Source: Aphelocoma coerulescens
Taxonomy: Eukaryota; Chordata; Aves; Passeriformes; Corvidae
Assembly (NCBI RefSeq): GCF_041296385.1
Contig: NC_091019.1
Location: 7,401,264 to 7,465,263 of the forward strand
Direction: 5' to 3'
DNA: 64,000 nt
The notes under the pieces were generated by a model. It saw nothing but the letters and a program-made list of their open reading frames with translations. It did not search any database and had not been told where the DNA came from. Below are positions 1-64,000 of this stretch, piece by piece (position 1 is the first letter of the stretch; each line of letters starts with the position of its first letter). Both the position numbers and the translations under genes were made by a program.

Positions 1-2690
1 TAGTTTGTTTTCTCAAACTAGTACAGGTACAAAATATGAATATTCCTCTTTACTCACATTAGTTTTCTGTTGTGAATATGAGTGTGCCAGAAACTTGAAT
101 AATGCTTCCGGTAGCTTACGATTTATAACTGCAGTTGATTACTTCTCTGAAATGAAAGGCTTTGAAATCATTATCACCAGAATTCAGAGGAAAGCATTTG
201 CTGCTTTCCTCTTCATTAGACTGAAGAAGCTGATCTCCTTTTAATGACTCATCTCCTTGGTTTGATCTCTGTTTGAAGCTGGAAGAATGCTAAGCTGATT
301 TTTGAGTTGTTATCCACCATGCAACATTACTATGTTGCAAAATTAGTTTGGTTCTTGGCTGTACTGAATATGGGTAGAAGATCAGGGAACTTCCATTTCA
401 GCTTTGTTTTATATATTACTTGTATTGAAGTGCTGAACATACATACTCTAGAAATATTTTAGCAGTTTCTAGAGCAGTCAAGAAACATGGAAGTGAAGGG
501 AAAGCAACAAGGCATTAGAAGGCAGTGTTGTTCTCCATTAAGAATAATAAAGAAGTCTAGTGAAACCAGCTGTAATCTGGACTGGTAAAATACTACAACC
601 CACAGAAATGTTGTAAATGTTGCCCAAGTTGTAAACATGCCCAATAAGGTCTTGCATCTTCAGTATTGGGGGTTTTGCATTTTGTTGTTGTTTTATGTTT
701 GTTTGTTTGCATCATTGTTTTTTGCTTTGTTTTCTTGTCTTTTTACTTGGCTCCTGTGTACTCTTAATTAAAAGAATAAAATTGCTTATAGTCTGATAAG
801 TTTCTGATTCAGTATTTACAGTTTTATAGAGGAAATATTGAGATTCTCCACCAGATGCATATCTCTATTCGAAGTCTGTCCAAACCTGCCTTCCGCAATT
901 GCTTCTTACTCATAAATGTGTGCTTGCTTTTTGCATGTTATTTAGGTTAGGTACTGAGAGCCCTGTGTCAGCATACACTCTGCATCTCAGTATGTTGAGT
1001 CTAAACTCAAAAAGAATCAAGAAACTCATGCCAAGTCTTCAGAAAAAGTTTCTCTGCCTTGTTCTGTACTGTTCAGGAGCACTCCAATAGAATTCAGTAT
1101 TCTATAAACCAGAAAGTGATGAGTTGTGGAAAATAGGCTTTTGAGGTGAGGAAGGATTTGAACAGTGCCACTGCTTGGTCAAGGGCTCTGACCTGTAACT
1201 TGCTTCACAGGGTTTGGAAGGGAAGCAACAACACTGTACTGTTGACATTTTCTAAGAAAAATTTAACCCTGTTTGGCTCATTTCTGTAGCCAAATTGTGA
1301 ACTTTCTTGGGTGGATACTGGTGCATGTTTGAAGGCTGAGGAACTAGGAAGCATTTTTTACTTTTCTGCTATTTAAATTGCTTGTAAAGAATGCAAACAT
1401 TTTTAGTAATCTCCGTAGACTTTTGCAGAAATTTTGCATCCCTATCACTATGATAAAGCTAATTATGTAGTTCTGATAGCTGCCCTTGGGGTCCACAAGA
1501 ACTGTCAGGCAGTCTGGGTAACATGGTTTCTGTTTTCCAGGTCACTCCTTGTATGAGAAAAAATGACATTATTAATGAATTGAATTGCACCTTTCCTCTC
1601 TTATTTCATAGCATGGGTTTTGGTCTACTGTAGTTAACAGTGTAAGGAGTCTGTGACATCTTAACTTCTAAATTCAGCAATACCCAGGTGAACAACAGTA
1701 CAGCTCTCTGAAGCTATTTTTGTAGAGTGCTTTTAAAAGAGAAAACATATGCAAAATCCTGTACATGTTTTTGTCATTCTTATGACATGTGAGGGAAAGA
1801 TATAATTTGGATGCAATGTTGAAATAATTTCCTATTAAATTCTTGATCCAGAATACCTTATACTGTTCTGACAGTTTGAGAAGTGAAAGAAAATCTTTCA
1901 TTTGTCAGATTCATGCTGTATTTGCCATTTTGGTTAATAATTTCTCATTGTTCCTAACACATGGATAACCATGACGGTTGCTCACCAGTCGTTACACATT
2001 TTACATTATAACGAGTCTGTTACACTCAAGTATTAATCTGCATTCAGAACCCTGGCTACATTTTATTTTCATTTTCTTTTGATGCAGTACATTGATAATG
2101 AAAATCAGACCATTAGTTGGATTTATGGACCAAATCTATCTAATCAGCTCTATCTCTTATGGCCAGAAAATTAATCTTTTCACTTACTCTTTTGCAACTG
2201 GTTCTCTTTGAGGACTATGAGTATGCTCAAATAACACAAGCAGTGGAAATGACTGACTGCCATGTTTCTGGTTTAAGTTTGGAGGTTGTTAATGAAGTAG
2301 TTAAAACAGACTGGTATCTCAGAAAGGATTTCAATATTCTGAATTTTGAATTTTCAGAATTTTTTGAGATTTCTGAAAATTGAATTTCAATATTCTGAAT
2401 TCTTAAATTCAAAATAGAATTTCAGAATTCTAAGTAACTGCTAATATACCAGATATTTAAGTAAAATTTCATGGTGGCAACACTCTATAAATGAATGATT
2501 CCTGCATCTATATTTATTTTAAGTGAGTTTAAAGAGTTGTTCAAAGCACACACAAAAAAAACCAAAACACCAAAAACAAAACAAAAAAACACCTCTGTAG
2601 TAAGTTCTCAGCACATCATGACCAAGATTTGCTAATGTTACTAGAGGAGTAAAGACCCAAATATTTAGGAGTACAGTGGTTTACTAATAC
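1..2690. other. AT-rich non-coding DNA
   Basis: No gene is recognised. Open frames are short, AT-rich and lack splice context or family motifs. The only structured part is the GAATTTC/TTCTGAA cluster at 2328-2432, listed separately. Confidence 0.6.
2328..2432. repeat. Short direct and inverted repeat cluster
   Basis: The 16-mer TTCAATATTCTGAATT occurs at about 2330 and again near 2386. Between the copies, GAATTTTCAGAA is followed by the near-perfect inverted TTCTGAAAATTGA, giving a potential hairpin with an 11-bp stem. Further EcoRI-like GAATTC/GAATTTC words follow. The origin is unknown. Confidence 0.6.
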
Positions 2691-3083
2691 TGTCCCTTCC
2701 TGGCTCCGTGGGGTCCCGCATGCCCCCACATAAGCACGGGCAGGTTCAGTATTATAGTTGGTAGCAAAGAGTCGAGAAGGGCATTTGTGTGCGTTCCGGC
2801 AGGAGCATTTATTGCTGCTACAGTCGAAGGTTGCATAGGCAAATACCAACATGATCTCAAAGCTCACAGTTTTATCCGGGGGTGGGGAAAAGGCAGGACT
2901 AGGGAATGGGGACCAATGGGGAAGCTCTGGGGGAGTGACAAGGGGTAGAGGCCAACAGCCAACCAGGGAATCCAAACTGGGTCAGATTAACATAACAGAA
3001 CCCAAAGTGGCTCCTGTGGTACTAAGGACCTGTCTTACTGAGAACTCTCTGTCGCTTGTAATGTATGTTCACCAGCTACCACA
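2691..3083 (-). mobile_element. Probable solo LTR (minus strand)
   Basis: A GC-richer block with LTR-like order on the minus strand. There is an upstream half rich in CCAAT-like words (CCAATGGG on the plus strand is CCCATTGG on the minus), a TATA-like GGATAAAACTG near 2868-2878, then an AATAAA polyadenylation signal near 2807-2815. The termini proposed here start TG and end CA, but the 6-bp flanks (taatac and gttgat) do not match, so the right boundary is uncertain. Class is probably II by resemblance to the other LTRs in the window. Confidence 0.5.
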
Positions 3084-6000
3084 GTTGATGGCCTAAATTG
3101 TCATGGGATTGCTAAATTCTCATCTGGATTTTTAATCCCTGCCAGTGCAATATGATGATGATAGTGCTTTTGAAATACTGTCTTTGCTACTAATAATGTG
3201 TATTATTAAAGTCAAGTTTTCCACACATAAGAATAGATTTTTGTGGTAACTTGGCAAAAAAAAAAAAAAGGAAAAGTAAAGTTATATATTGACAGACTGA
3301 AAAAGCTCCTAGTATCCTTACACAGAATATTTCTTAGGAGAATAGCCATTCAATAGGAATTTGGGTGACTGGGGTTGTGTATCTGCTTTTTTGCTTAACA
3401 ATGCATTTACAGAGGTAACCGTGAGATAAAGGTAATGGGTGATTTGGCAACAATATTCATATAGACATCTGATGGGTCAGATCATCCAGTAAGTATTAGA
3501 GACCCCATATTCAACACCTGGTCTGGTAAGCAAATCACTGTCTCTTTTGAAGACTATTCTGATTTTACATGACTTTTATTGTAAATAAATGAGGGTAGAT
3601 TTATTATCACCACCAATTTTAAAGATGAATCATGAACTATCACATAAAATGATATTTCATTTTATTTCTATATTTTCAAAGTCACAAAACCTGAAAATCT
3701 TAATTTATTAAAAAATTCAGATAAACTGAAAATATACCATAATAACCTAAGGTATGTTACTGGACTGATATCATCGTATTTCTGCAAGGTAGGCAAATAT
3801 GCAGCATAATATCAGATATAATAAAATATGAGTGATGGAATTGTTCTATATTAATACTCCTGCTTCTGTCTAGAAAGAATTTGTACCTGAATAAGGCAAA
3901 TCACCTACACTGACATCAGGAGAAAGCTATGCCTCATTAAACATAAAACAATGTAAGACCTGAATAGGCCTATTTTTGCATGTAGAAGACAATGTCTTTG
4001 ATAAAATATCTTTACAAGATCTGAGAGAAATTATTAAAGTGCAACCTGGATGTTACAAAGGTTTATTCTCTAGGTATTAGCAGTTATAATATTGCTCAAG
4101 GAAAGTAGTCCTACATATTATTCTATTACTCAACTCTGTGTAATACACCAGCAAGTATTTTGGTGCTTCTTCAAAAGGATCCATGCAGAACTGGTGAAAA
4201 TTCACTCAAAAATAGGAAATTCGGCCTATTGGGTTACTTCATTATATGTAGGACTGAGGTATAGCACTTCTTTTTTTTTTATGGAGGTAAAACGCTGTAA
4301 AATACTTTGTATGTTAAAAATGTTTTATGCTGAAACATCATTAAATAAGGAACAAAAAAATGGGCAGTCCAAGGAATTTGTGGGCAGCTTTATGGGAATT
4401 TGTGAGAACCATTGTTTCATAGTACTTCTTTAACATATGAATGTTATGAACCACATTAGTGATGTGATCACTAAAAACAAATGACAGAAAGCTGCTTAAA
4501 TCTAAGGTGAAGTAATGTTCCAAGCAATATCAAGTGTCTCTTGAGTTCTTCAAAAACACTTTAACTGGTTCTCCAAAACTTAAATTATGAACCAATGAGT
4601 CTGAAGGACAAAAGGAGACCTAAGTTACATATCTACTTTACAGTAGATATGGCATATCAATAAAGATGTACAGGATAGGCAGATCACTAAAGAATGAATG
4701 ATGTACTGGAGAGATCCACACGAGCTAGTACCCAAATTTATTATACTTGAGTTGCTAAACATGCTGCATCTCAGAACTGCTTGTTCCCTGCATGGAGTGT
4801 GGGTTGCTTATTTTCATGGGGTTTTTTTGAAAAATTGTATGGTCTTCCAGTCTTTCTAAATTCTAAGTAGTTGCAGCAGGAGTATACACTCCAACATTTC
4901 TTCACAGTTACATCTTACATGTATTAGCTTTTCATTATTGCTAGCCAGCAGTAGCTGGGGGTTTTTTTCCTGTGTAGCTACTACACTAGGAAGCTGGTAT
5001 AGTGTAGAAGCTTCAGATCATATTATTTTTACGCTGTAAAACATAAATTTGTTGTCATGCACTGTTATTAATATTTGTTATTGCCCCTGAAATTATCTGT
5101 ATAAATTAATAGTAAAGACGATTAAAATTTAAGTGTAATAAAACCTGGCAATCTAAAAATTCCTGTTTCATTATTGAAATACTTTATCAAATTGTCTGTG
5201 ACAGAAATAAATGTCATCCTCTTGCTACTGCATTGGGCAGTGTGGGAGGAATGACTGAAACTGGGAATGTCTATGAGTGGTTTTGCCAGCACAAAAGTAC
5301 TCATTTGCTGTTATGGTGGCTGTTGCTTGCAGTGCCAGGTAACTTGACAGAATCAGTAACAAGTCTTATGTAAGTCTGCTCTCGAAAGCAGCTTGATGCT
5401 TCTTAGGGAGCAGTACTACAGAAGTAGCTTCTGTAAACAGAGATGAAGCAAAGCTGAAGGACAAATGTAGGCCCAAGTAACATCAAGAAAAGGTCCAGGC
5501 TGTAGTTGAAAGTAGTGTAAAGTGGACCCTGTGCCTAACTGCGGTCTACACAGACTACTCTGTGTAGCTACCAGCTCCTCTTTGAGTCATGGGTCAGTCT
5601 TGCAACAGGTGACTGCAGCAGAAATAGAGTAAATGAAGAGTGAGCAATATCTCTCTTGCTGAAAAATCAATCCAACTAGGATGGAAGTCTGTAGGTTTAA
5701 GGGAGCTCTGTAAAAGCTGTTGAAAGAGAAGTGGAGTGAGAGCTGTGTAAAGACCTAGGAAATCTGTTCTTCCCATTTTTCAGTAGCTTGCACTACAGCT
5801 GGGGGAATTTCTTAAACTGTCCTTCAGACATCTCTCTTCCAGTTGCTGTCAAAAGCAGGGATGGATTTACGTGTCTGGAACTATTCTTATGTCCTCATTA
5901 CTTGTTTAATCTGCTGAATTACTGTGTTGAGTAATAAAATGAAAGCAAAAAACAGCCCCCAATTTCTGAATTGCAGTACTCAAGTAGGACTGAAACTCTC

Positions 6001-6286
6001 TTCTTATTTATGAGATGTGAAGCTAATATATTTTATTTAGAAAATGTAATGGAGTAATTTGTGGCAATTTTGAAAGAGTTAATAGTTTTATCTATTTTGT
6101 GGTATATTAAGAGGGTTGTTTTGATATATTTAACTACAATTTATATATATATATTTAACTTGATTTACACTTTAAACGCTTCCTACAAACATGTTAGAGA
6201 TAGTTGTCTCCTATTGTTACAAAAGATTCTTTCCTTTATGTTTGACTATATCAAAGTGAAGTTCTCTAAACATTTCTTTGATCAAC
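3084..6286. other. AT-rich non-coding DNA
   Basis: Nothing recognised on either strand. It holds A/T homopolymer runs and scattered short open frames of low complexity. Confidence 0.55.
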
Positions 6287-6291
6287 ACAAT

Positions 6292-7464
6292 TGTGTTGGT
6301 TTTGCACCGCCTGGTTTTTGGTAGCTGGGGGGCCACAAGAGTGGCTTCTTTGAGAAGCTGCTGGAAGCTTCCACCATGTCTGGCAGAACCAATCCCTGCT
6401 GGCTCTGAAGATGGACATGCCGCTGGCCAAGCCTGGCCCAATTAGAGATGATGGTAACGCCTCTGTGATGACATATTGTACCACCCCTCCCCCACCAGGT
6501 TCGGGAAAAAAAAAAATTTCTGGGCATAGGCAGCGATATGGGATACATATCATAATGTCACCCCAAGACACATATTTAAGAAGAAATCAAAACAAAAGGT
6601 GAGGGGCAGTTGTAATTTTCCAGCCAGAGTAGGAGTAAGAACATGTAAGAGAAACTACATGGAGACACTGAAGCCAGAGAAGAAGGGGGAGGAGGTACTC
6701 CAGGCACCAGAGCTGAGATTCCTCTGCAGGTTGTGGTCAGGACCATGGTGAAGCAGCTGTGCCACTGCAGTCCATGGGGATCCACGCGAGATGCAGAGAT
6801 CCACCCACAGCCCATGGGGGAGGTGCCCACGCCAGAGCAGGTGGATGCCTGGAGGAGGCTGTGATCCAGTGGGAGACACGGTGGAGAGAGAGGGCCCTTG
6901 CTCCCAGGCTGGAGCAGCCTGTCCTTGGAGGACTGCACCCTGTGGAAGAGTGACCCACACCACAGCAGTTTTGGGAGTACTGCTTGCCCGTGGGAGGGAC
7001 TCACATTGCAGCAGTTTTGGCAGGACTGCTGCTCGTGAGATTGGAACCACACTGGAGCAGTTCACAGAGAACTGTCTCCCATGGGAAGGGACCCCATGGT
7101 CTCACAGGGGAAGGAGTTTTCTCCCTGAGCCAAGTGGAAGAAAACCTCAGGTGATGGACTGACCAAAACCTCCCCTCCCTGTCTCCCCGTGCTGTCAGTG
7201 GGAAAGAGGGAGGGGTTGGGGGAAAAAAGGTGGTTTTAAGGGCTTATTTTATGTCTCCTTTTCCTTCTCTGATCTTAATAGTAATAAATTCACTTTGTAC
7301 CTCTAAGCTGAGCCTGTTTTGCCCTTGGAGTGTTTTCTCCCCAACCTTTTCTCAACTCATGAAGCCTTCATTAAATTTTCTCTCCTCAGCCCAGCTGTAG
7401 CGGGGGAGGGTGAGTGAACAACTTTCATAGGTGCCTGGTGTTTGGCCAGGGTCAAACCATGACA
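6292..7464 (+). mobile_element. ERVL-type solo LTR with perfect TSD
   Basis: A 1173-bp LTR starting TGTGTTGGTTTTGC and ending ACCATGACA, flanked by the perfect 5-bp duplication acaat (6287-6291 and 7465-7469). A 5-bp TSD is typical of class III (ERVL) elements. Internal landmarks are a TATA-like ATATTTAAG near 6572, many imperfect repeats of the CCCATGGRGGACC / GGAGCAG type between about 6770 and 7140, and AATAAA near 7283 followed by a T-rich U5. No internal viral genes accompany it, so it is a solo LTR. Long open frames here on both strands come from the repetitive GC-rich U3/R region and are not genes. It is interrupted by the insertion at 6477-6570. Confidence 0.85.
6477..6570 (-). mobile_element. 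94-bp internally deleted mini-LTR nested in the ERVL LTR
   Basis: Bounded by TGTACC and AAGACA and flanked by the perfect 5-bp repeat catat (6472-6476 and 6571-6575). Removing it would restore an uninterrupted TATA-like ACATATTTAAG in the host LTR. Its right 55 bp (TTTCTGGGCATAGG... to AAGACA) match the right end of the full LTR at 52467-53076. Its left part contains CCACCAGGTTCGGGAAAAAA, which matches 52517-52537 of that LTR. It therefore looks like the two ends of that LTR with the middle deleted. Confidence 0.7.
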
Positions 7465-7469
7465 ACAAT

Positions 7470-9283
7470 TTACCAAGTTCTGATCTTAATTGACACCATT
7501 AATAAATCAGAAATTTCTCTATAGCAAAGAAAATTTGGCTTTTCTAATGGCAGAAGAAAACTGTCTCTGAATTGCAGAAAAAGTCATTAATGCATTTGTC
7601 CACTAAAGAATAATCTTAAAGCACAAATATGATCAACTAAAAGAGTACAGCAGATGAATTGATGAATATTACAGGGATTGATTTTTTTTTATAGGAGGGA
7701 GTTTGAACTTTTTTCTTTCCATGTTATTGAATACAAAACTTTCCCTTGTACTCTGTAGGGTTTTTGCCTAAATCTAATTTTAAAAGCTTTGAATAAAATA
7801 TAAAAATAAAGTATTCGCACTTTTTGAAAAATTGTCAATGGAAATATATAACTTGTTTCTGGTTTAGTTGAATATTTTTGTCAGGGAACAAAAATTTGAA
7901 GGGAATGCATTTAAAATCTTACTATCATATTAGGGATGGGAAATTTGTTTTAAAGCCAGCTGTACTAGTACACTATAATAGTATTTCTCAGAAGTATTAA
8001 TAAAATAGGATGATTGAAGTGGCAAAATTATAGCAATTTTAATGCATAGATCTCAGTGTCCTATAAAGAAAACTGTTTTGAAAGAAAATAAATATAAAGT
8101 AAGGCTTGTTCAATGATGTACAGGAAGGAAATTTTCAATCTCAAGAGATCACCTCTATACAGTTTGTTGAATTAACTCTCTGGATGAATTGATTCTGAAA
8201 GACTCTAACCACACCAAGGTACAGCTCAGTAATTTGAATTAGATCTGATTGCTGTTCTATGTAAGTTAGACACTTATACATCTGATGACTCACTGCATTA
8301 CATGGAGTGATGCATCTGATGACTTAATTATGTCCCTTGAGTTCTCCAATTTTATAAATGCTTCCAGCTGTAGAATTTTTGAGTTCCAAATTCTCTAAGC
8401 ATCCTGATGATGATTCATATTGTTACTGTTTATAACTTCCTATAGAACTTAATGTCTAGTGTCTAGCTGACTAATCTATGTATCACTTGAAGCAGGGGGG
8501 GCGGGGGGGGGGGCAGCAGGGATAGATTTGCAACACCTTCTTTTGTATCAAGTATCCAAAATCAAGAACAGTCCTTTTCCTGAAAACTTGACATATATAA
8601 GGGAAAAGTTAAGGTATTTTATATCAACATCAGTTCAAGTTCATTCTTGTTTTATTTGTGGATTAGTCAGCAGGGGTTTTTATTCAAGATCTGCCATATA
8701 GTTACGTGAAATAAAAAAGACAAAGTGCCATATCTGAATAAAAAATGTTCCACTTTTCCCTTCCTTCTCTGTAGAAATAGTAAAGGGATTAAAGCTGTAA
8801 TGAGGTAAAGAGAACACATTGAAATCAGATTGTTTTTTACCATTTTGTTCCTTGTGAAAAAATTGACTGTTTAACCTTTAAATTGCAGTTCACAGAGTTC
8901 TAAGTTGTAGAAAGACGGGACTTGGACAGGAAGTTAGTATGACATTGTCACATACGGTTTACACTTGCAAATTAAACAGTCTACTGCAGGTTTATAGTCA
9001 TCAACAATTTGATCTAATTACCCTGACAGCTAAAATGCATGAGCAGTGCTTCCAAGCTTTTTTTCTCAGCACTACTTCAGTCTGATCCTGAATGACAGCT
9101 AGCAAAAAACAAACAAACAAAAAAACAAACAAACAAAATTCTAAGGAAGTATCAACATGTAGCTGGTGTTCCCCCAGCAAGTAGGCTCTCTTGATCAACT
9201 CCGCATGGCCCCCACCCTTTCTTAGAAAGAGAGAGATGTATTTCAAATCCATTTTGTAACCTTGTATTATTTCCTACCTTTTG
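7470..9283. other. AT-rich non-coding DNA
   Basis: No gene recognised. It contains a G7-C-G11 tract at 8495-8513 and an (AAAC)n-like A/C run at 9103-9137. Confidence 0.55.
8495..8513 (+). repeat. G7CG11 tract
   Basis: Seven G, one C, then eleven G. Long enough to supply four G-runs, so it can form an intramolecular G-quadruplex. It may also be a length-variable homopolymer. Confidence 0.7.
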
Positions 9284-9289
9284 GAATAT

Positions 9290-9564
9290 TGTTGGGGTCC
9301 CTCCCCTGCCATGTAGCCCTGAGGGAGGCACGGGGTTTCCCTGCCCCTGCTCAGCCTCGTTCCCCATTGGTTGGTTTGTGTTCCCCTGCGCGGGCAAAGC
9401 AGCTCAGGTGCTGACTGCGGCAGTCGCTTGGCAGAGCCCGGCCATGCGGCTGGGGAAATAAACATCTCTGAAACATCTAGCAAGAATCCGTCCGTATATA
9501 TATGTTTCTTTTCCACGGGACTCCTGGTTGGATATAGGCGTGTTGCAGTATCCCCACTGCAACA
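9290..9564 (+). repeat. 5' LTR of cold-shock element, copy 1
   Basis: 275 bp, TGTTGGGGTCCC... to ...CCACTGCAACA. It contains CCCATTGGTTGG (CCAAT-type boxes in reverse), AATAAA in GGGGAAATAAACATC, and a short U5. It is nearly identical to 11215-11485. Confidence 0.92.
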
Positions 9565-9616
9565 ATATGGTGGAGATTTGAGGGCAGAACGATCCCCGAT
9601 CCCTAAGCGACTTTGT

Positions 9617-9625
9617 GTGAGTAAA
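9617..9625 (+). promoter_or_regulatory. Candidate splice donor in element leader
   Basis: GTGAGTAAA lies about 50 bp after the 5' LTR. The corresponding leader of the minus-strand copy has TTGTGAGTAAA at the same relative place. A conserved leader donor would allow spliced subgenomic RNAs, as in retroviruses. No transcript evidence is available. Confidence 0.4.
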
Positions 9626-9682
9626 CCCTGGAAACTTTGGATTCTTCTTCTTGGTTTTGTTTTGCTATTCCATATCTAAACA

Positions 9683-10855
9683 ATGGAGGAACCGTGGGAA
9701 GACTCTTGGCTTTCAGAGCCGCATATGGACATTTATCTTAAACTTAAAATGATTCTTGAACAACCGTTTGTAAATTTTAGCTTGATTCAAGCTCAGAAAG
9801 AACTGAAACACTTCCTGGCATGGTTGTTTAAGGACTTTTTCTATGTTTCTTGGGATTTAATTCTTACCAAGAGCTTTTGGAAGACCGTTTGGACCCAGTT
9901 AATATTTGAGTCAAAATATATGCCGATGGAAGAATATTTTCGTGAATATTATTTAATAACCGAGACTGTTGAGCAATGTCAGCTGTGTCCTGGTGAAGGA
10001 AAGCCTGGCTTAGGGACCGTGCGACCCAGGCCACGTGCACTGAGCGCTCTGCGAGCAGCAGCGAGACGGTTCCCGTGCGCGGGCGGAGCCACGCGGGCAG
10101 CAGTGTCGGTGGCAGAGCGAGGCGCGGCAGGAGCGGCGCAGCCCAGCAGTGCCCGCCCGGCCCCGCACAGCGCGTGGTGGAGCGAGCCCCGTGAGCGCCC
10201 GAACGAGAGGGGCGGCGCGCGGGCGGCTGGCGGTGGCGGAGCGGAGCCGTGCCCAGCCGAAACGCGCGCTGGAGCAGGGCACAGGGGGGTCATCGCTTGG
10301 GGGCCTGGCCGAGACGCAGCCCCTGGCAGTGGCAACGCAGCTGCGACCAGAGGAGGCGACGCACGGAGAACGGAGCGGCGCGGCCCGGCCCGGCCCGCGC
10401 GGCCCCGAACGCGACCCTGGGAAAAGCGCGCCGAAACCAGCAGCGCCGATAATTCCAACACGGGAGCGACCGAAAGAGACAGCAAATACACAGCAAGACA
10501 GAAAACAGCAGTCACTCGGAAAAAGGAAAAGACCATAGTAGCTAAGATCTTAGGGACAGTGAAATGGTATAATGTTAAACAAAATTATGGTTTTATAACA
10601 AGGTGTGATAACCAGCAAGACATATTCGTGCACAGAACTGCTATTAAAAAGAATAACCCTGAAAAATGCATCCCAAGCTTGGGAGATGGAGAGGTGGTAG
10701 AATTCAAAATCATACAAGGTAGAAAAGGGTTACAAGCATCGCAGGTCACTGGGCCTGATGGTGTTCCTGTAAAAGGCAGTATATATGCAAGAAATCCTAG
10801 TCATGTTAGACAATATCTCCATTGTAAACCCCCCCCTACAGTCTCCCTTTCCTAA
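9683..10855 (+). CDS. Gag matrix-like / Y-box cold-shock domain fusion protein
   Basis: A 390-codon ORF from the first ATG after the leader, in good context (acaATGG). Residues 1-95 are helical and aromatic-rich (HFLAWLFKDFF, SFWKTVWTQL) and resemble a betaretroviral Gag matrix region by pattern only. Residues about 96-280 are an Arg/Ala/Gly/Pro-rich linker from a very GC-rich segment (10010-10470). Residues about 285-370 are a cold-shock domain with RNP1-like YGFITR, RNP2-like DIFVHRTAI and the AIKKNNP insertion typical of vertebrate Y-box proteins (YBX family), which bind single-stranded RNA. The domain is uninterrupted by introns, consistent with capture from a spliced host mRNA. The frame then stops early relative to copy 2 because of a shift at the C8 run 10829-10836. 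A role in RNA binding or packaging is inference. Confidence 0.75.
   Translation: MEEPWEDSWLSEPHMDIYLKLKMILEQPFVNFSLIQAQKELKHFLAWLFKDFFYVSWDLILTKSFWKTVWTQLIFESKYMPMEEYFREYYLITETVEQCQLCPGEGKPGLGTVRPRPRALSALRAAARRFPCAGGATRAAVSVAERGAAGAAQPSSARPAPHSAWWSEPRERPNERGGARAAGGGGAEPCPAETRAGAGHRGVIAWGPGRDAAPGSGNAAATRGGDARRTERRGPARPARPRTRPWEKRAETSSADNSNTGATERDSKYTARQKTAVTRKKEKTIVAKILGTVKWYNVKQNYGFITRCDNQQDIFVHRTAIKKNNPEKCIPSLGDGEVVEFKIIQGRKGLQASQVTGPDGVPVKGSIYARNPSHVRQYLHCKPPPTVSLS
10010..10470 (+). other. GC-rich linker within the fusion ORF
   Basis: An abrupt change to very high GC (runs such as GGCCCGGCCCGGCCCGCGCGGCC) between the matrix-like and cold-shock segments. Retroviral and flanking DNA here is AT-rich. 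The minus-strand element has a GC-rich block in the same place (about 28870-29340). It could be part of the captured host mRNA (5' UTR or exon 1 of a Y-box gene) or an acquired structured RNA. Which one cannot be told by eye. Confidence 0.55.
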
Positions 10856-10997
10856 TCCCACCTTTCCCTTTTACCCTATGTCCTATTACCCCCAGTGTAT
10901 TCCCAATCCATTTTTTCATCCATGGTTTCCCTCACAAAACCCTGCCTTTGCCAATTGTTTCCCCAAAAATCCTTTTCCAATGCCGAGTGGGGGATGA
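10785..10997 (+). pseudogene. Frameshifted Pro/Phe-rich C-terminal tail of the cold-shock protein
   Basis: Past the C8 run at 10829-10836, the +1-shifted frame reads a tail with NPTFPFYPM, PQCIPNPFFHPWFPSQNP and a PSGG end. The minus-strand copy has the same tail in frame with its cold-shock domain ([24 protein letters not shown], ending LRGG). So the tail is part of the ancestral protein and copy 1 has lost it by an indel in the homopolymer. It is not a YBX basic/acidic-cluster tail. Confidence 0.7.
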
Positions 10998-11016
10998 AAA
11001 GGGGGAGGGAAGAGAT
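10998..11016 (+). promoter_or_regulatory. Conserved purine tract in cold-shock element
   Basis: GAAAAGGGGGAGGGAAGAG directly after the tail stop. The same tract (GAAAAGGGGGAGGGAAGAA) follows the tail in the minus-strand copy near 28367-28385. It resembles a retroviral polypurine tract but sits about 200 bp before the 3' LTR. The sequence directly before that LTR (AAACGGGTGAGA) is a weaker candidate. Confidence 0.4.
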
Positions 11017-11214
11017 TGAACCCTCTCCTGCCTCAGTTTCCCCACAGGCATGTCCAGAGAGTTCTGTCTCCCTTCTATCAGCCCTAAGATGTTCCAGAGA
11101 ATCTGTTTGGACATTTAAAGACTCAGGAGGGTGGCTTGTTTTGTTTTGAAATTGTCCCTGTTATGTTTATCCAGTTGTCTTCATTCTCCTTTTATTAAAA
11201 TAAAACGGGTGAGA

Positions 11215-11485
11215 TGTTGGGGTCCCTCCCCTGCCATGTAGCCCTGAGGGAGGCACGGGGTTTCCCTGCCCCTGCTCAGCCTCGTTCCCCATTGGTTGGT
11301 TTGTGTTCCCCTGCGCAGGCAAAGCAGCTCGGGTGCTGACTGCAGCAGTCGCTTGGCAGAGCCCGGCCATGCGGCTGGGGAAATAAACATCTCTGAAACA
11401 TCTAGCAAGAATCCGTCCGTATATATATCTTTTCCACGGGACTCCTGGTTGGATATAGGCGTGTTGCGGTATCCCCACTGCAACA
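11215..11485 (+). repeat. 3' LTR of cold-shock element, copy 1
   Basis: 271 bp, the same family and nearly the same sequence as 9290-9564, with a 4-bp deletion in the TATATAT/GTTT region and about four substitutions. It is followed directly by the TSD gaatat. Confidence 0.92.
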
Positions 11486-11497
11486 GAATATGACTAC

Positions 11498-11852
11498 TGT
11501 AGGTACAAAAATGCTGCTAGCAAGGATTTTCTTGCTATTTTCTAAGCCCATGAGACTTTTCTCTCTCACAGAAGAGGTAGCAGAGTTATGTCAACAACCA
11601 AACACTTGCAGCCTTGAAAAGTCTTTTTATAGCACAGTAGAAAAATATTTTGACAACGGATGTTTTAGGTTTTTAGCCAATCACCCCCAAGGGGTGGCTG
11701 ATCCTTTGTCCAATTAGACTATGAAGAAAAAGTCTATAAAAGAGTTTGTAAAATAATTAAATAAATCAATCTTGCTGCACAGTTCCTGCCTGCTGGATCT
11801 TCTCTCCTCCTCTCTACAGCTGTGGGACACAGTGATATACCCTAGGGTTGCA
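11498..11852 (+). repeat. 5' LTR (LTR a) of the betaretrovirus-like ERV
   Basis: Starts TGTAGGTACAAAAATG. It contains AGCCAATCACCCCC and GTCCAATTAG (CCAAT boxes), TCTATAAAAGAG (TATA box, near 11733) and AATAAA at 11760-11765. U5 then ends near GGTTGCA. Confidence 0.8.
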
Positions 11853-11860
11853 GTAATATT

Positions 11861-11878
11861 TGGTGCCGCCGAGGTGAT
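11861..11878 (+). promoter_or_regulatory. Candidate primer-binding site
   Basis: TGGTGCCGCCGAGGTGAT lies about 8 bp after the proposed LTR end. The first eight bases (TGGTGCCG) are those expected for a His-tRNA type site. The remainder diverges, so the tRNA is not assigned with confidence. Confidence 0.4.
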
Positions 11879-11985
11879 CTGCACGCTGCGAAGTGTCCTG
11901 CTGCTGCAAGCCAAGCCAAATTTCTCTAGTGGTACGCTGTTCTCCTTCTCCCCCCCAGGACCGGGAGGTCCAACAGGACTGAGAA

Positions 11986-14755
11986 ATGGCAAACAGCAGC
12001 TCACAAACCAACGCTGTGGTAATGGTCTGGAAAGGTGTTTTCAGTATAATGCGCACCTCCATTCCTGAGAACTCAGTTCGGGAATTATTAGATTGGGCTA
12101 CCTTAAAAGGGATTTCCATGGACAGAGATACTGCCCTGGACTTTGGATTATGGCAAGAACCTGGCTGTGCTGTCTGACACGAATTCCCGTTTGGGGACCC
12201 AGCAGTGATAGAATTATACCGAACCTGGTGTTCGTTATTTATGCTGCTGACAGACCTTGACTGTGGCAGCCGAGCTGGCTCACCTATTTCTGTGATGAGT
12301 GATGGAGGGATATACGAAGGGGACCCCGCTGACCAGGCTTCAGGGGCGTGTGGTTCTGGATCCGAAAAAAAACCCCCGGCTTCACAGGCAGAGCCTGTGC
12401 CAGCTCAACCTGCACAGTCGCAGGACTCCATGGCCCCCAGGGACCCTGCGCCGGCAGAGGCGGGGGAGTTGGGGCAGCGGGAAGTCGCACAGGCTGCATT
12501 GCCACTCAGCTCGGCAGCGGCCCCGGCTTATCCAGGGCCATGAATTAGCGGTTTAGCGAATTAGACCATGGCGGCTCCTAGCCCGTCTGCACATGCATCG
12601 GCTGCGGTAGGAACACCCGGATCTACCTTCTTGGCCAGCGTAGCCCCAGGCGTGACTGCACCAAGACTGCCTGGGTGTGGTCCATTGCCCTCTATGGTGC
12701 TGCACTGTTCTGCACCACTGCAGAACTGAGCCATCGACCTTTTAATACAGTATCTGCCTTTGCTGACAGAGTTACCAAACATATCATGGAAGCTGGAGGA
12801 ACTGCTCAGCTTGCAAGAGCAGCTGCTGCGGATGCCAGAGGCACACCGCTCCGTGGGGTGTGCCAGGCCTGTGCCACCCGCACCGCCCGCACTGCCCGTG
12901 GGAGACGCGGCTCTGAACCAGGGAGTCGCGTGGGCAGCGGCAAACCCAGAACTAGCGCTGCAGCAGGAAAACCCAGGAGAGGCGGCGGCGGCTGCGCCCC
13001 GGCCAGTGGCGGCGCTGAACGCCGCCACAGAGCAAGGGCACGTGGCCGGAGCCAGGCGCAGGCACAGTGGAATAGACAAGCACGGCGGAATAGACAAGCA
13101 CGGCGCCAGGCACAGCTGCAGCGCAAGGGCAAGCGATGGCACCGAACGCTGCCGTGGAGCAAAAGACGAGCGCAGCGCCGGGAGCAGCTGCAGCCCTGGA
13201 GATAGCTGCAGTAGCTCCTGTACCAGTTCGGTCAGGACCAGCCAAGATGGCATCTCGTAAAGAGGCTGCTGTTCAAACTGCAGGGCAGCCAACTGTAGTC
13301 TGTGCTGTCTGTTCTGCCTCTAGTGAATCTGCCCCTCTCTGTCCACATCTCTTCACTCCCAGCACCTCAGAGTTGCCTTTGCCTGTTGATTCCTCATCAG
13401 AAAGTGAGGCAGATGAGGTTCTGGCCCCAGGTCATAAAGCTGCCCTAGCTGGGCGGCGAAGGAAAAGGCTGCGCCGGTCTCGCCCCTGGACCTTTCAGGA
13501 CTGCATGGCAACAGTGCGTCCAGCCCACTACAATCACTTCTTAGAGTCAGTTAAGATGTGAGCATTGGAGGAGAGTGACTGGAGATTATTGGAAACACTT
13601 GGAATGCCAAATAGATTTGAGGATTCTGGGGGTAATCGGGGAGCTGTTACACTCCATCCACAGGCTGTGCCAGGAGTTCAAGATGGTAGTGACTCCCCAA
13701 AAGGGGAGATCCAAGCTTTCCCGGTGTATAAGGCTCTCCCAAATTCAGGCAAGCATGATAAGCATGAGGTAATTGCTTGGAAGGTTGCCCAGGACCTCCA
13801 ATCCAAGGTGGCACAATATGGGCTAGGTTCTGCAGAGGTTATGCAGATAATAAGGGTGATAAATACAGATTTGCTTTCTCCATTTGATATTAGACACTTA
13901 GGTCAAATTCTATTTCAACCTGTACAATTTACAGTTTTTGAGAAAACCTGGAGAAAGCTGGCCGACAAGGCTGCATTAGGGAATATGCAGCTCCCTGCTG
14001 CTGATCCTAGATGGACAGCGGGAACAGATGCTTTGATGAGGACTGGTCCATTCTCTGATCCCAGCCTACAGGGTACTTTGTCCTATAGCATCCTGCAGCA
14101 AGCTCAACAGGTCAGCATGACTTCTCTGTTGAAAACAATAGAGTTGTCTACGCCCAGAAAGCGATATACTGAAATAGTTCAAGGGAAATCAGAGTCATTC
14201 CTCTCTTCTGTAGAGAAAGTCGCTGCTTCTCTCGAGAAGCAGGTTGAGGATGACGGGTTAAGACAGTTGTTGTTAAGGCAGTTAGTGAGAGATAACGCAA
14301 ACGAGGAGTGCAGAAAAATCATAGATGCCTTACCAGGGGACCCTGAGGTAACAGACATGGTCGAGGCCTGCTCTAAGGTGGGATCTGGGAATCAGAAAAG
14401 GCCTGCTTTGGCTGCGTTCCTGCAGCCTGTTCACACATCTTCTAATTGTGAACCAAAGCAACCAAAACAGGCAAAAAAACCAAAGTGGCCTAAGCCAAGC
14501 CAAAAGGAGAACACAGCGATCCCCCAGTGCAAGAGGTGTGGCAGACCAGGGCATTGCTCGGACTATTGTAGATCCCTGACTCATGTCGATGGTCGGCCTT
14601 TGTCGGGAAACTTCTGCTGGGGTGCAAGGAGGGGGAATTGCTCTCTGATGCAGTCGCTCCCCCAGAGAGTGGCACAGGCCTACTCAGCCACCCTAGAGAC
14701 AGCACCCAGGGATCAGATGGTTTTGACGTCCATACCTCAGCAGCAGTCATCTTAG
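11986..14755 (+). pseudogene. gag: gag pseudogene (matrix, capsid, nucleocapsid)
   Basis: Starts at ATG 11986 with a matrix-like segment (helical, SVRELLDWATLKG). In the same frame it has a TGA at 12175 and another stop at 12541. An Ala/Pro-rich region follows (about 12760-13260), including an 18-bp tandem duplication encoding GIDKHG twice near 13070-13105. The frame then shifts; from 13136 it is open apart from a TGA at 13559. Capsid features lie in 13565-14440, with a major-homology-like stretch (IVQGKSESFLSSVEKV) near 14170. A CCHC zinc knuckle CKRCGRPGHCSDYC lies near 14527-14570. A working gag would be one frame; this copy has at least three stops and one frameshift and is not functional. 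Confidence 0.82.
14605..14611 (+). promoter_or_regulatory. -1 frameshift slippery heptamer (gag-pro)
   Basis: GGGAAAC in the correct phase (G-GGA-AAC relative to the gag frame), placed after the zinc knuckle. A -1 shift here enters the pro frame, which is open into dUTPase. This heptamer is a known gag-pro slip site of betaretroviruses of the Mason-Pfizer type. The downstream RNA structure was not evaluated. Confidence 0.65.
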
Positions 14756-14949
14756 ACTCTAGCGGCATTTATAAGGTTCCCTTCGATGCATATGGACCCT
14801 TAGCCCAGGGATCCAGTGCAATGCTGGTGGGAAAACCTGATGTTGCCCATCAAGGAATCTTAGTGCACTCAGGAGTTATTGACACTGACTTTAAAGGTCA
14901 GATTCATGCTATGGTCTCCACGCAAAAACCCCCCTGTCACTATTCCTGA
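14612..14949 (+). pseudogene. pro: dUTPase domain of pro
   Basis: The frame is -1 relative to gag and overlaps its last 140 bp. It contains trimeric dUTPase motifs: an early GSDGFDVHT (motif 1-like), and GVIDTDFKGQIHAM (motif 3-like, with the conserved Asp). Such a domain upstream of protease is a betaretroviral trait and limits dUTP during reverse transcription. The frame is lost at the A5C6 run 14924-14934, where protease continues in another frame, so one base has been gained or lost there. Confidence 0.75.
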
Positions 14950-15406
14950 AAAGACTTGCCTTGCTAAATTAGTGCCTTTTAAGTTTTTTGGCCCCAGGAT
15001 AGAACAACAAACTCATGAAGATAACGGCAGTGGATCTACAGGACTTCCGCAGGCCTTCTGGACTGCAGACATCTCTGACCAAAGGCCACAGATGACATGT
15101 ACCCTGATCCTGCCACACGCCTGTCCGCCCCGGACTCAGCTTTGAGGTTTGATTGATACGGGTGCTGATGTAACTACCATCTCCTTCTTTGCGTGGCCTC
15201 CTTCATAGCCTTTAGCCCCTGTGGGATCGGCCATCGCAGGATTAGGAGGAACCACACAGAGCTATTTAAGCGAACGGCCTGTGGTGGTGAAGGACTCAGA
15301 GGGGCACCCAGCTATGATTAGGCCTTATGTTGCTACCACTTCCCATAACCTTTGGGGACAGGATGTGTTGGCAGCTTGGGGCGTACAGATTGGGACAAAT
15401 TTTTAG
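14935..15406 (+). pseudogene. pro: Aspartic protease domain of pro
   Basis: Begins with a GSTGLPQAFWT segment typical of the pre-protease junction. It reaches the active-site signature LIDTGADVTTIS near 15150 and ends with a WGQDVLAAWGVQI C-terminal motif near 15355-15395. The frame is broken by TGA at 15143, directly before the active site, and by TAG near 15206. It is inactive as it stands. Confidence 0.75.
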
Positions 15407-15419
15407 CAGGGGTCACTGT

Positions 15420-15485
15420 GTGTAAGAGCGCACAGTATCCTACACTGCCTTTGAGGTGGTTGATTAACACACCAATCCGAGTCAG
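15420..15485 (+). other. Junction of the reverse-transcriptase deletion
   Basis: After the protease end, a short RT-start-like segment (LPLRWLINTPIRV, near 15440-15482) passes directly into the RNase H motif DSAQLVELRAV (15485 on). The fingers, palm and thumb with the catalytic YxDD are missing. The same junction recurs in the second unit at 17452-17515, so the deletion predates the duplication. Confidence 0.75.
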
Positions 15486-16612
15486 ATTCTGCTCAGTTAG
15501 TTGAATTAAGGGCTGTTACCATGGCTTTTCAGCGATTCTCACAGGAACCTTTGAATTTGGTTACTGACTCTGCTTATGTAGCAGATATCACCCAATGCTT
15601 AGATTGTTCCCTTCTGAAGGAGGTGAACAATGCGGCTCTGTTTTCGCTGTTGCAAACCTTGTGGTCTGCAATTCAAGCTCGAGTGCATCCGTATTACATT
15701 CTGCACATTCGAAGCCACACCAATTTACCAGGTTTTCTAACGCAAGGCAATGCCAGGGCTGACATGCTGGCCAACCCTGCATGGGTAGCGCCTCAGCCTG
15801 ACAAAATTGCACAAGCCAAGGCATCGCACGGTTTCTCCCATCAAAGTGCACATACCCTGCAGAAGCAGTTTCATTTAACGCCAACCAAGGCTCGCAACAT
15901 TGTCAGCGCTTGTGCTGACTGTCACGGACTCGCTGCGCCTTTGCCAGCGGGGGTAAACCCCAGAGGGCTAAAAGCCTTGCAGATTTGGCAAACGGATGTA
16001 ACTCACATCCCAGAATTTGGTCGGCTGAAATATGTGCAGGTGTCTATTGACACTTTCTCCTCGGCTATGTGGGCTACTGCTCACACTGGAGAGAAGGGCC
16101 GTGATGTCATTGCCCATTGGAAATTGGCTTTCTCAGTCCTGGGCGTGCCAGCTTCTGTGAAAACTGATAATGGTCCTGCCTAGGCCTCGGTGAAGACGCG
16201 GCAGTTTTTACACCTATGGGGTGTAGACCATACCTTTGGTATCCCACATTCTCCTACTGACCAAGCCATTGGTGAACTCGCTCATGGTACCTTGAAGCGT
16301 GTTTTGGGCAAGCAGAAAAGGGGAATGCATGGAGAAACCCCACTGAGCCAGCTAGCAAAAGCTTTGTATACAATTCATCACCTTACAGTACCACAAAATT
16401 CAAATAATCCTGTTATTCTGAATCATTTTCTCTCATTGCAGTCTGCAGGCGACAGACAACTGCCCCGGCCAAAAGTCTGGGTGCGGAATTTACTCACTAA
16501 CCAGTGGGAAGGCCCTCATGAGCTTATCGTTTGGGGTCGTGGGTATGCTTGCGTTTCCACAGATACTGGGGTACGGTGGCTACCTGCAAAATGTGTTCGC
16601 CCTGACCTATAG
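15485..16612 (+). pseudogene. pol: RNase H - integrase (pol 3' part)
   Basis: RNase H begins upstream of ATG 15521 (DSAQLVELRAV, then TDSAYVADI and HIRSHTNLPG). The integrase zinc-binding segment has the CADCHG Cys pair near 15910. The catalytic core has WQTDVTH (first Asp), KTDNGPA (second Asp) and QAIGELAHGTLKR (Glu), so the D,D,E set is present. The C-terminal DNA-binding domain contains VWVRNLLTNQWEGP and GVRWLPAKCVRP. One in-frame TAG at 16181, directly after KTDNGPA, splits the core. The frame ends in TAG at 16610. It would strand-transfer viral DNA if intact. Confidence 0.82.
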
Positions 16613-16795
16613 CACCAGAGGCAGAACAGGCAACCTCCAAATGATGACCAGAACGCCAATCATCCAAATGGCGACCAGAATGTAGAGCATCAGCCTAATG
16701 ACTCTTCTGGTGATGACCAGGATGTCAACCATCAGGCAGATGGTCCTCCTACAAGCAGAGACTGGGATGGCCCTTCTACGGGCAGAGACTGAACT
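16613..16795 (+). other. Open Asp/Asn/Gln-rich tail after the integrase stop
   Basis: Past the TAG the same frame stays open for about 60 codons with imperfect repeats of the NDDQNANHPNGDQN type. It ends at a TGA after STGRD. The second unit (17846-17998) keeps the same TAG and an open frame of similar composition. The tail may once have belonged to integrase. Whether it is ever translated is unknown. Confidence 0.45.
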
Positions 16796-16908
16796 TTGGA
16801 TTTCTTGTTGTGGGGTCGGATCGTTGAGGCCTTGGGGACATGTTTGGAGTTGATAACTGATGTATATTTCTATTTGGCATTAATAGTAGAGTTGTTATCT
16901 TATAAAAC

Positions 16909-16921
16909 AAAAAGGGGGAAT
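16909..16921 (+). promoter_or_regulatory. Polypurine tract before LTR b
   Basis: AAAAAGGGGGAAT directly precedes TGTAGGTAC of LTR b. This is the expected plus-strand primer site of reverse transcription. An equivalent tract precedes LTR c at 18111-18122. Confidence 0.75.
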
Positions 16922-17292
16922 TGTAGGTACAAAATGCTATTAGTGAGGATTTTCTTGTTATTTTCTAAGTCCGTGAGAGACTTTTCTCTCTCACAGAAGA
17001 GGTGGCAGGGAATGTAAACAACCAAGCCACCTGCAACCTTGAAAAGTCTTGTTTATGGTATAGTAGAAAAATATTTTGACAATGGATGTTTTAGGATTTT
17101 AGCCAATCACCCCCAAGGGGTGGCTGATCCTTTGTCCAATTAGACTATGAAGAAAAAAGTCTATAAAAGAGTTTGTAAAATAATTAAATAAATCAATCTT
17201 GCTGCACAGTTCCTGCCTGCTGGATCTTCTCCTCCTCCTCCTCCCTATGGCTATGGGACACAGTGCTATACCGTAGGAACCAGGCCTGCGGT
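16922..17292 (+). repeat. LTR b of the betaretrovirus-like ERV
   Basis: Same family as LTR a: TGTAGGTACAAAATGC start, CCAAT boxes, TCTATAAAAGAG, AATAAA near 17187. It carries (CTC)n expansion in U5. It leads straight into protease sequence at about 17293 without primer-binding site or gag. Confidence 0.8.
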
Positions 17293-18122
17293 AATAGGTG
17301 AAGTACTCAGAGGGGCACACGGCTACAATTAGGCCTTATGTCGTTACCACTTCCCATAACCTTTGGGGACAGGATGTGTTGGCAGCTTGGGGGGTACGGA
17401 TTAGGACAACTTTTTAGCAGGGGTTACTGTGTGTAAGGGCACACAGTATCCTACACTGCCTTTGCAGTGGTTGATTAACACACCGATCCGAGTCAGGCTC
17501 TGCTCAGTTAGTTGAATTAAGGGCTGTTACCATGGCTTTTCAACGATTCTCACAGGAACCTTTGAATTTGATTACTGAAGCCGACTAGCAAAAGCTTTGT
17601 ATACAATTCATCACCTTACAGTACCACAAAATTCAAATAATCCTGTTATTCTGAATCATTTTCTCTCATTGCAGTCTGCAGGCGAGACAAAACTGCCCCG
17701 GGCAAAAGTCTGGGTGCAGAATTTACTCCCTAACCAGTGGGAAGGCCTGCAGGAGCTTATCATCTGGGGTCGTGGGTATGCTTGCGTTTCCACAGATACT
17801 GGGGTATGGTGGCTACCTGCAAAATGTGTTTGCCCTGACCTATAGCACCAGAGGCAGAACAGGCAACCTCCAAATGATGACCAGAATGCAGACCATCCAA
17901 ATGGCCACCAGAATGTATATCATCAGCCTAATGACTCTTCTGATGATGACCAAGATGTCAACCATCAGGCAGATGGTCCTTCTCCAATCAGAGACTGAAC
18001 TTTAAATTTCTTTTTATGGAGTCAGATCATTAAAGCCTTAAGGACATATTTAGAATTAACAACTGATGTGATTTTCTACTTAGGATTAATAGTAGAGTTG
18101 TTATCAAATAAAAAGGGGGAAT
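17293..18122 (+). pseudogene. Second, heavily deleted internal segment
   Basis: It matches 15283-15560 (protease C-terminus, RT-deletion junction, start of RNase H) up to about 17578. It then jumps to sequence equivalent to 16350 onward: an integrase C-terminal frame at 17597-17845 (82 codons, ending PAKCVCPDL), the Asp/Asn/Gln-rich tail, and the purine tract. Most of RNase H and the integrase core are missing. Confidence 0.8.
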
Positions 18123-18446
18123 TGTAGATACAAAAATGCTATTAGTGAGGATTTTCTTGTTATTTTCTAAGTCCGTGAGAGACTTTTCTCTCTCACAGAA
18201 GAGGTAGCAGTTATGTCAACAACCAAACAACCTGCAACCTTGAAAAGTCTTGTTTATAGAACGGTAGAAAAATATTTTGATCATGGCTGTTTTAGGATTT
18301 TAGCCAATCACCCCAAGGGGTGGCTGATCCTTTGTCCAATTAGACTATGAAGAAAAAGTCTATAAAAGAGTTTGTAAAATAATTAAATAAATCAATCTTG
18401 CTGCACAATTCCTGCCTGCTGGATCTTCTCTCCTCCTCTCTAGCTG
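18123..18446 (+). repeat. LTR c of the betaretrovirus-like ERV
   Basis: Starts TGTAGATACAAAAATGC and follows LTR a and LTR b through TATA and AATAAA. It loses similarity after CCTCCTCTCTAGCTG, so the last 50-60 bp of U5 seem to be missing. Confidence 0.75.
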
Positions 18447-21287
18447 TTGTCATTTCCATAGTATCCAGGGATTTTTGTCTTATTTATTTTTACCCTTTTT
18501 TGTTGTCGCTGATTGGGGTTGTTCCCCAGAAAAGGGATGAATAGATAGAAAAAGAGGAAGAGCTTACTCAGAACAAAGAAATGTCTCTTTTGGCTTAGAA
18601 TACATGATAATTGAACCAGCAATGTGCATTTATTTCCAGGATCGTAATTCAGGTGTAATTGATCTTCCAAATATCCAGCCTAAATATTGGAGGACAATTA
18701 AAAGTTGGCAGGTCTTCCTGGTAACTTAATCAGCTTTTGTGCCACCTCTTTACAAGAGACTGACCACTACTGGAGCAGTTGAGAACCTGTTCCTTAATTG
18801 CTCTGGACTGCACAATAGAAAAATTAATAATTTGAACAGTTGTTTTTGGAAGAGAAGCTGCTTATCATGTCTCATTGTGCAACAGTACAGCGAGAGTAAT
18901 CAAAAGTGAAATACACAGTTAAATAAAGCAAATTAGAACCCGTTACAACATAATTGTACCATAATTGATACATAATTGTACCTATCAGTTTCTTTCTTAA
19001 TTAGAGGTTTCTTTCTTTACTGGAACATTATTATTATTCAGAAGGAACAGAAATGTACGAACATAGTTCGTTTTAAAGCTTTTGCATGTACATGCAAAAT
19101 ATTTGCCTGTATGAAATAGACACATAGTGTCTTGCACATTAATCTACTAAATGTTTCTATTATACAGCTATACTATAGTATCAAATAAATTAACCTCTAG
19201 TTGGGTGGGCTTTCAAGGTCTTGCAGAGAACTTCGATTTCTGTAAAGTATTCAGGCTATATGACTTGTAGAGAAGTTACATGCTGAGTGGAGGTTCAAGT
19301 CACCTGGGGATGGTAGTAAAGTTTTAGAGTGGCATAGTGGTACAGGTGGTTTGGTGAAAAACAAGGAATCTATCACAGAGAAACATGCTTCTAGGAGTGA
19401 TATGCGCTTCTACAGCAAGCTAGATTTTGGAATGGATACTGAATATTGAACTTGAGTAAAGGTGAAGTCTTAGGGAGACTGGGGAACATGTGAATCGATA
19501 CATTTGTGTGTATTCTAGAAGTCAAACTTTCCACAGGTATTTGAAAAATCTGTTTTGAGAGTGGAGTGTCTCTACTGTGAACAGAACTTAAATGGTCTTG
19601 TCTAGCCATGCTTCAACAATACATCACTAGGAATCTTTCAACTGCAGTCAGTCTGTGTTAGTCTTCTATTCACCCTTCTTCATGAGGAAATAAGTAATGA
19701 CATAAATTTATCCCAGTGAATATTCTAGTAATTGCAGAGACTGACTGAATATTTTAACCAATGAGTATTGCTTCAAGTTAACTGAGGTGCATGCACCTTC
19801 CTTCTGGGGATAAAATTTATCAAGTGGTTTTGAGAAGCTATGGCTTTGTTCAGGCCCACTGCTGAATAAATTGTATATTTAGTTTGAAAATAGTATACCC
19901 TTTTCTGTAAATATTAGCACTTCTATAAAGCAGATACAAATACCCTATGTAAAGAATAAAAATCTTTAAATTAATAAATAACTTATCCAGCCTCACAATG
20001 AGAGGAAGTCATTGCTTTTTTACTTATTTTTTGTTTGTTATTTTGTCTGATTTGTGGTTAATTGGAAGTGTAACGCTTACTGTTTTGACAGGTAGACCTA
20101 AACTTTCCTCCTCAAACGGCAAAAGATGAGAAATGGGAATGTGCTTTTGCTCTTGTGTACGGAGAACAGAGGTAGCACGAAATATAGTGCACTGTGTGAC
20201 TACCTCTGTAAGACATGAAAAAGCAGTAATCCCTGAAATAAAACTTGGACCTATAACATAGAATCCTGTAGACTAACACTGGAAACTCAAAATCATAAGA
20301 CACGATTGCTGATAATAATGGGATACTTGTTCTCTTTTTATAGTGAGAAGAAGCCTTATACTAAGTTTTTGTTGTCTTTGCTGTGGTTATTTTGTCAGTT
20401 TAATTTAAGCAAGAGTTTAACCTTAGCAAGAATTTAATTTTAATTTCATTTTAGCCAGATATCAGCCAATTCCGCCTTCAGAACTTCCCATCAACTTTAC
20501 AATAAGTAACTGTGTAAGTGCTTAGTCAACCTTGTGATAGTCCTTCTAAGCACAACAACTTAATTTATTTGGTGAAATCTATTGAAAACAAAACTTTTTC
20601 TCCTTGAAGGAGCACTGGTTAGACTTAGTCAGGGTAACAATATATGCAAACACAAAATTTTTTTTAAAAGGTCCGTGTTTTTTTAAAAGAAGGAACTGAT
20701 ATGAGGAAATTAAGGGAGAATGAGGAATAAAAGGAGAGGGAGGAGGGGGTAGCAAGAGACAATTATAGATTTTAAAAACTGTTATGCTTTTTTAAAAAGA
20801 GCCAAATACTTTTGTTAGAATGGAATCAAGTTATTTGTAAAATTGAACTCCTACCAAGGACTAGTGATATTAGATTTGAGGGTATTTGGAGGTTTTGCAA
20901 AAATGACTCAAGATTAAATACACTTCACATACACCTCTCCTAATCAGACAATGAGAGTCCAGCTGTACTTGGTTACAGGCAGACCTTCTTTTCTTTTAAA
21001 TTCCACAAACCATGAACAATAGCTACTCTGTCTGCTTTTTATGCAGTCATTTCCATCTAAAGATAAAAATAGAGACATTAAGTAAAAATGTGGAGATACC
21101 ACCTAACTATTCATTAAAATAAATCCATTTTCTCAGGGTTAATAGGTCCTAAGACTTCAACACTCCAAAGCAAAATACAAGTTAGAAAATGGTTTCATAT
21201 ACCCATAACAGATCAGTAAGTTTTTGAATTAAAGTACACTTGCAGCAGAAAGTACTTTAATAATCAGAACAACTATTTTTATTGATC
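18447..21287. other. AT-rich non-coding DNA
   Basis: No gene or repeat recognised. Only short, low-complexity open frames occur. Confidence 0.55.
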
Positions 21288-21293
21288 AATCTC

Positions 21294-21719
21294 TGTGGCA
21301 TTTAAGTAAAACCTAAAGCCTTGTTGCCTTTGTAAAATTATGGCTCAGGCCTGTTACTTCAGCTAGAGAAGGACTGTGAGAAAAGTCCGTGAGAAGAAAA
21401 ACAATTCGTTTTCCCCATGAAAATGTAGTATCAACAGAAGCAAGAAAGTTAAACAGTAGAAGGAGAAAACAGCAACATATCCGCACCTGTTATTTTTCTG
21501 AATGCTTGAACGCTTATGCCATAGGTAGCCAAGGGTAATATATTGTGATCAATAATAGCCAATGAGCCTATTGTAGTAGTTTAGCAGCCAATGAATCTGT
21601 AACACAAATAATGACATACAAAAGGTGTATAAAAGAGGCTGCTTTTTTTAATAAACAGCTTTTTGGCCCTTGAAAGAGGCACTGTCCGTGTGTGTGTCGT
21701 GACTGCCCCAACAGTGACA
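21294..21719 (+). repeat. 5' LTR of the 6.4-kb element
   Basis: TGTGGCATTTAAG start. CCAAT boxes (AGCCAATGAG, AGCCAATGAATC), GTGTATAAAAGAG (TATA, near 21626), AATAAACAGC polyadenylation signal near 21651, and an end at CCCCAACAGTGACA. Confidence 0.85.
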
Positions 21720-21721
21720 TC

Positions 21722-21739
21722 TGGTGCCCCATGTGAGAA
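21722..21739 (+). promoter_or_regulatory. Candidate primer-binding site
   Basis: TGGTGCCCCATGTGAGAA lies two bases after the 5' LTR. It has the TGG start and position expected of a primer-binding site. The priming tRNA is not identified. Confidence 0.5.
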
Positions 21740-21858
21740 ACTGCAAGATAATTGACCGCCGGAGGAGTGGAGGGGCGGAGCTCTGTAGCCAAGAGCACTG
21801 GAGAGAGGTGCCATAAGTCCCGGGACGACAAAATATTAAAGGTAGGCTACAGGGGACC

Positions 21859-22366
21859 ATGGGAACTCAAATATCCCAAGAAGAGAAGCCTAGAGTAAAT
21901 ATGGATGCTTATGCTAAACAAGCGTGATGTTAAGTATGACAAACATTCTTTAAAAACTTTATTACTGTGGTGTAAGAGCCACGGACTTGAAGCCACTTGT
22001 TTGGGTGCTTTTAAGGTGATAACCTGGGAAAAAGCTGGACTGCAAATTCTTGATTTCACTTCCCGGGGTGATAAGACTGGTAAATCTTTGCTGGCTACCT
22101 GAAGGGTGGTGCTGGAGACCACAAAAGCGGTGAAAAAGGAGCTGAACTTAGAACGGCAAACCTCTGTGGACACGGGTGTGAGGGCGCAGGTGGGTAAAAC
22201 TGGCGAAGAGCCACATGACAGAGCACCGGCCGAGCCTGCTTGTGAGCCTTGTGTTGAACCACCTGGTTGTGTGCCACCTACAAGCCCTAGGACGGACTGC
22301 CATATTTACCCCACTCCCAGAAAACCGCTTTTTCCACCCTTGCCTGCAGATGAGTGGAACAATTAG
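21859..22366 (+). pseudogene. gag: gag N-terminal remnant
   Basis: ATG 21859 starts MGTQIS, with Gly2 and a downstream Ser as in N-myristoylated Gag proteins. A frameshift before 21905 moves the frame. It then reads a matrix-like segment (LKTLLLWCKSHGLEATC, FKVITWEKAGLQI), has a TGA at 22100 (probably from TGG), and continues through a Glu/Pro-rich stretch to a stop at 22364. No capsid or zinc knuckle is seen downstream. Confidence 0.55.
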
Positions 22367-24085
22367 AACAACCCTTGGTACCGTCTTTGGAACCCTCCGG
22401 TACTCTCTGTGGGATGGAGCGGCTCCAGTGGCAGCTGCAGTGGCTCTGTCCGAGGCCCTGGCAGAGCGCCCAAGAACAGCAGCAGCTTCTTTCCTCCCCT
22501 TCTCGCCCTCACTGCTGCGTTTTCACTGTGTATCACCGAGCTGAAGAGGGCAGTGAGGGGTGGGGCAGGCAAGCCCTGACATCCTCCCCATGCTCAGCTT
22601 GGAGGACCCAGACACCTGTGGGAGGGGCCCGGGGGGGCTCATTGAGGGCTGTGCAGATCCATTCCTGCATGTTTTTTCAAGGTGCTCTTTAATTATTGAA
22701 ACTGAGTTGCAGGGAATTTGTTCTACTCAAAAGAAGTCGAAGAAAGGGAAAGACCAGCTTCCAGCTTCCAGTTTCTGCCCTGCTCTTCCTCTCCCTTCCT
22801 GTGTTCGTGATATGGAAAGGTTATCACTGGAAGAGCTTCTGAGAATTGCTTGCTTTGTCCCAACCTTAGTGCCCTTGCAAATGCATATTACTTGTGTTAA
22901 CAAATACGTTTTACTATGCATCTCAAGAACATTTGTGGCTTCTGTTAAAAGTAACTTTTATTTTCACTAAGCTCTGGATTCTGATGGGATTGTTTACTGG
23001 AGAGGTTCAAGATTACCTGTACCAGTACCCTCAGACCCCTCCTTGAAAAGAGCAATTAACTTTAAGGTCTGATGTTGAAACCTTAGATGATTTACAGGGT
23101 TGCTAGGAGCAATTAGCTAGCTGAATTCCTTTCTTTACTCTCTTGTTAACGTTATCTGCAAGGCTTACATATAATTGGCTCATGAGTCTCCACTGCAAAA
23201 GCAGAGGGACCTGTGCCAGCTTTGTCATTGTACTTGCTCTTTTATCCCACAGCTTACTAAGGTAATTTTACCATGAATATTTTGCCGTGAATAAACATGC
23301 AACAGCTTTTCAAATTGGTACAGCTTTTTAGTGGTTCAAGTGTGGATTTTTCCCTTGCCACTTCAAAATTAAAATTGGAGTTGATATCAAAAAAGTTTAA
23401 GTACAGTGATGGACCAGAAAAGTGACTAAAAGTGACACCACCTTACAAAACAGACTTGCTCTCTGAGTATGTGTTATCTGCTCAGTGGCTGAGTTTCTAA
23501 TATTTGCTATTCTTGTGCAGACAGGAAAACAGTAAACAGTAGTACACTCCTTTGGAATCATCTGAAACCATGGCTTTGTAGCTGTTTACATGCACTTGTC
23601 AGTTCTATGCACCCACTGACCTACCAAAGTTACATGTGCAAAATTCAGGTCAGTATTATATGACTAGGCCCTCGGTATTTATCGTTGCCTTTAATAGTCC
23701 AAGGTCAAGTCTATTGTACTGATAATCACAAAAGGCTGTCTTGTCATCTGCGAACTGAGTAAGTTTTAAGTGCGATTTGCCAATATATACATTGTTGTCA
23801 CTTTTCTGACTAAAAACATTCATGGTATTCTTTGGCACATCTTGAAGATTGCCAGAGATTTAATGATTGTAATAAGCCTTGTAAAGCTGTATCTTAAAAG
23901 ACTCTGGCCAAATTATGCTTATACCAGGAAAGTACTGAAGGACGCATGATATTGTCATTTTTTGAGTACATCTGCTACTTGGAAAATCATGCGAACTTGT
24001 GCCAGAGGAGTCCCGACTGTGAAGGAATATTTTCAATCATGATTATAGTTACCATGACCTATTCTCACAACTGAATTATGTCACA
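22367..24085. other. Unrecognised interior of the 6.4-kb element
   Basis: GC-rich low-complexity sequence to about 22670, then AT-rich DNA without viral motifs. No gene supported. Confidence 0.5.
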
Positions 24086-24088
24086 TCA

Positions 24089-24701
24089 CAGCTGAATAGT
24101 ATGGCCCTCTGGCCGTTCCCTCTGCAGGCTTTCCTCAGCATTTGGTCCTTCTTCCTGTTTCAGCAGCTTTTCTATGGCTTGATCCAGTACAGCTGTGCAG
24201 TTTTTCAGTGTTTCCAGAGTTCCAGGAAAAGATATCTGGACTACATCGAAGGCCTCCTCCAGGCTGATGGTGTTCTCGCAGAGATGCTCTGGCAGTCTGC
24301 CGTGCTCGGGACAGCCCAGCTAGCTCAGTTGGTATAACATGGGACTCTTAATCTCAGGGCCATGGGATCCCTCCCACGGGCACACAGTCCTCCCAAGAGT
24401 GCTGCGCTGCAGCTCCTGGAGGCAGGAATCACACAGGATCACCTTCTCTGGCTGGCCCGAGTTTTCCCCCTTCCACATGCATTGCTCTTCCTGCTTTTCC
24501 TCCTCTTGGAGTGCAGGAGCATCCATAAACTTCTGCACTATGTTGCGGAGGTGGGGTTGGGCTGCAGCTCTCTGATGGGGGACTGGCAGAGCGGACACCA
24601 GGCGGAACTCTGCTTGCACCAGAGCGCCTGCTTGGTGCAGCCCCTGCAGAGGTGTAGCTGCAGCCCAGCGACACAGGGTCCTTGTAAATGTCTTGCCACA
24701 C
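24089..24701 (-). pseudogene. RING/TRIM-like gene remnant, antisense
   Basis: On the minus strand, from about 24701, a segment reads [13 protein letters not shown], which resembles the first half of a RING finger. A frameshift leads to [11 protein letters not shown] and [12 protein letters not shown], resembling the end of RING and the linker of TRIM-type E3 ligases. Next come Glu-rich EEEKQEEQ and a [11 protein letters not shown] segment (B-box-like Cys pair). After the tRNA-like insertion at 24314-24382, a helical segment follows (SLEEAFDVVQIS, LDQAIEKLLKQEEG), ending at a TGA near 24090. Several metal ligands are missing and frames are broken. The family call rests on short pattern matches only. 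Confidence 0.35.
24314..24382 (+). pseudogene. tRNA-Lys(CTT)-like pseudogene
   Basis: GCCCAGCTAGCTCAGTTGG begins an acceptor stem and D arm. The anticodon arm GACTCTTAATCTC carries CTT and is perfect. The T arm is damaged (CATGGGATCCCTCCCACG, lacking the TTC of the loop), and the D arm has TATAACAT where TAGAGCAT is expected. It interrupts the minus-strand reading frame described above. It is a pseudogene or retroposed tRNA, not a working gene. Confidence 0.75.
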
Positions 24702-24849
24702 TTTATAATTTCTCTAGTAAATCCATGTTGCTGCTATTTCAGTTCTAGTTTTATATCAGTTGTTTGCTTGTATATTGTTCATTGATGTTAAGTGCTATAC
24801 GACAAATTTTTGGTAGCTTTCTTGCACTGATGAAGTCAAGATGAGTTAC

Positions 24850-25290
24850 ATTCTGCTGTATCAGAAACTTTTATAAGAAAACTCTCAACTCTGAATTTAG
24901 TTCTGTCAAAATTTGAGTGATATTAATTTTAAGTTCTGCTAAATGTGAGTGTTGTACGTTTATATGAGGCTAAGGCTACATTCTGTTGAGTTTGTTGTTA
25001 ATTTATGGGATGTCAAATTTAAATTCTTTTAATTTGATATTCTGTTACATTTAAGTTCTGTTAGGCTTAAGTTCCGCTGAAGCTAATTTCTGACAAGTTT
25101 AACTGCTGTTGAGTCTTAAGTTTAAGTTCTGTTATTTTAATTTCTGTTAAGTCTAAGTCATAGATTGATTTCTGTTCAGTTTCAATGATGTTAACTTTAA
25201 GTTCTGTCTGGTTTATTCTCTGCTACGTTTAAGTAACAAGTTTAAGTGAAGTGAAGTTTAGCTTCTGCTGGAATATGCTCATTTAAACTG
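24850..25290 (+). repeat. Degenerate TTTAAGTTCTGTTA minisatellite
   Basis: More than a dozen imperfect copies of a roughly 14-22 bp unit containing TTAAGTTCTG or TTCTGYTRA occur in a row, for example near 24928, 25050, 25068, 25118, 25138, 25195 and 25228. Units are diverged and unevenly spaced, so the array is old. Confidence 0.65.
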
Positions 25291-26460
25291 AAAGATGCAG
25301 TTCTTTTGTTACAGAGATAAGATTGAACCAACTGAAACAATTACAATGAAGAATTGATAAGCAACTGTTTAAGAACATGAAATAATAAGCTGTAAAAATA
25401 TGTGAAGATTCGGTTTGCTAAATCCTTAAATTCATTGAAAATTCCATGTGTATGAATGTTCTGCATTGGCCAGTTGGGATGGTTATGCATAACAATCTTT
25501 GCTGTTCCATCTTTCACAGGTAACACAGAAAAATGACTAACAGTTCTAAATTATGGATATTATTGATTGTAAGCTGTTCAGTCCTTTCTTGCTTGCTTTT
25601 ATTTTGCTTTACTGTCTTATATGCATAGATGTATGAAGAAGTATACTCTCAATTTTTAAAAATAAGTTACTGTAGATGCATTATTGATTCTGAATATATT
25701 CTTAATATCATAGCTTGAATTCACTGACTTTTATAAAGGGCATTATCCATAACGTTATTTGATGTTATGCATATGCAATTCTTTGATTGTTTGCAGTTTG
25801 TTTATGGTACCATTGATTATTTACCTAAAGATGAATGATAAGCCAGCTGTTTTACAGATTTTCACACACTGTTACGTAGCTATCTGCAAGATGTGTCATT
25901 TTAAGAAACTTTTCTAAGTGTTATTAATACAGGCTTGTTTCTAGGATATGTTAGGGGAACCCTTCCAGTTAAGGCCTTAGCTCTGGCCAAGCCCTGGCCC
26001 TACCTGGTCAGGAAGCATGCCAACAGACCCAGGTGTTTCTGCACTAAAAACATAATTGAGTCACTTTTACCTGCTGATTTGGGCTTCTGAAAGCTGGACC
26101 CGCCTTTGAGGTAAACTTGGGAGCCTTGCCCGAGGTAAACTTGGGAGCCTTGCCCGGGAAGGTTCTCCAGGTCCTCATTGTGAAACAGGGTTCACCAGCT
26201 ATGGCAGACTCTGGGTGATGGTCTAGTGTTGAGGCAATTGAAAGTGTACCGTTCTAAAGCACTATCCTTTTGTCATGTGATACTGATTACATGTCTTACT
26301 TTGCTTTTTTGCTGGGTGTAGGTTTATTGTTTCATTACATGTATTTCCTTGCTTTTATGTTGCCTTCACGTTCATAGTGACAAACACACATGTTATCATA
26401 AAAACAAAAAGGGGGTTTATGACCTCTCAGGAATATCTAGATAATGCAATATTTACACTA
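25291..26460. other. Unrecognised interior of the 6.4-kb element
   Basis: AT-rich without gene signals. A 24-bp unit GAGGTAAACTTGGGAGCCTT(GCCC) is duplicated head to tail at 26108-26131 and 26132-26155. Confidence 0.5.
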
Positions 26461-27240
26461 GAGTTTTTGCAGGCAGATCATCAATTTTGATCCCCAGCAG
26501 AGCAATAACGGTCTGAAGATCTGCATGTGTGAAACCAATTTCTAAAAGGTTTTACGTAAGGATCCACAATTGGGCGTGCAATGGCAAGGCCAAGCTGATC
26601 TACTGACCTAGGGGAGAGGGTACATACGTGTTTTATTGCCAACAGGTCTAGAGTGGATACCTGCCTGACCTGACAAACATCAATTGCCTCAGAGAAAATG
26701 AGGCCCAGTGAGAGGAAAAATGACCCAGTCACCATCCAGCCCTCGTGGCGAAGGCAGGAGCAGGAGTAGGACTGCCAGGAAGATGGCTGTGACCTGAAGG
26801 CTTGCGGAGGCAGCCTGCCAACTGCCTTGTGTCCTACTGCATCTACCATCATGTTGCTGTGTTCCTGCTGACCTTCCTCAGTTGTTTCCTTTTCCATGCT
26901 TCCAGAGAGACATTTGGCAGTGTTGGGGTCCGTGTTTCTGGCTGGTGGACTCCCTCCTGTCTGGCGGCGTGGCCCCTGAGCTCCAGCCATGGGAGCTTTG
27001 GAACAGTAGCCATTTACTGCCAAGTGCAGAAGAAGAAGCAGCTCTCTGGGGACATTGGACACTATCTTTTCCTTTTCCTATGTTATGAGTCTTTTTGTTG
27101 GTGGCATGGTTGTTCTTGGTGGGTTTTGTTGGTTGTGATCTGTATTCCATGTGTTTTGTCCTGTGGCCGGCAGGTGGGGTGGTGGCTTTACAGGTGCAGA
27201 CTGTTTTAACATTAGAATACATTAACCCTTTGCATAAAAA
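26461..27240. other. Unrecognised 3' interior, open on both strands
   Basis: A minus-strand frame of 193 codons (26481-27062) faces plus-strand frames rich in hydrophobic residues near 27060-27160 (FLLVAWLFLVGFVGC). The position, just before the polypurine tract, is where an envelope transmembrane region would lie in a provirus. No envelope motif (furin site, CX6CC) was found, so neither strand is assigned. Confidence 0.3.
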
Positions 27241-27241
27241 A

Positions 27242-27256
27242 CAAAAAAGGGGGAGA
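27242..27256 (+). promoter_or_regulatory. Polypurine tract before the 3' LTR
   Basis: CAAAAAAGGGGGAGA abuts the 3' LTR start at 27257. It is the usual plus-strand primer. Confidence 0.65.
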
Positions 27257-27690
27257 TATGGCATTTAAGTAAAACCTTATAAAATGAAGGTCTTGTTGCC
27301 TTTGTAAAATTATGGCTCAGGCCTGTTACTTCAGCTAGAGAAGGACTGTGAGAAAAGTCTGTGAGAAGAAAAACAATTAGTTCTTACCGATGAGAATGTA
27401 GTATCAACAGAAGCAAGAAAGTTAAACAGTAGAAGGAGAAAACAACAACATATCCGCACCTGTTATTTTTCTGAATGCTTGAACGCTTATGCTATAGGTA
27501 GCCAATGGTAGTATATTGTGATCAATAATAGCCAACGAGCCTATTGTAGTAGTTTAGCAGCCAATGAATCTGTAACACAAATAATGACATACAAAAGGTG
27601 TATAAAAGAGGCTGCTTTGTTTAATAAACAGCTTTTTGGCCCTTGAAAGAGGCACTGTCCGTGTGTGTCGTGACTGCCCCAACAGCGACA
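27257..27690 (+). repeat. 3' LTR of the 6.4-kb element
   Basis: Matches 21294-21719 along its length, with a 9-11 bp difference near the start (CTTATAAAATGAAGG) and scattered substitutions. The first bases read TATGG where the 5' LTR has TGTGG. Confidence 0.85.
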
Positions 27691-27905
27691 AATCGTATAA
27701 TTTCAATTTCATAAAACTATTCATTGAAGAGTTTATGAATCTTTTTGAATTCAGGAGACCAGGTAGATTGCTGGTCTTGGTTAAGTAAAGAGTTTGGAAA
27801 AAATTATCTTTTAAAATTTTTTTTTAATATAAGATGTTGTCAATCGATAAAGTAAAAAGGAAAAAATATATCCTAGGTGTCAAGAAATTGAAAATTAAAA
27901 AAGAT

Positions 27906-28185
27906 TGTTACAGTGGGCATTACTGTAACACGTGTATCAAACAAGGCGGCCCATGGAAAAGAAATATATATAGGCTGATTCATGATAGATGTTTCAGAGC
28001 TGTTTATTTCTCCAGCCGCATGGCCGGGATCTGCCAAGGAACTGAGGTAGTCATGGGACCTGAGGGTCCTTGGCCGTGCAGGGGAGCACAAAACAACCAA
28101 TGGGGAACGAGGCTGACTGGGGGCTAGGGAAACCCCGTGTCTCTTCCCCAGGGCCCCTCTCCCAAGGCTACATGGCAGGGGGGAG
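27906..28185 (-). repeat. 3' LTR of cold-shock element, copy 2
   Basis: Same family as 29817-30106. The minus-strand start (TGTCGGGGTCCC in the partner) is deleted, so similarity begins at CTCCCCCCTGCC. Confidence 0.85.
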
Positions 28186-28382
28186 ATTTAAAACTTGAAA
28201 ACAACTGGATAAACATAACAAGAACAGTTTTAAAATAATACAAGCCACCCTCCTGAGCCTTTAAATGTCCAAACAGATTCTCTGGAACATCTTAAGGCTG
28301 ACAGAAGCGAGACAAGACTCTCCGGGCATGCTTTGTGGGGAAACTGAGGCAGGAGAGGGTTTAATTTCTTCCCTCCCCCTTT

Positions 28383-28847
28383 TCATCCCCCCCTCAGTAT
28401 CGGAGAGGAGTTGTAGGGAAAGGGAATTGTATAGGGAAGCCATGGGGTGAAAAACGGATTAGGAATAAACTGGGGATGGGGTAAACTTAGGAAGGGGTTC
28501 ATATTGGGTATAGGGTAAAAGGGGAAAGTAGGTTGTGGGTAGGGAAGTTGCTGGGATGGATATTGTTTATAATTTTGTGCATAACGGCTGCCTTTGACTG
28601 GAATACCTCCCAGCCCAGTAACATTTGCTGCTTGTAAATCCTTATTTCCTTGTACTATATCAAATTGTACAACTTCCCCATCTCCTACACTTTGCAGGTA
28701 ATTTTTAGGGTTGTTCCTTTTAATGGCAGTTCTATGGATGAATAAATCTTCCCCTGTATCATCTCGTGTTATAAATCCATAGGTTTTTTTGACATTGTAC
28801 CATTTCACAGTTCCTGTGATTTTCATTGCTATAACTTCTCCTATCAT
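28383..28847 (-). CDS. Y-box cold-shock domain protein with Pro/Phe-rich tail
   Basis: A 154-codon ORF starting at ATG 28847. Residues about 5-85 are a cold-shock domain: [11 protein letters not shown]1-like YGFITR, RNP2-like DLFIHRTAI, then the AIKRNNP insertion and [11 protein letters not shown] seen in vertebrate Y-box proteins. An N-terminal VIAMK precedes the domain, as in YBX proteins just before their domain. Residues about 95-150 form a tail of repeated Pro, Phe and Tyr ([22 protein letters not shown]) found also, frameshifted, in copy 1 but not typical of YBX. The domain is about two-thirds identical to copy 1 by eye. Likely an RNA-binding protein; its action on element or host RNA is inference. 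Confidence 0.8.
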
Positions 28848-28859
28848 GTGCTTGCATGT

Positions 28860-29345
28860 TTGTCATGGCTGCTGGTCCTGCATGGCTGCCACCTCGCTGA
28901 CTCCAACATCTCAGCCAGGCCCCCACATTGCAGCTGCTCTGTGCCCTCCGAGCGGCGCTGCTCTGGCACGTGTCTGGGCTCTGCGTGGCCCCTCATTGCC
29001 ATCGCTCCGTCAGTTCCATGCTGCTTTGAGTGCGGCCTCGTTATGGCTCCGCGCTGCGCTGCACGGCTTCTCATGTCACTGTGGAAACCACTGCTTCTCG
29101 CTCTACAGGGCTCTCCAAGCCGTGTGCTCAGAGCGGGCTTCCACCGACCCCCGGTTCCTGGATGCCCGTGAGGGCTGCCTCTCTGCTGCACACAGCCCAC
29201 GGCCCCTGCGGCGCCGCTCCCTCACTCGCGGTCAAGCGGCTGGGGACCCCGAGACAGGGATGGGGTCCGCGATAAGGCACGGGCTCCCGAGGGGGTCAGG
29301 CACATCCAGCGCAGGCACCTCCACTGGCATGGCTGCAGTCACACG
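28860..29345 (-). other. GC-rich linker of cold-shock element, copy 2
   Basis: A GC-rich segment between the two ORFs, in the same relative place as 10010-10470 in copy 1. Here the frames are closed, so the two proteins are separate. Frames seen on either strand are compositional. Confidence 0.5.
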
Positions 29346-29440
29346 TTCCTGGGATTATGACCATCCTCTTCTCTAGGGGTAATGGGACCATACAAATGCT
29401 CCTGAAGAGCTTCACTGATTACAATTGATCCATTGAGAGG

Positions 29441-29704
29441 TTATGTCGCTAGTCCATGTTTTGTTTGATCCCTTATCTTATCCCAGATCTCGTACCAAAA
29501 ACACTTGAGACTAGTTCCACAAGGATCAATATCAAAAAGTAAGTCTCGAGAAATATAGAATAAATTTTTGAAAAGCCAGTTAAAAAAATGTTCTAGATCT
29601 CCCTGAACAAATACTTTCTTGTTCTGTTGTTCAAGGATTTCTTTAACTTCTAGATACATTTCTTTCTGTGGCTCAGAGAGCCGCATTTCCCACGCTTCTT
29701 CCAT
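29441..29704 (-). CDS. Gag matrix-like protein of cold-shock element
   Basis: An 87-codon ORF starting MEEAWEMRLSEPQKEMYLEV, colinear with the start of the copy 1 fusion ORF (MEEPWEDSWLSEPHMDIYLK). Shared features are an EILEQ/MILEQ helix, LEHFFNWLFKNLFYISRDL against LKHFLAWLFKDFFYVSWDL, and an aromatic helix after it. The pattern resembles a betaretroviral matrix region, usually used for membrane and RNA contact. It ends before the GC-rich block, so in this copy it is not fused to the cold-shock domain. Confidence 0.6.
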   Translation of the reverse strand: MEEAWEMRLSEPQKEMYLEVKEILEQQNKKVFVQGDLEHFFNWLFKNLFYISRDLLFDIDPCGTSLKCFWYEIWDKIRDQTKHGLAT

Positions 29705-29816
29705 AGTCCAGAGAGAATATCCAAACCAAGGTTAGAAGAGAGAGATCTAGAGTGGTTTTTACTCACAAATTTTCTGTCCTTAGGAATCGGTGTCTTGCCA
29801 GCATTTACCTACCATT

Positions 29817-30106
29817 TGTTACAGTGGGGATTACTGTAACACACGTATCAAACAAGGCGGCCCATGGAAAAGAAATATATATAGGCTGATTCATGATAGA
29901 TGTTTCAGAGCTGTTTATTTCTCCAGCCGCATGGCCGGGATCTGCCGAGGAACTAGGCAGTCACGGGACCCGAGGGTCCTTAGCTGCACAGGGGAACACA
30001 AAACAACCAATGGGGAACAAGGCTGACCAGGGGCTAGGGAAACCCCATGTCTCTCCCCCAGGGCCCCTCTCCCAGGGCTACATGGCAGGGGGGAGGGACC
30101 CCGACA
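29817..30106 (-). repeat. 5' LTR of cold-shock element, copy 2
   Basis: 290 bp reading, on the minus strand, TGTCGGGGTCCC to ACTGTAACA, with CCCATTGGTTG, a GGAGAAATAAACAG polyadenylation signal and TATATATATTTC. Clearly the same family as 9290-9564. Confidence 0.9.
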
Positions 30107-30112
30107 AAAGAT

Positions 30113-31889
30113 GAAGTAAAAAATACAAAAATGATAATGGTCTGAAAATGAACCATGACAACAAACCCATGGAGGTTTATGTAGCCATTAAGAAAATACA
30201 CTGGCTGTCAGAATCCACATTCACTTTAAAAAAGAAATGTGATACGAAATAGGTAAGTCCCTAATAAGCTAGGAACTTTGCAACAGCTTTCCACATACGT
30301 GTTTGTAATATACTCAATTTCCATATAAGCATTTTAAGGGAAAAGTATATCAGAGAACTAAGTTTCAGAGATTCTTTGCTTAATTGACATTTTAGTTACT
30401 TCCTCTATAGAATGGATGTTGGGTTCTTTTTTTTTTTTTAGCTGTGTGAGTAGTACAGACTAAATCAATGGTAATATTTACATTTATTATAACTCTTTCT
30501 CACAGTAGTTTTTCTCCATGGGGTATCAGAGAAACCCAATGCAGTACACCTACAGGGCCTGTCAACCCCATAAGAAAATCCAAATCAAGGATGAAGTAAA
30601 TTTGTGGAGTAGTATTGATGAACTTATTCTGATGTTCTCAGTGCTTGACCAGATCAGTAGGTAGCAGAAATTATTTTTGAGAGTAAGGCCAAATATTTGA
30701 AAACTAGAGATCCATTTTCTATAGAGATTTTTTGCTCTCACAAGTTCCCTTTGGGTTTTGAGCACGAATTCTCCATAGATTTCAGTAAGCTTAACTTCTT
30801 CGGGCTGCCTTCTTCCTTCAGTTCCTTTTTAGTAACTTCCTGGCTAAAAAATGCAAGACTCATTGGTTACCATTGTGCCCAAAAATAATCTCACTTGAGA
30901 TCTTACCATTAGACATATATTTAAAAAGAAGACTTTTCTGAAAATCTTATTTAGAAAAACTTTACAAACTATTTTTATTTGTGATTAAAGCTACTGAAAT
31001 ATTACTATGAAGAATTTTTTCCCTTGTCAGGCAATTTGCTGTTGTTCCAAGCTACTATATGAAAGTTACCATGAATGTGTCCTTTAACAGCAGTTACTGA
31101 CTGCACATAGCAGTCCACTTTAAGGCATCCTAAAAAAATGAGTAGACTGACCATAAGCTGAGCCAGTAATTTTGGCTGGGTTTTTTCCCCTATCCTGCTT
31201 TCAGGTAAAACCATGGGAAAAAATCCTTAGCACTCCTCTTTGCAGCATAATGGTAACAGATATATGTAAGACCCATCAAATGGTGATGGTTGTACTTTGA
31301 ATACCTTTAATAATATTCTCTGCTTTTTGCCAGTGTGTGCTTGAAAAACACATTACATCCAATAAAATATTTAATGCTTATATTTGTGTTGTGTGACAAG
31401 GATCAAACTACCCTATGAATGTACGAATCTGTTATACCCAAATGCTCAAACTAATTAACAATTAAGTTCTCTATATCATCTTGTAGATGACACATGTGAA
31501 CTAATAATAAAACTGAGTTAATAAAAGAACCCTGCCCTGTTAAAAAACCCTGGCTATCTTTCTCTGTAAGCATAAGTTGTATCAGCCTTCTAATTCACAT
31601 GCTGTGCATTCCCTGTATCTAACAATGGGAAAATGATATTTTATTTGGTTTAAGAATTGCTAGAATAAACAAGAAAATACCTTTCCCTATCTCTTGATGA
31701 CTTAAGGTGGACTAAGAATCAAGGTTACAGAAATATCAGGGACAAACTTATCCTCCTCTTCTTCCTATGAGTAGCTTTGCCTCATGAATCCAGACATGAC
31801 TTACGCTACTGGAATTTGCTATCTTGCTAAGCTAAATATCCAGCACTGCTACCAGTCACCATGAAATCCCGATGTATGCTTCTGCAAAG
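30113..31889. other. AT-rich non-coding DNA
   Basis: No gene recognised. Confidence 0.55.
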
Positions 31890-31895
31890 AAGAAT

Positions 31896-32321
31896 TGCTG
31901 ACTTTGGCGGGGGAAGACATGCAGACAATCAATGTGATTGATAAGGCAAGCTTCGTTTATTGGCAATACAGAGGCACTTATATAGTATGAATGTACATGC
32001 TTGTCAGTTCTTGATTGGTTTAAGCTTATAAAAGTGCATCCTTACTTCTACATAATTGGGTTAGATAAAAGACTACATTTGGCAAGCTTCTATTATTTAT
32101 GTTTTGACTTGAGAAATCAAAGTTCTCCCTCCCTTCTCATGGTCAGTATGTCTTATCAGCACAGCACTGTACCTCCTTAAAACTCCCTTTTGGTTCTCAG
32201 GCCTGTTTCTCACGCAGGCATTTTCTCATGCAGGCCTTTGCTTGTACAGCTCTTTTATTGATCTGTACCTTTCAGCTTTATCAATGATCCATGTCCCTGA
32301 TCCTCTAACCATTCTTTAACA
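31896..32321 (-). mobile_element. Solo LTR (class II type), minus strand
   Basis: 426 bp with perfect 6-bp TSD aagaat (31890-31895 and 32322-32327). On the minus strand it reads TGTTAAAGAATGGTTAGAGG to AAGTCAGCA, with ACTATATAAGTGCC (TATA) and CCAATAAACGAAGC (polyadenylation). Same family as 33770-34208. Confidence 0.9.
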
Positions 32322-32327
32322 AAGAAT

Positions 32328-33763
32328 GACCTTAAATTCCAAAGCTGTGTTTTGAATTAATAGGGGGGGTCGAGAGGGGGCCTTCAGTATTGGAAAGCTA
32401 GGGATGTTTTGTTGTAGGAAAGAAATTCATGCTGGACTACAAGGGTGAAATTTTGTATAATAGACTAGGAATTTTAAGTTATGCCACCTTTTGGGGGCTC
32501 TCTTTTATGTGACTCAAGGACCCATATCCTTAAGTTCCAATATGAAGAATTATCACCCCCAGAAGAAGCACATAAGACAGAGCCAGATTTCTATCTGGGA
32601 AAGGAAATTAACTGTTAACTGAAATTAACCTGCCTGGTGCTTCCTGAATGTTCTTCTGAAATAATCCAAACAAGCAGCTGTCCAAAGATTATTCTATACC
32701 AGTCGTGCCTAAATGATGTTTTTATGTTTCTGTATTATGAACTATTATCTTCTAGCTACTGCCCTTGAGAATAAGTATGAAAGCCAAAGCTCTGAAGCAA
32801 AGGGAATTGCCCCCAGGACTAGTATGTATTTGAGGCCAGACGTTGCTAAATATGTGCTACAGTGACATCCATGTATTTAAGCTCTATAATGATGGATTAT
32901 GCTCTACTACTGTTTCAAGCTTGCAAAATACGTGTATGGGAATCTCACTAATGGTTACTTTATTAAAAAAAAAATAATACTTTCTGCAGATGTTCTAAGA
33001 TAATCAAGAAAATGTGTTCTTTGCAAAAATATTTCAAGAAATTATTCTTGTGATGGGAAAGGGATAAGGAGTGGAACAGCATACACATGGACAGAATGAA
33101 TGTAAGAGGAGGAAGAGAGATTTAACAGGCAACTACACTGATATTTGATGGAGATATATTTGTCACAGTACAGATTAAAAGAACTAAATTGGAGTGCGTG
33201 GGGGGGAACAAAATCTGCATGCTATTCTGATAGTCTAGTTACACTATCTATTGCTTGCTTAGATGATATTTACTATGAGATTTCTGTGTAGATGACTAGT
33301 ACAGAGCTATGCCTCTTCCACAAAAGTAATGCAGCAGTGTTATTCATCACCATGAGCTGCTTTGTGAACAGCAAGACATAGAGCTGGTACATGGCTGAGG
33401 AGAATAAATGTCCAAAATAGAGAATGACCAAAGAACAGGAAAAAAACTCTATAAATCACATACACAGAATTATCTTCTACCATCATTATCATGTCAGTTG
33501 GATTTGGAAGATATGCTGTGAGGCTGTATGGAAAATATAAGTAGTATCGCCTTATTCAAAATCAAGTTATGCTAACTTCCACAATCTGGATTTCTATAAA
33601 GAGCTTAATAAATTAAGGCAAAAATGCCTAGTTTTTAATACATAATTTAACAATGGTTACATATGGAGACCACTGGGCTGCTCCATAGGTTGATTAGTCT
33701 TTTTTGGTTTTTTTAAGCCCTTACTTCAAAGTTTACTCCTTCCTTCAGGTCTTCTTTCATGCC
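32328..33763. other. AT-rich non-coding DNA between two solo LTRs
   Basis: No gene or viral remnant recognised. Confidence 0.55.
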
Positions 33764-33769
33764 CTTGCC

Positions 33770-34208
33770 TGTTGCAAAATGATTAGAGGATCAGAGACAT
33801 GGATCATTGATAAAGGGAACAAATCAATAAAAGAACTGTACAAGCAAGGGCCTGCAAGCAAAGGTTAGTGTGAGAAACTGCCCGCATGAGAAAATCCCTG
33901 TGTGAGAACCAAGCCTGAGAACAAAAAGGGAGTTTGAGGATGTGCAGCTGTGCAGATAAGACCTGGAGAAGGGAGGGTGAACTCTGAATTCTTTTAATCA
34001 TAACATAACTAGTAGAAGCTTGCCAATGTAGTCTAATTATGTAGAAGCAGAAATGCGCTTTGATAGGTTTTAAGCCACTTAAGAGTTAACAAGCTGGGAT
34101 ACTATATAAGTGCCTCTGGATTGCTAATAAACGGAGCTTGCTTTTATCAACCATATTGGCTGGACTGCAATTCCTCCCCCCGTCGGAGTCCCCGGACCTT
34201 TTCCAACA
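33770..34208 (+). mobile_element. Solo LTR (class II type), plus strand
   Basis: 439 bp with perfect 6-bp TSD cttgcc (33764-33769 and 34209-34214). TGTTGCAAAATG start, TACTATATAAGTGCC TATA box near 34099, CTAATAAACGGAGC near 34124, end TTTTCCAACA. Confidence 0.92.
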
Positions 34209-34214
34209 CTTGCC

Positions 34215-36228
34215 TGCTTCCCACAGCCACCTTACATAGCTTCTGATCTTTGCAAGAGCTGACACACTCTAATTATAAGAGAGAGTGTGAATATTGTTTA
34301 TGAGTCTGGTACATGATGTAATCCAACTGATCATTTGTTTGGGATTGGTTAGTTCAGTAGATACTTGTTTTCCCAAGTGAAGAACATGGTAAGCAGTATC
34401 TAAAGATGTGTTAGATTTTGGATATTGCTCAGCCCTGCCTGCTTCTAGCAAGAGCTGCAGAATGAAATGTAGTGTGACTACCTGAAGTCCAACAAGGTAC
34501 TGTTCCTAATGTGAAGGAAAGCAAGGTTTAAAATAAAAGTCAATTTGTAGAAACTTGAGCAAAGCAGATAGGTGATCTCACAAAGGACCTTCAATCTGGA
34601 TGAAAGTATGCAGGGATATCAAACCTAAATTACAAACATGGGTGTTTTTAGCAATGTTCATCTGTGTGTTCTATGTATGATTGCCTTTGAAAAAGGGCTA
34701 GATCACTTGTCACTGTAGATAGGCTTCAAAGTTACAAATAGTCAAACCACTTGGGAGATCAAAGAGCTATCCAGTGGAGCTTAGTTTATTGCATTTTTAC
34801 ATTTATAAGAAAAAGAATGAGTTTAATGCACAAAAGGCCATTTTTTTTTGTACTGGACTTAAGTACTTTTCTGAAGTAGAGTAGCATAATAGCAGAGTTG
34901 GGCTCTTTTGTTTTTAAGACATTATAATTATCCTTAGTGTGAGTATATTTAAATAGGTAAAATGGAAAAACTGAGTGAGTACACTAGTTCTGCCTCCTGT
35001 TATATATAAAGGCCATCTAAGATATCTAATATTTACTTGCCTCAGAGCATTTTGGCAATCAGGCTCAGTGAAGCCTACTGAAATTATGGTTTGGAAGGTT
35101 TGCCCAAGGCTGAGGAGAAATAATAACACGGTATTACTGTGTACTGAAGATAATGTGTAACTTTAAAAAGATGAAGACTTTTCTGTTCAGAATTATTAAT
35201 GACTCTGAAGAAAGCTCAGTAGTTCCTTCTGTGGAAGGGTGCAAGCAGGGAGAAATCCATGATGGCTTTGAAGAGTTCAAATGTCAGAACACTGGTATTT
35301 GGAAGACTTTGGTAAAGGAACACAGTTTCCGCAGAGGACAGCAAACAACAAAACAGAACCTATGTATTAAAGTTCTCAATCATGTAGATGTTATAAAATT
35401 AACTTTTTAGGCTTCACCTTATCACTTACAGTGCTAAACCAGATTGTACAATTAAAATTTCTGTGTGACACTCACTTTCAAGACAGCTGGGAGTGGTAGG
35501 GAAAAGCAGATAATTATAAACCTGGTTCGTGACCCCCAAAGCCTCTTCTTCATGTTAAGAGCTATGACAGAATCAAGCCAAACTTAAGAAACTACAATAA
35601 GAAAGTGCTGGAACATTGACTATTAAAGGTAACTTAGTACCAAAGTGTAAAGGTCAAAGAAAATATAGGAAAGTTGGTTGGAAAGGATTTAACTACTTAA
35701 TGTGGAATGTAAGTTGTGATGTGTAAGGGAATGAGTAAACTAAAGAACACTAAGTATAAATTTGCACTTTGTACATACATGTTGATTTTTAAAGTTACTC
35801 ATAACATTTATGGAACTCTCCATAGTTAAATATTGATTTTGAAAAAATCAGCACTTTTATGTGCTAGCCTTTACTAGCTAATGAAAAGCTGAAGGATTAT
35901 ATAAAAAATTCTTCATAAACTAATATGTTGCTCAATAGATTTCACAGGGTAGCCAGGGTAAAGATTTGAAATGTCATGGTTTGCCCTAGATTAATAACAA
36001 ATCTCAGTAGAAATGCTGAAATAATGTACTGAGGGAGTTCATCTTTCCATTACACTTGTTCTGTTATGGGTGAAAATCACTAGCCAATAAAGTCTCTGTA
36101 CAGCATAAATACGTGCTGATAATTCTTTTATACTTCAGAAATGGTAAATGAGCCCTTTCATCAATTCCTATCCCTTTACTGGGTGATAGTAAATAATAAT
36201 ATATTGCTGCATACTTTGATTTGCATGG
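34215..36228. other. AT-rich non-coding DNA
   Basis: No gene recognised. The word TGTCATGGTTTGCCCTAG at 35974 resembles the start of the LTR at 36234 and may be a small LTR fragment. Confidence 0.5.
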
Positions 36229-36233
36229 CCTTA

Positions 36234-37629
36234 TGTCATGGTTTAGCATAGTTAGAGGGCTCCAGCCACAGAAGTGATTTTTTGCAAAGAAGTGCTTACA
36301 GCTTCCTCTAGACACAATAGAACCAATCAACTGGCTAGTTTGAATATTGGCAACTTTTTAAAGCCACTTAAGAAGCTTGACACGCCTCTATGATCCACAT
36401 TTAAGAACAAACAAATGCCAGGAAAGCTCTCTTGCTTCTGGCTTTCGGACAGGTAACTGGGGGGCCTGCGCAGAGACAGCCATCCTGGAGCCGTGCGGCC
36501 CTGTTCCATCCACAGCCCTGCTCTGTGTAAGCCAGCCCCCGCAGTCCTGCTTCCTGCAGGCAGGCCCGCAGCGCGGCTCAGCCAGGCCCCGCCCCCCAGT
36601 GCAGCTGAAAAATCTGAGGCCGCTGTCCAGCAAAGATCATGTGACCAACAGCAAGAGGCGAATTCCAGCTGCAGGGCTTGGGTGAGATTAACTCTTTTAG
36701 TGCTATAAGATTCCTTCAGAACAGATGAAGCCAGCAGACATCAATCCTCTCCCGAGTCAGAGGAAAGGAAAAGGTGAAGGCACGTGAAGAAAACACCATA
36801 AAGACACCTAAGCCAGTGAAGAAGGAAGAGCTGAAACCCTGAGGGAGGAGAAAGAGGAGATGCTTCAAGCCTAGAAGCTGAAATTCTGTTGTAAAGCTAT
36901 GGTGATGGACTATGATACATCAGAGTACCCGTTGTAATTTCATGAAAGCATGGGGGGTGGAGTGTCCAAACTGCAATTGTGAGCCAAAGTACCTGTGCTG
37001 AAACATGCAAATGTTGCAGTAGCTGTGATTTGATGAGAAGCTTGAACAGAGAGAGATGAAAGTGATGAAGACCCTTGCTGCCAGGGGAGGAGGAGAGCCT
37101 CTGTTCCTGGAGCTGAAGATGCTCCCAGAGATAGGTGAAGATAACCGTTGTTTCTGAACAATTCAACCGTAAAATGGTACCCCATTAGCTCAAGATTGGA
37201 CCCTCAAAAGCAGTTGTGGAGAAAGCTGTAAGTTGAGGGAAGGGACTTTCACATGTGAGCAAAGAACCAACCTGGGCGGCTGTCTTGCTGTGACATTGAA
37301 GCCATGAGAGAACTGTTTCTTGTGGAGATGTCTCCATAGCATGCGCAAGAGAGACTCCTCTCCTTAAGTGAATTGAAAAAAGAGATTATTATAGAGGTGG
37401 TAAACTGACTGAAAATCTAAGGGTTGTCTTTTTACATTTTCAGTGGGAGAAGGGAGAACGGTGGGGGGGAGAAGAAGTGTTCTGAAGGTTTAGTCTGACT
37501 TTTTTTTCTTTTAGGTCTGTTAATAAACTTCTTTATACTCTTTTTTGTGCCTGCTTTGCTTTTCTCCTAATTCTTATCTCACAGAAGGAAAATAAGTAAA
37601 TAATGGATATTTTGAACCAAACCACTACA
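36234..37629 (+). mobile_element. ERVL-type solo LTR, second family
   Basis: About 1396 bp from TGTCATGGTTTAGC to AACCAAACCACTACA. The flanks share ctta (36230-36233 and 37630-37633), an eroded TSD. A GC-rich part around 36460-36680 is followed by a purine-rich stretch with GAAGATG-type repeats, then TTAATAAACTTCTTTATACTC near 37519 and a T-rich U5. No internal genes. Confidence 0.78.
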
Positions 37630-37974
37630 CTTAATTGGTGTTTCTGTCCGGTTTACGAACTGAACCTGCTTACACCTTAATAATGGACTAACCCTTTGGA
37701 GAGTCACAAAAGTGAAATCAATATTGATGACAATTTAGCTATAAACTTGGAAATTCAAAAGGAATACAAAAATGACATTGTTTGGTTTTGAGGCTAAAGT
37801 AACATGGACACTTCCGCCTTACTCTCTAAGAAACTCTTGTAAGCTGAATAGCACATTAGGACTACCATAACATTTTTATTTCACTATTTTTGGTAGGTGA
37901 GAAATGCTGGAGTAAATGTGAGGATTTTGTGGTTATTCAATGCTATTTTAAAACTAGATCTTTTTCTTTTTCCA

Positions 37975-38580
37975 GCCCACACCTTCACCCATCAAATTGT
38001 TTGTAAAGACATTAGCACAAATCTTCTCTACCAAAATGATACAACTTCTAAAAATTTTTAACTAACTTTAGTCAGGGGTTCTGTTTATCTTCATCTGGGG
38101 GGAAGGGAATGGAAGTTTCAAGAGACTGTTCTCTGGGCAAGGCCTGATGAGCTTAACATCTCATTGGACTGGGAGCTGCCAGAGGGTGCACAAGAAATAA
38201 GCGACCATTAACAAACATCAATGCCCGAACATTCTCCCTCTGTGTTGGAGACACCTGGTCTGGGAAAAGATCCATAAGAGAATGAAGAATGAGAACCTAA
38301 TTAGCATTGAAAGCTACAGGATCAATGACCAATAGGAAACCAAATACTAAGCATTGTGTAACTTGGGACCAATGAACATTGAACTAATGAATTTCTCTGG
38401 GTTTTGTCTGAATAAGTATGTGAAAAATCTAGTAAAGAACCATGTGTGATGGAATGATTTTCTCTGCACAACCCAGGCAATGTGTGGATGAAATTATTTC
38501 TGTTGCACATCCTGGCCAGAATGATAGGAAAAATGTGGGCTAATGTCTTTACAAACAATTCCATAGGTGAGGGTATGGGT
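37975..38580. repeat. Inverted ERV fragments
   Basis: AATTGTTTGTAAAGACATTAGC at 37995-38016 is the exact reverse complement of 38539-38560, with weaker similarity for about 30 bp on each side. These look like two pieces of one LTR-element interior in opposite orientation. Confidence 0.55.
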
Positions 38581-38734
38581 GTTAGCGCCTTTGAAATGGG
38601 TGTTAATGTCTCTACCAACTTCAAGCCCCAGGTTTATTACAGAACCCAGACAGTTTGACTCCTGAAACAAATGGGTCTGCACAAGCCTGACTGTCTGAAC
38701 TTTGGGGGAAAATGACATGTTTAAGGGGGGAATA

Positions 38735-38982
38735 TGTGGAGGGTGGTTAGGGAAGGCTGTACCTTCCTAGTACCTCAGCCAATGGGGAAGGGAAGAGGGC
38801 AACACGTAGCCGGGAGTTTAGGACAAAAGGAGGCTGCATCCTCTAAAACCTCGAGAGAGAAAACCCCACGGGTGTGTGCCCCAATGAACTCTCCCCCTTT
38901 ATTCGAATACAGTTGCAGGACTCCTTTGTCTCCTTTATCCATACTAGCTTTTCATAGCATAATTTTCTGCACAAAAACAACA
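38735..38982 (+). mobile_element. Candidate LTR with polypurine tract
   Basis: TGTGGAGGG follows TTAAGGGGGGAATA (38721-38734), a good polypurine tract. The block has CAGCCAATGGGG and ends ...AACAACA. Both this block and the sequence ending at 38509 are followed by TCC-TGGCCAGAAT, which would be the primer-binding site. The upstream partner LTR is not similar in its U3, so the element is rearranged. Confidence 0.45.
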
Positions 38983-38989
38983 TCCTGGC

Positions 38990-41640
38990 CAGAATAAAGT
39001 AATGCCTTAAAGATCTAACACTAAAAACTGTTGTTGGAGAGTTTGGGTGTTTATTTTTCCTGCAGTTTCAGTGACATTTCTGCTCTGGAAAGCATGAGCT
39101 TGTGTTGTATTTTGTAAAGGGAGACAGTTGGTTCATTTTCCTCTCTGAGGTAAGCAATAATATTCCTACACTCTTAGCTAAACTTGCAAGAACCTGTGTA
39201 ATAAGTGTTTGAAATGCCTTGGAATTTTGCAGTAATACTTCCGCATTTCCTATGTATGGTTTTTTAAATGGCATATAAAATCAACTTTTGCTTGCTAAGC
39301 TAGGAGTAATTATTTATTTAGTAAGATTGTCAATTAATATGAACCAAAAAATGGAAAGCCTTTAATTACAAGAGTAAAAATATGATATTTCTATGGAGTT
39401 CTGCATGTCTTATGTATTTATATGGAATATTTCTGTAACAGCTTTGAAGTTGTTATACATTAATATTTGAGGTCTAAGTGTACACAGCACTTAATAAATT
39501 GACTACAGTTTATGTCTAAGAAAAATCTGCAAGCGATTCTCTCTCATTTTTTAGTATAGATATAGTACTGTTAAGATGCACATTACTCCTCTAAAATAAA
39601 CAACTGATCAACCAAACAAAACCCAAAAAACCCCTCCAACTTGTCAAGAGGAAGGTCATTTATCTCAATAGAAGGGTGGAAAAGGATGCTTTTTTGTGTC
39701 TTTAGGCAAGCAGCTGGAGTACAATCAAGTCTGACAAAAACAGCATTGAAGATTAAGTGCCCAGCCCTTAATTACAGAAATTTGTCTCTAAAAAAGCAGG
39801 TTTTCCTTTTGTCCTAGATGCATTTACTGCTAAGCATTTGTCTTCACAGTAATGCAATTGTACCTGTATTTAGGGGTGCAATTGCTGCAGTCTTTGCTTA
39901 GCCTGGCTGTATGTATGCTGTGCTCAAGTCGGTTGAGGGTTCCCATGGGCTGGCCTGAGTTGGGAAAGCTTGTTACACATCCTGTATGCTGAGTTCTTGA
40001 GGTGTTTGCAGGCTCAAACTGAGCTGTGACAGTCTCTATAGGACATTCACATCAGAGCAGGCCCAAAGGAGCAGGGCTGGTAAGCATGAAAGCTTCCTGA
40101 TTATTCAATCAATTCCGAACAGGATGGAGAAAGTATACAAAGGATGGCAACATTATGTCTGGGTGATGTAGCTCTGTCATAGTTGAAGATTACCTGTACT
40201 GAAGTCACTCAACCACTTGTGGAGGTGTTCTCCCACGCAAGCCTGGTAAAACCCCTTGAGATGAAACCAAGAAGCAGCAGTAGGCCTCTCTATCCCACCC
40301 CCCACTCCCCAGAAAAAGAGGCAGAGCAGTAATAGAATTAAAAAATAACTCCTCAAGTTGCAAAATTTCACGAAGTTACTTAAGATCACTCAGCATTTTT
40401 TACTGCCTTGATGCACCATTACCTTCCACTCTGTTCCACCCTGTATGAATGCACATAAAAGGAAGTTGAAAGAAATATTAGCTGCTGATACATGACTATG
40501 GAGTGCCTGGTAGACTGGAAAGGTTGGCTTTTTCTAGAAGAGAAAATGACAAGCTAACTGTTCTTTTTATGACCTTTTTACTATGCTATCATAAGTATCC
40601 ATGGTAACATGACTGCTCATTCAAGCTGGTACGTAGCATCAAAATAACAATAAATACAGATTTAAATTAATGTGATTGAATAGAATGTGCTGCCAGGTGT
40701 GCTGGAAAGGATACTAGAGCTGGGACACAGGAAGTCAGAAATAAATTATTTTGTTCCTTTTTGTCTGTGCATATCACCTTTTCTTTTTTTTTCTTCTAAC
40801 TCCTTTCACTCTCAGTTTGCTATTGAAGGTTGTAATTTATTAATTCTATTTGTATGCCATGTGAATATCTTATTAAGGGACAACACTCATTTTAAAAAGC
40901 CTTCCATTCATTTCAAAGAGTGAGTTTCTGTTTTCTTTGATGAAATACAAAATTACTCCTCAATAAACAGCTGAATGCAATGACTAACTAGTTTAAACTA
41001 TGGCAATTTTTATTTTATGCTTGTGATGTATAATGTAGTTTCTGGATGCCTTTCGTAAGAGCAGAGAAGCACACAGGTGACAAAATTTCTTTCTTGTAAT
41101 GACCATAATTCATTCATTTGCAGACAAGTTTGTTTGATTGGGGTTTTGGGGTATTGTGGAGAAGATTACTTCTGTTTACATGTTATACTTTCATATGATT
41201 TGCCATCAGATGAACTTGTGTTAAGGAAGGCAAATATCTACACACTGCAAACATCTTTAAGCAATGCTGATTTATGTAATTTACAATTAAGATCGGGAGA
41301 ATACAAACACAGGAAACAGGAAAAGGGTATTTATTTCTTTGAAGATCTTGTCCTAGTTTCAGGTGATGAAGGGCTTATAGAAATGACGTTCTAAATCCTA
41401 TTCTGGAAGCTATTTCTGCTCCTACTTTGATATGGGGTGAATGAACACCTAATTGAAATAGTAGCTTGTGTGTTCATTTCTTGCTTTGCAGAAATGACAC
41501 CTGGCTACGTGTAGGGACAGGCTGCTCTGGGGCTTGACACCTACTTGGAACAGCTCCTGCCTCCAGTCTTGTTTATATTCACATCACATAAAGACACTAA
41601 CTGCAAAATACTGGTGGTGTTTTTACTGCAGCTTTCTCTT
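38990..41640. other. AT-rich non-coding DNA
   Basis: No gene recognised. A 105-codon frame at 41077-41394 has no motif and no splice context. Confidence 0.5.
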
Positions 41641-41662
41641 AACTTTTTTTTTTTTCTTCCAG

Positions 41663-42087
41663 GAACGATTTCTCGGTCATGCCCGGCTGTCCCCTTGGAG
41701 TGAGGCGTCGGGCACCACATCGTAATCCCTCCTCGGCCGCCCCTAAGGGGCGCGTCCTGGCGCAGCTGGCGGGGCGCGCTGGAGCAGCCGGCGGGCGGGC
41801 TCTGGGCGCACGGCGCCGGCTCGCTCTGCCTCGTGATATCATTCCCGGAGCTCAAATCCCACTCGGCGTTCCCTTCCTCACACCGTCTGTCTGTCTACGC
41901 TGAGGTAGACACTTCTGCAGCGGGCGGGCAGCTCCCTTGGCGAGGCGAGGCGCCGTTGGAGGAGACGGGGACAGAGTCGGTGTGAAGGCCGGTGTGAGGA
42001 ACGGAACAAACGGAGGAGGGCCAGTATGAAATTCATCGCTGCTTATTACGTGCTGCCTCTCTTTCCTGCCCTGGTCTTTGGCACTAG
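41663..42087 (+). CDS. First exon of an unidentified host gene (signal peptide)
   Basis: A CpG-rich block, the only one in the window outside repeats. ATG 42026 (context CCAGTATGA) begins MKFIAAYYVLPLFPALVFGT, a typical short signal peptide or membrane anchor. Coding runs to 42087 and stops at the splice donor AG|GTGAGT (GT at 42088), leaving a phase-2 intron. A T-rich tract ending TTCTTCCAG at 41662 could be an acceptor, so this may be a second, 5' UTR-containing exon or the island may hold the start site itself. The leader would contain an upstream ATG at 41679 opening 74 codons. I do not recognise the protein. The next exon was not found with confidence. Confidence 0.65.
41700..42025 (+). 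promoter_or_regulatory. CpG-island promoter / 5' UTR
   Basis: Dense CpG (GGCGGGGCGCGCTGG, GCGGGCGGGC, GGCGAGGCGAGGCGCCG) without a TATA box, next to a signal-peptide exon. Typical of a constitutively expressed vertebrate gene start. Confidence 0.6.
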
Positions 42088-42297
42088 GTGAGTACCGACA
42101 GCTGTTTTCCTTAGAGTGCTCTTGCTTTGTTTAGTTTTTCAAATTCAGTGCTTTGAAGAGAAATAATACAGATTTCAGGTTTTCCTGGGGTATTAAGTTT
42201 AGAGCAAAGATTGTCTCTGATTCTTATGTGTCTCATTCCTGCTCCTGATCGTCTCAAGATTGAATGTTCTCTTGGTGTTTTTTTAAGGTAGGGTTTA

Positions 42298-42392
42298 TTT
42301 GTTTGTTTGGGGGGTTTTGTGCGTGGTTTTTTGGTGGTGGTGGTTTTGGGTTTTTTGGGGTTTTTTTGGGTTTTTTTTGGGGTTTTTTTTTT
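42298..42392 (+). repeat. G/T-only tract with many G-runs
   Basis: Almost purely G and T: GGGGGG, GGTGGTGGTGG, then GGG and GGGG runs separated by T6-T8 spacers. It begins about 210 bp after the exon 1 donor, on the non-template strand, and could form G-quadruplexes in DNA or nascent RNA. Confidence 0.7.
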
Positions 42393-45300
42393 TGTTGTTG
42401 TTGTTTTTATGCTGGGAAAGAGATGCTCCTGTATAATTCAGCCCACAGCTTGTGGGATGTAACAAGACAGTGACAAATGTAAGTTTTATATATATAGAGC
42501 AGTAAAACCAGATAGACTCTATTTCATTGTAAAGAAAGGCAAACAGCTGAAACTGAGAATAGCTAACGTTTTCCCTTGTAGAGTGCAAAAAAAAAAATTA
42601 GAAACACTTAAACAATCTCGTCTCAGTTAAGATTCTATATCTGAATATAGATTCGGGGCTTACTTTTTTTTTTACTGTTAATATATTGTACTGTTATGTC
42701 AATGCCAGTAAACATGTAAAAAGTTGCTGCAATCTAGAAGAATTCCTTTCTGTGAAAGTAAGAAAATATGAACAAAATCTATTGCAGCTTAAAAATAAAA
42801 CCTGTTCTGACTTTGCAGTGTTCTGATAAGATAATGTGTTTTGGTTACTTGCTCAGAGATAGTATAATGTCTATGCTGTCAGTATAATATGTTCAGCAAA
42901 GAAAAGATGAAGCTGAGACACCCTATCCCCTTGTCTTGATGTCCATAGATGAGAAATTAATGTTGGGTACACAGCAGATCTATTATGACACTGCTCTCTG
43001 TTTAGACTGCTCAACTTCCAGTTCCTTATCAGTAAATCAAGCCCCCAAATTTTGACTGTGGTATTTCTCTGATGTGTTAGAGTAGTAACACAGAAATAAG
43101 TGAGTAATAAATAGTAATGAGTCTATAAAACATGTTCTTGGAGGATATATGAATGTACATTTTCAGGGAAGTGTGATTTTTTTCCTTTATGCTTGGTCTC
43201 TTCTTGTAAAATGGGCATCAAAGCAGCTTTTTGCAGAAGCACTGCATGTTTTAAGGCTTAATTGTTCACTGAGATGTAAAAAGAAAAGAAAAAAAAATGT
43301 GTGCCTGCTACATAGTCAAAGTAAGGGACAGTACGAGCTACATACACAGGCAAATAATAACTGAAAATCTCTGAATGGGAAAATGTCCGAATGAGGGGGA
43401 AATCAGGAAATTGCTTCAATTATCCAGTAACTTCCTTACTTTAGAATGGGTTTTTATTGGCACAAGAGGGGTACTTTTTTTGGTAACATTTCTGGTTAGG
43501 GGTTCCACAGTGCTGGTCCATATGAACCATGCTGATGTGCTTTGGAATACAGCACTTGGAGGAATATATTGTGGTTCAATTCTTCTGATTAATAAAAGGT
43601 CTAAAGAAACTTTCACTAGCAGTCATGTTAATTAATTTGGATTAATAATTTTATGCTTAATAAAGAGTGATACATCCTTGGAAGAAGAGTTAAAATGGAG
43701 AGGAAGCACCAAACCAGCTTTTGCAGATGCAGGTTTGTATCTTGCATGAGCTTGTGCAGATTAACCTGTACTGAAAAGAAATACGGAAAGCTTAAAGGTT
43801 GCTTGAACATTCATGGGAGTCAAGGTATCTAGTGTAGAGCCCTGAAAGTGAGTCCTTGTCTTCTTGAGCAAATGGTATGAGAAATGAAACATAGCTAATT
43901 CCTGATAATTATATAAAAAAAAAAAATTCAAATCCTTCCTCACCTTTCAAAAAATAGTCAGAAAGAATACCAAGAAGTTGAAATTGGCATGTGGATGCTA
44001 ATTATGAAAATTATAGTTCTGAGGAGTGTGTATATTTTCATAAGAGTACTACTATATTGTGGCCAGTGTGATGATGATTTATGTTCTTATGTAATTAAGG
44101 GATGAAAATGATCAATGTGAGAGAAATTCCAGTTGAAATTCCACCCAAGTACAGTATGTGTTGCAAAGTGAGTTTTGGTACCAGATTGGTTATCCTGTTA
44201 CAAAAGGAGACTGGAACTCTGTTGCAGAGATGGAGATTTATAAAAGTCCTGGGCTACTCTCTTCAGCACTCACTTGATTTTTAACTGGCTGTGTAGAAGA
44301 TAGAGTAATTTTTCAACAGCACATACTGGAAGTTTAAAAAATGCAATGCTATCAACATGTCATCCACTGGAAAGAGATTGTGCTTTAATCTCCTTCAGCA
44401 GAAGGCAGTTCTGGCTGTGGCAGTTAATATTTGTTGTAAACATATGGCTAATTCATTGGTTGGACCTAACAGAGTACGTTTGCAGGACTAGTTTTGCTTG
44501 CAAAAAAGCAGGGTCCAATATCGTGCTGTGTGAAATTGCTTAGCTAAGGCAAAATATTAACTTTGCAGGACAGAGTTTTTCATCATGAGGATTTATTTTT
44601 GTAAAAGTTCGTACTCTATTTCATACATTGGTGCTGAAATCAGTGAACACAGTGCTTGTTGCAGAGGTGGACTACTCATGGATTTTTGTTCCTTGTCATG
44701 GGGTGATGCCATCTTTTTTGCATCATGTCATGGTCATAGTTTTGAAAGATCTCAGCATGTCTTCAAGCCTAATTGCAAAAAAATATGAATTGATGAGTTA
44801 AGCTATGTTAAGGCAACATGTCATCTTTTCTTATTTAATAACACTGTTAAAAAGAGGAAAATACACAGCTATCACCTTTATTTCATAATTGTATGTAACT
44901 TCTAAACTTGGTCTAAAATCATGCGCATGCATCAAATGCCTATAAAATTACAGAAAGTTCATGGTTTTGAGAAGAACGATCTTTTCTGCATTATCTAAAC
45001 TGGACTTCGGCATGGCTTTGAGACACGATGATAAGTCTTAATCAAATTTCTGGTTGGTTGTAGTGCCAAAGAGGTCGTAAGATTGAATTGAATTTGTCTA
45101 TCCAGTTAAACATGTATCTTTTGACGGCATAAGTAAAAATTTCTGCTCTAAGATCAGTCTCTCAAAATGTAAGGTGCAACATTTTTGAAGGTGAATTTAG
45201 CTTGGCAAAAATTATGAAATTTGTGTTTTCCTGTCCACTTTTGTTTCCTTTGACATTTCAATTTTGGCAGATTTAATGTGATAGTTTTTACATGTTGATT

Positions 45301-47086
45301 TTTTTCATATGATGCTGGAGAAAATACAGGTTTTTCATATGATACCAGAAATGAGTCTCACTGGCCTGAGAGTTCAGGGAGTAGACACAGTGTACAATAA
45401 GCTCAGGGTCTTGTTCTGTGGCCACTTTGCATGCTTTTGTGGCCCCAATCACCTGAACAGTCTGACTGGAATGCTGCTTTTAAAAGGGAATCTTACATGA
45501 AGGCAGTCATTGGGGTCAGTAATAGATCTGTGGTCCAGATTATCTTGTCTAGTGAGACCTCCCTACTTTTAGCCAAAAGGACAGTTTTCTGAATATTATT
45601 TGAACATTACTATTGAAACGCTATACACCAAAATTTTTTTGTAGAAGAAGCTTGATGTGAAACAGAGCTTTCCTTTTTTTTTTTTTTTGTGACAGTCCAT
45701 GCCTTTCTGTCCACTTGTGAAATATGACAAACATACAAGACACTGAATAATTTGATTGAAGTAGCATGCTTCAGAAACAGAGAACAGGACCATAAACCCA
45801 ACAAGATGCACTTCAATAACAATAGTAATATTTCTACTACAGCAACTCCTTAAATGAATGTACAAAGAACAGGGCTGTAAAAGACAGAACTTTTTTTAAT
45901 TGTAGAGAAGTAGCTGGTGGTAATTTTTTTCCTAAAAGTACAGTTTATTGTCAGTCTTACTACACTGATGTAACAAAGCAATCTGTAATACAATGGCTTC
46001 AGAAGAATGCCTCTTCTGTCATTTGTACGAGGATAAAAGTAGTGTGTTCATTTCAAGTTGCTTAATGAATATACAGGTGTTGATCTGGTGTATGTCAACT
46101 GTTGGAAGTGATAAAAATATGATTAATTTCCTTATTAAGCTTGAGAATGGTTGAGCTTTCCTTGGATGTATTTTCAAGGTCAGCTATTTTCTTTACATTT
46201 GTTGGGTTTGGTAATTATTTTTTAAGGGATATGAAAATAATTTTTTTCCTCCTTTCAGATAAAGGTGTGTAAATGACTCAGCCTGGGACTTGAGGAGAAG
46301 ATAAAGAGAAACATATCTGATGTTACTGTACTGGCATGGAGTGGGAGAAAGTCAAAAATCCTTGTTTCTAGTTTTTTAAGATCTTTTTGGTCTTAAAAAC
46401 ACTGGGCTATAATCAGATGTTGAAGGGAACTGTTTTTCATTTAGACTGATATGAGAGAAGGTGGAACCCTTCTTTTTTATAGATTTTGGAGTGAAGTATG
46501 AAGCTCATTGAATGTTAATGCTCTTGGCTGTAGCCATGCCATTGTATCATTCTCTCTGGCAGGTAGCCAGAACCAATTCTCACACATGAGATCTCAGACT
46601 AAGGTCCAGTAGTATCCCTCCTCTTCCCCACAATTGAAGATTAATTCTGCTGAGTGGTAGTAGGCTAGTTCTTTAGGAGGAAATATGATACGGTTTTCTT
46701 CTGTAGGTTCTTAATATGCTTTCTGAATTCTTTCAGAAATGCAGGGGTAATAAATATAATTTTTCTCCTGCTTAGAATTCACACTTCTGTTGTCTGAATT
46801 TTCTGGGCCCTGAAAACTTTCTGGTTTCTATCAATGTGGATGATGATGCTTGTTTGGTTAATGGCTTGCTAGGATTTATATTTGAGGTACAGAAGTAGTA
46901 TTTAGGATGTGACTTGTGGCCATACTATACCTGAAGACTATGTGCTTTTGTTGTGACTGTGTTTAAGTATAATGGGTGCTTAAACCAGTGGTGCAACTCC
47001 GTAATTTCATGGAATGTGTTTGGCTCGATGGCTTTTTTTGGATGACTTATAAGAAAGTGCCTAACACAGCAAAATAGAAGCTACTT

Positions 47087-47141
47087 GCACTCTGCTGCCA
47101 AAGGAATGGAGAAAAATGCATTGGCAATATTGATGGCGCTC
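47087..47141 (-). mobile_element. Fossil fragment of ERVL reverse transcriptase
   Basis: TGCACTCTGCTGCCAAAGGAATGGAGAAAAATGCATTGGCAATATTGATGG is about 92% identical by eye to 62007-62060, the part of the minus-strand ERVL pol that encodes the DIANAFFSIPLAAEC motif. Only about 55 bp are recognisable. Confidence 0.65.
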
Positions 47142-49886
47142 CATATATCTAAGATCATGAACCTAAACTAAAAATACAGAAAAAAAGTCTCAGTTTGGCC
47201 AGAAAAACTAAAAATAGATTCTTTTGTGATGTTGGAATTCTGTTTGTTATGCTATGGATAATGAATAATTTCTGTCCGGGAGACTTGCCATGGAGTTACT
47301 TTTGACATTTTAATGTGTTCTTTGTTTTTAGAAAAATTAGAATGCTGACACTTTCCTGTGTCTCATTTATTAATTTACAGTAAGGACAGAAGATAAGGCT
47401 ATCTTAACCTAAATTGTAATCCCTTTTTCAGTGAGATTGTGAGCTCAATATTATTTTCCATATTTAATAGAAAACTGTTCGTAGACAATATTCCTTATGA
47501 TGTACCACTCTGCAGACAAAGAAATCTCATTTATGCCACTTGTCAAAGCAGCGTTTCTTCCTATTGTCTAGTTTTGCACAATGGGTGCACCATCTGTCTT
47601 GTAAGGGTCAGATTGTAAATATTCTCTATATGGAAGTCAAGTAATATGTTTTTCAGAAAGCCTGGAGATTTTTCATACCATCCTTCAGTCTTAATATTGT
47701 GCAAAGGTTTAAGATGTGTATTGTTATATTTGCTATTTCAAACTTATTGGAGGGCAAGTACCTTTTAGAAATACTGAAGAATAAATATGAAATATCATCA
47801 AATAGCAGTTTTTATGTGCTACTATACTTTTCTTTACTCCCTTTCCTTACTTACTCATCTTGCCCTTTACATAATTCCTGTGTTTAATGTTTACTGTTAC
47901 TGGTTTTTATCTTAGCAATATTTTTGTAGTGTTCTCTCTTAAGTTTCTGCTGTATTTGTAGGTACAAACAATACTTCAGTCAATCATTAGAGAAATCAAT
48001 ACATGAATCTTACAAGCTGAAGAAATATGTGTGTACAGAATTTCTTGATATTTTACTTGTTGATATTGATTAATAGCTTCTATGGAAAAAAGTAGAGAAG
48101 GGTCAAAAAATTCTGGTGTCTTTTGTCTTCATATGCTATCTTAGGAAGAAAAGACTTGTTTGCTGCCAGCTAGTGTATATTACCCAAAGTGTTTATTTTT
48201 CCAACCATTTACATATTCTTGTTGTCATTTATGAATGGTCAAATTTTGTCAAATTGTGATCAGTTTCCTTGAAAGAAGTAGGTAGGTTTTCTTTGCATTT
48301 GCCAACTGTGACAATTGAAGCTGGTTGAAAAACAAAGTAAACCTACTTTGGACAAATTGAAGCACTTAGAAAATGGAGCATATATTTGCTGAGTCACATC
48401 TAATTGCAGAACTAACACCTTTCCCTTTTTGTTGGAGATGGAACTGCAGCAGAATATCTTTCTAATGTCTACATATGTGATGGTCTTCCAGGCCATCACA
48501 CTTCTACCCATGACATTGCTGCTATGCTCTTGCTTTGACAGCATCAAAACACATTTCTATGCAACAAGGCAAATAGGGATTTATGATGGGACCCAGTCTC
48601 TGTAATTTCACTGTAGTGAAATGACACATAAACTAATCATCAGTAATTGTTATGGGTGTTTATATAGCTTGTTTTGGTAGTGGGAGGGGAAACAAATTAC
48701 CTGGTGTAAGTGGTAAACAAAATAGTTTAGACATGCTTTATATTGTTGAATTCTCTTGAGTTGATACACTTCTTCAGGTGATTCTGTGTTTTTGTTGTTA
48801 TGAATGACTATAGAAGTAGGAGCTCTGACTTTGTACCTCAGAACTGCTTGGTGAACCAAGAGTAGCAATAAGCCCAGCAATTACACTATGCCCACCTTAT
48901 GTGTGTCATCCTCATCATGTTTGAATGATTTTGCAGCCATGTGTTTGTTTCAGGCTAGTCTGTGGCAGTAAACATGGGGAAAAAACCTGAGATTTTACTG
49001 AAATGTGGAAGAGAAAACAAAAAAATATGTGGAAAAATTGAGCTGACAAGACTGAAATGCAGCAGCTGTGCTCTGGGTAGCATTAGATTGTTAAGGGTTT
49101 CTTCCTCCTGAGGCAGTGTAATGAAATGTGTGCTTGATGTGCAAAGAGAGACTGTCTCTCTTGAAAATGGAGAACAAAAATCAATTTTTATACTGCTTCA
49201 CTTAGATTTTTTTATTAAGAAATATTTTTCAGGACGGGGTGAAACTCAGCAAGGGTGCAAATCAAAGAACTGTGTTTAGGTGTTTAGTAGCTGAACCTTT
49301 GAGATGCTATGCTGAAACTACTAAGTTGATAATTAATTGTTATTTTCAGTGCCAAAATGCCCAAAATAGCCACTGTATTCTTACTACTTATCAAAGGCTG
49401 GCATAGTCCATCAGTCATGCTGTACTTCTACCCCTCTGATCTGTGGAGAGTACAGAAGGTCCTGGCATTTCTTCCTCTGAAAATAGGTACTGTTGATTTT
49501 TTGTTGGTTTTGATTTGTTTTCTTTCCCCTTCTGTGAAGGGAGCCAACATTTGCCAAGGGACCAGATATTTTTGAGAGGCTTAATACCTATAATCTGCAA
49601 TGGATTTTCTTTCCAGTGAGATGAAAGAGTCTAATCTGATGACTTTTGAATTTCAGAAGGGGACAGCTGGTTGACTGCATTAACCTTTTGAAAATCTGAA
49701 TGCAAACAAGAGCTATATTCTTTAAAACTTAGACTATTCTCTAGATGCTGTTGGGTATGGGGGATACCAAATAGTTGTGATTGTTAGGAATCCATCCTGA
49801 CCTCTTTTAGAAAGTTTAGCCTTGCAGCTGTCTTCATTTTAGCCTCAGTCAAGGAATAAGATTACTTGGCTTAACACAAAGGGTAA

Positions 49887-50512
49887 TGTTGGGGTGGCTC
49901 AGCCCACTATTGGGCCAAGACCATGGAAAGCCAGTCAAACCAGGGCCATCCACTGGCGTGGATTTCCCTGCCCATGACAGTGGGTCTGAGGGCAGATCAG
50001 AGGATGTGACCAAGGTCTAAGTCGCCTCCCCCTGGGTGGTTCCTGGGGTCAGACTACCTCCCCCTGTTCTGGAAAGTTCTTTGTTCTTTGGATGTTTATT
50101 GGTTCCCTGTCGTGACTCCCGCCTCCCTTTCTTCCCAATTGGTTCTAGAAAATTGTATCCTCCCCTTTGTCTGTATCCCATTGGTTGCTTCCCTTTACCC
50201 CATCTTGCTCCACCCCCCCATAAAAAGCTGTGTCCTGTGCTTCTTAGGGCCTTTGCTGGTCCCTGGACCTTATTGCAAATAAACCTGCTGGAACCCACAC
50301 CAGAGGCCCCTCTCTGTTCCCTTGCCTCCGGGCTGATGCGAGCCCTGATACCGGCTGCCTGTTGTGTCTCCTCTGAGGAGGAAGCAGCACACGCGTCTAA
50401 CCTACGCCTCACTTTTCCACTGAAGACGTTCTGAGGACGTTGTGGAAGTGACGCTGCGTTCCCTCTGACTGAGGGCACACCAGGGCTCGAACATTCAAGC
50501 CAGCCAGCATCA
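49887..50512 (+). mobile_element. Solo LTR with perfect 6-bp TSD
   Basis: 626 bp, TGTTGGGGTGGCTC to GCCAGCATCA, flanked by gggtaa (49881-49886 and 50513-50518). It has CCAATTGG and CCATTGGTTG boxes, CCCATAAAAAGC (TATA) near 50218 and GCAAATAAACC near 50276. Class II by TSD length. The 130-150 codon frames here are compositional. Confidence 0.92.
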
Positions 50513-50518
50513 GGGTAA

Positions 50519-50850
50519 GGCTTGGGTAATTAATCTGTAACCATGGTGCCTCAATGACAGTGAAATGAAGGAGGGGTCAGAATCCATTACAGCATTGCTG
50601 CTTTCCTTCTGTTTCCTTCATTAAGCTTACTTAATGTTGCAATCAGTGCAGCCTATGCAATTTAATTTAGTGAAAAATCAGTCTCAAATACTGCTTTCTG
50701 TGAGATCACTGCATTCATATATGAATATATATGCATTCATGTATGAAAAAAAAACACTGTCTTCGAGTGCATAGGTAGTGAATAGAGACTCATCTGCTTT
50801 TTTGTTTACTTGTAAAACCACTATCTGCTCTTCAGTATACAGATGTGCTG
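50519..50850. other. AT-rich non-coding DNA
   Basis: Nothing recognised. Confidence 0.5.
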
Positions 50851-51275
50851 TGTCATAAATTAAGACTACGCCAATTAGCAACAATTTATGGTTTATTAAT
50901 TGTAGCAAGTAGAAAGTGAGCAAATTGCAGCGCTGGGTGACAGGGGGAGTCTGCGCTCCGCCGCTGCCACGTAAGTATTTTAGCTGGCCCCCTATTTATA
51001 TGATTTTACTTCCGTCTTCGTGGATTGCTTTGAACCACTCTGCGCATGTGCTACTTGTTGCTAGGGGGTCGTCTTCTGCCTTCTGGTGGTCGTTGAGGAT
51101 GAAGGAAGTAGTCTTCCTCTTCTGTCCTCTGTTCGACCTTTTGTTCCTTGTTTATTTTTAGAAGAAGAAGACACAATATCTGGCATATCATCTCTTTTTT
51201 GTTCTTATATGGAAAAAGAGCTGAACACACAGTGTTTGGCATGCCACACTCTCCTGTTATGCAAGCATCTGTACA
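50851..51275 (-). mobile_element. Probable LTR, minus strand
   Basis: On the minus strand a TATA box (TCATATAAATAGGGGGCC, about 50990-51003) precedes a GC-rich stretch and a TTAATAAACC polyadenylation signal near 50895. The order and spacing fit an LTR. No TSD was found and both ends are approximate. Confidence 0.5.
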
Positions 51276-51293
51276 GCAATACAGTAGTTGCAG

Positions 51294-51447
51294 AAGCGAT
51301 ACTTAGCAATACATATCCTGAGTATATTTGATTATATATATATATATATATTGTTTTAAAGGAAGCAATACTTGGCAATACATATCATGAGTATATTTGA
51401 TTGGCAATACATATAAGTATATTTGATTACATATATTGTTTTAAAGG
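51294..51447. repeat. Local tandem duplication
   Basis: AGCAATACTTGGCAATACATATCATGAGTATATTTGATT... to TTGTTTTAAAGG occurs twice (51294-51363 and 51364-51447). The second unit has an inner repeat of GGCAATACATAT and AGTATATTTGATT. A (TA)n run lies in the first. Confidence 0.75.
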
Positions 51448-52461
51448 CATTCTTTTTGATAAACAATACAATCTTTCACAGCTGTATTTGGCTCAGGAAA
51501 GTTTATGAAAGCAGACATTTAATTTAATTGAATTTAATGTATCTCTTTATCTCTGTTCCTGTTTCAATCATCCTAGTTCTTTGCCTAATTTTGACTCAGC
51601 TGAAGCTCCTTTGGCACAAGGGCAGATTGTCATCTGTTCCTGGGCACAGAAAAAATTAATTTTGCCCCTAATTCAGTACCTTAGTGGGTACTGAATGGGT
51701 GTTACAGTAGTTGCAAGACACCTAGTGTCCCAGGTTCACCTTTAACAACTCTAGTTTATTTATTACTTGAATACTTTAAGCCTTTGTTTTAAAAGTTGCT
51801 TTCCTTTTGTTTTTATTAATGTTTTCTGCTCAGAGTTGTTCATAGGATATTGCTAGCCCTCTGCATAAATATGAGTAGGGGAAATACCAGCACTCGTCAA
51901 ATTAGTACTGAGCTTAATAGTGTGCCTTCTAATATGCAAAAGTGAAGAATGCAGCCACGGCAAGGCTGTATTTCCATTTCTCTTAGAATTCAACAGACAA
52001 GTAAAAAAATGGTATGTATCTGTCAGTAATTGGGTGTTGCACATCAGAAGGAAGTTGCACATCATAGCTGAAGGATGTTTCTGTTGAAAATTGGATCTGG
52101 ATATTTAATGTTTAGATTGCGGCAGGATCTGTGCCACTGAGAAAAGAAGAAAACAATACTCCCCATATAAGAGCCACTATCTGAGGTCAGTAACCAGACT
52201 GCAATGTAAGAGTCATGGTAGTCCCTTCCAATGAATAAGAAAGAAATGCAGTACTGTGTTTCAGAGTGGAGCTGGCTCTGATCATCAGCTGGCACTGCGA
52301 ATTTATTCCAGCTATGGATCTGGCCATTAACCAAGTGAAGACATCTTTTAATTGTGAGCATTGTATCTTTGTCAGGTCAATGAGCATTTTCAATACTTTG
52401 ATCCAAATCAGTATTTACAACTTGATTCTAAGGCTGAGCTGCATAAGAACAGCCAGTGTTT
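51448..52461. other. AT-rich non-coding DNA
   Basis: No gene recognised. Confidence 0.5.
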
Positions 52462-52466
52462 AATAT

Positions 52467-53076
52467 TGTGCCGGTTTGGCCAAATTTAGAAATGTATCCT
52501 CTGAGAGAAGGCAGGTTACAAACCACCAGGTTTGGGAAAAAAGAAACTTTTTCCTCAAAGGAAAGTGAAAGAGATAAAAACAATTTATTTAACAAACACA
52601 TGGGAAAAGGATAATAATGCTAAATAATAAAATCTCTCGCTGTGGAGAAAAACCTGGGAAAATGTTAGAGTCCTCCCTTTGGTCTCCCTCCTCCTCGGAG
52701 CTGGAATTTCCACTGTGCCCAGTGGAAAGTCCTCCCAATGTGTTCTGATATTGAAGCAGTCCAGCAGAAAAAGGGAAAAAATCCTAAATTCCCGGAAAAA
52801 CAAAGCTCAACTCTCTGGAGGGGAAAAAACCAAAAAATGGCTGAACAAGCAAGCAGGGTGCTTTCTCCGCTCCCGCTCTCCCAGCCACAGAACGCAGAAG
52901 CCAAAAGAAAAAAAATGCGGAGAACAAGAGTGTGTTATCTTAGTCTGCATCCTTGAGGGTTTTTTTTTCTTCCCTCTCTGCTCAGGCTCAGTTTAAAAAC
53001 ATAGAAAGGTGTATATATACTAATTTCTGGGCATAGTGCAGTGATAGGGAATACATCATCAAGTCACCCAAAGACA
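52467..53076 (-). mobile_element. Solo LTR, ERVL-like, minus strand
   Basis: 610 bp from TGTGCCGGTTTGGCC to CCCAAAGACA, flanked by aatat (52462-52466) and aatgt (53077-53081), a 5-bp TSD with one mismatch. Minus-strand TATA (TAGTATATATACACC) near 53010-53022. The polyadenylation region is near 52575-52640 (TTTATTT on plus). It is the full-length relative of the 94-bp insertion at 6477-6570. Confidence 0.75.
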
Positions 53077-53081
53077 AATGT

Positions 53082-53990
53082 CAAACATGAAAAATAATGT
53101 TATGTTACCTGTTATTTTCAAAACTGAACTAGTCCCTTTGAGATAACAGCAGCATATAAAATGAAGCTCCCTCCAGACTTCTTGTGCAAGAATATGTTCT
53201 AGTCTTTGTGAAGGTTTCCACCCTTCCAGACTGTGTTCATTTGGTGTGATATTCATCATTCTAGTACCTACCTGACACCTTTCTTACTCAGCTGCATAGA
53301 TAATTCAAAAAGGTTGCATATTTCTTCTGCAGCAAGCAGATAACAAGGAGGTAGATAAGAGAAAATCAGGTGTTTATATGGAATATAATGATATCTAATA
53401 CCTCTCTTCTAATCTCTCGCTATCTTTCACTACTAAGGAGTATTTGTGCTAAGAGTGCACTCTTTGTTTAAATAAACTGTACTAGCTGAGTCTGTTTTTG
53501 CAGATGATGCTTTTTACTTTTATCTTAAGTATTTGCAAAATCTAGAAATGTTGGGCTGTCAGTATTATTCCTTTAAGCTAAATCAGTGGGAAAGATGGTA
53601 AATGCTGCCGAAGAAATCTAAGCAGTTTTATTAGAACTGTGCTTTGAAGAATAATGAGCAAAACTTTTAGAGAGCAAGGCATCAGAAGTTATGTTATTTA
53701 AAAGCAGATAAAAAGAAAATTATGTCCACCTTCTGAAAAAAAAGTAGGAAGATACTATCTGCAGAAATTAGCTGAGGAGCAGAGAGATGCTGCATTTAAA
53801 ATGGATTTTGGATCAAACCTACCTACACAAAACTTCATTTTGGGGTAGTAGTTGCTCCACGATATTTTCAATGCTTTATTTGCAGTAATGTCCCAGTATG
53901 CCTGCCTAGGTGAAGCCAGGTAAGAATTCTTTTCTTTGGGTATTGGTTTAAGACAATTTTAAGGAAGACACGCTAAAAGGAGTTACCTGC
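53082..53990. other. AT-rich non-coding DNA
   Basis: No gene recognised. Confidence 0.5.
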
Positions 53991-54800
53991 TCTTTAGTTT
54001 TAACTAATCCCTTTCCAGCAATATGGAGAAATGAATACCAGTAGATATAAGTGAAAAAATAACACTTTACTAAAAAAATGAAACAGCAACAGGAAAGAAT
54101 AACAGTAATAACTAGTTATAAAATTGCTGAAATCTCGAGGACTCCCTGGGAACAAAGAGAAACTCAAAATGGGGGAGCGACCCTTTCTCCAAGATGGTGC
54201 CCTCCACAGAGAAACACGGGTAGGAAGACAAAAGGAAGATGGTGGCAGCTGCCTCCCTGCCTTGTCCGCCCTTATCTCTCTGGCTGCAGCAGCTCCATCA
54301 GCGAATGTGGCTGGCACACTCCAGCAGCTGGTACTCGGTCAAGGGCTAGAACTCATGAAGGAAGTTCACCTTTCTTTCAGCAGAAGACAGCAAGGTAGCT
54401 GGCTGGGGTGATTTGGACTCTGTGCCTTCTCACTTTGGCCAGGCATTAGTGGTGAGCTGGGGTGACTGCAGGGAGCGGGCCAGATATGGTCCTCTTGGCG
54501 CGATGCCATGGCTTGCAGATAGGGACAGAATCTGGCCCGAGGCAGTCCATGACTGTGAAATCCACCCTCTCAGGAAAAAAAAAAAACGCCAGGAGCAACC
54601 CCCTCTGAAAAGAAACAGAAGAAAACCCAGAAGGGAAGCCTCTGGTTTGAGAAGAGCTATGAGGCAAGAGAGAGGTCTGGTTGGGCAACTCTGACTTTTA
54701 AAAAGCCTGGGGCAATCCCCCTGGCCTCTGCCCAACTTCTCCGTTTTCTGGGCACAGGGTCTTAAAGAGACAGTAATAATTTTGGGCACAGGTAGATATG
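53990..54800 (-). mobile_element. Probable ERVL-like LTR remnant, minus strand
   Basis: A GC-richer block. Its minus-strand TAGTAAAGTGTTATTTTTTC (near 54055-54075) resembles the TAGTAAAGAACTGTTATTCC R region of the LTR at 56492. A Lys/Arg-rich A12 stretch and GGGCACAGG follow on the plus strand. Ends and TSD not determined. Confidence 0.45.
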
Positions 54801-56486
54801 GAATGCAATAATGTTTTGGTTTATACAGGACACTTTGTTAATGGTAGTCAGTGTGCATTTGCCTGCCTATTGTGTTTCTCAGCGTTACACTAAAGTCAAA
54901 ACCCACTCCAACTGCAGTCCCCCTCTATCCATGCCCCACCCTTGCACACCAAAAACTCAGTCAGATTGCCACTGTAGCAGTGGTAGAGAAGCAGATACCC
55001 CTCAATTAATTTGTCATGAAACCTTGTGCTATAGTTGAAGCACATAGCTTTACTGAGGATGAAGTCCTTTTCAGAAAGCCTTTGCCCACCTGAGTCAGAA
55101 TTTTTGGAGAGTGTTACAGGGGAAATCATATGGTTGAAATTGTGCCTTTCCAGGTACTGATGTATCTTTGTAGGAAATGTTTTCAAGAAAACCTGTTTTT
55201 CACCATCTTTATCTGTACTCAACTCTATACACTTTCTCTGTCTATACTCAGCTAAAATGTTGTTGTTGACTTTGATGAAAGTACAGTCAGATACCTTGTG
55301 CTTTTCATGGGCCTTCCAGTTGAAGGGCTGAGTACATTAAAATTAATACTTCTATCAAGAAACAAAAAAAATTGAAGACACTAAAAACAAACCATGCCTT
55401 CAACCACTACATTTTTTTAATACTGAGCAGTTAAAATTTATTCTCCTGGGGGTAAAAATTAATATTACTAACTTAGAAATTTTTATTAAAATTATTTTAT
55501 TTTGTGAGTGTAAAATGTAGTATGAATATATTAATTAGCTATTCCTTAAAAACAGCATTTCTTAAGGGATGTTTCTGCTGGAGTTAGAAGAATTATAGAG
55601 AGAGAACTGAAAAACTATTTAAACTGCCCTTGTTTTCCCTGAAGATCAATAGTAGACTTCAGACTGACAGTATGTGCAACTTTCTGAAATATATACTGCT
55701 TACTACATCCTTTTCGCTTTATGTCTTTTTGTATATGCACAAGATAGTGTTGTATTTGCAGCTTTGGATCCTAATACATGTTTCCGGATTTTTGTGCTAA
55801 ACTTTGGGTAACAAGGGACTTTTTAAACTGAAAAATTGACATGTAGCTTTTCCAAGTTTTGATAATTTGATTCCACTGAAGTAGGCAATAGTGAAATAAC
55901 AGGTAATTTACATTTCAAAACAAAAGGCTTATTTTTACCATCAGGCCTACGGACCTTTTTCTCTTGAGGTATTTCTATTGTGAGATTCAATAGGAAGCTG
56001 AGTTACCTGACTTTCAGGCTGGTTTAAAACCCAGAAAAGACTGACACCAACTCTTCTAATCAATCCCAAACATTTGACTGTTCACTAGTTCATACTGCAG
56101 CCACTGGTTTAAATCAGTGGATTGAAATAGTTTAATGATAAGTGCTTTTATAAAACTCTAATGCATAATGTTTTAGTAAAATGTAATTTCTGATGAAGTT
56201 TAGTGGTACTAGGTTGCTGTTCAATAGTTTAGTAAATATTTCTTACAAATGAAGCAGTTTTGCATCATTTCATATGTGGTGGCATCATCCAACTGATCAG
56301 ATGAGATTTAGAGACATTTTAGATTAAGCATATAATTTTCAGGACAAATACCGTGTTAAAAAGAATCCGTTGAGGATATAAATTACTTAATTGTTTTTAC
56401 TTAGCTGGTGTGTTTGTAGCTGGATTTAAAACATTATTTTAAAATTATCCCTGCAGTTTTATAATTTAAAAATCATATTCCTTATA
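54801..56486. other. AT-rich non-coding DNA
   Basis: No gene recognised. Confidence 0.5.
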
Positions 56487-56491
56487 AGCCA

Positions 56492-57407
56492 TGGTTGGGG
56501 TTTTTAGGCGTTCGCCTAGTTTTTTTCTGTTAAAGGAATTTTCCCCCATACTGGTGCTAGGGGAACAAATGGCCAGGTTCTTAAGAAGAACAAAAGACCT
56601 GGCCGCTCTTTTTGTTTCATCTGAGTGTGTGGTCAGTCGGTCTTGGTGTTCAGAGAGAGAGGGAAGCTGTTTGTTCTTTGGCCATTTTTCTTTCTGTCGG
56701 AGCAGCACCGGGATCCCAAGCCCGCCTTCCCTGCCCCGCTGGGAGCCGGGCTGTGGCCGCTCTGCCCTGCTGCTGCTTCGAGCCTTCGCTACATTGTAGC
56801 CCTGCTTGCCCTGCCTGCCCGGACCCCCGGGGGGGTTCTCCGTTTGGCTACACCTTGTCTGCCACCCGGGATTTGTGCTTGCTCCTGCCATTCCAGCCTG
56901 CCGTTCCAGCCTGCCGTTCCAGCCTGCTGTTCCCGAGGGTCCAGCTGGACACCGGGATCAGCTGCCCAGGGGTTTGTGAAGCTTCTTTGTTCCATCCCTT
57001 CCCGGGATCCCAGGCCATCACTGCTGTGTGCTCCCCGAGTTTGCTCCGGAGCGCCCCCTGCAACCATGGGGGAACCATCACACCTGCCCTGCTCACCGGG
57101 AGCCGTCAGCGCCCCTGCCAGCTGGGAGCGGAACTGCACCCGAGGGGAAAGGGCCTGACAGCCAAGAAGGCTGGGACTGGGTTTGTGATTGTTTGCTGTT
57201 ACTGCCATAGTTATTGCTGTTTGTTTGACTGGTTATACACATATAGATATATAATAGTAAAGAACTGTTATTCCTATTTCCCACATCTTTGCCTAAAAGC
57301 CCCTTGATTTCAAAATTATAATAACACGGAGGGAAGGGGGTTGCATCTGCCATTCCAAGGTAGGCTTCTGCCTTCCTTAGCAGACACCTGTCTTTCAAAC
57401 CAAGACA
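56492..57407 (+). mobile_element. ERVL-type solo LTR, same family as the 3' provirus
   Basis: About 916 bp from TGGTTGGGGTTTTTAGG to CAAACCAAGACA. It matches, in opposite orientation, the LTR 58547-59479 along its length: GGGATCC-rich GC part, TGCCATTCCAGCCTGCCGTTCC repeats, AATAGTAAAGAACTGTTATTCC. The flanks gcca and gcta are an eroded TSD. The GC-rich half yields spurious frames of up to 231 codons. Confidence 0.8.
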
Positions 57408-57411
57408 GCTA

Positions 57412-58540
57412 TTATGAGCCTGTTATAAATTTTTTTTAAAAAGCACCCTTTTCGTCAAACTGCTGCACTCGTTTGGTAGAAATTTCATTAAACACGAGAT
57501 GGTCTCAAATAACTATGTAATAGAAAACTGGAAATATAGAATAAATGTGGTCAAAAAAGGCTGGGAGAAGACAGCACCTAATCTTGTGTTGAACATGGAT
57601 TTGTTCCTCTTAGCTTGTACTTTTAAAGCATGGTGTTACAGTTATAGTGCATCTTTTCATTTTTTCTTTATAAGTTCTATGGTGAAACATTTCTGTTGTT
57701 ACTACAGAAACAGAAGATCATGAAGTATTAAACTATCATACTGGTACAATGTCATCACTTTTTTTTTTATCTGTTGGATGATTACTTGACTTGGTAATAG
57801 TGGGTACTATTTCCTGGGGGGAAAAAAAAAAAAAAAAAGGCAAAAAACCCTAAAAACCCAAACAACCCAAAAACTTTGGGAGAGCAGAAGCAAGTATTGT
57901 TTTTGCATCTGGAAGATTAATAGTTTTAGTCCCTGCAGTAGTTTAAGTCCCTGCAATAATTCCCCACACATGCATTAGTAACAATAACCAAAAAAAAAAA
58001 AGAAACTGCACTATCACCGTAATACTTGGGGTTTATGTTTTGTAGACTAAATGCTGGTCTTCCTTGGAATCAGAAAGAAACCATGACATTTACTAGAAAT
58101 CAGAATTTGTTCGTGCTATCAAGAAGTGCATGTAAGCATTTATTGGGTTAATCCTTCCTAACAGCATTTGAAAGTAAGTTTCTGTGATTGAGTTGCGTTT
58201 CAGACAAGGAAATTGAACTTCTCCGTCATCTTTCTTGTGAATTAACATCTGGGTGTTCAAGGAAGTTGGGATGAGAGGCCTTCCCTGTTTGAAAGAAAAA
58301 AGCCAACATATTAAAAAAATTTACAAATGCAATTATCGAACTTCTTCATATAGCTTGTATAATTTTTCACTTACAGTGTAGATTTAGACTTGTGAAATTG
58401 CTACAGAGGTGTCAAGTACATGGGGAAAAATAGCAAAGCCGTCCAACTAGTATTTGTGCTACGCATTTAACCTGTACAGCATTCATGGAGTAATGGGGAC
58501 AGGGTAAGGCTTTTAAATAAGTTCACCATGGAAAATGTCT
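57412..58540. other. Non-coding DNA between two inverted LTRs
   Basis: Nothing recognised except A-rich runs near 57822-57840 and 57989-58000. Confidence 0.5.
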
Positions 58541-58546
58541 GACTTT

Positions 58547-59479
58547 TGTCTCGGTTTGAAAGACAGGTGTCTGCTAAGGAAGGCAGAAGCCTCCCTTGGA
58601 GTGGCAGATGTAACCCCTTTCCCTCTGAGTTATTATAATTTTGAAATCAAGGGTCTTTAGGCAAAGATGTGGGAAAATAGGAATAACAGTTCTTTACTAT
58701 ATATATATATATATATATATATAACTAGTCAAACAAAACAACAACAACTATGGCAGTAACAGCAAACACAAACCCAGTCCCAGCCTTCTCGGCTGTCAGG
58801 CCCTTTCCCCTCGGGTGCAGTTCCGCTCGCAGCCGACAGGGATCGCTGGCGGCTCCCGGTGAGCAGGGCAGGTGCGATGGTTCCCCCGCGGCTGCAGGGG
58901 GCGCTCCGGAGCGAGCTCGGGGAGCACGCGGCTGCTCTGGCGCCCTGGGATCCTGGGGAAGGATGGAACAAAGGAGCTTCACAAACCGGTGGGCAGCTGG
59001 TCCCGGAGTCTCGGAAACAGCAGGCTGGACTGGTAGGCTGGAGCGGCAGGCACAAACACAAATCCCGGGTGGCAGACGAGATGTATCCAAAAGGGGAACC
59101 CCCCGGGGCTCCAGGCAGGCAGGGTAAGCACGGCTACAGCGTAGCGAAGGCTCGAAGCAGCAGCGGGGCGGGCGGCCACAGCCCAGCCTCCAGCAGGGCA
59201 GGGAAAGCAGCTTTGGGATCCCCGGTGTTGTTCCCAGCAGAAAGGAAAGACGCCGAAAACGGGAACCAGCAGCTCTTCTCTCCGCGGCTTCTCTCTCCAG
59301 ACGCTGAGAGCGAACTGAACTGCCCGCCAGGTGAGAACAAAAGCCTGGCCGGGCCCTTTTGTCTTTCTTAAGTATGGCTATCTCCTCTCAAGTATGGCCA
59401 TTTATCTCCTAGCAACATGCTATGGGAAAAAATTCCTTTAACAGAAAAAAAAAACTAGGACTAAACTGAAACCCCAACA
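58547..59479 (-). repeat. 3' LTR of the ERVL-type provirus
   Basis: 933 bp reading, on the minus strand, TGTTGGGGTTTCAG to ...TTTCAAACCGAGACA. It contains a (TA)n microsatellite at 58700-58727 near the polyadenylation region. Confidence 0.85.
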
Positions 59480-59615
59480 TTATCCACCCCGAATTTTTTT
59501 CCATACTAACATGTTACATGAAACTTAACTTTTTAACCATATAAATACAAGCATCACCTAAATTATATACATATGTACATGCTGATACTGATACAAGTAC
59601 AGAGCCATGGGTAGT

Positions 59616-62600
59616 TCACCCTAAAACAAGGTCCCCTTGCGGTATGCATCGGGTCTCTCCATCCCTTTGCATCACCCACCAGGTACAACCTGGTCCCTGA
59701 GCAAAAACAACCCCACGGATGGGTTTGTCTTTGCTCAAGGCAGACTTTACCCAAACAGTTTTTCCAAGCATACCTCTCATGTGCACCACTGGAACCTTAT
59801 CCCCATCTGTTGTTTGTAGGGGTTCGGATTGGGCAGGGCCTGCTCGGCTGGTGGAGCCTCGGGTGTTAACTAACCAGGTGGCTTTTGCTAAATGCAGCTC
59901 CCAGTTTTTGAAACTCCCCCCACCCAGTGCCTTCAAGGTGGTTTTAAGCAGTCCATTACACCGCTCAACCTTCCCAGCTGCTGGTGCATGGTAAGGGATG
60001 TGGTACACCCACTCAATGCCGTGTTCTCTAGCCCAGGTGTTTATAAGGCTGTTCTTGAAGTGAGTCCCATTGTCAGATTCAATCCTCTCAGGGGTGCCAT
60101 GCCTCCAAAGGACTTGCTTTTCAAGGCCCAGGATGGTGTTCCGGGCAGTAGCGTGAGGCACAGGGTAGGTCTCCAGCCATTCTGTGGTGGCTTCTACCAT
60201 TGTGAGCACATGGCGCTTGCCTTGGCGGGTTTGAGGCAGTGTGATGTAATCAATCTGCCAGGCCTCCCCATACTTGTATTTGGACCACCGCCCACCATAC
60301 CACAGGGGCTTCACCCGCTTGGCCTGCTTGATCGCAGCGCATGTCTCACAGTCATGGATGACCTGGGAGATACTGTCCATGGTCAGATCCACCCCTCGGT
60401 CTCGTGCCCACTTATAGGTGGCATCTCTGCCCTGATGGCCTGAGGCATCATGGGCCCATCGAGCTAGGAACAACTCTCCTTTATGTTGCCAATCCAGGTC
60501 TATCTGGGACACCTCTATTTTCGCAGCCTGATCTACCTGCTTGTTATTACGATGTTCTTCATTAGCCCGGCTCTTGGGAATGTGAGCATCTACATGACGG
60601 GCCTTCACAGATAGCTTCTCTACTCGAGTGGCAATGTCTTTCCACTCCTCAGCAGCCCAGATTGGTTTTCCTCTGCGCTGCCATTTTGCCTTATTCCACC
60701 TTTCCAGCCAACCCCACAGAGCATTGGCTACCATCCATGAATCAGTGTAAAGGTAGAGCTTTGGCCACTTCTCTCTTTCAGGAATGTCCAGAGCTAATTG
60801 AACGGCTTTGAGTTCAGCAAATTGGCTCGACCCACCTTCTCCTTCAGTAGCCTGTGCAACTTGTCGTGTGGGGCTCCATACAGCAGCTTTCCATTTCCGG
60901 CTAGCACCTACAATGCGGCAGGAACCATCAGTGAAGAGGGCATATTGTCTTTCACTCTCTGGTAGCTCGTTGTATGGTGGGGCTTCTTCGGCACGCGTCA
61001 CCTGCTCCTCTTCTTCTTCAGAAGATAACCCAAAAGTCTCACCTTCTGGCCAGTTCGTAATTATTTCCAAGATCCCAGGGCGACTTGGGTTTCCAATTCG
61101 GGCGCGCTGCGTGATGAGGGCGATCCATTTGCTCCAAGTAGCATCGGTGGCGTGATGCGTGGAGGGAACCTTTCCTTTGAACATCCACCCCAGCACCGGT
61201 AGTCGGGGTGCCAGGAGGAGTTGTGCCTCAGTTCCAATTACCTCTGAGGCAGCTTGGACTCCTTCATAGGCTGCCAAGATTTCTTTCTCTGTGGGAGTGT
61301 AGTTGGCTTCGGACCCTCTGTAGCTTCGGCTCCAGAATCCCAGCGGTCGGCCCCGAGTCTCACCAGGCACCTTCTGCCAAAGGCTCCAGGACAGGCCATT
61401 GTTCCCGGCTGCAGAGTAGAGCACGTTCTTCACCTCTGGTCCTGTCCTGACTGGGCCAAGGGCTACGGCGTGAGCGATTTCCTGCTTGATCTGGGCAAAG
61501 GCTTGCTGTTGTTCAGGGCCCCAGTGGAAATCGTTCTTCTTGCGGGTAACCAGGTAGAGAGGGCTCACGATCTGGCTGTACTCAGGAATGTGCATCCTCC
61601 AGAAACCTATGGCGCCTAGGAAAGCTTGTGTTTCCTTCTTGTTGGTCGGTGGAGACATCGCAGTGATCTTATTGATGACCTCAGTGGGAATCTGACGTCG
61701 TCCATCTTGCCACTTCACTCCCAGGAACTGGATCTCTCGGGCAGGCCCCTTGACTTTGCTCTTCTTGATGGCGAAACCAGCTTCCAGGAGAATTTGGATT
61801 ATTCTCTCTCCCTTCTCAAACACTTCTGTTGCGGTGTTCCCCCACACAATGATGTCATCAATGTACTGCAGATGTTCTGGGGCCTTACCCTTTTCCAGTG
61901 CAGCCTGGATCAGCCCATGGCAGATGGTGGGACTGTGCTTCCACCCCTGGGGCAGTCGGTTCCAGGTGTACTGCACACCCCTCCAGGTGAAAGCAAACTG
62001 AGGCCTGCACTCTGCTGCCAGAGGAATGGAGAAAAATGCATTGGCAATGTCAATGGTGGCATACCACTTTGCTGCTTTGGACTCCAGCTCATACTGGAGC
62101 TCCAACATGTCCGGCACAGCAGCGCTGAGTGGTGGAGTCACTTCATTCAAGCCACGATAGTCCACAGTCAATCTCCATTCCCCATCAGACTTGCGCACAG
62201 GCCAGATGGGGCTGTTGAAGGGTGAGTGGGTCTTGCTGACCACCCCTTGGCTCTCTAGCTCACGGATCATCTTGTGGATGGGAATCACAGCATCTCGATT
62301 CATCCGGTACTGCCGGCGGTGCACTGTTGAGGTGGCAATTGGCACTCGTTGCTCTTCCACTTTCAGGAGCCCAACTGCAGAAGGATTCTCAGACAGTCCG
62401 GACAGGGTGTTCAACTGCCTAATGCCCTCTGCCTCCACAGCAGCAGTCCCAAATGCCCACCTGAGTCCCTTTGGGTCTTTGTAATAACCATTCCGGAGGA
62501 AGTCTATGCCCAGAATACATGGGGCCTCTGGACCGGTCACAATTGGATGCTTTTGCCACTCCTTCCCAGTCAGGCTCACCTCAGCTTCCAAAAGGGTCAA

Positions 62601-62798
62601 CTGCTGTGATCCCCCAGTCACCCCAGCAATGGATACAGGTTCTGCCCCCACATGTCCCGATGGCATTAAAGTACACTGTGCCCCAGTATCAACCAATGCA
62701 TCATATTTTTGTGGCTCTGATGTGCCAGGCCATCGGATCCACACCGTCCAGAAAACCCGGTTCTCCCGTGCCTCTTCCTGGCTAGAGGCAGGGCCCCT
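59616..62798 (-). CDS. pol: ERVL-type protease - reverse transcriptase - RNase H - integrase
   Basis: Open for 1042 codons from 62744, and on back to the gag TAG at 62799. No ATG stands at the start (the first listed codon is GTG), so readthrough from gag is the likely route. Residue numbers count from 62744. Protease has LVDTGAQ (about 18-24). Reverse transcriptase has TIDIANAFF (Asp about 232), LPQGWKHSP and YIDD (294-297). RNase H has TDGS (about 606), FAELKAV and YTDSW (668). The integrase zinc segment has HDASGH and CETC (about 765-802). The catalytic core has Asp832 (WQIDYITLP), Asp891 (SDNGTHF) and Glu927 (GKVERCNG), the last two 35 residues apart. All key residues are present, so it could be enzymatically active and could serve elements lacking pol. 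Class III by pattern. Confidence 0.9.
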   Translation of the reverse strand, partial: RGPASSQEEARENRVFWTVWIRWPGTSEPQKYDALVDTGAQCTLMPSGHVGAEPVSIAGVTGGSQQLTLLEAEVSLTGKEWQKHPIVTGPEAPCILGIDFLRNGYYKDPKGLRWAFGTAAVEAEGIRQLNTLSGLSENPSAVGLLKVEEQRVPIATSTVHRRQYRMNRDAVIPIHKMIRELESQGVVSKTHSPFNSPIWPVRKSDGEWRLTVDYRGLNEVTPPLSAAVPDMLELQYELESKAAKWYATIDIANAFFSIPLAAECRPQFAFTWRGVQYTWNRLPQGWKHSPTICHGLIQAALEKGKAPEHLQYIDDIIVWGNTATEVFEKGERIIQILLEAGFAIKKSKVKGPAREIQFLGVKWQDGRRQIPTEVINKITAMSPPTNKKETQAFLGAIGFWRMHIPEYSQIVSPLYLVTRKKNDFHWGPEQQQAFAQIKQEIAHAVALGPVRTGPEVKNVLYSAAGNNGLSWSLWQKVPGETRGRPLGFWSRSYRGSEANYTPTEKEILAAYEGVQAASEVIGTEAQLLLAPRLPVLGWMFKGKVPSTHHATDATWSKWIALITQRARIGNPSRPGILEIITNWPEGETFGLSSEEEEEQVTRAEEAPPYNELPESERQYALFTDGSCRIVGASRKWKAAVWSPTRQVAQATEGEGGSSQFAELKAVQLALDIPEREKWPKLYLYTDSWMVANALWGWLERWNKAKWQRRGKPIWAAEEWKDIATRVEKLSVKARHVDAHIPKSRANEEHRNNKQVDQAAKIEVSQIDLDWQHKGELFLARWAHDASGHQGRDATYKWARDRGVDLTMDSISQVIHDCETCAAIKQAKRVKPLWYGGRWSKYKYGEAWQIDYITLPQTRQGKRHVLTMVEATTEWLETYPVPHATARNTILGLEKQVLWRHGTPERIESDNGTHFKNSLINTWAREHGIEWVYHIPYHAPAAGKVERCNGLLKTTLKALGGGSFKNWELHLAKATWLVNTRGSTSRAGPAQSEPLQTTDGDKVPVVHMRGMLGKTVWVKSALSKDKPIRGVVFAQGPGCTWWVMQRDGETRCIPQGDLVLG

Positions 62799-62801
62799 CT
62801 A
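62799..62801 (-). promoter_or_regulatory. In-frame amber codon between gag and pol
   Basis: Minus-strand GGC TAG AGG GGC. Both sides are the same frame and there is no other stop, the layout used by retroviruses that make Gag-Pol by stop-codon readthrough. Confidence 0.6.
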
Positions 62802-64000
62802 GCCCTGGTTATCATTCTTTCCCTGGGCATACATACTAGAGGTACCTTCGAGGGGATCTGACATATCATCCTCCTGTCTGTAATACCTGGCAGCTCGGTC
62901 ACGGGAGGCTGAGGCTACTTTCACCTTAGCGGAACCCCCTCGGTTAGTGCCTCCCTCCTTGAGTTCACGCACCCGCGCTGCCAGGACAGAAGTGGGTTTC
63001 CCATCCCACCTTCTCATGTCTTCCCCATGCTCACACAGGAAAAACCACAGCTCAGCTCGTGGGGTGTACCCTCTCTCTCTCGCAGGGGGACGACGGGCTC
63101 TGACCTGGGGGCCTGTGACTCGCACTGGTGCCACACTGACCTTCCTCATCTCCTCCATCTCCTCCCTCATTTCCTTCCTCATCTCCTTCATCTCCTCTTT
63201 GAGGTCCTGGACCACAGCAGAGACATGAGCTTTCAGTGGACCATTGACCATGCTGTCATAATTCCTGAGCTTGTTGGCAACAGAGCCCACTGTTTCTCGG
63301 TTATTGTCAGCATCAATGGTTGCAATGAAGGTGGTGTATTGCGATGGCCCTAGTCTTGCCAGGTTCCACATCATCTGTCCTGTGCACCTGACCTTATCGG
63401 GGTCATTACCGTGCTGTCCATCCCTCCCAAAGAGTACCTCTAATACTGCCACCTCTCTTAGCTGTTGGATCCCTTCCTCAAGTGTCTTCCACTGCATTCT
63501 ATGATGGTACTCCTGCATTCTCTCTTTGTGAATGAACCTTTCTCTCACACTCATTAAGAGCCGGTCCCAGAGAGAAAGGGGTCCTGGCTCCCTCACAAAT
63601 ACCTGGTTCACACCTGGGTCCTGGGTCAACGATCCCAGATACCTTGCCTCACCACTATCCAGTTGCACACTTGTGCCCATGAGGTCCCAAACCCGAAGCA
63701 GCCAGGTGGTATAAGGCTCACGCCCCCTTCGCACAATGTCGTCTCGCATACCACGGAGACTGTCGTACGACAGGGACTCAATGATGATTTCTGGCTCTGG
63801 CTCCCCTGCTGGTTGTGAGGGCCCTGGTTCCCCATCATCATTAACTGGTCGTACTGATTTGGTCTTACACTTCCTCCTTTGCACAGGGGCGACTGCTGCT
63901 GGCTGTACTTGTCCTTGGGGTTCAGCTGAAACCTGGGCGGTTGTAACATCCGTGGTTTCCACTGCTGCACTGTCGGACTCACCCTCTTTGGGGCAGGGAG
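62799..64000 (-). CDS. gag: ERVL-type gag, 5' end outside window
   Basis: The frame is open from the window edge to a TAG at 62799-62801, so the 387 codons from 63962 (a GTG) are not the true start. An acidic/Pro-rich N-terminal part is followed by a capsid-like helical segment with PLSLWDRLLMSVRERF (about residues 126-141). A coiled coil made of repeated EEM/KEM heptads comes next (DLKEEMKEMRKEMREEMEEM, about 255-275), then an Arg-rich tail. No zinc knuckle. It is in the same frame as pol. The family is assigned from its position and layout; Gag sequences of ERVL are poorly conserved. Confidence 0.75.
   Translation of the reverse strand, partial: PCPKEGESDSAAVETTDVTTAQVSAEPQGQVQPAAVAPVQRRKCKTKSVRPVNDDGEPGPSQPAGEPEPEIIIESLSYDSLRGMRDDIVRRGREPYTTWLLRVWDLMGTSVQLDSGEARYLGSLTQDPGVNQVFVREPGPLSLWDRLLMSVRERFIHKERMQEYHHRMQWKTLEEGIQQLREVAVLEVLFGRDGQHGNDPDKVRCTGQMMWNLARLGPSQYTTFIATIDADNNRETVGSVANKLRNYDSMVNGPLKAHVSAVVQDLKEEMKEMRKEMREEMEEMRKVSVAPVRVTGPQVRARRPPARERGYTPRAELWFFLCEHGEDMRRWDGKPTSVLAARVRELKEGGTNRGGSAKVKVASASRDRAARYYRQEDDMSDPLEGTSSMYAQGKNDNQG

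Follow-up and report, generated by a model that had tools for sequence, protein, structure and literature searches.

The element at positions 9290-11485 of the window, a 64,000-nucleotide stretch of the Aphelocoma coerulescens genome, raises the question of what a Y-box cold-shock domain (CSD) does inside an LTR element and, more broadly, of how the RNA of non-autonomous retroelements comes to be selected and shielded. The earlier note on this stretch had described a complete element of about 2.2 kb with near-identical LTRs and a perfect 6-bp target-site duplication, and this description is borne out: 9290-11485 is a complete LTR element of 2,196 bp, both flanks read GAATAT, and the LTRs, which have TG...CA ends, differ by four substitutions in 271 aligned bases and one 4-bp indel. 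The features of this element (copy 1) are as follows.

9284..9289, no strand: left target-site duplication GAATAT (sequence reading and script)
9290..9564, plus strand: 5' LTR, 275 bp, TGTTG..CAACA (direct repeat with 11215-11485)
9457..9462, plus strand: AATAAA, polyadenylation-signal-like motif inside the LTR (sequence reading; copy 2 has AATAAA too)
9565..9682, plus strand: 5' leader (span from LTR end to ORF start)
9617..9622, plus strand: GTGAGT, splice-donor-like (leaders of both window copies)
9683..10855, plus strand: 390-aa ORF with matrix (MA)-like domain, linker and CSD (85% identity to the C. moneduloides protein P0005 over 98% of the ORF)
9683..9985, plus strand: matrix-like domain (predicted fold)
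9986..10531, plus strand: GC-rich linker encoding an Arg/Ala/Gly/Pro-rich stretch (GC 76% over 10000-10440; composition of the P0005 linker)
10532..10798, plus strand: Y-box CSD (PF00313; PDB Y-box CSDs; W65, F74, F85, H87 and K118 kept)
10785..10997, plus strand: ORF with Pro/aromatic tail, in a frame that differs from that of the CSD in copy 1
10998..11214, plus strand: 3' untranslated region (UTR) with a purine tract at its start (87.7% identity between subfamilies)
11215..11485, plus strand: 3' LTR, 271 bp (direct repeat with the 5' LTR)
11486..11491, no strand: right target-site duplication GAATAT (sequence reading and script)

A frame change just past the CSD of copy 1 puts the tail found in its relatives out of the ORF. 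Two to three bases past the 5' LTR of both window copies lies a sequence that starts with TGG, to which no tRNA was matched; AAACGGGTGAGA adjoins the 3' LTR of copy 1, with a cleaner purine tract about 200 bp upstream. The element family has no pol of its own and is non-autonomous: copy 1 is 2.2 kb long, and Pfam analysis of its one long forward ORF returns the CSD only, with no pol, while the same library returns reverse transcriptase, RNase H and integrase from the ORFs of a neighbouring endogenous retrovirus (ERV), which serve as the positive control.

The CSD is assigned to Pfam PF00313 (E=9.8e-21 with the whole ORF as query), it carries the AIKKNNP loop of the Y-box type, and its eight best PDB matches are all Y-box CSDs (E 6e-35 to 4.8e-29), far above the best other CSD (1.1e-12), which confirms the Y-box identity first proposed from the loop. 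The domain itself stands as pictured in the earlier note, but it is not a stand-alone insert, being part of the 390-aa ORF behind the MA-like domain. Among 16 element CSDs (P0004, which begins within the domain, was excluded), W65, Y72, F74, D83, F85, H87 and K118 are kept in all 16, many of which are near-copies; K64 and N67 are present in 15, Arg69 in none (14 have Lys) and Asn70 in three. The residue roles are taken from PMC7226217, which assigns RNA stacking to W65, F74, F85 and H87. The host-type C-terminal domain with its alternating basic and acidic clusters is absent, and a Pro/aromatic tail stands instead; the tails of P0005 and P0015 (52-55 residues) have one and zero charged residues, respectively, with 12-13 aromatics and 16 Pro.

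The N-terminal domain of the ORF is predicted to have a retroviral matrix (MA)-like fold. Pfam returns only weak unrelated rows and no Gag family for this domain; PDB searches give no match for the MA of copy 2 and only unrelated matches (E 0.17 or worse) for an MA profile; and a protein-database search with the MA, covering proteins of limited length, returns only MA-CSD proteins. Neither the capsid domain Gag_p24 nor a nucleocapsid zinc knuckle is matched in the window ORF, P0005, P0006, P0008 or P0015, and both are found by the same Pfam library in the neighbouring ERV (Gag_p24 at 3.3e-23; the zinc knuckle at 1.2e-5, under its curated cut-off). The MA-CSD protein is classed neither as a Gag, since searches for capsid and zinc knuckle came back empty, nor as a Y-box protein, whose C-terminal domain it lacks.

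A search with the full ORF returns 258 proteins, and among the best 120 of these C. moneduloides comes first, its top protein being 85% identical over 98% of the query; the A. coerulescens protein P0015 (34% identity over 95% of the query) is ahead of ordinary Y-box proteins, which match at about 60% identity over the CSD alone. At least 12 clusters bear the name of C. moneduloides and together hold 38 sequences, 24 of them in one cluster. The MA-CSD proteins of both species are annotated as uncharacterized. The crow protein P0008 has an MA close to that of P0005 (87% identity, against 28% with P0015) and a CSD close to that of P0015 (89%, against 63% with P0005); provided that the gene was predicted correctly, this mosaic of A-type MA and B-type CSD (the two subfamilies defined below) suggests that the subfamilies have recombined.

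BLAST of copy 1 against the window locates a second element on the minus strand, at 30106-27906 (copy 2), with the same order of parts.

30107..30112, no strand: target-site duplication at the 5' LTR of copy 2, ATCTTT on the element strand
29817..30106, minus strand: 5' LTR of copy 2, 290 bp
29441..29704, minus strand: MA-like ORF of copy 2, 87 aa, terminated by a stop
28383..28847, minus strand: open frame of copy 2, 154 aa, with CSD and Pro/aromatic tail
27906..28186, minus strand: 3' LTR of copy 2, 281 bp, start deleted
27900..27905, no strand: target-site duplication at the 3' LTR of copy 2

The LTR pair of copy 2 has 19 substitutions in 280 positions and 11 gap columns, and copy 2 is older than copy 1. 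Identity between the two copies is 87.7% for the 3' UTR, 83.6% and 83.1% for the LTRs, 71% for the CSD, 69% for the tail, 62% for the leader and 61% for MA; their linkers align at chance level, no better than shuffled sequence. They are two subfamilies, named A (copy 1) and B (copy 2).

In the 1.33-Gb genome as a whole, the CSD DNA has 978 first-look places, of which 40 were scored, all of them 98-100% identical. Besides the window copy, 19 of the remaining 39 scored places were examined, twenty loci in all, together with one tandem array; as the best CSD matches, these loci do not form a random sample. A pair of LTRs is found at 19 of the 20 (L023 is without one side), the elements measure 2168-2224 bp with LTRs of 271-293 bp, and target duplications flank 17 of 19 (13 exact at 6 bp, one exact at 5 bp, three with one mismatch), the other two having none. 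The order LTR-MA-CSD-LTR recurs at further sites with different target duplications, and MA-CSD proteins occur in C. moneduloides and A. coerulescens; both observations speak against the alternative of unrelated LTRs around a host retrocopy. Read from the start of MA, the frame stays open through the CSD in 11 of 19 loci and through the tail as well in seven of 19. The family is a high-copy, recently mobile LTR element, an ERV derivative that is probably one of songbirds. Divergence within LTR pairs at the examined loci is 0.3-8.4% (median 4.1%), and the 4/271 of copy 1 corresponds, by the formula given in PMC7341801, to a wholly rate-dependent age of about 0.5 million years. LTR divergence is a doubtful clock: recombination is likely, and an open frame is retained in some copies whose LTRs differ by 5-8%.

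The host genes YBX1 (C22) and YBX3 (C2) were located in the same genome by means of the YBX1 C-terminal domain, and their CSD exons were then read out. Three introns interrupt the CSD-matching stretch of either gene (3448, 2083 and 219 bp in YBX1; 1706, 4780 and 661 bp in YBX3), and the element CSD crosses all six junctions without an intron, as the earlier note had observed of the domain; the absence of introns that split both host genes means that the CSD was captured by way of spliced RNA. Spliced capture is notable in birds because retrogenes are said to be scarce there, according to a title in the reference list of PMC6523648. The proposal that an LTR element captured a host Y-box domain is upheld by the Y-box type of the CSD together with the recurring order of parts. 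A protein tree was built from 31 CSDs, all of the Y-box type, in which the element rows were eight of 15 element proteins and both window copies. All ten element rows fall to the same side of a branch (support 89/96, unstarred), which fits a single capture of the CSD. The nearest non-element rows to copy 2 in this tree of Y-box CSDs are vertebrate YBX1, which, with the PDB scores, places the domain inside the Y-box type, and the tree joins the elements with YBX1 at 48/98, without firm support. The evidence on the donor paralogue is mixed: YBX2 is not rejected (p-AU 0.32) and YBX3 is nearly rejected (p 0.07); YAANRSHPRQYP, a tail-side motif of P0013, resembles YBX1 and VKGSRYAQN of subfamily B resembles YBX2; Tyr at position 99 in subfamily B argues against YBX2 by a rule in PMC7226217; and at 246 DNA sites copy 1 matches host YBX1 and YBX3 at 157 and 150, respectively, and copy 2 at 160 and 165.

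MA and CSD are under purifying selection. Between subfamilies A and B, the CSD has dS 1.19, dN 0.25 and dN/dS 0.21 (bootstrap 0.09-0.42), its differences being distributed 21/17/39 over codon positions 1/2/3; dN/dS is 0.24 in the tail (bootstrap 0.10-0.58) and 0.12 in MA (0.10-0.49), where dS is saturated and 549 of 1000 bootstraps were usable. Among 20 copies, pN/pS is 0.12 for MA, 0.15 for the CSD and 0.36 for the tail, and in-frame stops number one, zero and one, respectively; all of these values follow the reading register of copy 1 and skip indels. These copies were picked by CSD match, which lowers CSD diversity; the MA ratio should be less affected. Divergence between A and B is lower in the LTRs and the 3' UTR than at synonymous sites, which speaks against a simple reading in terms of selection.

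The explanation considered reasonably probable is that the family is a non-autonomous ERV derivative whose Gag-like MA-CSD protein binds the element's RNA, for stability or for packaging via helper particles. The family's single ORF encodes a Gag-like protein composed of the predicted MA-like domain, an Arg-rich linker, the captured CSD and the Pro/aromatic tail; the CSD would bind, coat and stabilise unspliced element RNA, taking over RNA handling from the missing nucleocapsid; the MA would tie the particle of MA-CSD and RNA to the Gag of a helper retrovirus; and the helper would supply capsid, reverse transcriptase and integrase in trans. PMC6040738 describes YB-1 as an HIV cofactor and refers to work in which it supports the production of MLV and MMTV in an RNA-dependent way, and in PMC6797609 MMTV Gag meets YB-1 in RNA-dependent foci and knockdown results in fewer particles. 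A role in packaging or RNA stability is strengthened by these published links to MMTV, MLV and HIV, and also by the retained RNA-contact residues, the purifying selection and the fusion to an MA-like domain, by which the element would bring a Y-box factor along with it. The adjacent ERV was considered as the helper and rejected, since BLAST matched neither its LTR nor its ORFs to the element. Analyses of enriched RNA motifs and of RNA folding gave no convincing signal, and 97 pattern matches in viral contigs included none that was confirmed.

It is unlikely that the protein instead acts by interference, serving as a decoy in competition with host YBX proteins for RNA, altering stress-granule or germ-cell RNA control and shielding the element from silencing. 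The CSD does keep the RNA-stacking residues of the host in a protein without the host C-terminal domain, and YB proteins are described in PMC7226217 as packaging and repressing germ-cell mRNA, but a decoy leaves the fixed fusion to a matrix-like domain unexplained. It is quite unlikely that the CSD stems from a single transduction and now travels with the element as cargo of no use to it. Host fragments captured by retroelements are often passengers, in eight of 19 copies the frame that begins with MA is no longer open through the CSD, and copy 1 itself shifts frame after the CSD; against this stand the dN/dS between subfamilies, the lack of an in-frame CSD stop in any of 20 copies, the stacking residues kept in 16 of 16 sequences (many of them near-copies), and the crow mosaic P0008, which still keeps one CSD. 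Control of transcription by binding of the CSD protein to an inverted CCAAT (Y-box core ATTGG) in its own LTR is highly improbable. Y-box proteins owe their name to such DNA sites (PMC7226217), and CCCATTGGTTG is found in the LTRs of both window copies. However, an MA-like fusion better suits cytoplasmic assembly, and CCAAT boxes are widespread and in most cases occupied by NF-Y. A domesticated host gene family flanked by LTRs by chance, which uncharacterized-protein annotations in crow and jay and the ORF open in 11 of 19 copies might suggest, is refuted for the family (one domesticated copy is conceivable), since many near-identical dispersed copies, 17 of 19 examined having their own LTR pair and target duplication, indicate mobility and not a host gene family.

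The element appears to carry a version of a host factor tied to RNA stability and particle production of MMTV, MLV and HIV (PMC6040738 and PMC6797609), and it lends itself as a natural test case for whether nucleocapsid functions can be taken on by a Y-box domain. A broader proposal is tentative and somewhat doubtful: that a vertebrate retroelement lineage swapped the RNA-binding half of Gag for a captured Y-box CSD, that the resulting protein marks, stabilises and delivers its own RNA to helper particles, and that the crow NDP insertion, which is linked to plumage and premating isolation, may belong to the family. Were this last point true, the family would bear on a well-known speciation trait. 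PMC7341801 describes corCorLTRK1b as the ERVK subfamily of a 2.25-kb insertion upstream of NDP in the hooded crow (chromosome 1, position 112,179,329), with an LTR of 296 bp; it resembles the present family (2168-2224 bp, LTRs of 271-293 bp) in its corvid host and, in a comparison confined to size and LTR length, in its dimensions.

Among the matches listed in literature searches, no cold-shock LTR element appears in titles or abstract openings, and corCorLTRK1b turns up in PMC7341801 only. Rotifer and plant LTR retrotransposons with extra ORFs have likewise gained coding sequence, but the abstract openings of PMC5408684 and PMC7264820 name no cold-shock domain, and the element described here has a vertebrate ERV context. 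Its protein resembles YBX1, YBX2 and YBX3 in having a CSD with RNP motifs, the Y-box loop and the RNA-stacking residues, and differs from them in that this CSD is only about 60% identical, a Pro/aromatic tail replaces the basic/acidic C-terminal domain, and the N terminus is matrix-like. It resembles the Gag of MMTV, M-PMV and RSV in its position after the leader and its predicted matrix fold; unlike them, it has a CSD in place of the capsid and zinc-knuckle nucleocapsid, neither of which was detected. Acute transforming avian retroviruses are gag-onc fusions. The element is like them in placing a spliced host coding sequence behind Gag-like sequence without pol, but whereas they are sporadic tumour viruses, the cargo of the element is an RNA-binding domain, under purifying selection, in a fixed high-copy endogenous family.

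At one examined locus (G000:C4:114685500-114694100, in the genome containing the window), the element forms a head-to-tail array of five LTRs, some of them shared, with a period of approximately 1.91 kb, an arrangement that suggests recombination between LTRs. An MA-CSD protein of C. moneduloides (P0008) is a mosaic, combining an A-type matrix-like domain with a B-type cold-shock domain and Pro/aromatic tail; provided that the gene prediction is correct, its sequence points to recombination between subfamilies A and B. Another protein (P0014, 219 amino acids) contains a tandem pair of cold-shock domains.

The best-conserved piece between the subfamilies is the 3' UTR (10998-11214 in copy 1 versus 28187-28382 in copy 2), which at 87.7% identity exceeds the LTRs. 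In RNA folding the 3' UTR of copy 1 showed no fold signal (z 0.41), and that of copy 2 a weak one (z -2.0); an RNA element in this region of the two copies is possible.

A distinct betaretrovirus-like ERV (11498-17277) begins approximately 6 bp past the right target duplication of copy 1, and its LTR has no similarity to that of the element by BLAST. Its features are:

11498-11846 and 16922-17277, LTR-like repeat, with a further occurrence at 18123-18442
13562-14755, Gag_p24
15464-16183, RNase H and integrase

At the far end of the window, an uninterrupted frame of 1,060 amino acids (59616-62798, minus strand) encodes reverse transcriptase, RNase H and integrase domains, close to an inverted pair (56686-57407 and 58547-59248) of approximately 730 bp that is 85% alike.
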